This document shows, piece by piece, positions 1 to 64,000 of a stretch of DNA of 64,000 bases; positions within the stretch are counted from its first letter, which is position 1; the number at the start of each line of letters is the position of its first letter. The notes below the pieces were generated by a model, which was not told where the DNA came from, made no database searches, and was given only the letters and a program-made list of their open reading frames with translations. Both the position numbers and the translations under genes were made by a program. This DNA is from Siphonodentalium dalli (taxonomy: Eukaryota > Mollusca > Scaphopoda > Gadilida > Siphonodentaliidae), in assembly GCA_032622095.1 (NCBI GenBank), contig CP136069.1, forward strand, positions 155,423,043 to 155,487,042. Reading direction: 5' to 3'.

Positions 1-965
1 AGGCTTTCTTGGAGTCAAGGAATGCAACATATAAATTGGAGTTATTGTCTTTGGCATATGATACAGATTCCGTGATAATGAATGACGTCATCGAACAGCT
101 GATACCTTTCTGAAAACCCATTTGTTGTGCATTCGGAAATCGTTTCATTTGGTGGCTTTGAAGAAGACGGCTCAACAGAATGGACTCGAATAGTTTGTAT
201 AGGACCGATATAAGTGTTATAGCACGGTAACTATCAGGAGATGTCGGTGGATTAGGCGGTCCTTTGTACAACGGAATGACTATTCCTTCTTTCATCGTTG
301 GTGGAATCCACCCCATGCGGAATATACCGTCATATAGTCTTTTGATGCATTCTATGAAGGAAGTCGGAGCGTGCAACAAATGTTCATTCACTAAGTCATC
401 TGCTCCACACGCTTTGTTCTTTTTCAGTTTCCTCACATGAAGAACGATTTCGATGAGTTCGACTGGTTGACACTGTGGGCAGTTCGGTTGCACGGGATCT
501 TTAGCAAGAGAAACACAGCTAACAACTTCTCTGGTAACGTGGTCCTCAAACTCTGGCTCAGAGTGGGGTGGTGGATTGAACAATTCTCTGAAGTACTCAG
601 ACCAGCCAGAAAGTGTTTCATCTGCGTCACGTGTCAGAGACCCATTGAATTCCATAACCGATCCGACTTGAGAGACATGCGAACGGTTTCGGTTGATAGA
701 CCGCCAGAAGGACGTTTGGTTGGAGGCAGCGTCGCACTCAAGTTTGTTTTGTTGATCGGATAGATACACATTGAACGCAGAGCGATGAGCTTTCCTGAAA
801 GTCCTTTTAGCGTCTTTATACTGAACATACGTGGATGAGGTAAATACTCGTGGGCGACCAGCAAGCGACCACAATTTGTATTTTGACTTGCAATCAGAGC
901 TCAGACTGCTGAGTTGTTTATTCCAGTATGGTTTCGATGTGTGCGTGGTAGGACATTGGAGGGAT
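1..965 (-). pseudogene. LINE ORF2, reverse transcriptase N-terminal half, cut by window edge
   Basis: One minus-strand frame is open from about 965 to the first base. It reads KPYWNKQLSSL, then an RTFRKAHRSAFNVY linker, then RT motifs: NKACGADDLVNEH, GWIPPTMKEGIVIPLYKG, SPDSYRAITLISVLYKLFES, NAQQMGFQKGISCSMTSF and NLYVAFLDSKKA at the edge. The last is the start of catalytic motif A (F-L-D-x-x-K-A-F-D). The YADD box and C-terminus lie outside. No stop is seen in this segment. Family knowledge: this is the polymerase for target-primed reverse transcription. It is broken only with respect to its upstream part. Confidence 0.9.
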
Positions 966-1435
966 AGTCTTTTCTGCGCTATCAATTAAAATGTCGACAC
1001 AATTGCGATAATACGAATCAAGGTCATTTTTGTCGTTTATCTCTTTTGTCAGTAACGGTTTGCACAGGGAAGTTAGATTGTCTTGATAAGACTTCATGTA
1101 TTCACATTTCCAGCGATATTTTTCCTCGTGTTATTTGACGGTGGTTTTAGTGTAGGAGCTACATCTATACAACAGAACACTGGTCTGTGGTTTGAACTAT
1201 TAGTTGCTGCATCTTCTGTGACATGAGTTTTAGATACACAATTAACCATCATGTCGGAGATGACAATGTGATCGAGCAGCGAAGGAGTCGCGCCGTCATA
1301 GTAAGGGACGTATGAGAAGTCACTGCCAGTACAAGATGATAATGTAGTGAGTGCTGTCAGGTTGTGCAGTTCGAAGAAGGCATCTAATGCTCTAGCACGT
1401 GGACACGTTAAACTTGAAAGTATCGTTCTATAGTT
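966..1435 (-). pseudogene. LINE ORF2, endonuclease C-terminal part and linker, frameshifted
   Basis: After the frameshift near 1435 the sequence continues with ENYRTILSSLTCPRARALD, then FFELHNLTAL, a GSDFSYVPYY segment, LLDHIVIS and SSNHRPVFC. The last two correspond to the LDHI and S(D/N)H motifs that end APE-type endonucleases, with Asn in place of the usual Asp. Around 1140-1160 the frame changes again, and in the new frame there is a TAA stop at 1133-1131 followed by KYRWKCEYMKSYQDNL and NDLDSYYRNCVDILID. A third frame change near 960-975 leads into the RT segment. The coding order is preserved, so these are point lesions rather than rearrangements. Confidence 0.75.
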
Positions 1436-1923
1436 TTCCGCAAATTCGCATTCATATGTCCCATTAATATCACAGGACCATTCGGTTCCAGGCGTGAGGT
1501 AATGTCAGCTAAGTCTGATAAACAGTCGAGAAAATATGAAATATCGTGATTGGCACCGGGTAGATATACTTGAATCACGGAGAGAAAAAAATTATTATTC
1601 ATCTTGATCTGCAGAGAGATCATTCTATCATTTGTAGATTCAATCTCGATACACTGGATACTTTTGTGGACCAGGATAGCTATACCGTCTTTCACAAGAC
1701 AAACTCCATTCGCAGTTCGAATCGAACGACCCGGTTTCGCAATGTAAATGTAATCATGTGAGAGAAATCCGAAGGACGACAGTGAAAATTCATCAAGCCA
1801 ATGTTCAGAAATTCCGACGATCTGGAAATAGCCCGATGCCAGCATATCACTTAAATGGGAAGCACTCCCCTTGAAACCTGTCATATTCCAGGTGCATATA
1901 TTCAGCTTATTTGTAATAGCCAT
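1408..1923 (-). pseudogene. LINE ORF2, N-terminal APE-type endonuclease (open part)
   Basis: The frame is open from 2025, but the natural start is the Met at 1923 (MAITNKLNICTWN), since upstream residues overlap ORF1. The endonuclease/exonuclease/phosphatase fold is recognised from NICTWNMTGFK (Asn motif), ISEHWL (catalytic Glu), a GIAILVH strand, VIQVYLPG and LMGHMNA. The last corresponds to the usual GDxN motif, so the catalytic Asp appears replaced by His (codon at 1458-1456). A one-base frameshift at about 1435 leads to a stop at 1408; the family continues in the next frame. The enzyme normally nicks target DNA to prime reverse transcription. This copy is probably inactive. Confidence 0.8.
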
Positions 1924-4048
1924 TGTTTGTTGATCTGGGAGCTTCTGAGTACCAAGCCCTGCAGTAGACACCTGCGGGCCAGAAACGATTGTCAAGTAGT
2001 GGGATGCTTTCGTCTTTTGATACATTTAAACGAGCACTCACAGTCCCAATTCTGGAACTAGTGATGAGCTTCAAGAACGTTGGCTCGATACCTCTTTCAG
2101 ATAGAAAGTGAGCGAGGCCATTCTCTGTAGAACTTTCATCGATACCGCCCACGAAAAGACGCACTGTTCTTGTCCGGTGGACGCCTGAGAATCCATTTCG
2201 GTCATTATCTGAACGAGGATTCCTGTCAGAAATACGTGCGGTTTTGCGACTGGGCTCCCTCTTTAATGCCGCGGGACGTCTGTCGTTCCGTATTAGAGTT
2301 TCGATTTGCCTCGGTGCGCTCAGAGCATCGGCATAAGAATAAGGCGGACCGTCAGTGTTCACATGCTCAGCATGTTGTCGAGGAGGGGGTCTTTGTGTAG
2401 GATAATCTATACTACGTTCGCCATGTGTTGACAAATTATGAGCAGGATCGTCACTGTCCACGGATGCTCGTTGTATGTCGCTGTAGTTGTCGATGAACTT
2501 GAATATTTCTGACATATGTTTGCCAGCCTCTGGTTCGGTTATTACTTCAATGGGAGAAGGTTTTATACGAACAGGGGTGCGTTTAGAGTTGGAGTAATCA
2601 TCGCTATTGATCGAGAGATTTACTTCACAGACATTCAGATTTGCACTGTTGTTCGACGTATTGAGCTTCGAGTCTATATGGACAGATGTGTCAGCATCAA
2701 CATGAAGTTTTGCCTGTTTGTTAGAATCACATTTTGTGTTCATGTTGGCTGTTACAGGAGAAACAGAGTTGTACACACGTTCACTTGAGTTCTCGGGGGA
2801 TGTGGAGGGCCTAATGACATAGCAACTCCGCTTCGCGTGTGTTTCGAATGGAGAAACAGTTTCGGTGCACGAGGTGTCGGGTCGGGTGGCATTCGGAATA
2901 TGGGTCTGAACAATGGATCGGATTTCATCATATTTGTTTGCAGTATTGTCGGCATAAAGTTCGAAGACTTCCGCAAGCTGTTTGAATGTCGAATTCAAAT
3001 GCTCCTTTGTTTCCTTAGAAGACGACTTGCATTTCTGGGAACACTGCGTGACTTTGAGTTCAAGGCTGCGCGATTTTTGGGAGATTTTCGATGCGCGTGA
3101 TTCAATGTTCTTGAAATGTGAATCAACAGAATCGTTATTTGACTTTAAGTCGTTTTCAAGAACTTTGAGGCTGGATTTCAGTCCTGTTATTCCGTTCTTG
3201 GCTTCGTCATTCAGTCGTTCAACATCCAGTTTGATATTTTTCTGCTCGTCGACCACAGTCTTAATATCAGAGTTCAGTAAAGAGATAGATTCTTCTAGGC
3301 TGAGTATCGTTGTGTTTAGGTTTGCTTGAATGACTGTCATTTGAGTCAGCACTTCTCCGAGTTTATTTTGAACACATATAGAGTTGCATGCACAGGTCGA
3401 TACATCATTTTTAGGAGGTATCGGCGTCGCAGATTTCAACCGAGAAGATGGCGAAGTTAGCATGTCACGAATCTCATCCATGTTTCCGCCATTCATAAAC
3501 TGAACGAGGTTAAACACGTGTCTTGCGAGTTTTTTTGGAACAGGTATACCCTGGTCTCTGTTAATACGGTTTTTCAATTCATAGTCGAAGAGATCGGGGC
3601 ACACACCGCGCGCTTCAATAAATATGTTGGAGCGAAGACTTTCTAAACTGAAGCGATCCGGCATATCAATCAGAAGAGATGAAACGAACTGATCCCTTAG
3701 TTGATTCTGCAAACGTCGTAGATCCAACAAGGAATTATATTTGGGAATCTTCCTCTCAACGACATCTTTATCGGAATCAATAACACTGATTTCATCACGG
3801 ACACACTCCTCGCTGAGGAAATTATCACATGCCTCATCCAAATGAGAATCATCAATATTCTGAATAGAATTCAAATGGGACAGAGAAGCACACACTAGAA
3901 CAGTATATGTTTTCCCATCAACAATATTAATATGCTCACCCATGTTCATATGCGTACACACAGATGACTGTTCCATACTTGTATACGACCCACCAGGCCA
4001 GGAGAATAAAGAGACAGTACAAAAATATTTATTTAAACAAACAATCAA
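1907..4048 (-). CDS. LINE ORF1 protein, coiled coil plus C-terminal RRM-like domain
   Basis: This 713-residue open frame is the first ORF of the retrotransposon. ORF1 proteins of this kind bind the element's own RNA and form the ribonucleoprotein used in retrotransposition; that role is family knowledge. Seen here: a variable N-terminal part, a Cys-rich spot (CACNSIC, about residues 219-225), a heptad-rich Leu/Ile/Lys/Glu stretch at about 228-380 that reads as a coiled coil, a low-complexity Ser/Thr/Asn/Pro-rich middle, and a C-terminal block from about 627 with an RNP2-like string (VRLFVGGI) and an FWPAGVYCRAW string, consistent with an RRM-like fold. The annotated start is the first Met; Met25, Met34 or Met36 (MGEHINIV) may be the real start. 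Its stop overlaps the ORF2 start by 17 bases (ATG at 1923, TAA at 1909-1907), suggesting coupled translation. It is not a host gene. Confidence 0.85.
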   Translation of the reverse strand: MIVCLNKYFCTVSLFSWPGGSYTSMEQSSVCTHMNMGEHINIVDGKTYTVLVCASLSHLNSIQNIDDSHLDEACDNFLSEECVRDEISVIDSDKDVVERKIPKYNSLLDLRRLQNQLRDQFVSSLLIDMPDRFSLESLRSNIFIEARGVCPDLFDYELKNRINRDQGIPVPKKLARHVFNLVQFMNGGNMDEIRDMLTSPSSRLKSATPIPPKNDVSTCACNSICVQNKLGEVLTQMTVIQANLNTTILSLEESISLLNSDIKTVVDEQKNIKLDVERLNDEAKNGITGLKSSLKVLENDLKSNNDSVDSHFKNIESRASKISQKSRSLELKVTQCSQKCKSSSKETKEHLNSTFKQLAEVFELYADNTANKYDEIRSIVQTHIPNATRPDTSCTETVSPFETHAKRSCYVIRPSTSPENSSERVYNSVSPVTANMNTKCDSNKQAKLHVDADTSVHIDSKLNTSNNSANLNVCEVNLSINSDDYSNSKRTPVRIKPSPIEVITEPEAGKHMSEIFKFIDNYSDIQRASVDSDDPAHNLSTHGERSIDYPTQRPPPRQHAEHVNTDGPPYSYADALSAPRQIETLIRNDRRPAALKREPSRKTARISDRNPRSDNDRNGFSGVHRTRTVRLFVGGIDESSTENGLAHFLSERGIEPTFLKLITSSRIGTVSARLNVSKDESIPLLDNRFWPAGVYCRAWYSEAPRSTNNGYYK

Positions 4049-6360
4049 TATATGCAGTGCACATCACTGCTGTTTTTTTTGTAGTGTTATTTTTTTTAAA
4101 CAGTAATTGTCACTGGGTGAAAAACACTCCAACATGGAGAAGCACTATCAGTAGGAAGCGCGATTTGTCGCTAAACAGTTTCTTTCTGACAGAAATCAGC
4201 TGAGACAGTACGTCAATCCGTGAACAATTTTTGGTCCTTCGAAACGACGACGCCGGGAGTACATCTCCGGAATTGTCCGAACTTATTAGGTCCTTCAAAT
4301 CAGCGACTACGAGAGAACATCTACCGGTTTGTTTTCCTTACCCGATAGCCATCAGTCCAATGTCGCTATTGTCTGCATTGACACTGGAAGAGACACCGTT
4401 TGTCACTGTCCATTATCGCTGTTGACACACAGACGAATTGAAGCGTGAAGAGTTTTGTCGAGCAAGGTCCACCTCCTTTCAATTAGCAAGCTGTGCGACT
4501 ACACAATGGCGATTATATAACAGTGGCTTTCCGGGTAAATGGACAAAGGAGTAATGGCGACATAATTACATACGACAATGGGTGTTGTATTTCCGAGGAA
4601 TAAAACAGGAAAATCCTTGCATTCTGGAAAACATAGACCGAAAATTCCGCGAGAGGCACCAAAATTGTCCATGGTTTGTTCTTCACATGCTCGATCCTAG
4701 ATTGAATCCATAGATGCACAGAAAAAATATCACAATTGCGACAATAAACGGATATTTTCCGCAGAAGACATGCTATTTGATCTGAAACCCACATCAGTTG
4801 TGAATTGAAAGCGGTAATTTAATGTGAAAAGAGACATTTGCCGCAGTGTTTACATATTTTTAAAAGTATGCGAACTCAGTTGACCTCGCGAACTGCATTC
4901 GGCATTTTCCGGTGAAAATATTCCGTAGATTTTCGATCAACCACGCACGATGAATTCTCCATTATAATCGTAATTATACGTGTCAATAAATAAATAAATA
5001 CATAGATTAAGTAAATATTGAAGATATAAATGTAATACATTAAATAAATTACGGGAATTACAACCATCTCACAGTTTAAAACAGTGTAAACACAACGAGC
5101 ATTAGAATAATATGGGGACCGCCATTTTGTTTGTAGAAATTCGTCTCGGTCAAAACAAACTCCGAACTATCCCGAGGTTGTTCGTAACACTTCGGCTTCC
5201 AGTTAAAACGTAAACAAAATATAAACAAGATGTCACTCTTTCCGATGTATATAGCATCATGTATTGAGTTGTTAGGTAAATCGAGTAAAATACACCACAA
5301 ATTACCGCCACAGATCATGGGCGTGTATAAGTCGTGTCATATGAATGCATGGGCCTGGAACTCGGACTAAATACCAGCATCTCGCCATCAAAATATCTTA
5401 GCTGGTTTTAGTACGAGAAGACTTGGACTAATTTACAGGATGATAAGTTTTGAGATATATAATTTGTACTGCCTTCCAGAGGTTGTGGAGATTTGTGTTT
5501 AAAACAGTGTGGCTACATTATGAATAGTTGGGACGATAAGCGAGTATTAATATAATTTATTGGTGTATGTTCGGAGGTCAAACAAAGTAATAGCAGACAG
5601 TTATGTACTCGTTTTTGGTTTGTTGTAGCGCAACGTGCATGTTTGTGGGGGGGGGGGGGTGGGGGGGGGGGCGTCCATTTGTGAGTATAAAATGCTTCCT
5701 TACCAAAATAAAATTTCAGTAGTTCCTCATATAGGCATGCTTCAAATACCTGCATGCTTGATACTTGTGAGATAATTGCATGCAATTTGCGGGCAAATTT
5801 CGGTGGAATCGCTATACATGTGGAACTATATACGGCATTTATAGAGATCCTCTGTCTATAATAAATACTGATTGACGAGTAGTTCCCTTTGGACATGTTC
5901 AGATAATTAATAAGTTGTCGTTTGTTGAACTTATTCTCTGAAAATTTCCCAGCAATCGTTACAGGAGGAACTACGGAGTTTATATTTATCACGCAGTTAG
6001 CTTCGGTGTATATATTACAGATGCATTTTATAAGCTAGCAGTTTTGCGATTGTTTTCCGGCAAAAATGCCAGGAAAATTAGCGAGTTTGTGAACACGGCC
6101 TATAATAAATAACAGTTTTATAAAATCCTTGCTCTAAAACGCTTGACATGTTAAAGGGGGACTGTACCCAAAATCCGGCCATTTATGGGACCATCTCCTT
6201 TTATACTCAACAAAATTTATGCACACTTACCGGTCCAATTTTGCGAGTTGTGAAACCGTACACGTCACTTCTAGTCACATGCTGACTGCCGACGTCTGTG
6301 CACATTATGGTGTAGTTGTAAACAGTCGATGGTTTCAGCTCCTGAAAATAATAACATGAT
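4049..6360. other. No gene recognised; AT-rich, with G-tract
   Basis: The first few hundred bases may be the 5' UTR of the LINE. Beyond that I see no coding pattern. Landmarks are an AAAT-type low-complexity run near 4985-5010, and two long G runs separated by one T at about 5647-5671 that could form a G-quadruplex. The phrase 'ttaaagggggactgtaccc' near 6152 looks like the edge of a dispersed repeat. Confidence 0.4.
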
Positions 6361-6862
6361 CGGTCTTCTTCAGTCTCTTTATTAAGCCGACGAAAATCCT
6401 ATATCGGAATTACGTCTCTAGAACTCCATTAAAATTAGGTTCTGTATTGAAGGGATTCCCTCCATTTCATTGGAGAGTGGCGCAGACTGCGCGGGATAAC
6501 ATTGTTTGACAATTTTCCCACGCATTGTCAAACTCAAATATTGTTGGAAAACTGAATACGGGCGATATATACATAATTCATTTTACTCATCGCAATATAT
6601 AGGAGACATCATATTCGAGTTTTTTTTTATCAGTCAGCGATATTCTTTCGCATCTAGTTGTATTTACAACTATTTCTCAATACTTCGATTCTCACAAACA
6701 TTTGTTACGCCATGAATGCTCTCCATATTTGGAAACGGTTTATTACGTCATGTTGGGAATGCCGCATCGTCTTAGAAATGAAATATTATGGACACATCTA
6801 GAGACGTAATTCCGATATAGGATTTTCGTCGGCTTTTCAAAGAGACTGGGTCTTCTTCAATC
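6361..6862. repeat. Inverted-repeat element with ~62-bp arms
   Basis: The left arm, about 6362-6422, has its reverse complement at about 6797-6861; both contain the core cgaaaatcctatatcggaat. Arms are almost identical apart from a few small indels. About 375 bases lie between, with no coding signal. This is the layout of a MITE or foldback element, but no clear target-site duplication was seen. Confidence 0.6.
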
Positions 6863-7204
6863 ACTGGAATCACGAAAGAAAATGGCAGAACAACATTATG
6901 CAAAATTCGAACATGCAACCATAAACACCCAGTCGAAGTGGGTAGATGGCATGACATTGAAATTGAAGAACGAAGTTGCACGTTATGTACTTCTGAAGAC
7001 ATGAATTTAATTCCATTATCTATTCAAATTCGATACATTTAAAGAATCAAGAACCCGTCTCTTGCCAATAGAATTCACAAAAAACCCCACAAATGTAATA
7101 GTTATGAGTGAACTACTCAACACTAAAAACAAACAATTATTTCGACATCTATGTATATTCTGATAAGACAAATAGTCAAAGAATTTTCTTAGATTTATAT
7201 ATCA

Positions 7205-7408
7205 CTAGCAGGGTTAATCGGCGTTGCCCAGGTTAAAGTGATGTGAAACCTTCTGTGGATATTATTTGGTGGGAATAGAGAATACTCTTTATTTATTTAT
7301 TTATTTACAACTGCGTATACTTCAGACGTTATAGCATGAAACATGAACATCATAAACACATTAGTTCGAAAAAATAAAAGACGACAATTGTGTTTTACAT
7401 AGAGATGT

Positions 7409-7443
<35 letters not shown>

Positions 7444-7570
7444 TAGTTTATCATATCTTCATGAAGATACAGATGTTTTAAAGATATGACCAGGTGCTCA
7501 TCTGTTATGGTGCTATATACTGGCTAATCATTTTCAGTTTAAAAGAATTGATGTTATGCATGTATAGCAG
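7205..7570 (-). mobile_element. Dispersed repeat, Helitron-like 3' end, copy 1
   Basis: About 350 bases match 53637-54145 in the same orientation, including the run acttcagacgttatagcatg. On the minus strand it ends in a GC-rich segment (ggcaacgccg) followed by CTAG at 7205-7208, as in Helitron 3' ends. The copy lacks an insert of about 120-160 bases present in copy 2 near 53720-53880. It contains a short (ATCA)n run near 7410-7440. Confidence 0.5.
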
Positions 7571-8239
7571 CTACATGTGCCCGACACAGCGATATTTTGA
7601 GTTGTTTATGTTAGGCGATGAGTCTGTTCTAAAAAAAAATGAAAGAAATCCTCTGTATCGGGTAGATATACCCTTGTCAGATGTCAATATTAGAGGATCC
7701 TGAAAAGTCATGTGCCACGGACTGCGTTTTCCTTTATCTCAGAAGTAACCATATTTGACTGCACATTGTGACCACTATTTTTGAACAGGCCTGCTCTACA
7801 TTTCCATATCTCTTGGCAATTGTAACTTGTTTTGTGGAAACTATATTGAATGGGACAGACTCAATCGTGTTATAATATATACATGAGCCATTCTAATATG
7901 CGATCCTCTGACGATTCAAGGTTCCTCAGTTTGAATGAATATATGTATCTCTTAAATAGATTGATATAAATATACTTTTAATGCTTTCTTCTATGTAGCT
8001 GTGTTGCTAGATCATTATAGGAATGCCCTGATTTCCATCCCCATATAAATATGACAGCTGAGAAGATATAATTGTTCAAGTGACTTAATTCGGTCACCAT
8101 TTGTCGATATTGTGAAATTGGAATGCCAAAAACTCCTTAGAACGACATGGAGATGGCCTGGGAGATGACTATATATAACTTGTTGGATATCGGCGAATTG
8201 AACAATCTTATAAATGCTAGTGAATCCCCTCTCGCCATC
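7571..8239. other. No gene recognised
   Basis: AT-rich sequence between two Helitron-like repeat blocks. It could be the interior of one larger element spanning 7205-9838, but no internal feature proves this. Confidence 0.3.
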
Positions 8240-9838
8240 CATGACCCAAATGACCCCAAATGTGATTTAATTCATCATATCATTAGAGAAGAACGTGCAT
8301 GAATTTGGTGGAATCAGTGCTAAATATATTTGTATCAACTTTGTATCAACTCCCCTCGTGCATGAATTGAACCGCGACACTTTTGTCATATTTAAACCAC
8401 GTCTATTAGACTCATGCATGCATTATATAATGGAGATGATTATATATAAGTTTGGTGGTAATCGGCAACTAAACAAATTCTTATCATAGGTATTACCCCC
8501 CCCCCTATCTCTCACACAAACGGCACCAATTTCGCGTCTTTAAATCACACGTTTATATTCCTCGTATCACGGAGAATAATAATATATCAATTTGGTCGAA
8601 ATCTGTGCTAAAAATAGTCCCTCCCCTGACACCAGCAACGTCACTTTAGAAAATATTAACCCGCACAATTATCTTACTCGCAAATATTTGATTCATTGTA
8701 TCATTTGAGAAGAACGTGTATGAGTTTGATGGTAATTGGCACTAAACATATTTTTATAAGTTTTTGGTGACCCTCCCGTCCCTATTTCGGACTCAAGCGG
8801 CGCCACTTTTGACATCATTAAACAACACACTTAGACTCATTATAGAGATGAATATATATAAAATTTATGAAAATTGGCGAGTATACAAATTCGTATCAAA
8901 TTTAGGGCCACCATTGCATCACCAATTTGGCGCATTTAAACCACACAATTAGATTATTCGTATCACGGAGAAGAATATGTACCAATCAGGTGGAAATCGG
9001 CGCTAAACATATTGTTTATCAATGTTTGTGTCCCTCTCACTCTCTAGGCACCCCTGACTCGAATCGCCCCACTTTTGACATCTTTAAACCACACAATTAG
9101 ACTCCTGATATCATGGAGATTAGTATTTGTAAGTTTGGTGCTAATCCGCGACTAAACAATTTTTTAGCAAATTTAGTGCCCACCCCACCCCACCCCCATC
9201 TCTCACCAAAGCAGCACCAATATGACGTCTTTAAAATCACACGATTAGATTCCTCATATCATGGATAAGAATGTGTATCAATTTGGTGGAAATTGGCGCT
9301 AAAAATAGCACCCCTGACTCGAATGACGCCACTTTTGACAGCTTTAAGCCACGACATTAGACACCATGGGGATGAATTTGTATAAGTTTCGTGGCAATCG
9401 GCGACTAAGCCAATTCTTATCAGATTTAGTACCCACCCACCGCCCCCCAAATATATCATCCCAACGACACCAATTTGGCGTCTTTAAATCACACAATAAG
9501 ATTCCTTGTATCATGGAGAAGATCTCAGAAGAATGTGCATTAATTTGGTGGAATTCGGCGCAAAAATTATTTTTGATACATTTTGGTGCCCCTCTCCCCG
9601 TCCGAGCATCCCTGACTCGAACGGCGCGACTTTTGACATATTTAAACCACACCATTATATTCCTCATATCATGGGGATGATTATATAACAACAACGGCGT
9701 CACTTTAGAAAATTCTAACCCTCGCCATTATCTTTCGCTTAAAAAGTTACCCCTATTAGACCCCTTTTGTGCCATCTAGGTGGTCCCCTGTGAATACACA
9801 GACAGACAGACAGACATTCGCAAATATAGATATAGATA
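8240..9838 (-). mobile_element. Tandemly repeated Helitron-like block, family with 5' TCTATATTTGCGAATG end
   Basis: Two alternating phrases recur about every 160-200 bases: 'gtgcatgaatttggtggaat' with 'cggcgctaaa', and 'ataagtttggtggtaatcgg' with 'cgactaaac'. They are joined by 'cccctgactcgaacggc' and 'catatttaaaccac'. The block ends near 9790-9838 in a CAGA tetranucleotide run and, on the minus strand, the terminus TCTATATTTGCGAATG. The same family occurs in the opposite orientation at 41538-43290. No protein is encoded. Confidence 0.6.
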
Positions 9839-10288
9839 TAACGTACAGGAACGCGCATGCATTAGAATATATATATGAGATTATAAAACAGTGTTTAAAT
9901 CTAATGAAGTGTATATATACATGTATACGGTAGCCAAATTATAGGATAATTGTATGACATTATTTATTTAATTCATAGCATGTTGGCCAGATATAATATG
10001 TTTGTTCGCCACGTTGACCACCTGTAAATCTGTACATATCTGTATATACCTAATATATTTATCGCTCAATGCCTTTGTTAAGGAGATGAGAAATAAATGA
10101 ATTGAATTGAACTGAATTGGAATGCGGTTCGGTGCCGCATCCCGTTTTTGGTAGTTATACGCCCCGTTCTCGCTGTGCATTTTTCTACGCTGCCTAATTC
10201 CAATGGAGTGTATTACAAAGTAATTATATTGTCTCTTCGCGTCATCAAGCATATTTGGATGAGAATGAAGACTCAATGTGGTATTTAA

Positions 10289-10502
10289 CCCTTTCAGTTA
10301 AATTTGAAAAATGATCAAGGAAATATGGGTCGATACAAAAATCGGACTTGGCACTTATTGATTATAATAATGTGATACATTGATGGAAAGAGCTCTAAGG
10401 GCTCTTTCCATCAATGTATCACATTATTATAATCAATAAATTTGAAAAATGATCAAGGAAATATGGGTTAATACAAAAATCGGACTTGGCACATTAAAGG
10501 GG
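10289..10502. mobile_element. piggyBac-like MITE, copy C
   Basis: The element starts CCCTTTCAG and ends AAAGGGG, flanked on both sides by TTAA (10285-10288 and 10503-10506), the canonical piggyBac target duplication. Its two halves share direct copies of a 50-bp segment containing tacaaaaatcggacttggca, which is also found at the ends of copies A and B. Between them sits a perfect 39-bp-arm hairpin. Confidence 0.75.
10355..10439. repeat. Perfect inverted repeat, 39-bp arms, 7-base loop
   Basis: Bases 10355-10393 are exactly reverse-complementary to 10401-10439 (tip GGAAAGAGC / GCTCTTTCC). The single-stranded form would be a hairpin of precursor-microRNA size. No expression evidence is available from sequence. 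Confidence 0.9.
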
Positions 10503-11455
10503 TTAAGAAGAATTGAGCATTTAATTCAGTAAAACATTTATTTCAGTAAAACATTTATTTCAGTAAAACATTATAACTCCGGGTTCGGAAAGTTGACAAC
10601 CGTAGTGATCTCAAGGCACAAATAAATGCTCAATTCTACGTTTAGGTCTTTTATATGTTTGATGTTGAATTACGTAAGCATGATTAACGCCACCCAACAA
10701 TAAAAGAGGTGAAAACTGTTGCAGTGATGCCGATAAAAGAATATCACGGTGGGGAATCACGTGGTTTCGAGTTGATGTGCATCACGCATTCAAAATGGCC
10801 GAGGCGATCGAAAACGCGACCAGAAACGAGGACAAATCTAAATAAACTAAGATATGACATATTACATAGTATTGTGTCAGCTACGAGCAGATGCTATACT
10901 ATTTTTCAAACAAGCTGATACCCAACTTGTGTCCAAATTCACATTTGCTTGCTTTAACATTCTGACTAAAGTTGTCAGTCGAAGGATTATCCCAGAAGTA
11001 TGGACTCGTGTATTCCACGCACCTCCGACTGGCAACTTTGGTCAGAATGTTATAGAAAACCACCGAGTATTTCCGAGCAAATAAGGTATCAATTTGTTTC
11101 AAAAATAACTGTCAGTTCCTCGTATATTATGTTTTTGTGCGTTTTTATGCCTCAGCCATTTTTTATGCGTGGTACTCATCAACTTCGAAACCACGTGATT
11201 CCCTACCGTGAACATAATTACATTTTCTCCATGTGAATAGAGGTTCGGATTTCTGTAGTACATTTTTCTCATAACACGGGACCTATGAGCTCCATTTCCA
11301 TCCATAACAATATATATATGACTAGACATCTCGTTTCATAATGTGGGTAAATAATATACTTATACTTTGAAATGAGTTCCATTTTGTTTTGAAATTCGAC
11401 AACGTAAACAAAAAAATCACAACAGAGAACTAGGTGTGGCACCGAACCGCATTCA

Positions 11456-12159
11456 AATGATTACAGAGCGTGATGTTCTGATATCAATTTACCAGGTGTG
11501 CTATACTCCAAATGGACAACGTATACTTCCAAGTTCAGGGACGTGATTATTGGTCTACATTGGGGTGGTGTCCAACTTTCCAATTGCATCCAACTTTCCA
11601 ATTTCCAACTGCATTCCCTCTTCTATATAAACCAAAATGTTCAACTATGGGAAGCTTCATTCACACCCATGCTGTTGAACATTAGTTGAGATAATCTAAG
11701 TGATACATACTGTTCCAACCTAACAATCTAAATTTACAAGTGATCGCCATTTCAATTTAAAGTTTTGACCAGAAGTAGGAAAATATTCGAACAGAGGTCC
11801 AAAAACGACATAATTTACACTAGATATTGGTTGGAAAATCTCGGATAAATTTCAACCCATTTGAGGTCTGAAATTACAAACTAGTATTGTATCGGTCATG
11901 AAATTTCATAATTTTGAATATTTTGTCCAAAGTTGGGGGCCGGAATCAGCCAATGGCTCCAGGGCATGACTTCCAGGTTAAACTCGCGTGGTCACTCATC
12001 CGTACGCTCCCTTGATTCCGAATTCATTTCCAAATAATCCTATAATCTACTTAAAATTGTATATTATATAATTGACCACAGTTATTTGAAATAATATACC
12101 AACGTCCACGAAGCTTCCATGCAGAGCAGAGTGTTATTTTAATGACTAATTGGGGAGGG
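11456..12159. other. No gene; diverged dispersed repeat
   Basis: Sequence at about 11800-11945 (ending 'ccaaagttgggggcc') resembles about 12590-12725 ('tcaaatttggggga') and about 36150-36240 ('ccaaagttggggagg'), apparently diverged copies of one family. A partial 'aatgagtcgcaattctatac' repeat (family of 40155 and 49795) lies at 12479-12540. Confidence 0.35.
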
Positions 12160-12335
12160 CAGTAAGACAGCCAATTCATGGATATGCCCTCTCCAGGCAA
12201 GGAGCACTTAGCCCACCTGGTGGATAGTTATCCCAGATGGGTTAGCATAGATGTTGTTTCTCTTTTAATCTGTATGAACTTTATTATCTTCACTATTATT
12301 TGTGCATATTTTGTTGGAGTTGCTCTTTGTCAATA

Positions 12336-12386
<51 letters not shown>
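12160..12386 (+). mobile_element. Probable 3' end of a 5'-truncated LINE, ending in (TC)n
   Basis: The segment begins 'ggagggcagtaagacagcc' and runs through a T-rich stretch to CAATAAAT followed by a (TC)n microsatellite (12339-12386). A similar 'gcaggaagacagccc' string occurs in the 3' region of the LINE at 56498-58196 on the other strand. No coding part is left. Confidence 0.4.
12339..12386. repeat. (TC)n microsatellite, about 24 units
   Basis: Uninterrupted TC dinucleotides directly after the CAATAAAT string. Confidence 0.95.
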
Positions 12387-12388
<2 letters not shown>

Positions 12389-12857
12389 GAAAAGGACACG
12401 TTTTAGTCAGAAGTATTAGCATCAATGGCGAAAATGGGAATTTTAGTAATCGCACTGTATTATAAATAGAGGATCTGTAATGAGTCGCAATTCTATACGA
12501 AATTTAGTAACCGAGTGCACTATATTCGATTATTATTTGATTATCTGAACATTTCCGACCGGAACTAATCATACTGAGTACTTATAGTATAGAAAGGGCC
12601 AATACATATGTACTAAATTATCAATGTAAATTCAACCTACAAATTTGGTCTGAAATCATCAACTAATGTTGTACCAGGCAAGAAAGAAATTGCTGAACAT
12701 TTAAGTCAAATTTGGGGGATATAGACACTCTCCACCCCCGCCACAAAGTCCCTTAGCAGACAAGGAACAATGAGGCGTATATATCTCTATAAAGAATGTT
12801 TTGTTGAGAAACACATAAATCACACCATAGAACATTCCTCTAATCTCATATGTTTAA

Positions 12858-13327
12858 CCCTTTCAGTGCCAGGGGCCGATCTCATCGGCCTTAATTTACG
12901 GTCTATAAAATCGGCCCTAAAAAAATAAAAAAAAATAAAACCAAATATTTTTTTTGGGGGCTGAATTATTTTTGGGTATGCTTAAGCATTCTATAGCGAA
13001 TTTAAAAACAAACTGGATAAAACCTTAGGGGCATGTTATAACTCAAAACTATCACCAAGTATTCATAGTAATAATTTTGATGCCCATGAAAAACGTAAGA
13101 TTCCCTGGCACTAAACCTACAAAATAGAGTCTGGCATTGAAACAGTTAAAGAATATAAGACAAAATTATTAGAATTGTAAAAAATAATAATAAATGATGA
13201 AAAATTGTTAGGCCAATGCATTCTCTTATATATGCGAGGCGACCTATGGTCGACTCGCATATATAAGAGAATGCATTGGCACAGGGTATATGGGTTGATA
13301 CAAAAATCGGACTTGGCACTGAAAGGG
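12858..13327 (+). mobile_element. piggyBac-like MITE, copy A
   Basis: Termini are CCCTTTCAGTGCCA and TGGCACTGAAAGGG; TTAA lies at 12854-12857, while the right duplication has mutated to TTCA. The copy at 50308-50748 is its reverse complement along its length. It includes a 69-base hairpin at 13212-13280 whose arms start GCCAATGCATTCTC, with one mismatch and a 3-base loop. No ORF. Confidence 0.8.
13212..13280. repeat. Long hairpin inside piggyBac-like MITE
   Basis: Arms of about 33 bases with one mismatch around the loop 'tat'. The same hairpin occurs at 50352-50421 and, in degraded forms, in the second MITE subfamily at 13652-13711, 14266-14327, 14359-14430, 40044-40093 and 48198-48345. Confidence 0.85.
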
Positions 13328-13611
13328 TTCAAGTTATTCCCATTACCTTATATACATTTCAGTTATCGATATTTTCAAGGCGAGTCCCTATATATATATA
13401 CTCTCTTATGAAACGTCAGTAAATAATTAATCGAACCTTTTTATATGTGCATATAAAGTATTTAAATTTAATCGCTCATGCAATAGAGATTATGGCAGTA
13501 ATGCGAGAACTGCTTACTTGAAGCCCACTAGGCAAAACTAAGGTGGTATATAGATTGCTCGTTTCACTATTGATAGCCATGCACATTTTTCAAAAACTAT
13601 TTCTCCCATGA

Positions 13612-13820
13612 CACTTCCATGACTGGATCTTCCTGAAATTTTGCGAAAACCCAATGCCAATGCATTTTCTTAAATAGGCGAGTCTCCATTAGGGATCCTA
13701 GAATATATAAGAGCATGCATTGGCCTAACTTTATTTACCTTGATGATGAAAGCCAGCGCAGAGAATGCGCTGGCACATGGTATTTAATGCTGAACCAGCG
13801 CAGCTCCCGTCATGAACTGG
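13612..13820 (-). mobile_element. piggyBac-like MITE subfamily 2, in first duplicate
   Basis: The left end CACTTCCATGACTGG and the right end CTCCCGTCATGAACTGG are followed by TTAA (13821-13824); the left TTAA is mutated. It is in the opposite orientation to the copy in the second duplicate. It contains the degraded GCCAATGCATT hairpin and an extra GCCAGCGC hairpin at 13752-13774. Confidence 0.65.
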
Positions 13821-14219
13821 TTAAACAAATATATATTTTCAAACTATTGGAATCATTGAAAAGCTAGCCCACTTAAAGGGACACAAAGCCTTCACAGTGG
13901 ATAAATGTGCAGACATTAGAATGTTCTGCAAAAAACATCATTAACCACTTTTAAGAACACGAAGAAATAGATGAATATTGTTATAATATTGATTAATAGA
14001 TGGTGAGATGACGGCGTCCTGCATATGTGCATACACAGTATTTTAATATAATAGCTCATGCAAAAGAGATTATAGCAGTAATGCGCGGACTGCTTACTTG
14101 AAACCAGTGATATTGTTTACAATAATCACTGCTTGAAACCCACTAGGCACAATTAAGGTGGTACATAGATGTCTCGTTTCAGTATTAATAGCCATGCAAT
14201 TTTTCTATTTCTCCTTTAA

Positions 14220-14471
14220 CCCGTTTATGACGGGAGCTGCGCTGGTTCAGCATTAAAGTTCCTGTGCCAATGAATTCTCTTATATATACGAGTCTCAAAT
14301 AGGGAGAATGGCATATAAGAGAATGCACTGGCATACCCGGTCAAGGTAAATATTGTTAGCCCAACGTATATTCTTATATATGCGAGGCTCCTTATGGGAG
14401 ACTCGCATATATAAGAGAATGCATTGGCACTGGGTTTCGCAAAATTTCAGGAAGTTCCAGTCATGTAAGTG
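14220..14471 (+). mobile_element. piggyBac-like MITE subfamily 2, in second duplicate
   Basis: Flanked by TTAA at 14216-14219 and 14472-14475. Ends CCCGTTTATGACGGGAGCT and, on the other strand, CACTTACATGACTGGAACT. It carries two successive hairpins of the GCCAATGCATTCTC type. No ORF. Confidence 0.7.
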
Positions 14472-14560
14472 TTAAACAAGCCCACTTGAAGGGACATAAT
14501 GCCTTCGCAGTGGATAAATGTGCAGGCATTAGAAAGTTCTCTAAAAATATCATGCACCAC

Positions 14561-15059
14561 CAAGAAGAACAGATTATTGTTTCAATGCTTTGACTTTTTG
14601 CAATGTTTAATGTAAATGTAATGTTTACACAACAATGGTTTCGAAATCGTGTTATTTGAAAGCTAAATAAGAACAAAATCGATATTTACATGTACTTGTT
14701 GATGATTGTTGTTTCACAGAATTTTATGCTATGCATTTTATTTCACATGAGGTAGCAGTACACGATCGATCTGGTTGAAAAATAGAAAAATAAAAAGGCC
14801 TCTCGGCCACAGAGTCCCCCGACATGTGCGGTGGCTTCAATTGGAGTGGAGACTTTGTAGAAATATATTATATGGAATAAACACTTGTGCAATGTCTTAT
14901 AACTGAGCTGTATACAAATAACCAAATCTGAGAACACTTTTAAAAGTCGACATATAACCTTAAAATGGCACATTATCAACACAATTCTAAGAACACAGGC
15001 TCGGACAAAGATGTAGCCCAGGATGGTGCACACTTACATGTATATGTCGAAAAAAGCTA
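14561..15059. other. No gene recognised
   Basis: AT-rich sequence without a domain or repeat I can identify. The string 'cagagtcccccgacatg' near 14810 resembles the hairpin ends of the 15060-15475 family. Confidence 0.3.
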
Positions 15060-15475
15060 AAATGACTTCGAGTGAAATCAAAATTGCAAATGCGCAGGTT
15101 CTCATGCTGGTTGACACCCTGTGCCAAGTTTTAAAAAAAATGACTGGAAAATGACGGAACAAAGGCTCGGACAAAAGATGCGACCCAGGTTTACGATTCT
15201 ATGTCGAAAAGGGAAATAACTCCGTCAAAATGAGTCGGACCGAACTCAAAATCGCAGGTTCCCATGCTGGTTGATATATGTGCCTAGTTTAAAACAAAAA
15301 TACAAGAAAATGACAGAATACAGGCTCGGACAAAGTTCCGGACGGACAGATGCACCGAGGACATACGGACGCACACACCCTCACCCCACACACACCCTCA
15401 CACACACACACACACCCTCGCGGACGAGGGTCAATACTATAGCCCTCCGACGGAATGTCGGGGGACAATAAGTAT
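15060..15475 (+). repeat. Dispersed repeat with ~162-bp internal period and terminal hairpin
   Basis: Two units ('aggttctcatgctggttgac' and 'aggttcccatgctggttgat') are spaced about 162 bases apart. They contain 'atgtcgaaaagggaaataac' and end with 'cggacggacagatgcac', a (CA)-rich run and a hairpin of the form CCTCCGAC-n5-GTCGGGGG. I associate this layout with dispersed repeats of lophotrochozoan genomes; the mechanism is unknown to me. A related element ends at 45790. Confidence 0.55.
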
Positions 15476-16309
15476 CTGGAGGGCACAACAGATGGTGTGG
15501 TCTGTGTTAAATGTGACATTACTGGTTTGAAGGTTAAATTATTTTTTTTTAAATGGAAAAGTTCACAAACAAGTGGAAAATTTGGATACGTAACATGATT
15601 GTCAATGATTCAGTGAAGGCCAACTCTGTGTTATTGGTTACAGCAAAAATAGCATGATTTCTCTCCCCTGTATTTTGTCATCTGCGCTTGCAAGACATTT
15701 TTTTACATGGATATAATAACTTTTTTCTATTTCAAATATTTCTCAGCTCTAGCATAGCTCTATCAGGTGGGATAAGCTTATTTACGGACATTAGCTCTTT
15801 CGCGATCTGTTTTTGTGTTGAAAATAGGGGTCAATTTCAGTTTTATAAAATGGGTAAAATTAAGTGTTTTGTGTGTGAAAACCAAGAGGCATAACTCAGT
15901 GACAAATTTTACGAAGCAGCCAAAGTACAGACATTTGATAACACCTACAAATTCTGTCGAAAATACAACATGCTTGATTGCTAAAGCACTCTACACCCTC
16001 CCAGGTTGGCCAAAATTGCTGGTTATTCGTATTGCTTCCTGAAATCACTTCGAACGCCTTTGTTTTGCTTCTTGGATCACTAGTCGATTGTTGGATTATT
16101 TTGTCGTCCGGACAAAGATACCGTTGGTACAGTTTGTACACAAAAAGAAAAGAAAAAAAGAATCACCTCCAGGTTTTCAAGACAAAAAAAAAACATTGGG
16201 GGATCATAAAAAAATCGTCCAAATGTTACGCATTATACAGTATTTACTAGGAATTGTATATCAATTTGCAAGTGTTACAAAATGGTGTTATGCTATATTA
16301 GTCAGGTTT
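15476..16309. other. No gene recognised
   Basis: AT-rich sequence with poly-A and poly-T runs. ORFs here are short and without recognisable motifs. Confidence 0.3.
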
Positions 16310-17030
16310 ACCCATATAAAAATGTACCTGGGTAAATCCACCCAGGTTTTTTGGGCCGAAACCCAAGTAAAATCTATCTACCAAGACATCCACCAACCAT
16401 CAAGACCCCGCGAAACCTGGGTTTTTACCATGATTTACCCACCTGAAACTGGATAAAAACCCTGGTATTGATAAACCTGGGTGTAATTACCCAGGTGACC
16501 ACACCAGGTGTACCCTACCTGTGTGTTTCCCACCCAGGTGTACCCTGGTGTTTCCTACCTGGGTGTTTCCCCACCCAGGTGTACCATGGTGTTATTCACC
16601 CAGGTGTACCCTGATGTTTCCTACCTGGGTGTTTTCCACCCAGGTTACCTTGGTGTTATTCACCCAGGTGTACCCTGGTGTTTCCTACCTGGGTGTTTCC
16701 CACCCAGGTGTACCTTGATGTTTCCAACCCAGTGAACCTTGGTGTTTTCTTTCGCCGGTGTACCTTGGTGTTTTCTTACCCAGGTGGATTTCCCATTGAG
16801 ATGCACCTGGGTTAGAAAACCCCAAGGTACACCCAGATAAGGAAACACCAAGGTACACCTGGGCAGGAAAACACCAAGGTACACCTGGGTAAGAAAACAC
16901 CAAGGTACACCTGGGTAAGAAAACACCAAGGTACAACTGGGTGGGAAACACCAAGGTACACATGGGTAGGAAACACCAAGGAACACCTGGGTGAATAACA
17001 CCAAGGTACACCTGGGTGGGGATACCAAAG
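16310..17030. repeat. CCAGGTGTACC minisatellite in head-to-head inverted arrays
   Basis: From about 16490 to 16790 a ~24-45-bp unit (acccaggtgtaccctggtgt) is repeated in one orientation; from about 16800 to 17030 the reverse complement (acaccaaggtacacctgggt) is repeated. The whole is a large imperfect palindrome. The left edge 'acccatataaaaatgtacct' at 16310 is also the edge, inverted, of the related element at 29560-29889. Confidence 0.85.
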
Positions 17031-18339
17031 TGAAATGATGAGGATTGCAATGAAGTAGATTTTGATGGGATGCAGGGGTATTGTTATCAATGGAGTTGTT
17101 TTAGTATAATAGAACATTAAGGAAACTGATTGTGCAGCAATACAAGTTTATTCAAGGACAACAAACTAACTAAAGATAAAATACATGTATAGAAACACAT
17201 GTAATATATAAATATATAAACTCATTAAACTGCATGGGTTAAAACTTACTGACAACAAGAGTTGGGTTAAAATTTTGATTAAAAAACACTTGCAAAGTCC
17301 CTCTTCATACATGTATATGGTATGTTAGGCAAGTTACATGTACATGTAGTTGCAATGTATACCGGTACTTGACATACCGGTGGACACAAAAATCATTATT
17401 TTAGTTCCAATGTCATTTACCAGAATACATGTACATGTTGTACCTTGCAACTACATATACAGTGAGGTAGTTTTGTCTCATTTAAACTTTCTAAATGGGT
17501 TTCTCCCTTTGAATGACATAAACTAATGTGAGTATACACATGAGCTGTGGTGTGAAATACACACCAACAAATTATTTCTTAGTCTGAGGACATGTTTCCT
17601 GTCATTATCTTACTGCTTACAAATATAGATTTGTAATAATGTGCTGTAATGCTCCAGAAATAGTCATATTTTGTCCTGGTTCATAAGAACATATTATTTC
17701 TTAGTGTTAGAAGGACATGTTGTCTGTTATCATTTGACTCATAAACCCCCAAATGTACATGTAAACAGAACATTTGGGAAAGAGACAAACCATCTTTATC
17801 CTTTTTTATATCAGTAGCAATATTGATCAGATAGCAAAATATGCTATAAATAGATTTCAGATGGTAGAGATTAAACAATCACTTTAATTGCACCAACTCG
17901 AAACAGTTAACATACCCTGTAGAATAGACTATGACCAAGGAGGGTGTCACACACACCCCCACCCCGCTTTGGTATGTGATATTCAAGCCATTTTCAGGTG
18001 GTATGCTATATACATGTACATACCCAATGTTATCTGGTACTAGGATTTCACACGGCAATATAACCGGCATTCACGATTCAGCAAAAAGGCTAGTATGCAG
18101 ATATAATAGCAGAAAATTATACAAATTTTGAGTATTTTCCAGCTTAAACAGACCCAAGTGATATATTTTTATCTAATTCAGTCTAATGGCTCTTGATATG
18201 TTGATGTTTTGGATACTATTTCAGCAAATGTGAGAAAAAGTGGCTTCATTGGGGCATCAGCTTGTCTGAAAAATATATCAAGGTCCCCTAAATCCGATAC
18301 TACATTTCAGAACAATCCAACCAGTGTCCCATGAAATGG
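17031..18339. other. No gene recognised; TACATGTA-rich
   Basis: Many copies of acatgta/tacatgt, no coding pattern. The segment 17560-17780 has two loosely similar stretches ('atttcttagt...gacatgtt') about 140 bases apart. Confidence 0.35.
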
Positions 18340-18590
18340 TGGATAATAAACTATCATACCAAATTTGATTCAGATTTGATCACACAAACTAAAATTATGA
18401 TGCGGAAACCAGAAATTAACACGATTCTAAGTCGAAAAAGGGCCATAACTCTCGCAAAAATGGGCGGAGCATACCCATATTCGAACTTGACCTGTATTTT
18501 GGTCTGATAAACTTACATACCACATTTGGTTCAGATATGATCACACAAACTGAAGTTATCATCCGGAAACCTACAATTTTCAAAGATTAA
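18340..18590 (+). repeat. Fragment of dispersed repeat with 'gtcgaaaaagggccataac'
   Basis: Two loosely tandem phrases ('accaaatttgattcagattt' and 'accacatttggttcagatat', each followed by 'gatcacacaaact' and 'ggaaacc') about 160 bases apart. A related block lies inverted at about 40740-41190. Confidence 0.5.
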
Positions 18591-18600
18591 ATGTCTATTA

Positions 18601-18975
18601 GGCGACACCAATTTTTAAGTCTGGTTTACGAACATGTGGGTTGGTGTGGGGAGAACAAAAGTAGATGTAGGAGGGAAAAAATAAAAATAAAAAAAATTGT
18701 CCCCCCAATTTATATCAAGTAAATCTTGAAATTTTACAAAAATCGTGAAAAATAACTTTTCGAATGAAATTCTGAACCAAACAAGACACTTCTTGTCATG
18801 AAATACATGAAAATATGGATCTACAAATGATCATAAGCAGAACCGGATGCGACAGCACATGAAAATCAGTACGCATGTAAATTTTTTTGGGACAAAAATG
18901 TTTATTTTTTTTTCATGAAATGGAAAAAAAGTTGTAGGAGGTGTTCGTAAACCGGACTTAAAAAATGGTGTCGCC
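18601..18975 (+). mobile_element. MITE with GGCGACACC termini, copy 1
   Basis: Inverted termini of about 35 bases begin GGCGACACCAATTTTTAAGT. The outer flanks are TTA on both sides, a possible 3-bp duplication. A second copy in the opposite orientation lies at 25895-26242. No ORF. Confidence 0.8.
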
Positions 18976-19005
18976 TTATGTGTATATAACTCATATAGCT
19001 AACTA

Positions 19006-19934
19006 TTAAAGGTGCTCAATCAGATTCGATGGTCCCCATATAATTAGATTCCAACAATAATTTTTTTTTTAGAAATGCTGCTTCAGTTATCAGAATCGAT
19101 TAATTGCCCAAAAATAATGCTAACCACTGTCAACTACATGTATAGTATAAAATTGCCTGATACGTTATATTTATCAACATGCTGTTCGACGAAGTTTGAC
19201 CTTATTATCAACACAAAGGCTCTTCATTTTAGAATTATCCATCTTCATCCGCAATTTGGTCTGAGACCGTCGGCTCGTCAAATTTTTCTGGGCCACTATT
19301 AAGTATCGATGGTGATAAATATTAAAATTTCAAAAATCGATATCTAATAACTCTGAGCTTTGATACATGTAGGTGGGTCCCTCGACTTGATTAAAATATT
19401 TTTACCCCCCCCCCGATTCCATATATATGTAAATAGCAAATGAGGGGCACTTAATCGGATTATGCAACTTTAAACTGTATTTGAATTTAAAGATGCATAA
19501 TCCGATTAACGGCCCCCTGAATTAATGCTCGCACATTACTATTTATTTGGACTTGGGGGTAAAAGATATTTGGTACGAGTCGAGGAACCCACCTATCAAA
19601 GCTCAGAGTTATTAGATATCAATTTTTGAAATATACTATTTTTCACGATCAAGAATTAATAGTGGCCCACGGTCTCGGACCAAATTTCAGATGAAGATGG
19701 ATAAATCTAAAATCAAGAGGCTTTCTGTTGATAATAAGGCCAAATTTTGTAGAACAACATGTTGATAAATAACATATGTCAGGCAATTGTATACTTTAGT
19801 TGACAGGGGTTAGCATTATTTTAGGGCAATTAATAAATTCTGATACCGTAACTGAAGCAGCCTTTCTAAATACAAATGTATGATGTTGGAATCTGATTAT
19901 ATGGGTACCATCGAACCGGATTGAGTACCTTTAA
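19006..19934. mobile_element. 0.93-kb near-perfect palindromic (foldback) element
   Basis: The left half folds onto the right half along nearly its whole length. Outer ends TTAAAGGTGCTCAAT and ATTGAGTACCTTTAA; mid arm 'ctaataactctgagctttga' pairs with 'tcaaagctcagagttattag'; inner arm 'ttaatcggattatgca' pairs with 'tgcataatccgatta' around a centre near 19475. Arms are about 450 bases and differ by scattered substitutions and short indels. TTAA at both edges may be a target duplication. No transposase ORF. Confidence 0.85.
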
Positions 19935-20585
19935 AATGAACTGTATCCAGTATAAACATGTTAAACCTGATAATTAATTAGAGCATGCAGTCCCTGTTGA
20001 CATGCGGTATCCGCTGGTAATCTTACCACAGTAATGTGTTAACTGTGATAACCAATTCTGAATTCTATCTAGACATTTTGAAACAATAAAAAAAAATTCT
20101 GGTGTGGTTACAATGTCAACTTTAAAACAAAATTCATATAAACATCGCATGAAAAATACAGCCTAACTGCAAATGTGAGGTGGACCACATTCTGCGGCGG
20201 TATAACAGACTGCGGTTGATCGCATGAACACGCCTGAATACTGCAGTAATACCCGGTGGTCAACCTTTATAAGGCGAGTTGATTAATTAAAGCATAGCTG
20301 TAATTTTACATGTATGTTCTATAGACTTTGTTGGGAAAGAGAATATAGCTGTGCGACAATGGATGATATTTCCCCACCTCAGCAGGTGTCGAGTACAGAA
20401 AAATAGACCAAACATACTGGTAGTCTGTTAATCCTGATGAGCTAAGTTAGAAATTTTTCAATCGAAACCTCATAAAAAAAAAATATAAATTCAGTTCTCA
20501 ATTTTCGAACACTTCTAAGAAATTGTTCAAAAATATTGTTAAAAGATGCCCATTCGATTTTACACTGTAAATATACCCTGTTCAA
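19935..20585. other. No gene; possible decayed pogo-like MITE end
   Basis: 'gagttgattaattaaagcat' at 20277-20297 resembles the right end of the pogo-like MITEs ('gagtcgattaattagagcat'). Nothing else is recognised. Confidence 0.3.
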
Positions 20586-20707
20586 GTGTTCCTGCTAATG
20601 TGCTATGATGCGGTTGGGTCCTGCTTAATTGCTATGAATTGCACTACCCGCATCATAGCAATTCAGCAGGACCACGAGCATCATAGCATATTAGCAGGAC
20701 CACTTGG
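20586..20707. mobile_element. 122-bp foldback element with GGTCCTGCT ends
   Basis: The arms of about 55 bases each contain two copies of TCCTGCT...GCTATGATGC and pair around 20648. The same termini bound a larger segment at 50823-52094. Confidence 0.65.
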
Positions 20708-21139
20708 CCAGTGGTAAAATACTAAAATAGTTTGTTTTCCATACGGATATGTGTTTTCAAATAATCATGTAATGATATCTAACATACATGTATATGATCC
20801 CATTTATAGGTTTTATTCATCACGGCCAGATAAACTTTGTATACAGACAGTTTTACCAAACTTAGAATTTTTATTAGGTGCTTTCATTGTAGCTGTAATT
20901 ACTAGTATTAAAAGAGTGCTCAATAAAGTTTGTTTTATCATTTATGCTCATTTGGAATTTGGATGCTATTTAATTCTGTTTATCTATATAATTGGCTGCA
21001 CTGCTAAATTTTGACTCATTTCAGTCATTTGATGTCAGTACATGTAGTTGTGCATCGAAATGGCGAACACAACCAAAGACAAATTACAAGAGGAAAGACA
21101 ACAAATAAATTTGATGTGCACTAAAACAGATACCCGGTA
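20708..21139. other. No gene recognised
   Basis: AT-rich spacer between two MITEs. No domain seen. Confidence 0.3.
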
Positions 21140-21301
21140 CAGTAGTGCATTAAGAAATCGACCCCTTAACAACAGCAGAATTATGTGTAACTTTTCAGGA
21201 TTTAGTCGGATATATGGCTTGTTGCCATTCATCGGAAAGCTCTCCCCGAGTTACCCGGAATTCTGCTGTGGTTAAGGAGTCGATTAATTAGAGCATTACT
21301 G
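21140..21301. mobile_element. pogo/Tc1-like MITE, copy 1 (internally deleted)
   Basis: Termini CAGTAGTGCATT and, inverted, CAGTAATGCTCTAATTAATC, with TA on each side. The palindromic core is shortened compared with the two copies at 22784 and 37390. Confidence 0.75.
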
Positions 21302-22783
21302 TAGTTACAAATGTATGTCTAGCCTCTTGTGAAGTGTTGTGTCACTAATAAGATCTTTTATTCACATACACATGTACATGTACTATATACCTGTTCAAGC
21401 GTTTACAAGTGTCAATCATCGAGAAACTGACCAAAAGTTTTGGTAGTATATAATATAGGCTAGCACTGCACTTGGGCTACATGTACATGTACTGTAAGTG
21501 ATTATAATGTACTATTTTTATATTCTGCCATGAAAGTGTTGCTGAATGAAATTTAAGTTTACCCCGATATTCTAAGTCCGCTCGACTAAGATGGGGTTTT
21601 TCTCGAAAACTGATATCTGAATATACATGTCGTCTTCCACTGGTTGGTATTCCCTCTAAATTGACTAATTTTAACTGATTAGATTAGCCCTGGTATGGAA
21701 AACTCTAACTGTTATAGCCCGATGAGCGGTTTGCTGCCAACAGCGGTGATGATATGATGACCAGCGTTGTGCATGGCATATGTTGATCCAGGTAAGAATG
21801 CTACCATACATTCCAAACATTCATTAAATATCTTATTAATTATAACCCAAACTACACAAGAGACTAGTATAACTAAGATTGGGATCGATTAATGATGTGA
21901 CACTTTCAGTACTTCATTTACTAGTAGCCTGGTACTGGTGGGCCTGGCTACAGATACTTGTTTGGCGTGTTTGAGGCCTGTGGCACAAGGGCAGCAGAAT
22001 CAATTAAAATTTCTCTTATTGTAGTGTAGTACATGTACATGAATAGTACCGGTAGCACAGCACACAAAGAGGTATATATAGTACCGGCACATGTACATGT
22101 ATTCTCTCTGTTTTCACACATGTTTTTTTTCAATTTAACAACATGAGTCTTTTATGACACACACTAAAGTGAAAGTAGGCCTACATGTATATAATGTGCA
22201 CACAGTATACCGGTACAACTACTGATATATTACATTGCAATACAGTCTGAGTACAATGATATAGCAAAATTATGCATAGTAGAATAACAACCTTTTGTAC
22301 AAACAGTCCTGACAATGATATACCGGGATATCATGGTGATAGTTCATACATTTGGAATTAGCGAATACCCGAGTTTGTGGTTAGACCGCTTCATGCGATG
22401 TTTATGTGAATTTTTATTTTTAAGTCGGCATTGCATACGGTAGTCCTATAAACCACACCAGAGAATAGCAAATGTCGGTCAGTGACCAACTTCTTATGTT
22501 TATGCAATCGATACAATCAGGTTCTGCTTTTGATGTCCAGTTCGATATTTGTGGTGTGTTCTTGTGCAAAAATATAATTCTAACTAATGCGCCAAAAATC
22601 AGGTTTATAAATTTATCCATTCTTGAGCAAGAGCAACTCGTAAAACTTGTATGGTATAACATTCCAAACTGAGTATTTCTGCTATCGAACCAGATGATAA
22701 TAATGTTGAACCGGACATCGAAATCTGAACCGCATTTATGGATTGCAGCACGTGATGTTGAATAAACAGTTATAGAGGATATA
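21302..22783. other. No gene recognised; TACATGTA-rich
   Basis: Repeated acatgtacatgt motifs (for example near 21372, 21478, 22026, 22087) and no coding signal. The ORFs at 22420-22672 are short and mirror each other on both strands. Confidence 0.3.
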
Positions 22784-23000
22784 CAGTAATGCTCTAATTA
22801 ATCGACTCCTTAACTACAGCAGAATTATGGGTAACTTTTCAGGATTTAGTCGGAAATATGGGTTGATGCCATTCATCGGAAAGCTCTCGGTGAGAGCTTT
22901 CCGATAAATGGCAACAAGCCATATTTCGGACTAAATCCTGAAAAGTTACCCATAATTCTGCTGTAGTTAAGGAGTCGATTATTTAGCTCTAGAATTACTG
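22784..23000. mobile_element. pogo/Tc1-like palindromic MITE, copy 2
   Basis: Almost the whole 217-bp element is one palindrome centred near 22893, with termini CAGTAATGCTCTAATTAATC and flanking TA dinucleotides. CAGT ends plus TA duplication fit the pogo branch of Tc1/mariner. Confidence 0.85.
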
Positions 23001-24090
23001 TAACATGGTTTATAATATACAAATGTATACTGTATGGGAAACATCAGAGGTTTACAAAGTAATAAAAACAGTTGATTTGTTCTTTATTCTTGTGGTTATA
23101 TACACATACATGTATTCTAAAAATAAATGTCCTTTACAACGTGGATCAATGAAATGCGGTTGTTGCATTTAAAATGCATTGAGGGTGCATTGTGTCACGC
23201 CACTTTGTAAATGCCTTAATGACAGCATTTAAATTAAATGCACTGCATTGGGAATAATCGCAGTCGCATTGAAATTACCGATCATTGCGCCGAAAAAGTA
23301 TACTAGTATGAACACCCAAATAACGATACGATAGTGTATAGTGTATTTTGCAATTTTAGTTTAAATTTTGTTTAATTTAACTTCACATCTGAATAATTCT
23401 GTGTTATTTTCCCACTCCTGGTGTACATGTATATGTTCGGAATCGGACATTCATGATGTAGTTTTCCATTCAAAATGTAATAAACATAAATAAACACTGT
23501 TGACATTAATTGTTTTATAATCAGAATCTGAGAATCATGATTCTCATTTTGATTCTAGTAAAAAGTCTTGATTCCCTGTAGAAAGTGAAACACTAACATT
23601 TTGATTATTGCAAAAAATATGATGGATTTTAAGGCCCGCATCAAGACATTTGTTTGAATAAATCAAGGTAAATGTGTTAAAATATGAACGCATTTACAAA
23701 TGCGTTGCTCCAAAATCGCAAAGTAGATTCGAACATGTGGTCGCTTTTCTAAGAAATTTGTGAGTGGTCTGTACATGTACATACATGTAAGTTACTTGAC
23801 CAACTACACGAGGAGTCGAGGCACACAATCAATGAGGACGTTTGTACTAAAAAATATTTGTTTACGCAAGGCCAATTTCTTAATTTATATTATGAGCCAA
23901 CAAGACAGATCGTAAATCGCTGTTATATGACAATATATGTGGCCATCATAATGGTCGACAGGCATGACGCCAACAAAAACCAATGTCAGGCCAATATAAA
24001 GAAGTCGCGACTTATTGCTGGTGGAACCTATTAAAGGCATCGTTCCATTTCGTTAATAACAACTTACATGTAACATTCACCTCCACCTCT
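23001..24090. other. No gene recognised
   Basis: 23150-23280 has an irregular GCATT/AATGC-rich stretch. The remainder is AT-rich without motifs. Confidence 0.3.
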
Positions 24091-25017
24091 TTACTCTTGG
24101 GCTCCAAATAAACATGCATGAACCAGCTGCATGCACGTTTATTATTTTTCTTGGGAAATCCCCCCCCTGCACAGTGCTTATTTGGGTCTGCACGTTTATT
24201 AATATTTTGAAGCTATGAAAATTTAAATCAGCACAAATTCAAGATTTCTATATGATTCAGATGTAAAAATGATCAACACGTCTACATTAGTTACTAGCTA
24301 AACAAGACATTTTGTCATATGTGTATACTTTACTGTGAAATTGCGTTTCTTCCGTTGAACGGATTCTCAAAATGTTTGGTTTTCCAAAAAACAAGGATTC
24401 GAACTGTCTGAACTGAACTCCATGCGTTCGTTTAAATAGATGAATAAATAGTGGGAAAGACATACAATCCTAGTTCATAATGAATTTAAGTATATAAATA
24501 TAAATAATAAACGGCGGATTCAACGTGGTCATGGGTTTTGACCGCGTTAAAAAAATCAGCAAACTCCGCATGAACCCCGAAGTTTGCTGATTTTTTCTCG
24601 CGGTCAAAACCCCATGACCGCATTGAAACCGCCGTTCATTTCTTATATGAATAACACAATTTAAGATTGGTGAATTATTTCTTTTGGTTAATTTAATAAA
24701 CGTACAGGACCAAATAACGATCGTACAGGTGGGAATTTTACCTCGATTTTAATAATCGTACATTAGGCACTCAAGAGTACATATTCAAGTATGTGGCAAA
24801 CCAAAAAAACACCACATGATACATACATGTACCTGTACTACATGTTGACTCGTATACTTGAACCTGCTATAAAAATTATTTGGTTAACCACAGCTGATGT
24901 TTTGCTCAGAGTTCCCCCTGCACTATTATTTGGGTATGTACTTTTATTAACTTTCAATGGAATTTCCCCCCTGCACTATTATTTGGGCCTGCACTTTTAT
25001 TTGGAGCCTGAGAGTAA
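24091..25017. mobile_element. Inverted-repeat element with GGCTCCAAATAAA ends
   Basis: Left end TTACTCTTGGGCTCCAAATA; right end, read inverted, TTACTCTCAGGCTCCAAATA. Next to the ends lie short repeats of 'ccctgcac...ttatttggg'. It contains the hairpin at 24510-24636. No ORF. Confidence 0.5.
24510..24636. repeat. Long hairpin, ~55-bp arms
   Basis: The left arm AACGGCGG...GGTCATGGGTTTTGACCGCG...ATCAGCAAACT pairs with the right arm AGTTTGCTGAT...CGCGGTCAAAACCCCATGACC...CCGCCGTT, with few mismatches and a short loop. Confidence 0.85.
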
Positions 25018-25054
25018 GTTGCATTGACATTTATTTTCACGAATTACCATGCCA

Positions 25055-25720
25055 AGGCCAAAGAAAAAAGATTGTATGTTTCCGGTAACATAGCGAAAAA
25101 ATTAGGGTAGGTAGGTAGGGAATTTTTTTTATTTTGATATTTTTTATCCAGCTGCAGAAATATTGAACTACCTCGACCAAAGTGACATAAAATGCCAACC
25201 CGTGCCATGGGGAAAGTATTACTTGATCAACACAGTGGAAATATACATTAAGATTGATAAAAAATCAAACTTACTTCATGCTTACGTATGTTTTTTATTA
25301 TTCACATACCACATTTTCATAAATTTGGCTATAAACTTGGTACAAAATTGATGTCACTAACTTTTTATAAGAATTTTACTAATAATACCGCCATTATACC
25401 GTACATGTATTGTGACGATTACATCCCATTGTCTGGGGGTAGCCAGTACGCCCACCGAGCATGCCTGGTTTTTGGAAACAGTAGCTACATGTATACCCCT
25501 AATATATGCAGTGATAACCTCTTTACATGTATATATACAGATACACACCCACCATGTCTGTTGATAGTGTTCCATAAGTCCCAAACAAGACATAAAGCAG
25601 GCAGGAGATCCACTCTCAGGAAATTAAAATTGCGAAAATATCAATAAAAAGTTTAGGGTCGGCGGGTTATTTTTAGGGTCGGTCGATGTACGGAAACATA
25701 GTATCTTTTTTCTTTGGCCT
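25055..25720. mobile_element. Inverted-repeat element with GGCCAAAGAAAAAAGAT ends
   Basis: The left end AGGCCAAAGAAAAAAGATTG and the right end, inverted, AGGCCAAAGAAAAAAGATAC are each followed by TATGTTTCCG. 'ttagggtaggtaggtaggg' and 'tagggtcggcggg' follow inside each end. No ORF with recognisable domains. Confidence 0.55.
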
Positions 25721-25894
25721 AAGGAACATTGCAACTGGTTTGAAGTAACATGACCGCGTTGCGTCAACACTGGAACTGCATTGATGGTAATTTTCAACAT
25801 GGTCTCACTGAGGTTCTATCAAATATAAATACTAGTATGGTTGAGGGAGACAATTATTTTGAGAATATGTGAACCTGTGTTAACATGAGCCTAA

Positions 25895-26242
25895 GGCGAC
25901 ACCAATTTTTAAGTCTGGTTTACGAACACCTCCTACAAAATTTAACTTTTTTTGTCCCAAAATAATTTACACGCGTACTGATTTTCATGTGCTGTCGCAT
26001 CCGGTTCTGCTTATGATCATTTACAGTTTCATGTATTTCATGACAAGATATGTCTTGTTTGGTTTGAACAGAATTTCATTCAAAAACATTTTTTCACAAT
26101 TTTTGTAAAATTTATGTAAAATTCCACGATTTACTTGATATAAATTGGGGGGACAATCTTTTTTATTTTTATTTTTTTCCCTCCTGCATCTACTTTTTTT
26201 CTCCCCACATTATCGTAAACCAGACTTAAAAATTGGTGTCGC
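25895..26242 (-). mobile_element. MITE with GGCGACACC termini, copy 2
   Basis: Same ends as 18601-18975 with the interior in the opposite orientation ('cggttctgcttatgatcat' here against 'atgatcataagcagaaccg' there). Flanks TAA and TTAA. Confidence 0.8.
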
Positions 26243-26378
26243 TTAAATATCATCTGATGGAGTCAAAATCATTGAACCGTCACTTATGCATGCACATGTA
26301 GTCTTGATGTTGAGTCTGGCTATCAATATACTTTATATCACCATCAGTACTTACTACATGTACAGACCCCTTACTATC

Positions 26379-26960
26379 GTGGATCAATCTGAATCTGAAT
26401 GGTTACGCTGCAGATCCCAATTCTGGTAATTTCGCAGCGGGCGAGAGAGTCTCAGATCTTTTCCTTCAGCGCACTCTTGAAGGAATCCACAGGCTGTTGT
26501 TGTAGGATTAAGGATTCCTCCAGCTGATTCCAGTCGCATATAGTTCGAACAAATGTGGAATTAGCAAATTGAGCTGACACGTATGGTATAGCCTCGTAAC
26601 ACTGACTGTTGTTCCTTATTAGGTGCCGAGGAATTTGGCTGGTGACGTAGCCTGTCATAACTTTGCTATGCGATCTAAGACGCCTTGTTTCGGGTGTAAA
26701 GTATTGATTAGGGGGTATAGCCTGGACCAATCCGCCCACCACCTTACTCATGAATCCCAGCCGATTTATTTTCCGCCGTTTCGGCAATGTTGGTAAATCT
26801 AGCTCGTAGAGGATCTTGGTCATATATCCATCTTCTTTGCTCTTATAGTCTCTTTTAATGAAACGGGCTGCTCTACGCTGGATTCTTTCCAGCTTGTCGA
26901 TGTGATTTTGTTGGTAGGGGTCCCAGATGGTGTCTGCGTAGTCCGTGATCTTCAATGTCA
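26379..26960 (-). pseudogene. LINE ORF2 C-terminal region, 5'-truncated, with 3' tail
   Basis: A minus-strand frame open from 27102 to 26452 matches the C-terminal part of a CR1/L2-like ORF2 from about 26955 onward: YADTIWDPYQQNHIDKLERI, QRRAARFIKRDY, LYELDLPTLPKRRKINRLG, an RSHS basic patch and TICDWNQLEESLI...SFKSAL. These are conserved strings after the polymerase domain. Upstream residues (above about 26960) do not fit the family, so the junction is probably a 5' truncation. Downstream, ATTCAGATTCAGATTG near 26385-26400 is a typical short-repeat 3' tail. The frame itself is intact but too short to function. Confidence 0.8.
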
Positions 26961-27690
26961 AACCTCTCAATTCTTCTTCTTCTGGACAGGTGCATGAGCA
27001 GGCCACTGGCACTACATCATGCTTGTACCGGTACCACAAATTCAATTTTGAGACAATATTTTGGTTATGGCCAGATGGCCAGGTAGCTGAGGTACTGTTC
27101 AATACTATAGTTGATCCGTTTCGTTACCGTAACTTAATTCTTACTGTTCCGGGAATTGAAATATTTTTTGTCACATGAAATTCAGTCTTTTTCGATATTT
27201 GCGCACATCCATGCGGAAAAATCGGCGAATCTTATATATAAGTCCACAGTTTATCCGTTTGTAGCCAATACACCATTTCCTTCTGTCAATCCGCGTTGAT
27301 TCGCGACAAAATTAACTCAAAACACCACAAGGAATTATCCGCTCTTCATTTTGAAGAACGGTAACTAAAAGTTAAGATTGTAATTTGGCTGCAGAAACGA
27401 AACGAAACGAATTTTGAAACACAATAATTGTATTCACTAATATTTTCCTGTTGGTATATGGTCTACTATAGTATATGCAATCATTTATTTGAAATAATAA
27501 GTATCACTTAGAGAATAATTCTTACTGATAATTAGAAATATCTTTATTTTGTATCCCTTTAATATTAAATAATGGCCCTGAAAATTGTCTGTTTGTCAGT
27601 TTAATGTTCACTAATTATAGCTAGGCTGTTAGATAAAGTATGATATTGCTTCATTTGTCCGGGGTAGTGTATTGTCATACTGTCATAATA
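26961..27690. other. No gene recognised
   Basis: AT-rich flank between the LINE fragment and the minisatellite. Confidence 0.3.
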
Positions 27691-29540
27691 AACTTCAAGT
27701 AATAAGGTAACTACTCGTCAATGATGCTTGAATACATAAATGATTAATAAGGTAACAACTACCCGTCAATGATCGACGTCTTAATATAGAAAGGTTTTAT
27801 AAGGTAACTAACTACACGGCAATGGTACTTATTATAGAAGGTTAATAATTTAACTTCTTGTCAATGATGCTTTAATATAGAAAGGGTTAATAAGGTAACT
27901 ACACGTCAATAATGCTTTAGTGTAGAAATGGTTACTAAGGTAACTACATGTCAATGATGCTTTAATAAAGAAAGGGTTAATAAGATAAAGTTCTACACGT
28001 CAATGATGCTTAAATATAGAAAGGACTAATAGGGTAACTACACGTCAATGATGTTTTAATATAGAAAGGGTTATATGGTAATTACACGCCAATGGTGCTT
28101 TAATATAGAAAGGGTTAATATGGTAACTACCGTCCATGATGCTTTAATATAGAACTGGCTACTATGATACCTACATGTCAATGATGCTTTATTGTAGAAA
28201 GGGTTAATAATGTAACTAATCACCAATGATACTCATTATAAAAAGGGTTAATAAGGTAACTACCTGTCAATTATTGCTTCAACGTAGAAGGGTTAATAAG
28301 GTAATTACACGCCAATGGTGCTTTAATATAGAAAGGGTTAATATGGTAACTATCAGTCAATGATGCTTTAATATAGAAAGTGTTATAATATGGTAACTGC
28401 ACGTCAATGATACTTTGATACAAAAATGGTTAATAAGGAAGGTAATTACCCGTCAATGGCGCTTTAATATAGAAATGGTTTATAATGTAACTACTCACCA
28501 ATGATACTTAGTATAGAAAGGGTTGTTTAATATAACTACCTGTCAATTAATGCTTTAATATAGAAAGGGTTAATAAGGTAACTACACACCAATGATACTT
28601 AGTATAGAAAGGGTTAGTAAGGTAACTACACGACAATGATACTTTAGTATATAGAGGGTTAATTAGGCAACTACCCGTCAACGATGCTTTAATATAGAAA
28701 GGGTTAACATGGTAACTACACGTCAATGATATTTTAATAAAGAAAGGGCTAATAAGGTAACTACATGTCAATGCTGCTTTAATACAGAAATGGTTAATAA
28801 GGTAACTTCACGTCAATGATGCTTTAATATAGAAAGGGTTAATAATGTAACAACTCACCAATGATACTTAGTATAGAACGGGTTAATAAGATAACTACCC
28901 AGCAATAATGATGCTTTAATATAGAAAGGGTTATAATAAGGTAACTACAAGTCAATGATGCTTTAATACATAAATGGTTAATAAGGTAACTACCCGCCAA
29001 TGGCGCTTTAATATAGAAAGGGTTAATAATGCAACTACTCACCAATGATACTTAGTATAGAAAGGGTTAATAAGGTAACTACCTGTCAATTAATGCTTTA
29101 ATATAGAAAGGGTTAATAACGTAACTACACGCCAACGGTACTTAGTATAGAAAGGGTTAATAAGGTAACTATATACGACAATGATACTTTGGTATATACA
29201 GAGTTAAGGAGCCAACTACCCGTCAATGATGCTATACTATAGAAAGGGTTAACATTGTAACTACACATCAATGATATTTTAATATAGAAAGGGTTAATAA
29301 GGTAACTACACGTCAATGGTGCTTTAATAAAGAAAGGGTTAATAAGGTAACTTCACATCAATGGTGCTTTTATATAGAAAGGGTTAATAATGTAACTACT
29401 CACCAATGTTACTTAGTATAGAAAGTGTTAATAAGGTAACTAACTACCTGTCAATTAATGATTTAATATAGAAAGGGTTAATAAGGTAACTACACGCCAA
29501 TGATGCTGTAATATAGAAAGGGTTAATAATGTGACTTCAA
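27691..29540. repeat. 45-bp minisatellite, about 40 units
   Basis: Consensus unit: ggttaataaggtaactacac followed by gtcaatgatgctttaatata and gaaag. Variants alternate between 'gatgctttaatatag' and 'gatacttagtatag', suggesting higher-order units. The unit length is a multiple of three, so several ORFs of 60-75 codons arise that encode 15-residue repeats; these follow from the periodicity and are not evidence of a protein. Confidence 0.95.
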
Positions 29541-29559
29541 TGCAGATTATACAGTTTAA

Positions 29560-29889
29560 CAAAATACCACAGGTGTATATATCCGGGTGAACACTGTAGT
29601 AAATATCTGGGCGAAACCCTGGTGTAAATACCTGGGTGTAAATACTCCGGATAACCGTCTAAATACCCGGGTTTGACAGCGTCTTCTAAATTATATCCGC
29701 AAAAACCCGGGTAAACTGGGGTTTATACCTAACATATATAGAAAACACCTGGGTAAATCTATATAAATCCCTGATTTACCTGGGTGTAACCTGGGTGTGA
29801 CCTGGGTGGAACCAGGGTAAAACCTATATGTACCGGGGTATACCTAGGTAAACACCAAGATTTACCCAGGTACATTTTTATATGGGTAT
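29560..29889 (-). repeat. CCTGGGTGTA-type element related to 16310-17030
   Basis: Repeated 'acctgggtgtaaa', 'aaatacccgggt' and 'aacctgggtgtgacc'. The right edge 'aggtacatttttatatgggt' is the reverse complement of the left edge of the element at 16310. Confidence 0.7.
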
Positions 29890-30251
29890 CCACACGTACG
29901 TGCAACTTATAACGTGTGTTACCCTTACCAATGGAAGGCACCTGGCTTATCGACATGGCCATTGCACCTATATGCATATGATTAACCCGTTTAGATGTTT
30001 TGTGTCCAACATGTGGAATACGAATAATCCAATCTTCTGATACCGAATGAGAGCTTCTGGCGATTGTGTGTGTGCGGGTGATTGTAACTCTGACGTCACA
30101 TGATAACATGTCACGTGATTCTACCAACGTGTTGTCTATAAGCGGCTGACTTGTGCGAGTATGACTTCCTCTACATGTAAACACGGGGTATAATTCTATT
30201 CTTGAAACATTTTGTTCTAACTCAATGGTTCCACATCGAAGTGTCTATTCG

Positions 30252-30305
30252 CCATCGGATGGCAAATAGCGATTCTACCGATATGCGCTATTTGCCATCC
30301 GATGG
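30252..30305. repeat. 20-bp-arm hairpin
   Basis: CCATCGGATGGCAAATAGCG is repeated inverted with a 14-base spacer, 70 bases before the satellite starts. 'gatggcaaata' is also part of the satellite monomer. Confidence 0.8.
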
Positions 30306-30374
30306 TATTTTAAAGAAAATAAAACATATCATATCATCACAATACGCTATTATAATGATGATTCATACCGCCTT

Positions 30375-33240
30375 CGTGATAATTAGGCCCAGTTGACCGT
30401 CGGTTGACACCTACAGATATCCTGGGAGGATGGAAAATAAGAAATCGACCAATTTTGAAGGAAATTTCCTATAGTTTGAACATTTAGTGGCACAAACTGT
30501 CACTATATGGTCACATAATCACCATTTCTACCCGCCTTACCGAAAACCCGGACCAGTTGACCGTCGGTTGACCACCCACAGATATCCTGGGGGGATGGCA
30601 AATAAGAAATCGACTAATTTTGAAGGAAATTTCGTATAGTTTGAACATTTAGTGGCACAAACTGTCACTATATGGTCACATAATCACCATTTCTACCCGC
30701 CTTACCGAAAACCCGGACCAGTTGACCGTCGGTTGACCACCCACAGATATCCTGGGGGGGTTGGCAAATAAGAAGTCGACCAATTTTGAAGGAAATTTCG
30801 TATAGTTTGAACATTTAGTGGAACAAGCTGTCGCTATATGACCACATAATCACCATTTCTACCCGCCTTACCGAAAACCCGGACTAGTTGACCGTCGGTT
30901 TACCACCCACAGATATTCTGGGGGGATGGCAAATAATAAATCGACCAATTTTGAAGGAAATTTCGTATATTTTGAACATTTAGTGGCACAAGCTGTCGCT
31001 ATATGGCCACATAATCACCATTTCTACCCGCCTTACCGAAAACCCGGACCAGTTGACCGTCGGTTTACCACCCACAGATATCCTGGGGGATGGCAAATAA
31101 GAAATCGACCAATTTTGAAGGAAATTTCGTATAGTTTGAACATTTAGTGGCACAAGCTGTCGCTATATGGCCACATATTCACAATTTCTACTCGCCTTAC
31201 TGAAAACCGGACCAGTTGACCGTCGGTTGACCACCTACATATATCCTGGGGGGATGGCAAATAAGAAATCGACCAATTTTGAAGGAAATTTCGTATAGTT
31301 TGAACATTTAGTGGCACAAGCTGTCGCTATATGGCCACATAATCACCATTTCTACCCGCCTTACCGAAAACCCGAACCAGTTGACCGTCAGTTGACCACC
31401 CACAGATATCCTGGGGGATGGCAAATAAGAAATCGACCAATTTTGAAGGAAATTTCGTATAGTTTGAACATTTAGTGGCACAAGCTGTCGCTATATGGTC
31501 ACATAATCACCAATTCTACCCGCCTTACCGAAAACCCGGACCAGTTGACCGCCGGTTGACCACCCACAGATATCCTGGGGGATGGCAAATAAGAAATCGA
31601 CCAATTTTGAAGGAAATTTCGTATATTTTGAACATTTAGTGGCACAAGCTGTCGCTATATGGCCACATAATCACCATTTCTACCCGCCTTACCGAAAACC
31701 CGGACCAGTTGACCGTCGGTTTACCACCCACAGATATCCTGGGGGATGGCAAATAAGAAATCGACCAATTTTGAAGGAAATTTCGTATAGTTTGAACATT
31801 TAGTGGCACAAGCTGTCGCTATATGGCAACATATTCACAATTTCTACTCGCCTTACTGAAAACCGGACCAGTTGACCGTCGGTTGACCACCTACATATAT
31901 CCTGGGGGGATGGCAAATAAGAAATCGACCAATTTTGAAGGAAATTTCGTATAGTTTGAACATTTAGTGGCACAAGCTGTCGCTATATGGCCACATAATC
32001 ACCATTTCTAGCCGCCTTACCGAAAACCCGAACCAGTTGACCGTCAGTTGACCACCCACAGATATCCTGGGGGATGGCAAATAAGAAATCGACCAATTTT
32101 GAAGGAAATTTCGTATAGTTTGAACATTTAGTGGCACAAGCTGTCGCTATATGGTCACATAATCACCATTTCTACCCGCATTACTGAAAACCCTGACCAG
32201 TTGACCGTCGGTTGACCACCTACAGATATCCTGGGGGATGGCAAATAAGAAATCGACCAATTTTGAAGGAAATTTCGTATAGTTTGAACATTTAGTGGCA
32301 CAAGCTGTCGCTATATGGTCACATAATCACCAATTCTACCCGCCTTACCGAAAACCCGGACCAGTTGACCGCCGGTTGACCACCCACAGATATCCTGGGG
32401 GGATGGCAAATAAGAAATCGACCAATTTTGAAGGAAATTTCGTATAGTTTGAACATTTAGTGGCACAAGCTGTCGCTATATGGTCACATAATCACCAATT
32501 CTACCCGCCTTACCGAAAACCCGGACCAGTTGACCGCCGGTTGACCACCCACAGATATCCTGGGGGGATGGCAAATAAGAAATCGACCAATTTTGAAAGA
32601 AATTTCGTATATTTTGAACATTTAGTGGCACAAGCTGTCGCTATATGGCCACATAATCACCATTTCTACCCGCCTTACCGAAAACCCGGACCAGTTGACC
32701 GTCGGTTTACCACCCACAGATATCCTGGGGGATGGCAAATAAGAAATCGACCAATTTTGAAGGAAATTTCGTATAGTTTGAACATTTAGTGGCACAAGCT
32801 GTCGCTATATGGCCACATATTCACAATTTCTACTCGCCTTACTGAAAACCAGACCAGTTGACCGTCGGTTGACCACCTACATATATCCTGGGGGGATGGC
32901 AAATAAGAAATCGACCAATTTTGAAGGAAATTTCGTATAGTTTGAACATTTAGTGGCACAAGCTGTCGCTAAATGGCCACATAATCACCATTTCTACCCG
33001 CATTACTGAAAACCCTGACCAGTTGACCGTCGGTTGACCACCTACAGATATCCTGGGGGATTGGCAAATAAGAAATCGACCAATTTTGAAGGAAATTTCG
33101 TATAGTTTGAACATTTAGTGGCACAAGCTGTCGCTATATGGTCACATAATCACCAATTCTACCCGCCTTACCGAAAACCCGGACCAGTTGACCGCCGGTT
33201 GACCACCCACAGATATCCTGGGGGGATGGCAAATAAGAAA
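30375..33240 (+). repeat. ~164-bp satellite array, about 17.5 monomers
   Basis: Monomers start at about 30392, 30556, 30721, 30887, 31052 and so on to 33187, each with 'gttgaccgtcggttgacc', 'atcctggggggatggcaaat', 'aagaaatcgaccaattttga', 'aggaaatttcgta', 'acatttagtggcacaagctg' and 'ctacccgccttaccgaaaac'. A diagnostic variant ('actcgccttactgaaaacc', then 'ctacatatatcc') recurs at about 31190, 31846 and 32830, spacings of four and six monomers, so there is higher-order structure. ORFs in the array are frame artefacts. Confidence 0.95.
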
Positions 33241-34202
33241 TAAGTGCACATCCATGGCATCGACACCATAGCAACACACGTGCGTTTGGGCTTAACCTGC
33301 CTATTATTTGATAGCCGAAGTGTTTAAATAATAACATTATGTTCATATTCGCATTGAGGGTCTTTATAAGATTTCCAATACATTGCACAAAATATGGGGA
33401 GCCAAAATAACTATAGTTCAAAGATTCACTTCACTCCTGGAATAATGAAAATATCTCATGACCATAAGTGATGGAAAGGGCTTTATTGCACACCCAATGG
33501 CTTATTTGTGCGAAATACAGCAAAATACAGAAGATTTCAAACGTTCAATAAACGATTGTGTATTGTTCTTGAACAATACAAACCGATTACGTCAACGTCA
33601 TTGGCGACGTTTTACCACAGTCAATTTCTTTACTAAATTGTTAGGTTCTACATTAAGGACACATGTGTTCAATTAAATAAACAACATATATGGTAGACCT
33701 AAATGTTTATATATTACAAGCTACAATCATCAGAGTGTGCAATAAACATAGAAGAACACAGCTTTGTGAACATGTTAACGTAATTGCACTCGTTTGTCAT
33801 GCCGCGAGGTAAAACTCGAACCTCCGGTTCTCATTTTACTATCGCGTCACAACAAACTCGTGCAATAACGTTATCATGTTCACACAATTGTGTCGTACTA
33901 TCTATGTATTCACTTCACTCCTGGAATAATGAAAATATCTCATGACTATAAGTGATGGAAAGGGCTATCTCTGCCTTAATATTTATATAATTATCATGAC
34001 ATAACCAAGCAGAATGTTGCGAGTAAGTTGCGAGTAAGTTGCGTGTCACTAAGTTTATTTTATAATCGGCTTATATATACCACGCCACATTGCGCCATTT
34101 ACAATTTCACGACGTGAAGTCCTTTTTCGCCGAGTATATGAACACATGTCATATATAGCGACACACTGTAGCTTAAACGCAGTTGGTCCGTGTGAACTTG
34201 AA
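33241..34202. repeat. No gene; 60-bp direct repeat and a hairpin
   Basis: About 33427-33484 and 33908-33966 share 'cacttcactcctggaataat' through 'agtgatggaaagggct'. Between them 33773-33887 is an inverted repeat (arms of about 36 bases, 'gaacatgttaacgtaattgc' side). The pair could be remnants of a duplicated segment. They are too short and unstructured to call LTRs. Confidence 0.55.
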
Positions 34203-35320
34203 TCTCATATATATTTTGAAGACCTCTGCATGTCTGTCTGTCTGTTTGTCTGTTTGTCTGTCATTAATACAAATCTACGATTCTCGACCGATCGGGACGA
34301 AACTTGGTACGTGTGTGTAGTTTGACCAGGCGGTCGTCGTTGTCGTATTGGCGAGCCCGTGCGACACCCGTGCAGCGCATGCGCAGACGAGATCTCGGAA
34401 ACGGGTGGAACTATCGACTTGACATTTGCTATGTGAATGTATCTTGCCCCGGATACGAATTTTATCGGGTCGCCGAGCCCGTGCGACGCCAGCTTCGCGC
34501 ATGCGCAGACCAGATCTCGGAAACGGGTGGCGCGATCGGGACGAAACTTGGTACGTGTGTGTAGTTTGACCAGGCGGTCAATATCAGCTCATCAGATTTC
34601 AGATCCGAGATCAACTTTTCACGTGCCGAGGTCAAATCTGTTTTTACGCCGTTTTGCGCTAATATATTTCAGTTCGGTGCTCACAAATCGATTCGATATA
34701 GCGCGAATAATAAATTGCCAGTCATATAATTTGCATGGTTAGAATCTGTGGCGCTTCCTCTTTCCAACGATATATCACAGCCTGTGTCCGTTTAAAGTTT
34801 CTACCTTAATTATCCGGAAGAACGCAGGACCATGCTTCGGTCATCGAAAAACATTCCGTGAATCTATTACGCCGTCAAGAGATCGTGACGTGATCGCGTT
34901 TAACTCTTAACCGCGCGGCCGATGTCGCGTTAACTCATCACCGGCCGAGGTATCCGCAAATCAGACCAGATCTCGGAAACGGGTGGAGCTATCGACTTGA
35001 AATTTGGTATGTGAATTTATCTTGCCCAGGATACGAATTTTATCGGTTCGCGGAGCCCGTGCGACGCCAGATTCGCGCATGCGCAGACGAGATCTCGGAA
35101 ACGGGTGGATCTATCGACTTGAAATTTGGTATGTGAATGTATCTTGCCCCGGATACGAATTTTATCGGGTCGCCGAGCCCGTGCGACGCCAGCTTCGCGC
35201 ATGCGCAGACCAGATCTCGGAAACGGGTAGAGCTATCGACTTAAAATTTGGTTTTTGAATAGCTATCGACTTGAAATTTGGTTTTTGAATAGCCCGGACA
35301 ACGTCGGGCTCATCGGCTAG
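34203..35320 (+). mobile_element. Non-autonomous Helitron-like element, family H1
   Basis: The 5' end is TCTCATATATATTTTGAAGA preceded by A (34202). The 3' end has a hairpin (AGCCCG-n8-CGGGCT) then CATCGG and CTAG (35317-35320) followed by T. Insertion between A and T, a 5' TC, a 3' CTAG and a GC hairpin just before it are the structural hallmarks of Helitrons. It carries copies of a 122-bp unit (aaacgggtgg...tatcgacttg...gcccgtgcgac) and a TCTG repeat. No Rep/helicase ORF. Confidence 0.75.
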
Positions 35321-35568
35321 TATAATATATTCGTAATCAAAACATGCCTAGCTGCAGTGAAGAGTTTTGTTGTTGTCGATTTTATACGGCAAACATAATT
35401 ATGCGGAAAATATAATTTTGTGAATTATAATTTATTGTACTTTTATAGTGGTTTCGTGTCCGGAATGTTTATCTAACCGTTTTCGGTTTCGAATTATGCA
35501 TACACATTCGCTGACATGTTGATGAGACAGGCTTATATCTTTGGTCTTATGCATGATGTGTAATCAAG
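35321..35568. other. No gene recognised
   Basis: AT-rich spacer. Confidence 0.3.
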
Positions 35569-35879
35569 CCTGAGTTTAGTGTGCCTGTCATTTGCAGAAT
35601 GAGGTTCCCAGAGGGTGCATTTAGTGAAGCTATCCCGCATATTCTCTGGAAAGTTTCTATATTATTAAATTTCTATAGAAACTTCTTCACATAGATTATA
35701 TTTCTGTTTTAGTTTAGTTTCTCTGCATTACCAAATTGGCAGACGACACATTGCATAAGCGAGGTTCCCAATGGGTGTACATCAAACTATTCACCATTTG
35801 GGAACTTCAATCTGAGTCTATGTCTCCGATAGCATATGATGTCATGCATTCTGCAAATGACAGGCACACTAAGCTCAGG
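35569..35879. mobile_element. MITE with 33-bp terminal inverted repeats
   Basis: The left arm begins CCTGAGTTTAGTGTGCCTGT and the right arm, inverted, CCTGAGCTTAGTGTGCCTGT, with one mismatch over 33 bases. No clear target duplication and no ORF spanning the element. Confidence 0.75.
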
Positions 35880-36386
35880 TATGTTTGTGATGTCTCATTT
35901 ATAAAGTACTGGCAATGCCATAAAGACCCCGCTCGCATCATATTACTGACCTTGTCCTCTGGTTACAATCTAGATTACTAAACAGCTCTAAGACAGGGAC
36001 ATGGCTACATGGTCTCGGTTGGTGGGTCTCTACCTAAGAATTTTCAACTGCACAACCCAAGTAGGAAAACGGGCAGCTTTTGATATAAAACAACAGATTT
36101 CGTATTCAAACAACTGATGGTAAAATCAAACTATCAGAACAATTTTAACTTGTTTTAGTGAGAAATTTCGAAATAAATGTTGCGTTATAGGCATGAAATT
36201 GCATGAAACTGTTGAACACTTTGGCCAAAGTTGGGGAGGTTATACAACCACACTTCCTCTGTCGCCGCTTCCTAAGTTTACTGGGAATTTATAAAGACCC
36301 CGCTCGCAACTTATAAACTGAACTTGACCCCTGACAACAGCTTTGATTACTGACCTTGACCCCATGTCATAACTCCGAATACAGAC

Positions 36387-36599
36387 CTTGACGGTGGCTC
36401 GGTGTTGAATCCGCTTTATTTTCGTCGTTGACACGTGATCAGACGTTTCGCTGTTAGCAACCGGGATATCATTGTGCGTTTCTGAATAGCACGTGACATG
36501 ACATGGCCAATCATGAGACGTTGCCCACATGATAACCATCTGATCGACTTGGTCCCCATAACTAATGTGAATCTGCTCTGGGACTGACGCCATGAGAAC
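36387..36599 (-). CDS. Exon-like fragment: purple acid phosphatase N-terminal domain
   Basis: The minus-strand frame reads ASVPEQIHISYGDQVDQMVI followed by MWATSHDWPCHV and, later, KIKRIQHRATVK. The PEQ-hHhSYG-n-MVhxWxT pattern is the start of the fibronectin-like N-terminal domain of metazoan purple acid phosphatases (acid phosphatase type 7 class), secreted or lysosomal metallo-phosphoesterases. An acceptor-like TTTATTCCAG precedes it, and a possible donor (CAAG then GTCTGT) closes it at 36387; both boundaries are guesses. The frame stays open to 36240 but loses similarity. I found no exon with the metal-binding motifs (GDxG, GNHE, GHxH) nearby, so it may be one exon of a spread-out gene, or a stranded duplicate. 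Confidence 0.5.
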
Positions 36600-37389
36600 T
36601 GGAATAAAGTTGTATAGGTTACATAGAAGTTACTAACAACCCATTATAATAATAAAACAGTAACCACTTAAATATATGGGTTCTAATCCCGACATGGGCA
36701 AAAATCGGAACCAATTTTCAAGCTTCGTCTGAGTTGAGGGACATCTGAACGTGTCATTCCGATCGATACATGGCCATTTCGATAAGAAATAAGAATTTGT
36801 TCACGCTCATAGAAGCAACAACCGAGCACTCATGCATGGTGCATATTTTGGCTAAAGTCAGTTATATTGCTTTATGATCAATTTTTACAACTGTTTGATG
36901 TAAAAGGCTTGAGTGAAAAACTTTTTTCGGGGTTGATGCACCATCCACCACCGCGTCGCACGTGTCTGTATAAACCCCTCCCTGAATTGCCATTAGTTGG
37001 ACAATTTCCGGGCGTTAGTTTGCAATTTTCCGCCGACAAATCCAGTTGAAGGCCGGGGGTGGGGGCAAATGCAGTTTCCCAAATCTATGTTTCCAAGGTG
37101 TGGGTGCAGTTAGAAATTCATATTGAAATTCAGTTTGACCCCCCCCCCACAATAAGGATACTCTATATGACCACGTCTCCGTCAGTGTAAATATGCAGCA
37201 GTCAGAGTCATAATGACATACATATCGTATATGTATATCGTATTCTCGTTGAAACATCCTTTCTCGGAAGCGACCGGGCTTTCCCCAGATTTCGATTCAT
37301 TTTCATTTACCACTCGCCGTACACGAGGCATATCATGCGTTTACATTGTATTAAGTATGATGTATAAAGGTATAAGACATACACATGTA
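36600..37389. other. No gene recognised
   Basis: Contains a C run near 37140. A B-box-like ggttctaatcc near 36678 lacks the rest of a tRNA. Confidence 0.3.
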
Positions 37390-37603
37390 CAGTAATGCCC
37401 TAAATAATCGACTCCTTAACCACAGCAGAATTATGGGAAATTTTTCAGGATTAGTGTCGGAAATATGGCTTGTTGCCATTCATCGGAAAGTTCTCAATGA
37501 GAGCTTTCAGATGAATGGCAACAAGCCATATTTCCGACTAAATCCTGAAAAATTACCCATAATTCTGCTGTGGTTAAGGAGTCGATTATTTAGGGCATTA
37601 CTG
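37390..37603. mobile_element. pogo/Tc1-like palindromic MITE, copy 3
   Basis: Ends CAGTAATGCCCTAAATAATC and its inverse, TA on both sides (37388-37389 and 37604-37605). The whole 214 bp is a palindrome centred near 37497. The core differs from copy 2 by few bases. Confidence 0.88.
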
Positions 37604-38727
37604 TATAAAGTATACGCAATTAGCTACAAGTCTTCTGTAATAGTAAGGTTTGATAAATTGTTCCTTGAGAATATTCAGTTGCTGGCATTTCAGAACTAAA
37701 TGGAATTCGTTTACCAATTAAAAAAAAAAAAATTCGTTCGGAATAATTTAGGTTTGTCCAAGATCCCTTTTCAATTTGGAGGGTGTGGTTTCTCGTACGA
37801 ACGCGTATTAATGTGAATTCTTGGTCTTGATTTTCATAACTAAAATGTAATGTTCTTGGACGAAATCTTCTTTGATAATCCTGCAGAATGAAAATGTAGT
37901 TGATGTTAGCATAAGCATTGTTGCATATATATAAAACATTCAACCACTTTTCAATTGAAATGGCAAAGTTCCATTTGTTCGCGACGAATTGATGAACCAA
38001 ATATATCCCATCCCAATAGAGTCTAAAGTCCTATGTCTGCCACTGACCCATGGGGTTTTAATATCTGTGTTATCATATAGGGCTAGTATTGCATAATACA
38101 GGGACAAATCACAAAGGCAAACGGTCATTTGTCATCTTTTTTACGACAAATCGCGTTACGTTAATCGTTTCGATTGGACAATGTTGTTTTGGAGCTAATG
38201 TACTGATAGTCAGTTCTGATTGGCGCTACTGTTGTAGAATTAGAAAATGAACGACATGTATTCAGATCCACTATTTATATATGGGTCTGTAGTTAACTAT
38301 AAGACTGGCCCTGCTTCCTCATATTGATTGTGACGCCATGTGGATTTTGCGGCCTGGATAGCCTATATATCGTGAAAACCATGTGCGATTTTAATCGTGA
38401 AGTTGCAAAACCTCCCTATCGGGAATCAGTAACTTTGCAGTATTCTATCAAGACAATTTTACCAGGATCTTTATGCTACAGTTCATTGTGCTCTGTGCCT
38501 GTGCCACCCCACAGACGTTTAATACATTACTGGATCCCGGGTAATTGTTTCGGAATTTCCCCGGGTATTCCCAGTGACAACATAGGCAAACACATGTATA
38601 ATTGACAAAGTAATCACGCTCCTGTGTGTGAACTAAATTTGTATGCATTGTTCGACATTAATTAATCGCACTTGTGATTGTCGCTTCGGGAGTTGTCAGT
38701 AACCTGATACTCTGTGACCACCGTTAG
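37604..38727. other. No gene recognised; one weak exon candidate
   Basis: A good acceptor-like sequence (cattctgcag on the minus strand, near 37885) precedes an open stretch, but no family is recognisable and a poly-A run follows. Otherwise unassigned. Confidence 0.3.
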
Positions 38728-39126
38728 GGTACGTTCATATACTGGCAAGTTTGCACGGTATGGTTTTGTCGTAGAAAACTATATGGTGCCAGAATATGAA
38801 CGGAAACAAGCACATAAAGTGCATCTGTACCACATCTAACTGCGTGCGAAGTAAAATCTCTATCGTTTGTAGCGATGCTACCGGAATTTGCCAGTAAATA
38901 TCATGCAATTATCTAGCAAGAATAAATCATACAGATATTTGAAGGCAAATTCCAGTAGCACCGTTACAAGTGCAACTACATAAATTTTACTTCTCATGTC
39001 TTTCGTTTTGGTAAAGATGCATGTTATGTGCATCTTTCCGTTCATATTCTGACACCATGTGGTTTTCTATGACGAAATGCCCTCAAAAACATACCGTGCA
39101 AACTTGCCAGCGTATGAACGTATACC
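38728..39126. mobile_element. 0.4-kb foldback element
   Basis: The left arm (GTACGTTCATATACTGGCAA, 'gtttgcacggtatg') pairs with the right arm ('cataccgtgcaaac', 'ttgccagcgtatgaacgta'). Inner stretches such as 'gtgccagaatatgaacgga' also pair with 'tccgttcatattctgacac'. TTAA on the right and TTAG on the left suggest a decayed TTAA duplication. Confidence 0.7.
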
Positions 39127-39993
39127 TTAAAGTCGGAAAATTTAATGTAGAATGCATGTATACATGTGGCATTTTCTTCGAGATAGCTCCAAGTTTAAAT
39201 ATTTACATAGCCCGTCTGTGTTACACTATATCCTGTTCGGAGATTGGTCAACTGCCAATTGGGTCACCAGTTTTATATCCCAATAGCACACAGTCCGTAA
39301 CACGGACACGACGTCACAAATTGTTGACATAATTTGACCTAATCATTAAACGCGGTCAGCAGAATAATTAAGCGTGCTTTTCAACGTTCAGCCGAATTGC
39401 ATCTGAAGCCAGTTATATATTATATATATCGATCACGTTATCGTTGCTACGTGCATTGGGAATCTTGTAAAGGGCTAATTTAATGTGCTGCGGGAGCTAG
39501 TTTAAAATTTTCGGCAGATTTTATGAAAATAAATAAGAATACATTCAGTTTTTTTTCTGGGAATAAGTCATCAAAAAGCTACATAAATAAATAAAATAAA
39601 TATATATACAAAACGCCGTACCCCCCCCCCCCAGTGACACACACACCATCAATGACAACATCAACAACATCAACAACATCAACAACATAATTTCTATATA
39701 TTGTAACCAACGACAGGTGTGTATTACCCCCCCCCCCCCCCCCACACCGAAGAAGAAGAAGAAAAAAACGGTATCTATACCTTTTGAACCAGACCAACTG
39801 CATGCCATGTGTTCCAAACAATTACTGGACGACTTGTGAGCAGTGATATTATCTTCGTTTCGCGGGATAACTATTTTAAATGTCAAAAAACAGCACCCCG
39901 CTCTTTTGGCAAGACAACAATTTCCTATTGTACGGATTTACGTTATATCCGAAAAATTTAATCAAATGCCCTTATCATGGTCAAATGTTTTAA
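39127..39993. other. No gene; low-complexity runs
   Basis: C runs at about 39619-39632 and 39727-39742, and an (ACATCAAC)-type run at about 39650-39690. No coding pattern. Confidence 0.45.
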
Positions 39994-40154
39994 TGCTTCC
40001 ATAACTGGAGCTTCCTGACATTTTGCGAAAACCCTGTGCCATGTATTTCCATATATATATGCGAGTCCCCTATATACAAGAGAATATATTGCCCTAACAA
40101 TATTTAACTTGACATTGTAAACCAATGCATTATCTTCTGTATGCGATGCTCTCC
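39994..40154 (+). mobile_element. piggyBac-like MITE subfamily 2, truncated copy
   Basis: TTAA (39990-39993) precedes TGCTTCCATAACTGGAGCTT; the element then follows the 48158 copy until about 40150, where it is interrupted by the 'aatgagtcgcaa' repeat. Confidence 0.6.
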
Positions 40155-40660
40155 AATGAGTCGCAATTATATACGAAATTTATCAACCTGCATAAATCTG
40201 ATTCGAGGCTGGCGAGGCTCGATTCGAATTTAGTGGACGAGGTTAATAAATTTCGTATAGACTTGCGACGAATTTGAGATCCTTTTTTATCACATAATCA
40301 TATTGTGACAAGGAGATACGATCTCGAAACGGCTGGGGTTCAAAATAGTAATATCGATTTCCTTATCACAACCAAAGAGAAAGTAAAGACACCTTCAAGA
40401 CAAAATATTGTTTAATTTTAAATGTGACTTTTCATGTTGACAAAATTAATCAACAACCCTTATCATCCATGTTCATCTCACTGTCAACACCAAATAACCC
40501 AACACAATTCGAATATCATAATTATATTATAATTAACTTAATAATAGCATTGATCGATATAATTGCGGTAAGCTCTTACGTCAATGTGCGTCCCGGTAAT
40601 ACACGGGTGTCTTACTAAAAATATGGGCGGGTTAGAGGCTAATTATGTGAGTTATCGATT
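40155..40660 (+). repeat. Dispersed 'gagtcgcaa' repeat, copy 1
   Basis: Matches 49795-50222 over most of its length ('gatctcgaaacggctggg', 'attgatcgatataattgcg', 'acacgggtgtcttactaaa'). At 40158-40270 it has an internal palindrome ('atacgaaatttat' against 'ataaatttcgtat'). A third partial copy lies at 12479-12540. Confidence 0.7.
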
Positions 40661-40739
40661 ATGATATTTTATACTCGTTTTCTGCCTGTTGCTCTCGGAC
40701 CATTTTGTGGATTTTCTCAATACATATGTCATACACATG

Positions 40740-41190
40740 TTTTTCGGGTGTAGTCCTTGAATTGATGAAACTTGTATATTTTGGATCCTGGTCGGACATT
40801 ATCTGGCGGAGTTATACCCCTTTTCGACTTGGAATTTTATGACTATTTTGCTGACCAGATGATAACTCAAGTTAGTCAAATTTAGTATGTGGATCAATCA
40901 CATGCAAATACAGGTCAAGTTATAATGTGGGTTAGGTCCGACCATTTCTGACGGAGTTAAGTTATAATGTGGGTTATAGGTCCGACCATTTCTGACGGAG
41001 TTATGCTCTTTTCGACTTAAAATTTACCGATTACATTTATGGTGTTGTCCGGATGATAACTCACATTATGATTATTCGATAGGTTTACCATTTAGTATGT
41101 GGATTAATCACACACATGGAAATACAGGTCATTCGAATTTGGGTTCAGTCCAACATTTCTGATGGAGTTATATGCCCCTTTTCGTATTTT
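40740..41190 (-). repeat. Dispersed repeat, inverse of the 'gtcgaaaaagggcc' family
   Basis: Phrases 'gagttataccccttttcgac', 'gtccggatgataactcac' and 'tttagtatgtggatcaatca' recur about every 180-200 bases; the reverse complement resembles 18340-18590. Confidence 0.55.
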
Positions 41191-41537
41191 CTGATTATTT
41201 TGTTGTTTTTGCTGTTATTTTTGTTTTGGTATCGATATTACGACGTTATTTGTCCTTCTCTAATCAATTATGCATACCCAGCCATAAACTGCCTAATTAG
41301 GTCGGTTTATTATCAACAAGAAGGCCACAGCGTCCGACCCACGCATGCATCAATGACAAGGAAACGCTTGTTTTCCTGGTGTATGAACCAGACGATTGGT
41401 TTCCTGGTGTATGAACCAGACTGATGTATAGTATAGCAAGTATAAGTTCATTGGGATCGGCTGTAAAAAAAAAAATCAAAAAAAAAAATCGATATAATTA
41501 AGCACCCTTGGTCATGTGGTCCTGACATACATATTTA

Positions 41538-43290
41538 TCTATATTTGCGAATGTATATGTCTGTTTGTGTTCTATAGACATTCACGGGACCATCTGCACG
41601 GGGGTAACCGTATAATTCGACCTTATTTTGATAATCCGGCCATGCGAATGATAATCCGCCTTATAAACAGTAGGTTAGGTTGTAACCGATAAAAACTACT
41701 TAAAAATCACATTATATTGGAAAAAAAACATTATGAACGACGAGGTATACTAAGTGTACATATATATGGTGGCCGCGTTCCCTGTCGAGTATGGCCGCTT
41801 TATCAACATCCAATACACCCATGCATGTGTATGAATAACTCCAGAAAAAAGCGTATACCGCACAATTTAATGAAATAAACTATTATAATCGTTGATTATT
41901 ACCCCATATACCGTGTATTGGCATCGAAAATTTATTCGAGTTAAAACATGTGTCCGAAAACAAATGGAATTGTATGATACGGTTTTTTTTACATGATTGG
42001 CTAAAATCGTGATAAACAACGCTTATAAAATATCAATGATAGCGGAATATTACGAACATGATTGTTGTATAGACTATGTACACTTACCTCATCGTTCATC
42101 ATGTTTTTTTCGATACAATGCGATATTTAAGTATAGTTTTATCGGTTACAACCTAACATACTGTTTATAAGGCCGGATTTTCATTCACATGGCCGGATTA
42201 TCAACATAGGGCCTAATTATAAGGATACCCCCGTGAGCTACAGATGACACCAAAGTGGTCTAACAGATGTAACTTTTTACGAGAAAGATACTGGTGCGGG
42301 CTAGAATTGTGACGCTCTTGGTGTCAGGGACAGAAGAGGGGATGAGCAGCAAAATGTGTGACGCCGATTTCCACCAAACGTACATACATAATCATCTCCA
42401 TGATTCGAGTCAGGGGTGCACGGAAGGGGAGAGGGGAACCAAAAAATTATAAAAATATTTTTTTAGCGCCGATTTCCACCAAATTGATATACATTCTTCT
42501 CCATGATACAAGGAATCTAATCGTTTGGATGAAGGATGGGGACACTGAATTTAATAAGAATGTGTTTAGTCGCCGATTGCCACCAAACTTATACATTATC
42601 ATTTTCATGATATCAGGAGTCTATATATATAATGTTGTGGCTTAAGTTAAAGCATTCAAAAGTGGCGTCATTCGAGTCAGTGGTGCACTGAAGGAGATAG
42701 GGGTACCAACATTGATAAAATATATTTAGCGCCGATTTCCACCCTGAAATAATTGATATAGGTTCTTCTCCACGATACGAGGAATATAATCGTGTGATAT
42801 GAAGACACCAAACTAGTGTGGTTTGTGTGAGAGTTTGGGGGGCACTAAATTTGATAACAATTTGTGTAGTTCCCATTACCGCCAAAACTTGTACACAATT
42901 ATATCTCCATGATATCAGTAGTCTAATCGTGTGGTTAAAAGATGTCCAACAAATTGTCAAATTCTCTGTGATACGAGGAATCTAATCGTGTGCATTACAT
43001 ATGCCAAATTGGTGTCATTTGGGTGAGAGATAGGGGTAATAAATTTGATATGAATTTTTTGTTTAGTCGCCGATTTCCACCGATTTTAAATATAGTCATC
43101 TTCGTGTGGGTTACATGCGCCACATTAATTTTGATGCCTTTATATTTGCGAATGTCTGTCTGTGTTCTATATAACTCCCCAGGGGGGGGGGGGTGTAGAT
43201 GGTACAAACTGGTTCTAACAGGGATAACGTTTTACGAGGAAGATAATGGTACGGATTAAAATGTTCTGAAGTGACGCTGTTGGTGTCAGG
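41538..43290 (+). mobile_element. Helitron-like tandem block, inverse of 8240-9838
   Basis: Starts TCTATATTTGCGAATG after an A, interrupted by a foldback at 41596-42233, then continues with 'agcgccgatttccaccaaat', 'catgatatcaggagtctat' and 'gagtcaggggtgcac', the reverse complements of phrases at 8240-9790. A second start 'atatttgcgaatgtctgtct' lies at 43143. A G run occurs at 43181-43192. Confidence 0.6.
41596..42233. mobile_element. 0.64-kb palindromic element nested in Helitron-like repeat
   Basis: The left arm CACGGGGGTAACCGTATAAT, 'ataatccggccatg', 'gttaggttgtaaccgataaa' pairs with the right arm 'tttatcggttacaacctaac', 'catggccggattat', 'ataaggatacccccgtg'. Deeper parts ('atgaacgacgaggta' / 'tacctcatcgttcat') also pair, so arms are about 170 bases. 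The interrupted repeat resumes on the far side. Confidence 0.8.
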
Positions 43291-45359
43291 GGCAGCAGAA
43301 ATGATGAAATATTTTCGTCGTTGCAATATGAGGAACATTGAACCGGCAGAGGATGTATTTTGGAGCGCTAACCGCCATGTGACTTTAAGTATAAAACTAT
43401 CTGAAAACCAAACCAACCTGACGTGGAAAAGTTACAGTTAAAAAAATGAATGAACGGGAATTTTGTCGTCTTTTTATGGTATCAGAACAGCCCTACAAAT
43501 GTAAGTATATGGGACCAAATGGATATATCTCTTAATTTCTTGTTTAAAAGTTGTGGTACTTTTGACAACATTGTGCTTATTTGAATTCCAATAACTCTAA
43601 TGTCTGTTTTCAAATCTTTACCTACAATTTTTAAAATAAATAAGTCACGTGGGCAGACAAATGACAAGAGTATGTATTGCGAAATGCAATCAGCTTAAAA
43701 ACAAATTAATACAACACATTCAGATTCTTCATACAATAGGTGACAATCGGTCGAACCAACAGATAAGAGACCAAACCTGTTGCATGTATGTGAACGTTTC
43801 GTGACTTTGTGAAATGAATCGTTATATACGTTAGAAACATGACACGCAAGTTTCACAGTGGGAGGAAAACTGCGCGGCTCGTAGTTTTGGTCACGTGACA
43901 CTACGCTGCTCGTCTTCCCTACTTTTCATGCGAAGCTACCCCGGGAATGGTACCCGAAATTACACATTAACCCGACTGGATGGTTTCGCATTAGTGATTT
44001 TGAATAGAAATACAATATCCCGACGCTTTAAGGTATGTTTAGACACATCTCAATAGAGATCGGGAATAATATTCATTTACACAACAGCTTGAATATTTCA
44101 AAATGCATGCATGGTCAAATATGATTGCAATATTGATAACTTCTAAGAGCAATAGATGGTGCTATCAGTGTTAGGCGAACTGCTATATCATTCTGAAGCG
44201 TACACCATGAAGGGTCATTTCGTGGACACATGGGGTGCTATTCACCGGCTGGGTTTATAATATAGTCCAGGTAGTTTTACGAGGCGACGCTCAATGCGAA
44301 GCTATCGGTGGACATCGATGGGAAGACATCGCCGCGCGGTATAGGATTATCCAATCAAGGTGATTGGCGTCAATCATATAGATTGACCACCGGTCACATA
44401 CACATGCTGCGTGTAACAGTACACGTTTGTACACATTTCAACAATGAGCAACCGAGGAAAAGGACGTGGGGAAAAATATACCACCGACGACATGAGGGGG
44501 TCTACAAAAAAAATCCGTATATAGGGCCGGGGTGGGTGGGTGGTCCAGAGGCCGAAACAATCGTGCTTGTAATTTTTTTTCCAAAATGTTTTTTTTTCAA
44601 ACAATTTACAAGTACTGACCATGTAATATTTTTTGTAAGCATGTTAGTATCATGTTTGTTGGCATATGGCTATATAGACATCTATAGTGACTATTTAGCC
44701 TCAGATTTAGCAACATTCTGGATTTCACAGGATCCCGTCCCACTTCTCAGTGGAAAACCGTAATTTATTAAAAATTAATGTATTACCCAGTTGTATTACC
44801 CGAATAATAGTAATAAAATAAAAAAAACTGTATCACAAATACTACATGGTGAATACTCAATGATGACTAGATATCATTGACCCGATTGTTGCATAACATG
44901 AAATTGAAAAGGGTATCTCATAAATTTCTAATGTCTGAAATACTGTCTTGTTCTGGCATGCAATCAAATGCATTCCTTCTGGTTATTTCTCATCTTTTTA
45001 ATGATTGAAAATAATGTTAATTTGCAGCACTTATCCAAATAAAACTGAATTGGTTATGATGAATGGCCGTTACTGTTTATTGTTCAGACAATACCAACTG
45101 AAGGTGACGCTATTCTCCTTGAATTTACGAACTTCATCTTGAAGCTTATATAATTAAATACTGCTCAACAAGACTAAACTACAATACTAATTGTATACTG
45201 TTATCGCTTGCAAATAGATGAACTGAAATAATGTGATGCATTCAGATGCTTTGAGAAATGACATTCCTCAATGTCTTCAAAGTTCAAACTATAATCAAGA
45301 ATAAAATCTGACTGAGACTATACTGCAGACTCTAGTGCACAAATATACATGAACATACA
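43291..45359. other. No gene recognised
   Basis: A 151-codon plus-strand frame at 44308-44763 has no recognisable motif and unremarkable composition, so I do not call it. The rest is AT-rich. Confidence 0.3.
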
Positions 45360-45790
45360 AATGGTTGAGTTATAATAATGAAAAATGTGTTTACGGATGG
45401 AACCAAGTTGGTAGCTCTGGTATGCATCGACAGGCAAAACCTGTGATATGCAGTAATATCTGCATACATCCTTCCCGTATCATTCAGGTCTATCACCATA
45501 CCAAACCACTTCAAAATTCGACAACCGACACTTCAACTTATATGGCAAAAACTTTGTACGGATTGAATTTCATAAACAGGGCCCATGGATAACTCTGGTA
45601 GGCATTGGTACTCACAATCCGTGATATTATGCATATTCGTTCCCCATTTCTGGTCCGTCACATGTCATAGAGCATCAAAAATATGACAACCGACTCTTGA
45701 GTTATGATGCAAAATGTTTGTACGGACGGACGCACGGGCGGCTCGAGACGTCAACTATATACCCGCCGACTAATATCGGGGGTATAATAA
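45360..45790 (+). repeat. Dispersed repeat with terminal hairpin
   Basis: Two loose units ('ggtagctctggtatgcat' / 'actctggtaggcattggtac', each followed by 'cctgtgatat' or 'ccgtgatat') end with 'tgtacggacggacgcacggg' and the hairpin CCCGCCGAC-taata-TCGGGGG. This is the same architecture as 15060-15475 with different unit sequence. Confidence 0.55.
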
Positions 45791-46359
45791 CTATATATCT
45801 ATGTGTATACCTAACCAAAACAATTCCCCTCCTCAACCACCCCGGTGGATAAGACTAAAGAGTTCTTTGATCATGCACAAATAATTGTAGAACCCCTGAC
45901 CTGTTTACCACTATTTACACTGGCCAGTGTTCTCTGTCAGACTAAACACGCTCGATATATTAAGGCTATAATGCGGTCTAGGGCAATTTGTGACATACAG
46001 TGTACCTACACAATGCTTTATTATTGTTGTTAGATACTGGAAACACCAGGAAACAGCTGGAAATACAGTTATTTTTCGTTTTTCTGACCTGTGCTTTACC
46101 GATTAAGGATGTTATTGCTTGAGTCTTAATTTTACACACTTTGCACCAAAAAAGGATAGTGGAATGGGATTGAAAGGCAGTTAACACAGTTATTGAAGAA
46201 CGGCTAAAAAAACTCTGAAATTTTTATAAAAACATGAGAAAGGGGGTGGGTCCCTAACATTTGGAGGACCCAATTTTGCATAAATAGGGTGGTGGGTCCC
46301 TCGGGGTCTGAAAAAAACTTTTTGGGCCCTATATGTGCAATTGTTTTCCAGACCCCCCC

Positions 46360-46542
46360 CCCCCCACTGCCGACGAGCGTAACACTTTCTTGGGCATTGT
46401 GGAGAGAAGAATCGAAATATTAAAGAACAAAGAAACCGGCACCATTCACCAGCGCCGGAAAAATAATGCATGGAAAGAAATTTCTTTGGAAATAGCCGGG
46501 AAATATCCAAACACAACCAAAACACAACCAAAATTCTTCTGA
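46360..46542 (+). pseudogene. Myb/SANT-like DNA-binding domain fragment
   Basis: The frame (open from 46333) contains ERNTFLGIVERRIEILKNK, ETGTIHQRRKNNAWKEIS and LEIAGKYPN. This matches the pattern F-L-x-L-V-E-n-I-L-x-N-K...K-n-A-W-x-E-I of Myb/SANT-like domains found in transposon-associated (Harbinger type) and related nuclear proteins. The similarity ends before the usual RT-x-x-Q-L-x-x-K-W part and the frame stops at 46540. It looks like a broken or exon-sized piece; no neighbouring transposase was seen. Confidence 0.5.
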
Positions 46543-47209
46543 GACGTTATCTTCTTGGCTCTTCATTTTCACACTGTGCTAATTAAAAAACCTCATTAAT
46601 ATCATTGAAACTCATTCTGCAGATATATAAACGCAAGCATGAGTCTCCACACAATTATACCCAAAAATTATACCGCTATACATGCCGATTGTGGCCGGTG
46701 AGTGTTCATGAATTAGTCGTAATAGGGTGACATACAGTGTACCTACACAATGTACAGTCAATTGACAGGTGACAAATCTGATAGATTGGATCAATCACAC
46801 CATCGACAGCGTGTGTCGTTTGCGCTAAAGCAAAGATACCTTTGCGTTCAGCCGCTACCATATAAACTACCTGGTTTATAAAATAGTCTCGCTTGGTGAA
46901 TAGCACCCCATGGAGTCTTTCGTCGCAAAGAAGTTATACCGTCTCTGGCAAATACAAAACCAGCCTTTGACCGTCGGGGAAATTCAATTATATTTGTTTA
47001 TACATGGCAATTTTCGCTATTCATATGATTGTGGTGTATAATGTATTGTGCATGCATCGAATATCGAGAAAACAGCAGGAACACGAAAGTCCATTTGAAA
47101 ATCATCAGCTGCTATGTCCGGAAATGCTTCTATCAATTAAAGGTGGATTATCACTTTGTAAACATGTATTATATAGTTACTGCGGGGTATAAAATATTAG
47201 ATACGAATC
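46543..47209. other. No gene recognised
   Basis: 'gacatacagtgtacctacac' at about 46729 also occurs at about 45990, a short direct repeat. Nothing else found. Confidence 0.3.
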
Positions 47210-47621
47210 GAAGACTCCTGTCCGGAAATGCTTCTATCGATTAATATTGATTTTATTTGGAATATTGTCTGGTCTAAAAAGGTGTGGTTGTTTAGCTAAC
47301 AAAAAATAGTGGTTACTGTTAACAGAGACCAGGAATTTTATTGTGTAATTTTGTCACAAATAAACGTTAATTAGACTCATTATCGCTTATAAGTTATAAC
47401 TATGGAATAAAACAATACGATCAATCAAACTGGGACATTTGGCGTTCGGTACGTAGCTATGGGAACAGCCTAATGCTCCCTAGCGCTATATGGTATCTAC
47501 TGAATTGTTTGTTCTAAAAATAGGCCAATAAAGTGTCCCAATTAATCATCTCATATCATAATAAAATATTCGAAATAAAATCAATATTAATTGATAGGAG
47601 CCTTTCCGGACAGGTGTCTTC
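47210..47621. repeat. Inverted-repeat element with ~42-bp ends
   Basis: GAAGACTCCTGTCCGGAAAT at the left pairs with 'tttccggacaggtgtcttc' at the right, extended by 'atcgattaatattga' / 'tcaatattaattgat'. A further direct copy of 'tccggaaatgcttctatc' lies at about 47117, just outside. Confidence 0.6.
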
Positions 47622-48157
47622 AATTCATATTTATTATTTTATACCCACCCAACTATTTCAAATTTATTATTTAAAGAGATATTCCATCTTTAATATTGAT
47701 TTATGTCCCTATATCTTTCACCTGGTTATTGACTGAATAAGCCCTATCTCTATCAAACCCATTCTAGAAATATGTCAGTTAAATGTCAGTAATACCAAAT
47801 TTAGTGGCTGCTAAATTTTTGTCTCCTTTGCCCTAAAGTCCTGCATTGACATTAAAATAAATACACATTAAATATATGCCATTTATAACTTTTGTATACG
47901 ACGAACATGAAATCAAGAATAACCATGTGATTGATATGGTAGCTCTGACCGTTCGTCGGAGCGGACAAAATCAATCATATATATGCCAGTCACACTTGAA
48001 AGCCAGAAATCACATCCACGCGTTGGAACCTGGTCTTGGTGGGGAAACTGTTCCCGATTATAGTGCGAGATAATTTCTTAGCACATTCGTTTTCTTCTTT
48101 ATTCGCCTCATTGAAATCGAAAACCGAAGCTCCGGGCCGATTGATATCCAAGCTTAA
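47622..48157. other. No gene recognised
   Basis: AT-rich, no motifs. Confidence 0.3.
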
Positions 48158-48390
48158 CCCTTCCATGACTGGAGCTTCCTGAATTTTTTAGAAAACCCAA
48201 TGCATTCTCCCATAGGGCGCCTCGCATATATGAGAGAATCCATTGGCATAACAATAGTATATTGACCATGTAAGCCAATGCATTATCTTACATATGGGAG
48301 GTTCCTTATATGTGAGACTCGCATATATAAGAGAATGCACTGCCACCTAATCTTTAATACTGCAACAGCGCAGCTCCAGCCATCCAGGGG
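48158..48390 (+). mobile_element. piggyBac-like MITE subfamily 2, decayed copy
   Basis: TTAA (48154-48157) then CCCTTCCATGACTGGAGCTT; the right part 'aacagcgcagctccagccat' matches the far end of the copies at 13612 and 14220. The right TTAA is lost. Two degraded hairpins inside. Confidence 0.65.
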
Positions 48391-49794
48391 AAATGCCCCA
48401 TCTAATTTGACATCGTGAAATTACCATTTTGTGTGGCATTCATCTAGCGAACATATATGCAGGAGATAAAACTAAGAAGGTTTCCACTTGTTGTCAAGCT
48501 GTCAAAAAAGTTTTTTTAAAAAGCGCCATTTGATAAAGATAGTGTTTACTTTGTAATACGTTTATTCTCTGATCAAAAAGATATTGCAGACCATATATAT
48601 GTTTTAAGTTATTCTAATCGCCATGTGTTGGGGTTGCATTCTAATTTAAAGTTACAGGTAAAGAACGAATGGACGGGAATTTTGTCTGAACATCCAGCGA
48701 AATGTTATGCAGAATATAAATATACAATCATATATACCATTGAGAAGCCAACACGCACACGATTAGATAGCGACATATACTTAATCGCGGTTCACGTTTA
48801 TATAGCGAGTGATATTAAATCGCAATAACACGAGGCATGCGCGATGCGAGGTTAGGATTGAAGCTATAGGATTAAGTGATTTAAAGATCGTTCCCCTGAA
48901 CCCACCAAAGGCCACCCACGCAATAGGAGAATTTGACTTATATTTCACAAACGTTGATCAATTGTGGTGTTGTAAATACTTTCATTTATTTCTCCCTTCC
49001 GACCAGGGGGGGGGGGGGTGGAAAATAGTTTATTTATTTCTCCCTTCCGACAGGATATTTATTTCGAAATGTCATCCTAACTTCGCGTGTCACATGTTAC
49101 TGCGTTTGAATATCAATCTCTATCTAATCTTGAACCCCGATTAAGTATATTTCGCTGCCTAATCGTGCATGTGCGTATTAGGTGTTTTAAGATGCATGTG
49201 TTATCTCAACGAGTTCGAAGTATGATTTTTTGCGAGGTTCTGCCAAGCGAATATTCATACTCCAGTCGAATTGAGTTAACACACGTAACAGAATCAAATA
49301 TGTTATTGTTGTATTTATTTTATTACCACCACCAAATCTATATTTTTTTGGGCACATTATGTCAGTTTTGAACCAAAATCTCCTGCGATTTTCGTCACTT
49401 TGAACAGTAATTCCCGCTCTGAATATGAAGTTATAGTATACAGCTGATGAGGTCGCGGATTTGTGAACAAAATTAAGAGTGATTAGTCAGCAAGAAGCAA
49501 AATGTAGGTCCTGATGTAATATTCATTCATGCATATTCAGAGATCAGAACTATGAAATTTTATCAATAACATATCAATGTTCTCAAACAAAAAACAAAGT
49601 CCTTCAAAATTGTTATAGTTCAGAATCCAAGAAATTGAATAACACAGCACATTCTGAGAAAAGTATGGTGAACACATCGTATGGTGTGAACATTTTCTGC
49701 GGTGATAGTAGTGTGCTAAATTTAGCACATAGCTGCATATATATCTTTATTTCCTCCATTTCAGAAGAGTATGTATACACACATGCAGATGATA
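48391..49794. other. No gene recognised
   Basis: Contains a G run at about 49005-49017 and a duplicated 'tttatttctcccttccgac' around it (48986 and 49034). No domains. Confidence 0.35.
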
Positions 49795-50222
49795 TCTAAT
49801 GAGTCGCAATACTAAAAGAAATTTATGAACCGAGTGCACTAAATTCGATTAAAACCGAATAAATATAATTGAGACGAATTTGAAATCCTTTTTATCGCAT
49901 AATCTCATTTTGGCAAGGAAAAACGATCTCGAAACGGCTGGGATTAAAACAAATTAATATTGATTTCCTTATATCAACCACCGTGACAGTGGAAGTAAAG
50001 ACACATTCAAGAAAACATAGTTCTATTTTAAGTGTGTCTTTTAATGTTGACATAATTGTTCAACCACCCTTATCACCCACGTTTATCTCAGTCAACACTA
50101 ATTAACATAATAACATTGATCGATATAATTGCGCCACGTTCTAACGTCACTGCGTGTGCCGATAATACACGAGTGTCTTACTAAACAAATATGAGCCCGG
50201 GTTTATAGGAGCTAATTATGTG
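49795..50222 (+). repeat. Dispersed 'gagtcgcaa' repeat, copy 2
   Basis: Homologous to 40155-40660 but shorter in the middle; shares 'gatctcgaaacggctggg' and 'attgatcgatataattgcg'. Confidence 0.7.
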
Positions 50223-50307
50223 ATAAATATAAAAGAAGTTCAATAGTCTAACATTGCATCTTGGCTAATTGCGGGGCGGTAAGTTATATACTGGAAGATC
50301 TTATTAA

Positions 50308-50748
50308 CCCTTTCAGTGCCAAGTCCGATTTTTGTATCAACCCATATACCCTGTGCCAATGCATTCTCTTATATATGCGAGTCGACCATAGGTCGCCTCG
50401 CATATATAAGAGAATGCATTGGCCTAACAATTTTTCATCATTTGTTATTATTTTTTACAATTTTAATAATTTTTTCTTATATTCTTTAACAGACTTATTT
50501 TGTAGGTTTAGTGCCAGGGAATCTTACGTTTTTCATGGGCATCAAAATTATTACTATGAATACTTGGTGATAGTTTTGAGTTATAACATGCCCCTAAGGT
50601 TTTATCCAGTTTGTTTTTAAATTCGCTATAGCACGCTTAAGCATACCCAAAACAAAATCTTTAAAAAATCTATTTATTTATTTTTTTAGGGCCGATTTTA
50701 CAGACCGTAAATTAGGGCCGATGAGATCGGTCCCTGGCACTGAAAGGG
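50308..50748 (-). mobile_element. piggyBac-like MITE, copy B (best-preserved)
   Basis: 441 bp with ends CCCTTTCAGTGCCA and TGGCACTGAAAGGG and perfect TTAA on both sides (50304-50307, 50749-50752). Reverse complement of copy A, lacking a short piece found near 13130-13150. It carries the GCCAATGCATTCTC hairpin at 50352-50421. Confidence 0.88.
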
Positions 50749-50822
50749 TTAAAGAACATGTAATCTCAATTTTGCGGGGCGGTAAAGTACACCAGTGGTT
50801 AAGTGGTTCTATGATTTTGGTG

Positions 50823-52094
50823 GGTCCTGCTGAATTACTATATGATGCTGGTCGGGCAAAATGATGCTGTTAAGAAAATGTACCGTTATTTTATCGAAAG
50901 GTGTCATTGTTGAGGTGTTTGGATAATCCGAGCTCTTTGAGAAAAAGCCAGAAAATGTATGAATATTATACATCTGTCTTTCAAAATAGTATAGCTTCTC
51001 TGGTGATGAATATCCATCTTGAATATGGTCAGATTGTAACAGCCAAAATTGTAATTATCATAATATTTTAAAGACATAGATAATATGAGATAAGATTTAA
51101 TGCAAAATACACCAAATGGGCAGTTGCACAGCATATAATAAATACAACATATATCAACATAAAGAATAATTTAACATGAGTAATCAAGTAGGATATGCAT
51201 ATACGTTCTCGTGAATTTACTGACATAAAATCTCAGGTTTACTTGCTTTTGTTAGATATATGTATATTCTCTCGAATGATGAAGAAAGACCGGACCATGT
51301 CGTATATAACGTTAACGGTTGCAATTTGTTCATTCTGCATAATAAATCTGAACTTCTCATAATTCGTCTTTTCTAAGAAATTAGGGCGTGTTGCAATTAT
51401 GTCCTTTACATAAGTTTCGCGAATACTTTCGTAGGCCTGACATTCTGAGATGAAATGATATTCTGCCTCAATTTGTTTTGAATTACACGCAGAACACAAT
51501 CTTTCTCTCACAGGTTTTGGGGACTTTATGGTGGACTTATTCCGGTGCGTGAAACTGATAAGTTAGTACTCATGCAGGTGTTATGCCAATCTGAGGAATG
51601 TATAGCATTCTCCATAACATCGCCGAAAATTTCAAAGAAATGACTCCATAGAAATAATCGTCTGAACATGACGTCGCTTCGCTCAATTGTAAATATTTAC
51701 ATCTGGATTCGGGACGCAACTATCGGCGATAAACAAACACAAATGAATTCGTCATCGAGAGTCATTGCATTTAATTAATATAGCAGAATGACGGTGTGTG
51801 TGTTGTCAATTTGGATTAATATTTATAAACATAACTACTAACTTTGAGCAAGATTATTTCTCCATTTCTATGTGATCACACTACCGGAGTGTTTCAATCA
51901 CTTTGATACATAAGTTTGAATGTTTTATAAAAATAATCGGTTTTATTACCTCCAGTCGTTCAGATTTGCCAATTAATTTACCGAAAATGACAACTTTAGA
52001 AAAAATACATTTCCGTCACAGCATCAGTTTTCCCCACCAGCATCATAGCAATTATGCAATATACCAACCAGTATCATAGTAACGTAGCAGGACC
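50823..52094. mobile_element. Possible 1.3-kb relative of the GGTCCTGCT foldback
   Basis: The left end GGTCCTGCTGAATTACTAT and the inverted right end GGTCCTGCTACGTTACTATG match the ends of the 122-bp foldback at 20586-20707, each followed by gatgctggt / gatactggt. A LINE fragment lies inside. Whether this is one element or two solitary ends is unclear. Confidence 0.4.
51239..51560 (-). pseudogene. LINE ORF2 extreme C-terminus, Cys-His segment
   Basis: The minus-strand reading RERLCSACNSKQIEAEYHFI followed by SECQAYESIRETYV has the C-x2-C-n-H-n-C spacing and flanking IExExHF string of the C-terminal zinc-knuckle-like segment of many non-LTR ORF2 proteins. The frame extends upstream to about 51560 (FTHRNKSTIKSPKPV). 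No RT domain is present, so it is a 5'-truncated remnant. Confidence 0.65.
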
Positions 52095-52207
52095 ATTTAA
52101 CCGGGGTATAGTAGGTTGCACTGGTGTATATGTGTTTCGGAGTGACATCTAGCGGATATAGGAGAGAATAAAATAGACACAGGGCCCTGATTTATCAATA
52201 GCCTTGT

Positions 52208-52780
52208 CACGGGGGGAGAACTGCGACGTGAGGATCGGTGGCATTCCGATAAAGAGACGGTGGAAATCCGATAAACGAGACGGTTCGCTTTCGGCGACAA
52301 ACGAGATTTTCTTCGTTGTTTGGGCATTCAAACGGAATTGCCGTGACAAATCAGGTTTCATATCATCATATCGTTATTTTAGTTACTAATATCCATCAAA
52401 ATCTAGACGATACAGTGAGTAAAACCAATAGAATCGCCATTTAAAAGTCACGCGACGGTTCGTTTTCCGATAAAAACGAACCGTCGCGTGCCTTTAGCGG
52501 AAAACGAACCGTCGCGTGACTTTTAAATGGCTATTCTCTTGGTTCTAGTCACTGTATCGTCTATATTTTGATGGATATTAGTAACTTATATAACGATATG
52601 ATGATATGAAACCTGATTTGTCACGGCAATTCCGTTTGAATGCCCAAACACGAAGAAAATCTCGCTTGTCGCCGAAAGCGAACCGTCTCGTTTATCGGAT
52701 TTCCACCGTCTCTTTATCGGAATTCCACCGTCTCTTTATCGGAATGCCACCGATCCTCACGTCGCAGTTCTCCCCCCATG
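52208..52780. mobile_element. 0.57-kb palindromic element with CTTGT duplication
   Basis: Ends CACGGGGGGAGAACTGCGAC and inverted CATGGGGGGAGAACTGCGAC; CTTGT directly flanks both sides (52203-52207, 52781-52785). Arms of about 270 bases match nearly throughout (for example 'gatcggtggcattccgataa', 'gtcacgcgacggttcgtttt'). An internal unit 'gacggtggaa(a/t)tccgataa' is duplicated in the right arm. No ORF of substance; reported frames simply mirror each other. Confidence 0.85.
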
Positions 52781-52785
52781 CTTGT

Positions 52786-53128
52786 GTGTTTTTTGCATAA
52801 AAAATCATCACACCTCTTCCCTATGATTTCCCTAGGTAAAATAGCCATGGCACAGGAATTAACCCTTTGTAGTGAAGTTTGAATTTTGTGGTGCTGTCTA
52901 AACTGTAACATTATTTCTTTAGTGCGGTTCTGACACTAGTTACGAAAACACAAGATTTAAAGGCGAATTGCCTACTAGACGGACATGATTTTTTTGCATG
53001 AATATGTTCCGCAAATGTCAATCTTTCATATTTAAAGAAAATTTTGGACCTAGGATTAAAACGTTTGCACTGAGGCCTATGGCAAACATTAACACCAGTG
53101 TAACCAGTAAACTGGCAAGAACTCTCAC
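52786..53128. other. No gene recognised
   Basis: Downstream side (minus strand) of the candidate first exon; would be intron if that call is right. Confidence 0.3.
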
Positions 53129-53192
53129 CTTGGATAGCTGCTAGGACATGCAGGAAGAATATCATGTTCCGGGTGGAGTCCAACCTCCCCAT
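53129..53192 (-). CDS. Candidate first coding exon with signal-peptide-like start
   Basis: On the minus strand an ATG at 53192 opens MGRLDSTRNMIFFLHVLAAI and Q, then CAAG/GTGAGAG, a strong splice-donor match, with the exon ending at 53129. MIFFLHVLAAIQG is hydrophobic in signal-peptide fashion. The frame continues open past the donor to 52911 without recognisable homology. No second exon was identified. This rests on a donor match and hydrophobicity only. Confidence 0.22.
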
Positions 53193-53636
53193 CGTTATAT
53201 ACCGGCGAATTGAAGCCGTCGGTCAGTACTCCTGTTCAGCTGTTATCAATACGCCATGCCGCTGACTCTAACCGCACTAATGGTAACTGAAATGACCGTT
53301 AATTTGCTATTTGAGATTAATACCCGGAAGGCAGTGTGATCGATGAAGTCATCACCACAGCCATCGAGTGAGAGATTATAATTAAACACATATAATTCTT
53401 CTGGGGTGAAAATCGCATACTGTATATAATGAGGTCGATTTTATCTGATGGTGCATGGTCCTCGGAGAATTTACAAATAATATGACCCGCCTATAACCCA
53501 ACACTCCTGTTAATACGGGTATCAAACGGGGACGTGGTTAAATTGTTTAATCATGTACACACGTTTCTGTTACCGCCGTTTTGTCAATTCAAAATGTATT
53601 CGGGCGATGGGCTAGCTAAGTCGAAATATATACATA
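53193..53636. other. No gene recognised
   Basis: No repeat or domain identified. Confidence 0.3.
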
Positions 53637-54145
53637 CTAGCATGGTTACCCGGAGTTGCCCATGTTAAAGTGATGTGAAACCCTCTGTGGATATTTGGTG
53701 GGAATAGAGAATACTCTTGCTCTCAAAGTGAACGTTACACGTATTCTCATAACTTGTATACCCAAATGACATCACAAAACATATTCTTACACATGGAATA
53801 TAAGTAGTGGCTGACCTTTTCAGGTCGGAGCGATTATCATTTTGTTTCTCGCGTTTAATCCGTCCCACCAATAAAGAAGTATTTATTTAATTACAACTGC
53901 GTATACTTCAGACGTTATAGCATGAAACATGAACATCATAAACACATTAGTTCGAAAAAATAAAAGACGACAATTGTGTTTTACATAGAGATGTATCAAG
54001 CAATCAATCAATCTAGTTTATCATATCTTCATGAAGATACATATATTTTAAAGATATGTCCAGGTGCTCATCTGTTCTGGTGCTATATACTAGCTAATCA
54101 TTTTCAGTTTAAAAGAATTGATGTTATGCATGCATGTACTAGCCT
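53637..54145 (-). mobile_element. Dispersed repeat, Helitron-like 3' end, copy 2
   Basis: CTAG at 53637-53640, then 'catggttacccggagttgcc' and the shared body ('aagtgatgtgaaaccctctg', 'acttcagacgttatagcatg', 'atcttcatgaagatac'). It contains an insert (about 53720-53880) absent from the copy at 7205. Confidence 0.55.
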
Positions 54146-54411
54146 GTATACGATAGACACCGGGTCTTGCATTTCAATCCACCTCGCGCAATCCCAGATC
54201 TGCATTAGCAACGATTTGACGATAACTCGGTAACTCGGAATGACAACAACAAACGCTCTTTATTTATTTTTCCATTTTAGAGTATCAACGGACCTCATTA
54301 AATCTTTTGAAAGGGACAAATTTTTCTTCAGGATTTTTAATGGACATCACATTAGTAATCTGGTTGCATATATTGTGTATCCTGTATATACGTTTTATAC
54401 TGCTGCGACGT

Positions 54412-54416
<5 letters not shown>

Positions 54417-54449
<33 letters not shown>
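54417..54449. repeat. (TA)n microsatellite
   Basis: Alternating TA directly before the CTAG end of the H3 element. Confidence 0.95.
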
Positions 54450-54450
<1 letters not shown>

Positions 54451-55049
54451 TAGAAGATGACCTGACTTCGTCCGGGCTTTGACCTTGAATTGACCATTTT
54501 GAAGGTCAAGGTCAGTTGGGGTAACGATTTGACCCGTCCAAAACACTGCCCGGACAAAAGTACCCGACAAAAGTACCCGTCGAAATCCATCCTGTTTTAC
54601 CCGATTTGACCTTGAATTGATCATTTTGAAGGTCAAGGTCAGGTCGGGGTCACGACTCGACCCGTCCAAAACACCCAGTGGACAAAGGTAACCCCACGTA
54701 TCAAATTTCGTCGAAATCCCATCAAAATTGGCGATTTGACCTTGAATTGACCCGATTTCAAGGTCAAGGTAACGTCGCACGGGTAAATGAATATGCTTAT
54801 GAGACTCCCCATACGAAAGTACCCCCACATACCAAGTTTCATTGAATCCCGTGATCTTCGGGTGTTTGACCTTGAAACGACCCGATTTCAAGGTCAAGAT
54901 CGCGTCGCACGGGCAAATTAATAGGCATATGTCACTCCCCGGCCGATAATACCCCCACATACCAAGTTTCATCGAAATCGGCTCGGCCGTTTTCGAGTCC
55001 ATCGATTACAGACACACACACACACAGATCTTCCAAAATATATAATAGA
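54450..55049 (-). mobile_element. Helitron-like element, family H3
   Basis: On the minus strand it begins TCTATTATATATTTTGGAAG and ends with a GC-rich imperfect hairpin (AAGCCCGGACGAAGTCAGG) and CTAG (54450-54453). Inside, a unit with 'ttgaccttgaattgac', 'caaggtcaaggt' and 'taccaagtttcat' is repeated four or five times. A 216-codon frame across it is repeat-derived, and I do not consider it a gene. Confidence 0.65.
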
Positions 55050-55491
55050 CTAGCCGATGAGCCCGACGTTGTCCGGGCTATTCAAAAACCAAATTTCAAG
55101 TCGATAGCTCCACCCGTTTCCGATGAGCCCGACGTTGTCCGGGCTATTCAAAAACCAAATTTCAAGTCCATAGCTCTACCCGTTTCCGAGATCTGGTCTG
55201 CGCATGCGCGAAACTGGAGTCGCACGGGCTCGGCGACCCGATAAAATTCGTATCCGGGGCAAGATACTTTCACATAGCAAATTTCAAGTCGATAGCTCCA
55301 CCCGTTTCCGAGATCTCTCTGCGCATGCGCGAAGCGGGCGCCGCACGGGCTCGCCAATACGACAACGTCCACCGCCTGGTCAAACTACACACACGTACCA
55401 AGTTTCGTCCCGATCGGTAGAGAATCGTAGATTTGTATAAATGACAGACAAACATACAAACATACAGAGGTCTTCAAAAATATATATGAGA
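55050..55491 (-). mobile_element. Helitron-like H1 element a
   Basis: CTAG 3' end at 55050-55053, 5' TCTCATATATA end at 55491. About two internal 122-bp units plus an extra copy of the 'gatgagcccgacgttgtccg' hairpin near 55122. Confidence 0.7.
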
Positions 55492-56142
55492 CTAGCCGAT
55501 GAGCCCGACGTTGTCCAGGCTATTCAAAAACCGACGAAATTTGTATCCGGGGCAAGATACATTGACATAGCAAATTTCAAGTCGATAGCTCCACCCGTTT
55601 CCGAGATCTGGTCTGCGCATGCGCGAAGCTGGCGTCGCACGGGCTCGGCGACCCGATAAAATTCTTATCCGGGGCAAGATACATTCACATACCAAATTTC
55701 AAGTCGATAGCTCCACCCGTTTCCGAGATCTCGTCTGCGCATGCGCGAAGCTGACGTCGCACGGGCTCGGTGACCCGATAAAATTCTTATCCGGGGCAAG
55801 ATACATTCACATACCAAATTTCAAGTCGATAGCTCCACCCGTTTCCGAGATCTCGTCTGCGCATGCGCGAAGCTGACGTCGCACGGGCTCGGTGACCCGA
55901 TAAAATTCGTATCCGGGGCAAGATACATTCACATACCAAATTTCAAGTCGATAGCTCCACCCGTTTCCGAGATCTCGTCTGCGCATGCACGGGCTCGCCA
56001 ATACGACAACGTTCACCGCCTGGTCAAACTACACTCACGTACCAAGTTTCGTCCCGATCGGTCGAGAATCGTAGATTTGTATTAATGACAGACAGACAGA
56101 CAGACAAACAAACAAACAGAGGTCTTCAAAATATATATGAGA
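55492..56142 (-). mobile_element. Helitron-like H1 element b
   Basis: Abuts element a exactly (CTAG at 55492-55495). About four 122-bp units (period measured at 55611, 55733, 55855). The 5' end TCTCATATATATTTTGAAGA is at 56142. Confidence 0.72.
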
Positions 56143-56159
56143 CTAGCAGGTTAGCCCGC

Positions 56160-56370
56160 CACTGGCGGCAATCGTCAGAAACATGACATTTTTTAAAATT
56201 ATTTTGTTTTTATTTATATTTTTTAAAATATATTTTAATATTAATTTAATGTTTTTTAAATTTAATTTAATGTTTTTTAAATTTAATTTATGTTTTTTTG
56301 AATTTTTTAATATTTATTTAATTATTAGTTTAATTTAATTCTTTTTTATAATTTAATTGTTTTTTTTTAT
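56160..56370. repeat. A/T low-complexity stretch
   Basis: Runs of 'tttaatttaatg' and 'tttttta'. A similar stretch follows the H2 3' hairpin at 60130-60245 and 62455-62540. Confidence 0.7.
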
Positions 56371-56497
56371 GAAAAATCCCCCCTTCCTAGGAACGACAGA
56401 CAACGCATTCTTTGTTTTTCAATGAGTTAATTCATGGTACCCGTCCTAAACTTCCCCGTTATTTAACTCCCCGTGGCCATTGAGCAGCCCCTGACAG

Positions 56498-58196
56498 AGG
56501 ATAGGATAATTTATTTACAATATACACATGAATAATACAATGGAAGTAACACATAAAAGGTAATGTTGTATATTGTTGGGGGTTAGCCTAGCCCTATCGG
56601 GCTGTCTTCCTGCTACCCCCTATATCACTATAAATAATTGAATCGATGGCTTGTATTTCATATCCACGCACACGTACAGACTATAATCATATACATATAA
56701 AAGTATCTAGAACATAGTATTTAGGGCATATCACAAACAAGTATCGGTGTGGTTGTGAGACAATCCAGACTAGTTATAAGATCGATAATGCATTATCTCT
56801 CCATAATAATGTTTTGAACTTTTCATATTTTCTAACACATATGAACAGTTTCGATTCCAGTTCCATGGGTATTTTAAGAACAAAGTATTTAGTTTTTATA
56901 AGAGGAATCTATATAGATCGCCGGAAAGTCTTTGTGTTGAGTGAGGTTTAGGGATAATTCAAATTAACAGTACAAATATATAATGTTTATATGTATGTCT
57001 AGTGGTATAGGGTCATTGTTAGAGAAGTCCTAATGATGTACGGTAGTATTATGATGCATGGTAGTATATGGGCATTTTTTAGGAACGAGAATGCGATAGT
57101 GTGAACACCGGTGTGAATGTTCGTATTATTTAAGAGCACAGTCCTTTGTTTTTACATCGTACACTTTCTGGGTAATTTCTCAGCATGGCTATCTGTAAGC
57201 GCTTCTTCAATGTGTGCCTGCTTTGGCAAGATGTATAATCTTTTTCCATATTGTTCCATGTTGTGGGGAAGGCGTGGTGGGGTAGTTTTCCCGACCAGTC
57301 AGTTCTAGGTAGTTCTAATAGTACGGGATTCCGGTGTCTAGGTGTTGATTTTGCTCGTTTGTTGTACATCATTCCAAAAGACGCGGGCAGGCGATTATAA
57401 CACCAGTCATGCATGAAAATTGACGAATTGAGAGTGTGTAAGTCATATATTTTCAAGATTTTCTCTTTTTTAAAGAGTGGATCTGTGTGACTCCTGTACT
57501 TCTTATTGCATATTATACGCAATGCTCGTTTTTGTAATAGGAATACTTTCTTGACTTCCGGGACATGACCCCATATTTGGATACCATAAACTAAGTGGCT
57601 TTGAATCAGTGCATAGTACAATGTTTTCAATGCTTTACTTGGGAAAAAGTTTTTCACCTTATTGATGCAATAGATTGCATGTGATATTTTGGAGCAGATT
57701 ATGGATATGTGCTTTTTGAATGTCAAGTTTTCATCAATGTGGATACCTAGAAATCGTGTCGATGATTCACGCCCAAGATTCCATATCCGGTTCAATTGAA
57801 TGTTATTTAGCGTTAATGTCAAAGTATTCCATTTGTTGTCATTGTTTTGGGGGTGTAAAAGCATATAATTGCTTTTATTAATATTAATTGATAGTTTATT
57901 ACAGCAGCACCAATCGGATACATTGGCTAATTCATTGTTGACATAACTTTGTACTAGTTCGCCATCTTTACCGCTTGTGAATAGTGTATAGTGTCATCGG
58001 CATAAAATGTCCATTGTTGTAGAATTTACCATATCATTCACGTATATTAAAAAAATAATCGGCCCAAGAATTGAGCCTTGGGGGACTCCACAGGAAGTAT
58101 TCATAAGGTGAGAAGTACTCCCACTATATTCAACGTATTGCCTCCTCTCATTCAGGTAACTTGTCCACCCTTACGAGATGGTCAATAGAACTCGAT
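56498..58196 (-). pseudogene. 5'-truncated LINE: RT palm/thumb and C-terminal region plus 3' UTR
   Basis: On the minus strand from about 58185: GWTSYLNERRQYVEYSGSTS, then CGVPQGSILGPIIFLIYVND (RT motif B), a YADDT catalytic box near 57990, DGELVQSYVNNELANVSDWC, KSNYMLLHP, RFLGIHIDENLTFKKHI, then KALKTLYYALIQSHLVYGIQ, IWGHVPEVKK and LQKRALRIICNKKYR. A TAA precedes GWTSYL. The YADD box is read in another frame: apparently one base lost before it and two bases (TA) gained after, restoring the frame. The 244-codon ORF 57130-57864 is the downstream part. The 3' UTR ends near 56498 with 'aataaattatcctatcc'. It is a LINE remnant of Jockey/CR1 type; it lacks an endonuclease and is inactive. Confidence 0.85.
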
Positions 58197-58250
58197 GAAA
58201 TCCCCCCCCCCTTCCTAGGAACGACAGACAACGCATTCTTTGTTTTCCTT
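58197..58250 (+). repeat. 'ccttcctaggaacgacagac' repeat, one of four copies
   Basis: The string ccttcctaggaacgacagac with acgcattctttgtt occurs at about 56384, 58210, 62574 and 62718, i.e. on both sides of the LINE and twice more in the H2 elements to the right. Confidence 0.7.
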
Positions 58251-58643
58251 TTTTTTAACACTGATTCCCGGAAACGACTCACATAAGCATTCACGCTTGA
58301 TGTCGATTCAGGTATTGCATTGAAAACAAACGCGATAACATTGCATTGAATTGCCCGTCATACAGATAAGTAGATAGCGAAAACGACGCTCTTTATATAG
58401 ACACTTCGGAAAACTGACGCTCTTTAACTATCAACGCGATTAACCCCCGCCGTGCCTTTGCGGTGATTTTGAGAGTGGAGAACGCGTGCTCTGAGCTTCT
58501 CCAAAATGCCGCGACGACGATTCCCGTGGGTTTTTACATTTAGATGGGAAGTTTGAACTCAATCGAGCGAACCGTTTTCGATTCTATGAAGTACACACAT
58601 ATATATATATATACGAAGTCTCAAAATATATAGTATAGATAGA

Positions 58644-59014
58644 CTAGCCGATGAGCCCGACGTTGTCCGGGCTATTCAAAAACCAAATTTCAGAACCAAA
58701 TTTCAATGTGCATGCGCGAAGCTGGCGTCGCACGGCCTCGGCGACCCGATAAAATTCGTATCCGGGGCAAGATACATTCACATACCAAATTTCAAGTCGA
58801 TAGCTCCACCCGTTTCCGAGATCTCTCTGCGCATGCGCGAAGCGGGCGCCGCACGGGCTCGCCAATACGACAACGTCCACCGCCTGGTCAAACTACACAC
58901 ACGTACCAAGTTTCGTCCCGATCGGTCGAGAATCGTAGATTTGTATAAATGACATACATACAGACAAACAAACATACAGCCAGACAAACAGAGGTCTTCA
59001 AAATATATATGAGA
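58644..59014 (-). mobile_element. Helitron-like H1 element c
   Basis: CTAG end at 58644; 5' TCTCATATATA at 59014; the shortest array member, with one to two 122-bp units. Confidence 0.68.
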
Positions 59015-59566
59015 CTAGCCGATGAGACCGACGTTGTCCGGGCTATTCAAAACCCAAATTTCAAGTCGATAGTTCTACCCAGCCCGACGTTGTCCGGGCT
59101 ATTCAAAAACCAAATTTCAAGTCGATAGCTCTACCCGTTTCCGAGATCTGGTCTGCGCATGCGCGAAGCTGGCGTCGCACGGGCTCGGCGACCCGATAAA
59201 ATTCGTATCCGGGGCAATATACATTCACATACCAAATTTCAAGTCGATAGCTCCACCCGTTTCCGAGATCGCTTCTGCGCACGCGCGAAACTGGCGTCGC
59301 ACGGGCTCGGCGAACGATAAAATTCGTATCCGGGGCAAGATACATTCACATAGCAAATTTCAAGTCGATAGCTCCGCCCGTTTCCGAGATCTCTCTGCGC
59401 ATGCGCGAAGCGGGCGCCGCACGGGCTCGCCAACACGACAACGTCCACCGCCTGTTCAAACTACACACACGTACCAAGTTTCGTCCCGATCGGTCGAGAA
59501 TCGTAGATTTGTATAAATGACAGACAAACATACAAACATCCAGAGGTCTTCAAAATATATATGAGA
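59015..59566 (-). mobile_element. Helitron-like H1 element d
   Basis: Same ends; about three units and a partial duplication of the 3' hairpin region at 59079-59105. Confidence 0.7.
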
Positions 59567-60117
59567 CTAGCCGATGAGCCCGACGTTGTCCGGGCTATTC
59601 AAAAACCAAATTTCAAGTCGATAGCTCCACCCGTTTCCGAGATCTGGTCACATAGCAAATTTCAAGTCGATAGCTCCACCCGTTTCCGAGATCTCATCTG
59701 CGCATGCGCGAAGCTGGCGTCGCACGGGCTCGGCGATCCGATAAAATTCGTATCCGGGGCAAGATACATTCACATACCAAATTTCAAGTCGATAGCTCCA
59801 CCCGTTTCCGAGATCTCGTCTGCGCATGCGCGAAGCTGGCGTCGCACGGGCTCGGCGACCCGATAAAATTCGTATCCGGGGCAAGATACATTCACATAGC
59901 AAATTTCAAGTCGATAGCTCCACCCATTTCCGAGATCTCGTCTGCGCATGCGTGAAGCGGGCGCCACACGGGCTCGCCAATACGACAACGTCCACCGCCT
60001 GGTCAAACTACACACACGTACCAAGTTTCGTCCCGATCGGTCGAGAATCGTAGATTTGTATAAATGACAGACAGACAGACAAACAAACAAACAGAGGTCT
60101 TCAAAATATATATGAGA
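59567..60117 (-). mobile_element. Helitron-like H1 element e
   Basis: Same ends; about three units; abuts element d and the H2 element to the right. Confidence 0.7.
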
Positions 60118-60605
60118 CTAGCAGGTTTTCAATGAGTTAATTGTGCTTTTTTAATTTTTTAATTTTTTAATTTTATTTTACCCGATTTTTTTTGGTTTTT
60201 CAAGGAGTTAATTATGCCTTTTTAATTTTTTTTTTCAATTTTACCCGATTTTTTGTTGTTTTTCAATGAACCCGTCCATGACACTTCCCGTAGGTAGCAA
60301 GTTTGAGCTCAATCGGCATTCCCTGGAATTTCCCAGTAAATATTTAGCAAGTTTGAGCTCAATCGGTTCAAGTCTATAAAGGACACACTCATATATATGA
60401 CACTTCCCGTAGGTAGCAAGTTTGAGCTCAATCGGCATTCCCTGGAATTTCCCAGTCACCAACGCGGCGTAATTTTGGTACATATATATAGAGACCAATT
60501 GTCCATCGGCTGTCATGTGTAGTAAAGATGTCTTATAAGCCGACATTGCCGTGGGGATGCCCGTTCCTACACGCGTTTTCGATTCTATGAAGTACCCACA
60601 TATAT

Positions 60606-60649
<44 letters not shown>

Positions 60650-60673
60650 GGAAGTCTCAAATTATATAGTAGA
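60118..60673 (-). mobile_element. Helitron-like H2 element b, 3' hairpin deleted
   Basis: CTAGCAGGTTTTCAATGAGT: the CTAG and first bases are present, but the GCCCGCC hairpin is missing. It contains two copies of 'ttcccgtaggtagcaagttt' and 'gagctcaatcggcattccct', then a (TA)n run and a TCTACTATATAATTTGAGAC 5' end. Confidence 0.6.
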
Positions 60674-61460
60674 CTAGCAGGTTAGCCCGCCACCGGCGGC
60701 GTTCGTCAGAAGCATGACATTTTTAAAATTATTAAAAAAACAATTAAATGTTTTAATGATTGATTTGTCAATTGAACTGAATGGTCAGAATACAGAACTG
60801 AAAACGTGAGGAGACACGATGAGCCCGACGTTATCCGGGCTATTCAAAAACCAAATTTATCGCACGGGCTCGCCAATGCGACAACGACGACCACCTGGTC
60901 AAACTACACACACGTACCAAGTTTCGTCCCGATCGGTCGAGGTGTTGGTATCTGATGCAAAAGACGAAATTGTGAGTGTTGGTTTGTAACCGGGATTTCA
61001 GAGAAGTATCCACACTAACTACCCCCTAAGCCCTGACCTAAGTGTCATACATACTATAACAATGATGCTGAACACTTTGAGGCAATTATATTGCAGAAAT
61101 GTTGTAAGAGTACTATGGCATCCAATAAATCTCCCCGCATAGGAAACCACTCAAACGTATCCCGTATATCTCTCTGCAGTTGCTAATAACGTTGAATGGT
61201 AACAAACGCTCTTTATAGCGATGCGTCAAAAAACAAACGCTCATTAAATTATGACTTGATTAACCACCGCGGTGCCGATTGCGGTGATTTTAATGTTTGG
61301 GAAGGGAGAAACGGTGCTCTGAGCTTCTCCAAAACGCGACCACGGCGGTGTCCGTGTGATTTCACACTTATATACGAAATTTGAGCTCGATGGGTGCAGT
61401 CGTTTTCGATTCTATAAAGTACACACATATATATATACGGAAGGTTCAAAATATATAGTA
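60674..61460 (-). mobile_element. Helitron-like H2 element c with embedded H1 piece
   Basis: Typical 3' end (CTAGCAGGTTAGCCCGCCAC). A fragment of H1 ('gagcccgacgttatccgggc' and 'gtttcgtcccgatcggtcg') sits at about 60822-60940. The 5' end is slightly altered (TACTATATATTTTGAACC). Confidence 0.6.
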
Positions 61461-62397
61461 CTAGCAGGTTAGCCCGCCACTGGCGTGCTTGGTCAGAAAC
61501 ATGACATTTTTTAAATACATTTTTTAACGATTGATTCGTTAATTGAACTGCGACCCGATAAAATTCATATCCGGAGCAAGATACATTCACATAGCAAATT
61601 TCAAGTCGATGGCTCCACCCGTTTCCGAGATCTCGTCTGCGCATGCGTCGCACGGGCTCGGCGATTCGATAAAATTCGTACCCGGGGCAAGATACATTTA
61701 CATACCAAATTTCAAGTCGATAGCTCAACCCGTTTCCGAGATCTCGTCTGCGCATGCGCGAAGCTGGCGTCGCACGGGCTCGGCGAACCGGTAAAATTTT
61801 TATCCAGGGCAAGATACATTCACATAGCAAATTTCAAGTCGATAGCTCCACCCGTTTCCGAGATAACGCATTCTTTGTTTTCCAATGAGTTAATTCATGG
61901 TACCCGTCCTAAACTTCAGAGCGGACAGTCAATTAATCCCGTCGTGAAATCCCTCTGCATAATATTTCGAGCTCTTAGATCAATTCTGCCTTTTTAGTCG
62001 AGATAATTTCATTTCGTCCGCATCCATATTTCGGACGCATGGGGTCAGTCGTTTAGCCACGTCCATTGGAATCCACTTCCGTATTTCTAACGCATGTGGT
62101 GTGTCGTTTAGAAACGACCATATCAATAAAGAGCGTTTATTACTAAAACCTCCGTATAAGGTATAGATAAAGAGTGTTATTGCCTTAACCCCCCCCCCCG
62201 CTGTGCCTTTGCGGTGATTTGGGAGTGGATAAAGGGTGCTCATGGCTTCTCGAAAACCATACTACGGCGGTGTCGGTGAGATTTTACACTTACATACGCA
62301 ATTTGATCTCAATCTGTACACGCGTTTTGGATTCTATGAAGTACACACATATATACACACACATATATATACGAAGTCTCAAAATATATAGTATAGA
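61461..62397 (-). mobile_element. Helitron-like H2 element d with embedded H1 units
   Basis: H2 3' end at 61461, then 122-bp H1 units at about 61551-61865 inserted without H1 ends, then H2 sequence to a TCTATACTATATATTTTGAG 5' end. Confidence 0.6.
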
Positions 62398-63496
62398 CTA
62401 GCAGGTTAGCCCGCCACTGGCGGCATTCGTCCCATGGCTTTGTTTCAGAAACATGACATTTTTGTAATTATTTTGTTTTTATTTATTTTTGTTTTTTATT
62501 TTTTAATTTGAATTTAATGTTTTTTAAATTTAATTTTTTGTTTCTGGCGGAAAAATTTACCCGTAGAAATCGCCCCTTCCTAGGAACGACAGACAACGCA
62601 TTCTTTGTTTCGTGAAATCTCTCTACGATAACATTGCATTGAATTGAAATTAAATTTTAAATTGTTTTAATTAAATTTTTTGTTTCTGGCGGAAAAATTT
62701 ACCCGTAGAAATCCCCCCTTCCTAGGAACGACAGACAACGCATTCTTTGTTTCGTGAAATCTCTCTACGATAACATTGCATTGAATTTAAAACAAACGCT
62801 TCCCGTCGGGAAATCTGTCTTCGGGTCTTTGTTGGCATCACGGCTCCCCGAAAACTCTCACATTGCCGAAAACGTGTATTTAGTAATATCGTTGTTGTTG
62901 ATATTTACGGCTTGGGGGCTATTTTCTTATTTAGCAAGTTTGAGCTCAATCGGTTAGAGTCTATAAAGGACACACTCATATATATGACACTTCCCGTAGG
63001 TAGCAAGTTTGAGCTCAATCGGCATTCCCTGGAATTTCCCGTAGATTGGCAGATTCCAGTAGCTTTATAACGGTATATCTGGGGAGAAATCTGATGCTAT
63101 ATTCGTGATTATCTGGGATGATTTCGGTATATACCGAAGGTATATACTGTAAAATCAAAGCGCGCCATCCGTGCTCGCAGGGAATAAATTTCGAGCGATA
63201 ACGTTTGCGTTCCCGTATAACTCTGCAGATGCGAATAACGTTGAATGGGAAACAGACGCTCTTTATAGAGATGCGTCAAAAACAAACGCTCATTAAATAA
63301 TCACTTGATTAACCCCCGCCGTGCCTTTGCGGTGATTTGAGATTGGAGAACCGGTGCTCTGAGCTTCTCTAAACCGCTACCACGGTCGTGTCGGTGGGAT
63401 TTGACACTTACATAGGAAGTTTGATCTCAATCTGTACACGCGTTTTGGATTCTATGAAGTACACACACACACACACATATACGAAGTCTCAAAATA
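62398..63496 (-). mobile_element. Helitron-like H2 element e, left arm of inverted duplication
   Basis: H2 3' end (CTAGCAGGTTAGCCCGCCAC), an internal direct duplication around 'aaaaatttacccgtagaaat' (62550 and 62692), and a 5' region truncated at the palindrome centre. Confidence 0.6.
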
Positions 63497-64000
63497 TATT
63501 TTGAGACTTCGTATATATGTGTGTGTGTGTGTGTGTACTTCATAGAATCCAAAACGCGTGTACAGATTGAGCTCAAACTTCCTATGTAAGTGTCAAATCC
63601 CACCGACACGACCGTGGTCGCGGTTTAGAGAAGCACAGAGCACCCGTTCTCCAATCTCAAATCACCGTAAAGGCACGGCGTGGGTTAATCAAGTGATTAT
63701 TTAATGAGCGTTTGTTTTTGACGCATCTCTATAAAGAGCGTCTGTTTGCCATTCAACGTTATTTGCATCTGCAGAGAGATATACGGAACATACATTAAAT
63801 TAAAAAAACATTTGTTTCTGACCAACCCTGCGAGCACGGATGGCGCGCTTTGTTTTTACAGTATATAGTTATATACCGAAATCATCCCAGATAATCACGA
63901 ATATAGCATCAGATTTCTCCCCAGATATACCGTTATAAAACTACTGGAATCTGCCAATCTACGGGAAATTCCAGGGAATGCCGATTGAGCTCAAACTTGC
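62993..64000. repeat. Large inverted duplication centred at 63496/63497, open at window end
   Basis: 63497-64000 is the reverse complement of about 62993-63496, starting with a perfect 'gaagtctcaaaata' dyad. The arms differ by roughly ten substitutions over 300 bases and by one diverged block (63195-63222 against about 63778-63828), so they are not identical copies. The window ends while still inside the right arm. Confidence 0.85.

Follow-up and report, generated by a model that had tools for sequence, protein, structure and literature searches.

The tandem Helitron arrays of this genome very probably arose by serial insertion into the 5′ tips of resident copies, which mimic the TATA target of these elements, with some tandem duplication in addition; this explanation was derived from sequence comparisons. 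We analyzed one array in the window, i.e., the whole stretch of 64,000 nucleotides, and followed its junctions through the genome by pattern searches, drawing for each pattern on its total count and on a list of its first 100 occurrences. A sequence-only reading of the window had described a head-to-tail array of ten or more Helitron-like elements. This was confirmed: between 54450 and 63496 we found 11 units on the minus strand (five H3, five H2, and one H1), with ten junctions and no spacer between the units. The parts of the window are listed here, with a slash marking junctions.

34203-35320, plus strand: solo H2 copy flanked by host DNA; ...GAA and an AT-site precede the tip TCTCATATATATTTTG; 3′ end CTAG/TATAATATATT (TATA-type target)
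54415-54449, no strand assigned: host (TA)n following the CTAG with which the final array unit ends at its 3′ side
54450-55049, minus strand: H1 unit; 5′ end TCTATTATATATTTTGG, 3′ end GGTCATCTTCTAG
55050-55491, minus strand: H2 unit; 5′ end TCTCATATATATTTTTG, 3′ end CATCGGCTAG; abuts the H1 tip
55492-56142, minus strand: H2 unit
56143-58643, minus strand: H3-long unit; tip with an extra TCTA, CTAG/TCTA/TCTATAC; insert of about 1.8 kb at about 56390-58218
58644-59014, minus strand: H2 unit
59015-59566, minus strand: H2 unit
59567-60117, minus strand: H2 unit
60118-60673, minus strand: H3-short tip (TCTACTATATAATTTG); the 3′ end of this unit, AAAACCTGCTAG, is atypical and lacks the H3 hairpin sequence
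60674-61460, minus strand: H3 unit with cut tip CTAG/TACTATATATTTTG, TCTA missing
61461-62397, minus strand: H3-long unit with TCTATAC tip
62398-63496, minus strand: H3 unit, the most upstream one; without its TC tip, lost at a palindrome whose centre is 63496
62819-64000, no strand assigned: inverted repeat centred on 63496, with arms 92.4% identical and a perfect core of 20 bp per side; it extends past the window to position 184 of locus L007

Read 5′ to 3′ on the minus strand and given as the plus-strand coordinate of the last base of CTAG, the junctions lie at 62398, 61461, 60674, 60118, 59567, 59015, 58644, 56143, 55492, and 55050, and the final unit terminates with CTAG/TATATATA... at 54450. 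The direct joining of CTAG to TC that had been described holds for nine of them, but at 61461 the sequence is CTAG/TAC. Neighbouring H2 units showed 92.1, 95.5, and 90.8% identity in the three pairs and were of unequal length; their similarity does not exceed that of H2 units from other loci (median identity 94.1%, pairs with > 80% coverage). A search of the window against Rfam gave nothing at gathering thresholds, and the frame within the insert of the unit 56143-58643 had no Pfam match. Head-to-tail arrays have also been described for centromeric plant Helitrons, where truncated copies with many 5′ ends and a single 3′ end derive from one amplified unit (Xiong et al., 2016, as summarized in PMC12628747 and other citing papers). 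Since each of the 11 window units ends in a CTAG of its own and members of three families occur together, the array is not a rolling-circle amplified satellite of that type; it shares the head-to-tail order, but here nearly every unit is two-ended.

The tips of all three families begin with TCT, i.e., with the 5′ TC of Helitrons, and H1, H2, and H3 all end in CTAG, a form of the 3′ CTRR. A 3′ hairpin was predicted for H2 and H3, with stems of 6 and 5 bp at a distance of 10 and 13 nt from the terminus, respectively; it was weaker in the two H1 variants. Host flanks of the types A/TC and CTAG/T, with locus L022 as a complete example, indicated A/T insertion without target duplication, as judged from filled sites. 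Helentrons (Helitron2) have ends and a target other than TC..CTRR at A^T, and the array elements, with TC..CTAG at A^T, do not belong to this group. Domains of RepHel, a protein with an HUH motif, two tyrosines, and a PIF1-type helicase, were detected with Pfam in three frames, and among the five frames read the HxH motif was present in four and Y-x3-Y in all five. RepHel occurred with an H1 tip in L017 and with an H2 tip and an H2-type 3′ end in L018/L016; among the RepHel copies examined, none with H3 ends was identified. H1, H2, and H3 are canonical-type, mostly non-autonomous Helitrons, presumably moved by the HUH/two-tyrosine RepHel of copies with matching ends. Longer RepHel frames of 2,239-2,864 aa are also present in the genome; they were not linked to H1, H2, or H3 ends.

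A junction 26-mer, CTAGTCTCATATATATTTTGAAGACC, was found 8,207 times genome-wide (3,929 + 4,278), the same pattern reversed not once. This comparison with chance, which the sequence-only reading had proposed, excludes a chance origin of the junctions. It also disposes of the objection considered there, that the junctions exist at this locus only and stem from one segmental duplication, since the 26-mer is genome-wide and the H2 neighbours are diverged. CTAG stood directly before 69 of 100 H1 tips and 41 of 100 H2 tips sampled. Among 100 listed H2 3′ ends, the next sequence was an H1 tip in 44, an H2 tip in 26, and an H3 tip in three cases, which does not support the earlier view that mixing of families is unusual; the pairing of families at these 100 ends was not random.

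At some loci neighbouring units were nearly identical (L009, 99.8%; L013, 99.8%; L018, 99.0%). Locus L013 contains a two-unit block of 2.3 kb repeated at 99.9%, two RepHel-bearing H2-type units spaced by 8,571 bp share 99.9% identity across the 3,037 bp compared, and runs of H3 tips on C1 near 5.79, 5.81, and 49.03 Mb are periodic. The periodic runs and L013 are what segmental or tandem duplication (unequal exchange) of one old junction would leave behind. We nevertheless consider it highly improbable that the arrays as such were multiplied in this way, given that the junctions are scattered on C1 amid many different host flanks and across many family pairs, and that the window units differ in length and sequence. 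In rolling-circle read-through, the transposase would run beyond the 3′ terminus of a copy or of a circle and insert a ready-made concatemer, which creates CTAG/TC in one event. It would fit the near-identical neighbours in L009, L013, and L018, the L013 block and the RepHel pair, and according to PMC4778049 the circles of Helraiser carry a precise CTAG/TC joint. As the main origin of the arrays it is unlikely: different families cannot be joined in a single event, the window neighbours are only 90.8-95.5% alike, and read-through does not split tips at TCTA^TAC and move the TCTA upstream. Two mechanisms had been offered by the sequence-only reading; repeated insertion at Helitron ends has good support and is narrowed here to the 5′ tip of the older copy, and read-through or duplication is kept as a secondary process, with the L013 block and the RepHel pair as evidence.

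The elements integrate at A^T sites that are followed, after a few bases, by a TATA-like stretch. TATA started at +3 to +8 after A^T in 57 of 61 unique host 3′ flanks, compared to 6.6% of 10,979 background A^T sites, and 25 of 26 H3 host flanks chosen by eye agreed with this register (hand count). A host A preceded 52 of 100 H2 tips and 26 of 100 H1 tips listed; considering host-flanked tips only, the preceding base was A in 52 of 52 H2 rows and 26 of 29 H1 rows. The same TATA arrangement in the same register is present at the 5′ tips of H1, H2, and H3, which makes every copy a candidate target. With a matrix built from the host flanks, the own tips were ranked among A^T sites: the outer site was in the top 0.26% for H1, 0.50% for H2, and 2.9% for H3-short. 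For H3-long, the best-fitting site is four bases inside the tip, TCTA^TAC (inner site top 0.12%, outer site 9.1%). Genome-wide, H2 junctions were found at the inner site in no case and at the outer site in 8,207 cases. Clean junctions would look identical if the host TATA were reused by entry at CTAG^T, the resident 3′ end, with arrays growing downstream, and the host TATA does remain beside the 3′ end after each insertion. Such entry requires G^T, however, which is at odds with the A preceding host-flanked tips, and it does not yield cut H3 tips with a displaced TCTA; we regard it as hardly probable.

Cut H3 tips (TCTA^TAC) were found 1,022 times in the genome. In a sample of 100 H3 tips, 28 were cut, each of them behind CTAG, and 37 were intact CTAG/TCTATAC junctions, an excess over cut junctions that the matrix alone does not predict. 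TCTA preceded H2 tips, whose own start is TCTC, at 649 places genome-wide. A cut H3 tip was present ≤ 4 kb downstream of 15 of 49 TCTA-preceded H2 tips, compared to 0 of 97 plain H2 tips (p = 1.5e-8), and of 0 of 100 plain H1 tips. Within H3, where the comparison allowed for cut tips never standing first in an array, the rates for tips with extra TCTA (23 of 48 above and 11 of 23 below 51.6 Mb) did not differ significantly from that of plain tips (15 of 46; p = 0.15 and 0.29, respectively). From each list of 100, only places not beyond the last cut tip listed entered these rates, which left 71 with extra TCTA and 49 of the TCTA-H2 type; test tips were on C1 up to 171.5 Mb, control tips on C1 below 22.5 Mb (H2), 35.4 Mb (H1), and 51.6 Mb (H3), and cut tips were counted in the exact CTTCG form only. 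Seven of eight cut-tip loci picked for having no H3 leftover nearby bear a leftover on another tip. In L029-L036, 19 uncut tips lay upstream of a cut H3 tip, and nine of them carried an extra TCTA (hand count, omitting the 56-bp satellite rows of L032), compared to two of 200 listed H1 and H2 tips; among 100 listed H1 tips, none was preceded by a leftover. Two directional tests, in which the extra-TCTA tip preceded the cut one in 24 of 28 clusters and, for H2 tips, in 13 cases versus 1, were set aside as biased: cut tips are defined as following CTAG, which bars them from the first position in an array. The comparison of rates given above takes their place. A Fisher value that set loci against tips was discarded. 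A neighbour test (8 of 11 versus 7 of 30, p = 0.008) drew on the very sample from which the idea had come.

Extra TCTAs could also result from microsatellite slippage at the tip, with the cut tips being unrelated small deletions. TCTA runs reaching five copies (L011) and the non-significant H3-only comparison would agree with this. The link between TCTA before TCTC-starting H2 tips and downstream cut H3 tips, the lack of extra TCTA at the listed H1 tips, and the position of all 28 sampled cut tips behind CTAG argue against slippage, which we consider very unlikely.

From the motif match and these footprints we infer entry at resident tips. As the own tips share motif and register of the host target, the left junction A/TC..TATATA of a resident copy would itself act as target. 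A new copy entering there would give A/[new]CTAG/TC[old], and its tip would be the next target. In H3-long, with the best site four bases in, the tip would be split to TCTA/[new]CTAG/TAC[old]; split tips and TCTA leftovers are both observed, and we infer their common origin. Families with interchangeable tips could insert into one another and thus form mixed arrays, younger units would be expected at the upstream side, and tandem duplication or read-through might later multiply portions of some arrays. The non-significant comparison within H3, the unbalanced TCTA numbers in the window, L033, and L011, the excess of intact over cut junctions, and the non-random pairing of families speak against this explanation.

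Neither tandem Helitrons nor asymmetric AT-rich targets are new. Helibat1/Helraiser of bats (PMC4778049, PMC5876387) likewise has 5′ TC, 3′ CTAG, a 3′ hairpin, RepHel, and A^T insertion without duplication; its preference for AT-rich DNA is most pronounced on the 3′ side, neighbouring copies abut in some cases, and the circle joint is CTAG/TC. Here, in contrast, the TATA target has a fixed register, the motif recurs at the tips of the elements, and the families exist to a large extent as mixed arrays. Barley Helitrons also use an asymmetric target, but with an AAA motif starting 8 bp downstream of A-T instead of TATA at +3 to +8 (PMC5738225); the available part of that paper gave no link to the own 5′ end or to arrays. 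Self-insertions of the fungal FoHeli type are single cases with different termini, and no shared target motif was found in the part of PMC5148889 at hand. For Drosophila, insertion-site preference rather than replication was reported to make tandem pairs of transposons (McGurk and Barbash, as summarized in PMC12628747), a parallel that is not Helitron-specific and has no leftover record in that account. The bacterial HUH transposon IS608 retains its target sequence in the left flank and needs it for the next move; left cleavage site and target would be a single sequence here as well, but IS608 has an enzyme of a different family and a guide sequence base-pairing with the target (PMC5934647).

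What is new here is the likely cause of the arrays, the resemblance of the own 5′ tip to the target; in the literature searched, we found no report of such mimicry with footprints. Target choice and tandem occurrence of Helitrons have so far been argued largely from rolling-circle models. A rule that the target equals the own left tip would, if true, account for tandem arrays, family mixing, and the register-specific footprint, and would show how scattered transposons could turn into satellite-like arrays. Only tentatively, and with somewhat less than even confidence, we suggest that identity of left end and target is general to Helitrons: a single type of nick, at N^T in front of a meltable TATA or AT motif, might serve left end, circle joint, and target. 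Each insertion would then supply a further target, arrays would lengthen on their upstream side in the order of time, and displaced TCTA-like fragments would record the order of insertions.

The rule would also provide a within-locus record of insertion order. A strict counter, with the number of extra TCTAs equal to that of cut units, was rejected, as it fails in the window, L011, and L033. In the window, no leftover is in view for the cut tip at 61461, and no cut unit lies downstream of the extra TCTA at 58644; L033 has no leftover, and in L011 extra TCTAs outnumber cut units. L034 and L035 have two extra TCTAs per one cut unit within the stretch looked at. The numbers match in L022, L029, L030 (both pairs), L031, L032, and L036.

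In the window (C9:155423043-155487042; assembly of 2.23 Gb in nine contigs), the following features were distinguished:

54450-63496, minus strand: array of eleven Helitron-like units in head-to-tail order, belonging to three families (H1, H2, H3)
About 56390-58218: insert in an H3 unit, edged by copies of CCTTCCTAGGAACGACAGACAACGCATTCTTTG, which is also present elsewhere in the array
57130-57993, minus strand: 287-aa open frame in this insert, LINE-like by eye, with no match in a Pfam search
62819-64000, continued in positions 1-184 of the separately retrieved stretch L007: inverted repeat centred at 63496, formed by two H3 copies joined head to head via AATATATT, with a perfect core of 20 bp per side
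30389-33241: satellite array, 164-bp unit, 17.4 copies
27700-29536: satellite array, 45-bp unit, 40.3 copies

H2 units start with TCTCATATATATTTTGAAGACC and end with CATCGGCTAG, and H1 units start with TCTATTATATATTTTGG and end, in this array, with GGTCATCTTCTAG. H3 units end with GGCGGGCTAACCTGCTAG and start either with TCTATAC-TATATATTTTGAG (H3-long) or with TCTAC-TATATAATTTGAG (H3-short). Nine internal junctions read CTAG|TC and the tenth CTAG|TAC. At its terminus the array borders on host (TA)n, and on its upstream side it runs into the inverted repeat. The arms of this repeat share 92.4% identity, a divergence that speaks against a simple fold-back in the assembly.

Such junctions are abundant in the genome: exact copies of CTAG|TCTCATATATATTTTGAAGACC number 8,207, whereas the reversed control occurs not once. 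With search patterns in which one upstream position could not be T, 100 listed H1 tips were preceded by CTAG (69), a degenerate CTAG (2), host A (26) or host T (3), and 100 listed H2 tips by CTAG (41), a degenerate CTAG (2), a 3′ end lacking its G (5; on C1, CTA|TCTC rather than CTAG|TCTC) or host A (52). A similarly restricted pattern found 16,614 H2 3′ ends, of which 2,804 had a T next and an A, G or T after it; the remaining 83% had TC next or lacked the T. The mixture of families, which the sequence-only reading had considered unusual, is common, and pairing between families is non-random. The sequence following 100 listed H2 3′ ends was an H1 tip in 44 cases, an H2 tip in 26, an H3 tip in 3, another tip-like sequence in 3 and host or other DNA in 24; for 100 listed H3 3′ ends the numbers were 44 H3 (23 of them cut, i.e., starting TAC without TCTA), 9 H2, 5 H1, 8 other tip-like and 34 host or other.

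The target in host DNA was derived from the T[A/G/T] class of H2 3′ ends, of which 100 were listed. After removal of 8 tip-like flanks, 11 of pure (TA)n and 20 whose first 12 bases were already represented by another flank, 61 were kept, and in 57 of these a TATA started at +3 to +8 from the insertion point, against a background of 6.6% (10,979 A^T sites from elsewhere in the window). The same was counted by hand in 25 of 26 H3 host flanks picked by eye. The solo H2 copy in the window ends CTAG|TATAATATATT, and other families encoding the Helitron protein RepHel have similar end sites (CTAG|TATATAATAA in L014, CTAG|TTCTATATATAGG in L019, CTAG|TTGTATATATT in L015). Earlier reports describe a preference of Helraiser for A^T within AT-rich DNA, strongest on the 3′ side (PMC4778049), and an asymmetric target of barley Helitrons (PMC5738225).

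A matrix of 14 positions was built from the host flanks, position 2 being omitted because the search had excluded C there. By this measure the elements' own 5′ tips are among the best A^T sites: the outer site ranked in the top 0.26% for H1, 0.50% for H2 and 2.9% for H3-short. In H3-long, TCTA^TAC, which lies four bases inside the outer site, ranked at 0.12%, and the outer site itself at 9.1%. These ranks predict that junctions are clean CTAG|TC at the tips of H1, H2 and H3-short, and that H3-long tips are cut. H2 junctions depended on the register: the inner site TCTCA^TATATATTTTG ranked at 8.7%, and the junction expected from it was found 0 times in the genome versus 8,207 for the outer site.

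In a sample of 100 H3-long tips, 28 were cut and started at TAC, all 28 immediately behind CTAG; the others were intact after CTAG (37), preceded by an extra TCTA (19), otherwise intact (11) or variant (5). The excess of intact CTAG|TCTATAC junctions (37) over cut ones (28) is not predicted by the matrix alone. Genome-wide, exact copies of CTAG|TACTATATATTTTGAGACTTCG number 1,022, and 776 tips of the TACTATATATTTTGAGACTTCG type carry one extra TCTA or more.

If the cut tips arose by insertion at TCTA^TAC, their TCTA has to have moved in front of an upstream unit. Since H2 tips start with TCTC, a preceding TCTA, present at 649 places in the genome, cannot be tip slippage there. A same-strand cut H3 tip lay within 4 kb downstream of 15 of 49 TCTA-preceded H2 tips (C1 up to 171.5 Mb); among tips with no TCTA in front, the figures were 0 of 97 for H2 (p = 1.5e-8) and 0 of 100 for H1. 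For H3 the difference had the expected direction and was not significant (23 of 48 and 11 of 23 extra-TCTA tips, located beyond and below 51.6 Mb respectively, versus 15 of 46 without extra TCTA). Rates were compared because directional counts of extra-TCTA tips upstream of cut tips are biased, as a cut tip can never be first in an array.

The link was also found at seven of eight loci (L029-L036) around cut tips that have no extra-TCTA H3 tip within 4 kb upstream; there the leftover TCTA stood before a tip of H1, H2 or variant H3 type. Single pairs of extra TCTA and cut unit were present in L031, L032 and L036, two one-to-one pairs in L030, and two of each in L029 (one cut unit differing by a base at its junction); L034 and L035 each had two extra TCTA versus one cut unit within the retrieved stretch, and L033 had no leftover across 3.9 kb. 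Among nine loci (L020-L028) chosen because an extra TCTA and a cut tip were both listed there, L022 is a complete example, host A|TCTA|TCTATAC...CTAG|TAC...CTAG|TGTGTATATAG, and the front piece in L023 is TCTTCTA, resembling a tip variant of L012. In L030, a 72-bp flank ending in A stands before TCTA twice (1358-1429 and 3269-3340, 98.6% alike), once at the head of an H1 unit and once of an H2 unit; a cut H3 tip follows in both cases. In L032, a Helitron array begins right where an upstream tandem repeat of 56-bp units with the core TATATATTT (2268-3220) ends.

Some places do not fit. For the cut tip at 61461 in the window no leftover TCTA is in view; of the tips upstream, one is an intact TCTATAC and one is destroyed by the palindrome. 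The extra TCTA at 58644 is not matched by a cut unit further downstream, and L011 has six extra TCTA versus three cut units. An element may take an extra TCTA along when moving, or the inner TC of a two-unit composite may serve as the start of a joint move.

Duplication occurs in arrays as well. L013 carries a repeat, 99.9% identical, of a 2.3-kb block made of two units that are 98.1% alike, and on C2 RepHel domains recur at 8,571 bp (99.9% identity across the 3,037 bp compared). Neighbouring units that are 99.8% (L009, L013) and 99.0% (L018) alike are also present. Neighbouring H2 units in the window were 90.8-95.5% alike, as distant as units of other loci.

We propose that arrays would be extended when new copies enter at the left junction of a resident one, that tips held in common would allow families to enter one another and that younger units would lie upstream. 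A parallel may exist in IS608, whose TTAC target, according to PMC5934647, remains in the left flank and is required for the next move; in array Helitrons, too, a single sequence would serve as both left cleavage site and target, which would explain why the tip copies the target. Tandem Helitrons have been described from bats, plants, Drosophila and fungi (PMC5876387, PMC5148889, PMC12628747), bat copies abut at times (PMC4778049), and transposon dimers attributed to insertion-site preference have been described from Drosophila (cited in PMC12628747). A word search of the silkworm paper PMC3789558 returned neither tandem, array nor head-to-tail, and titles and abstract openings, with few subscription papers among them, mentioned neither a tie between Helitron 5′ tip and target motif nor leftovers of split tips.

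A search for Helitron_like_N, in which only the best candidates were scored, gave 151 matches, many in frames of about 1,500-1,700 aa. Longer RepHel frames of 2,239-2,864 aa also exist (e.g., C8:4875782, C8:82475387); we take these to be Helentron-like by their length and make no connection to the CTAG|TC arrays. All three frames examined for domains contained Helitron_like_N, PIF1 and Pif1_2B, and HxH was present in four and Y-x3-Y in all of five frames. No copy with H3 ends was found among the RepHel copies examined. In L017 an H1 tip lies 3.4 kb ahead of a 1,674-aa frame, and L018/L016 holds a complete unit of H2 type, with tip, RepHel frame and an H2-type 3′ end, adjoining the next unit; both RepHel units are located inside CTAG|TC arrays.
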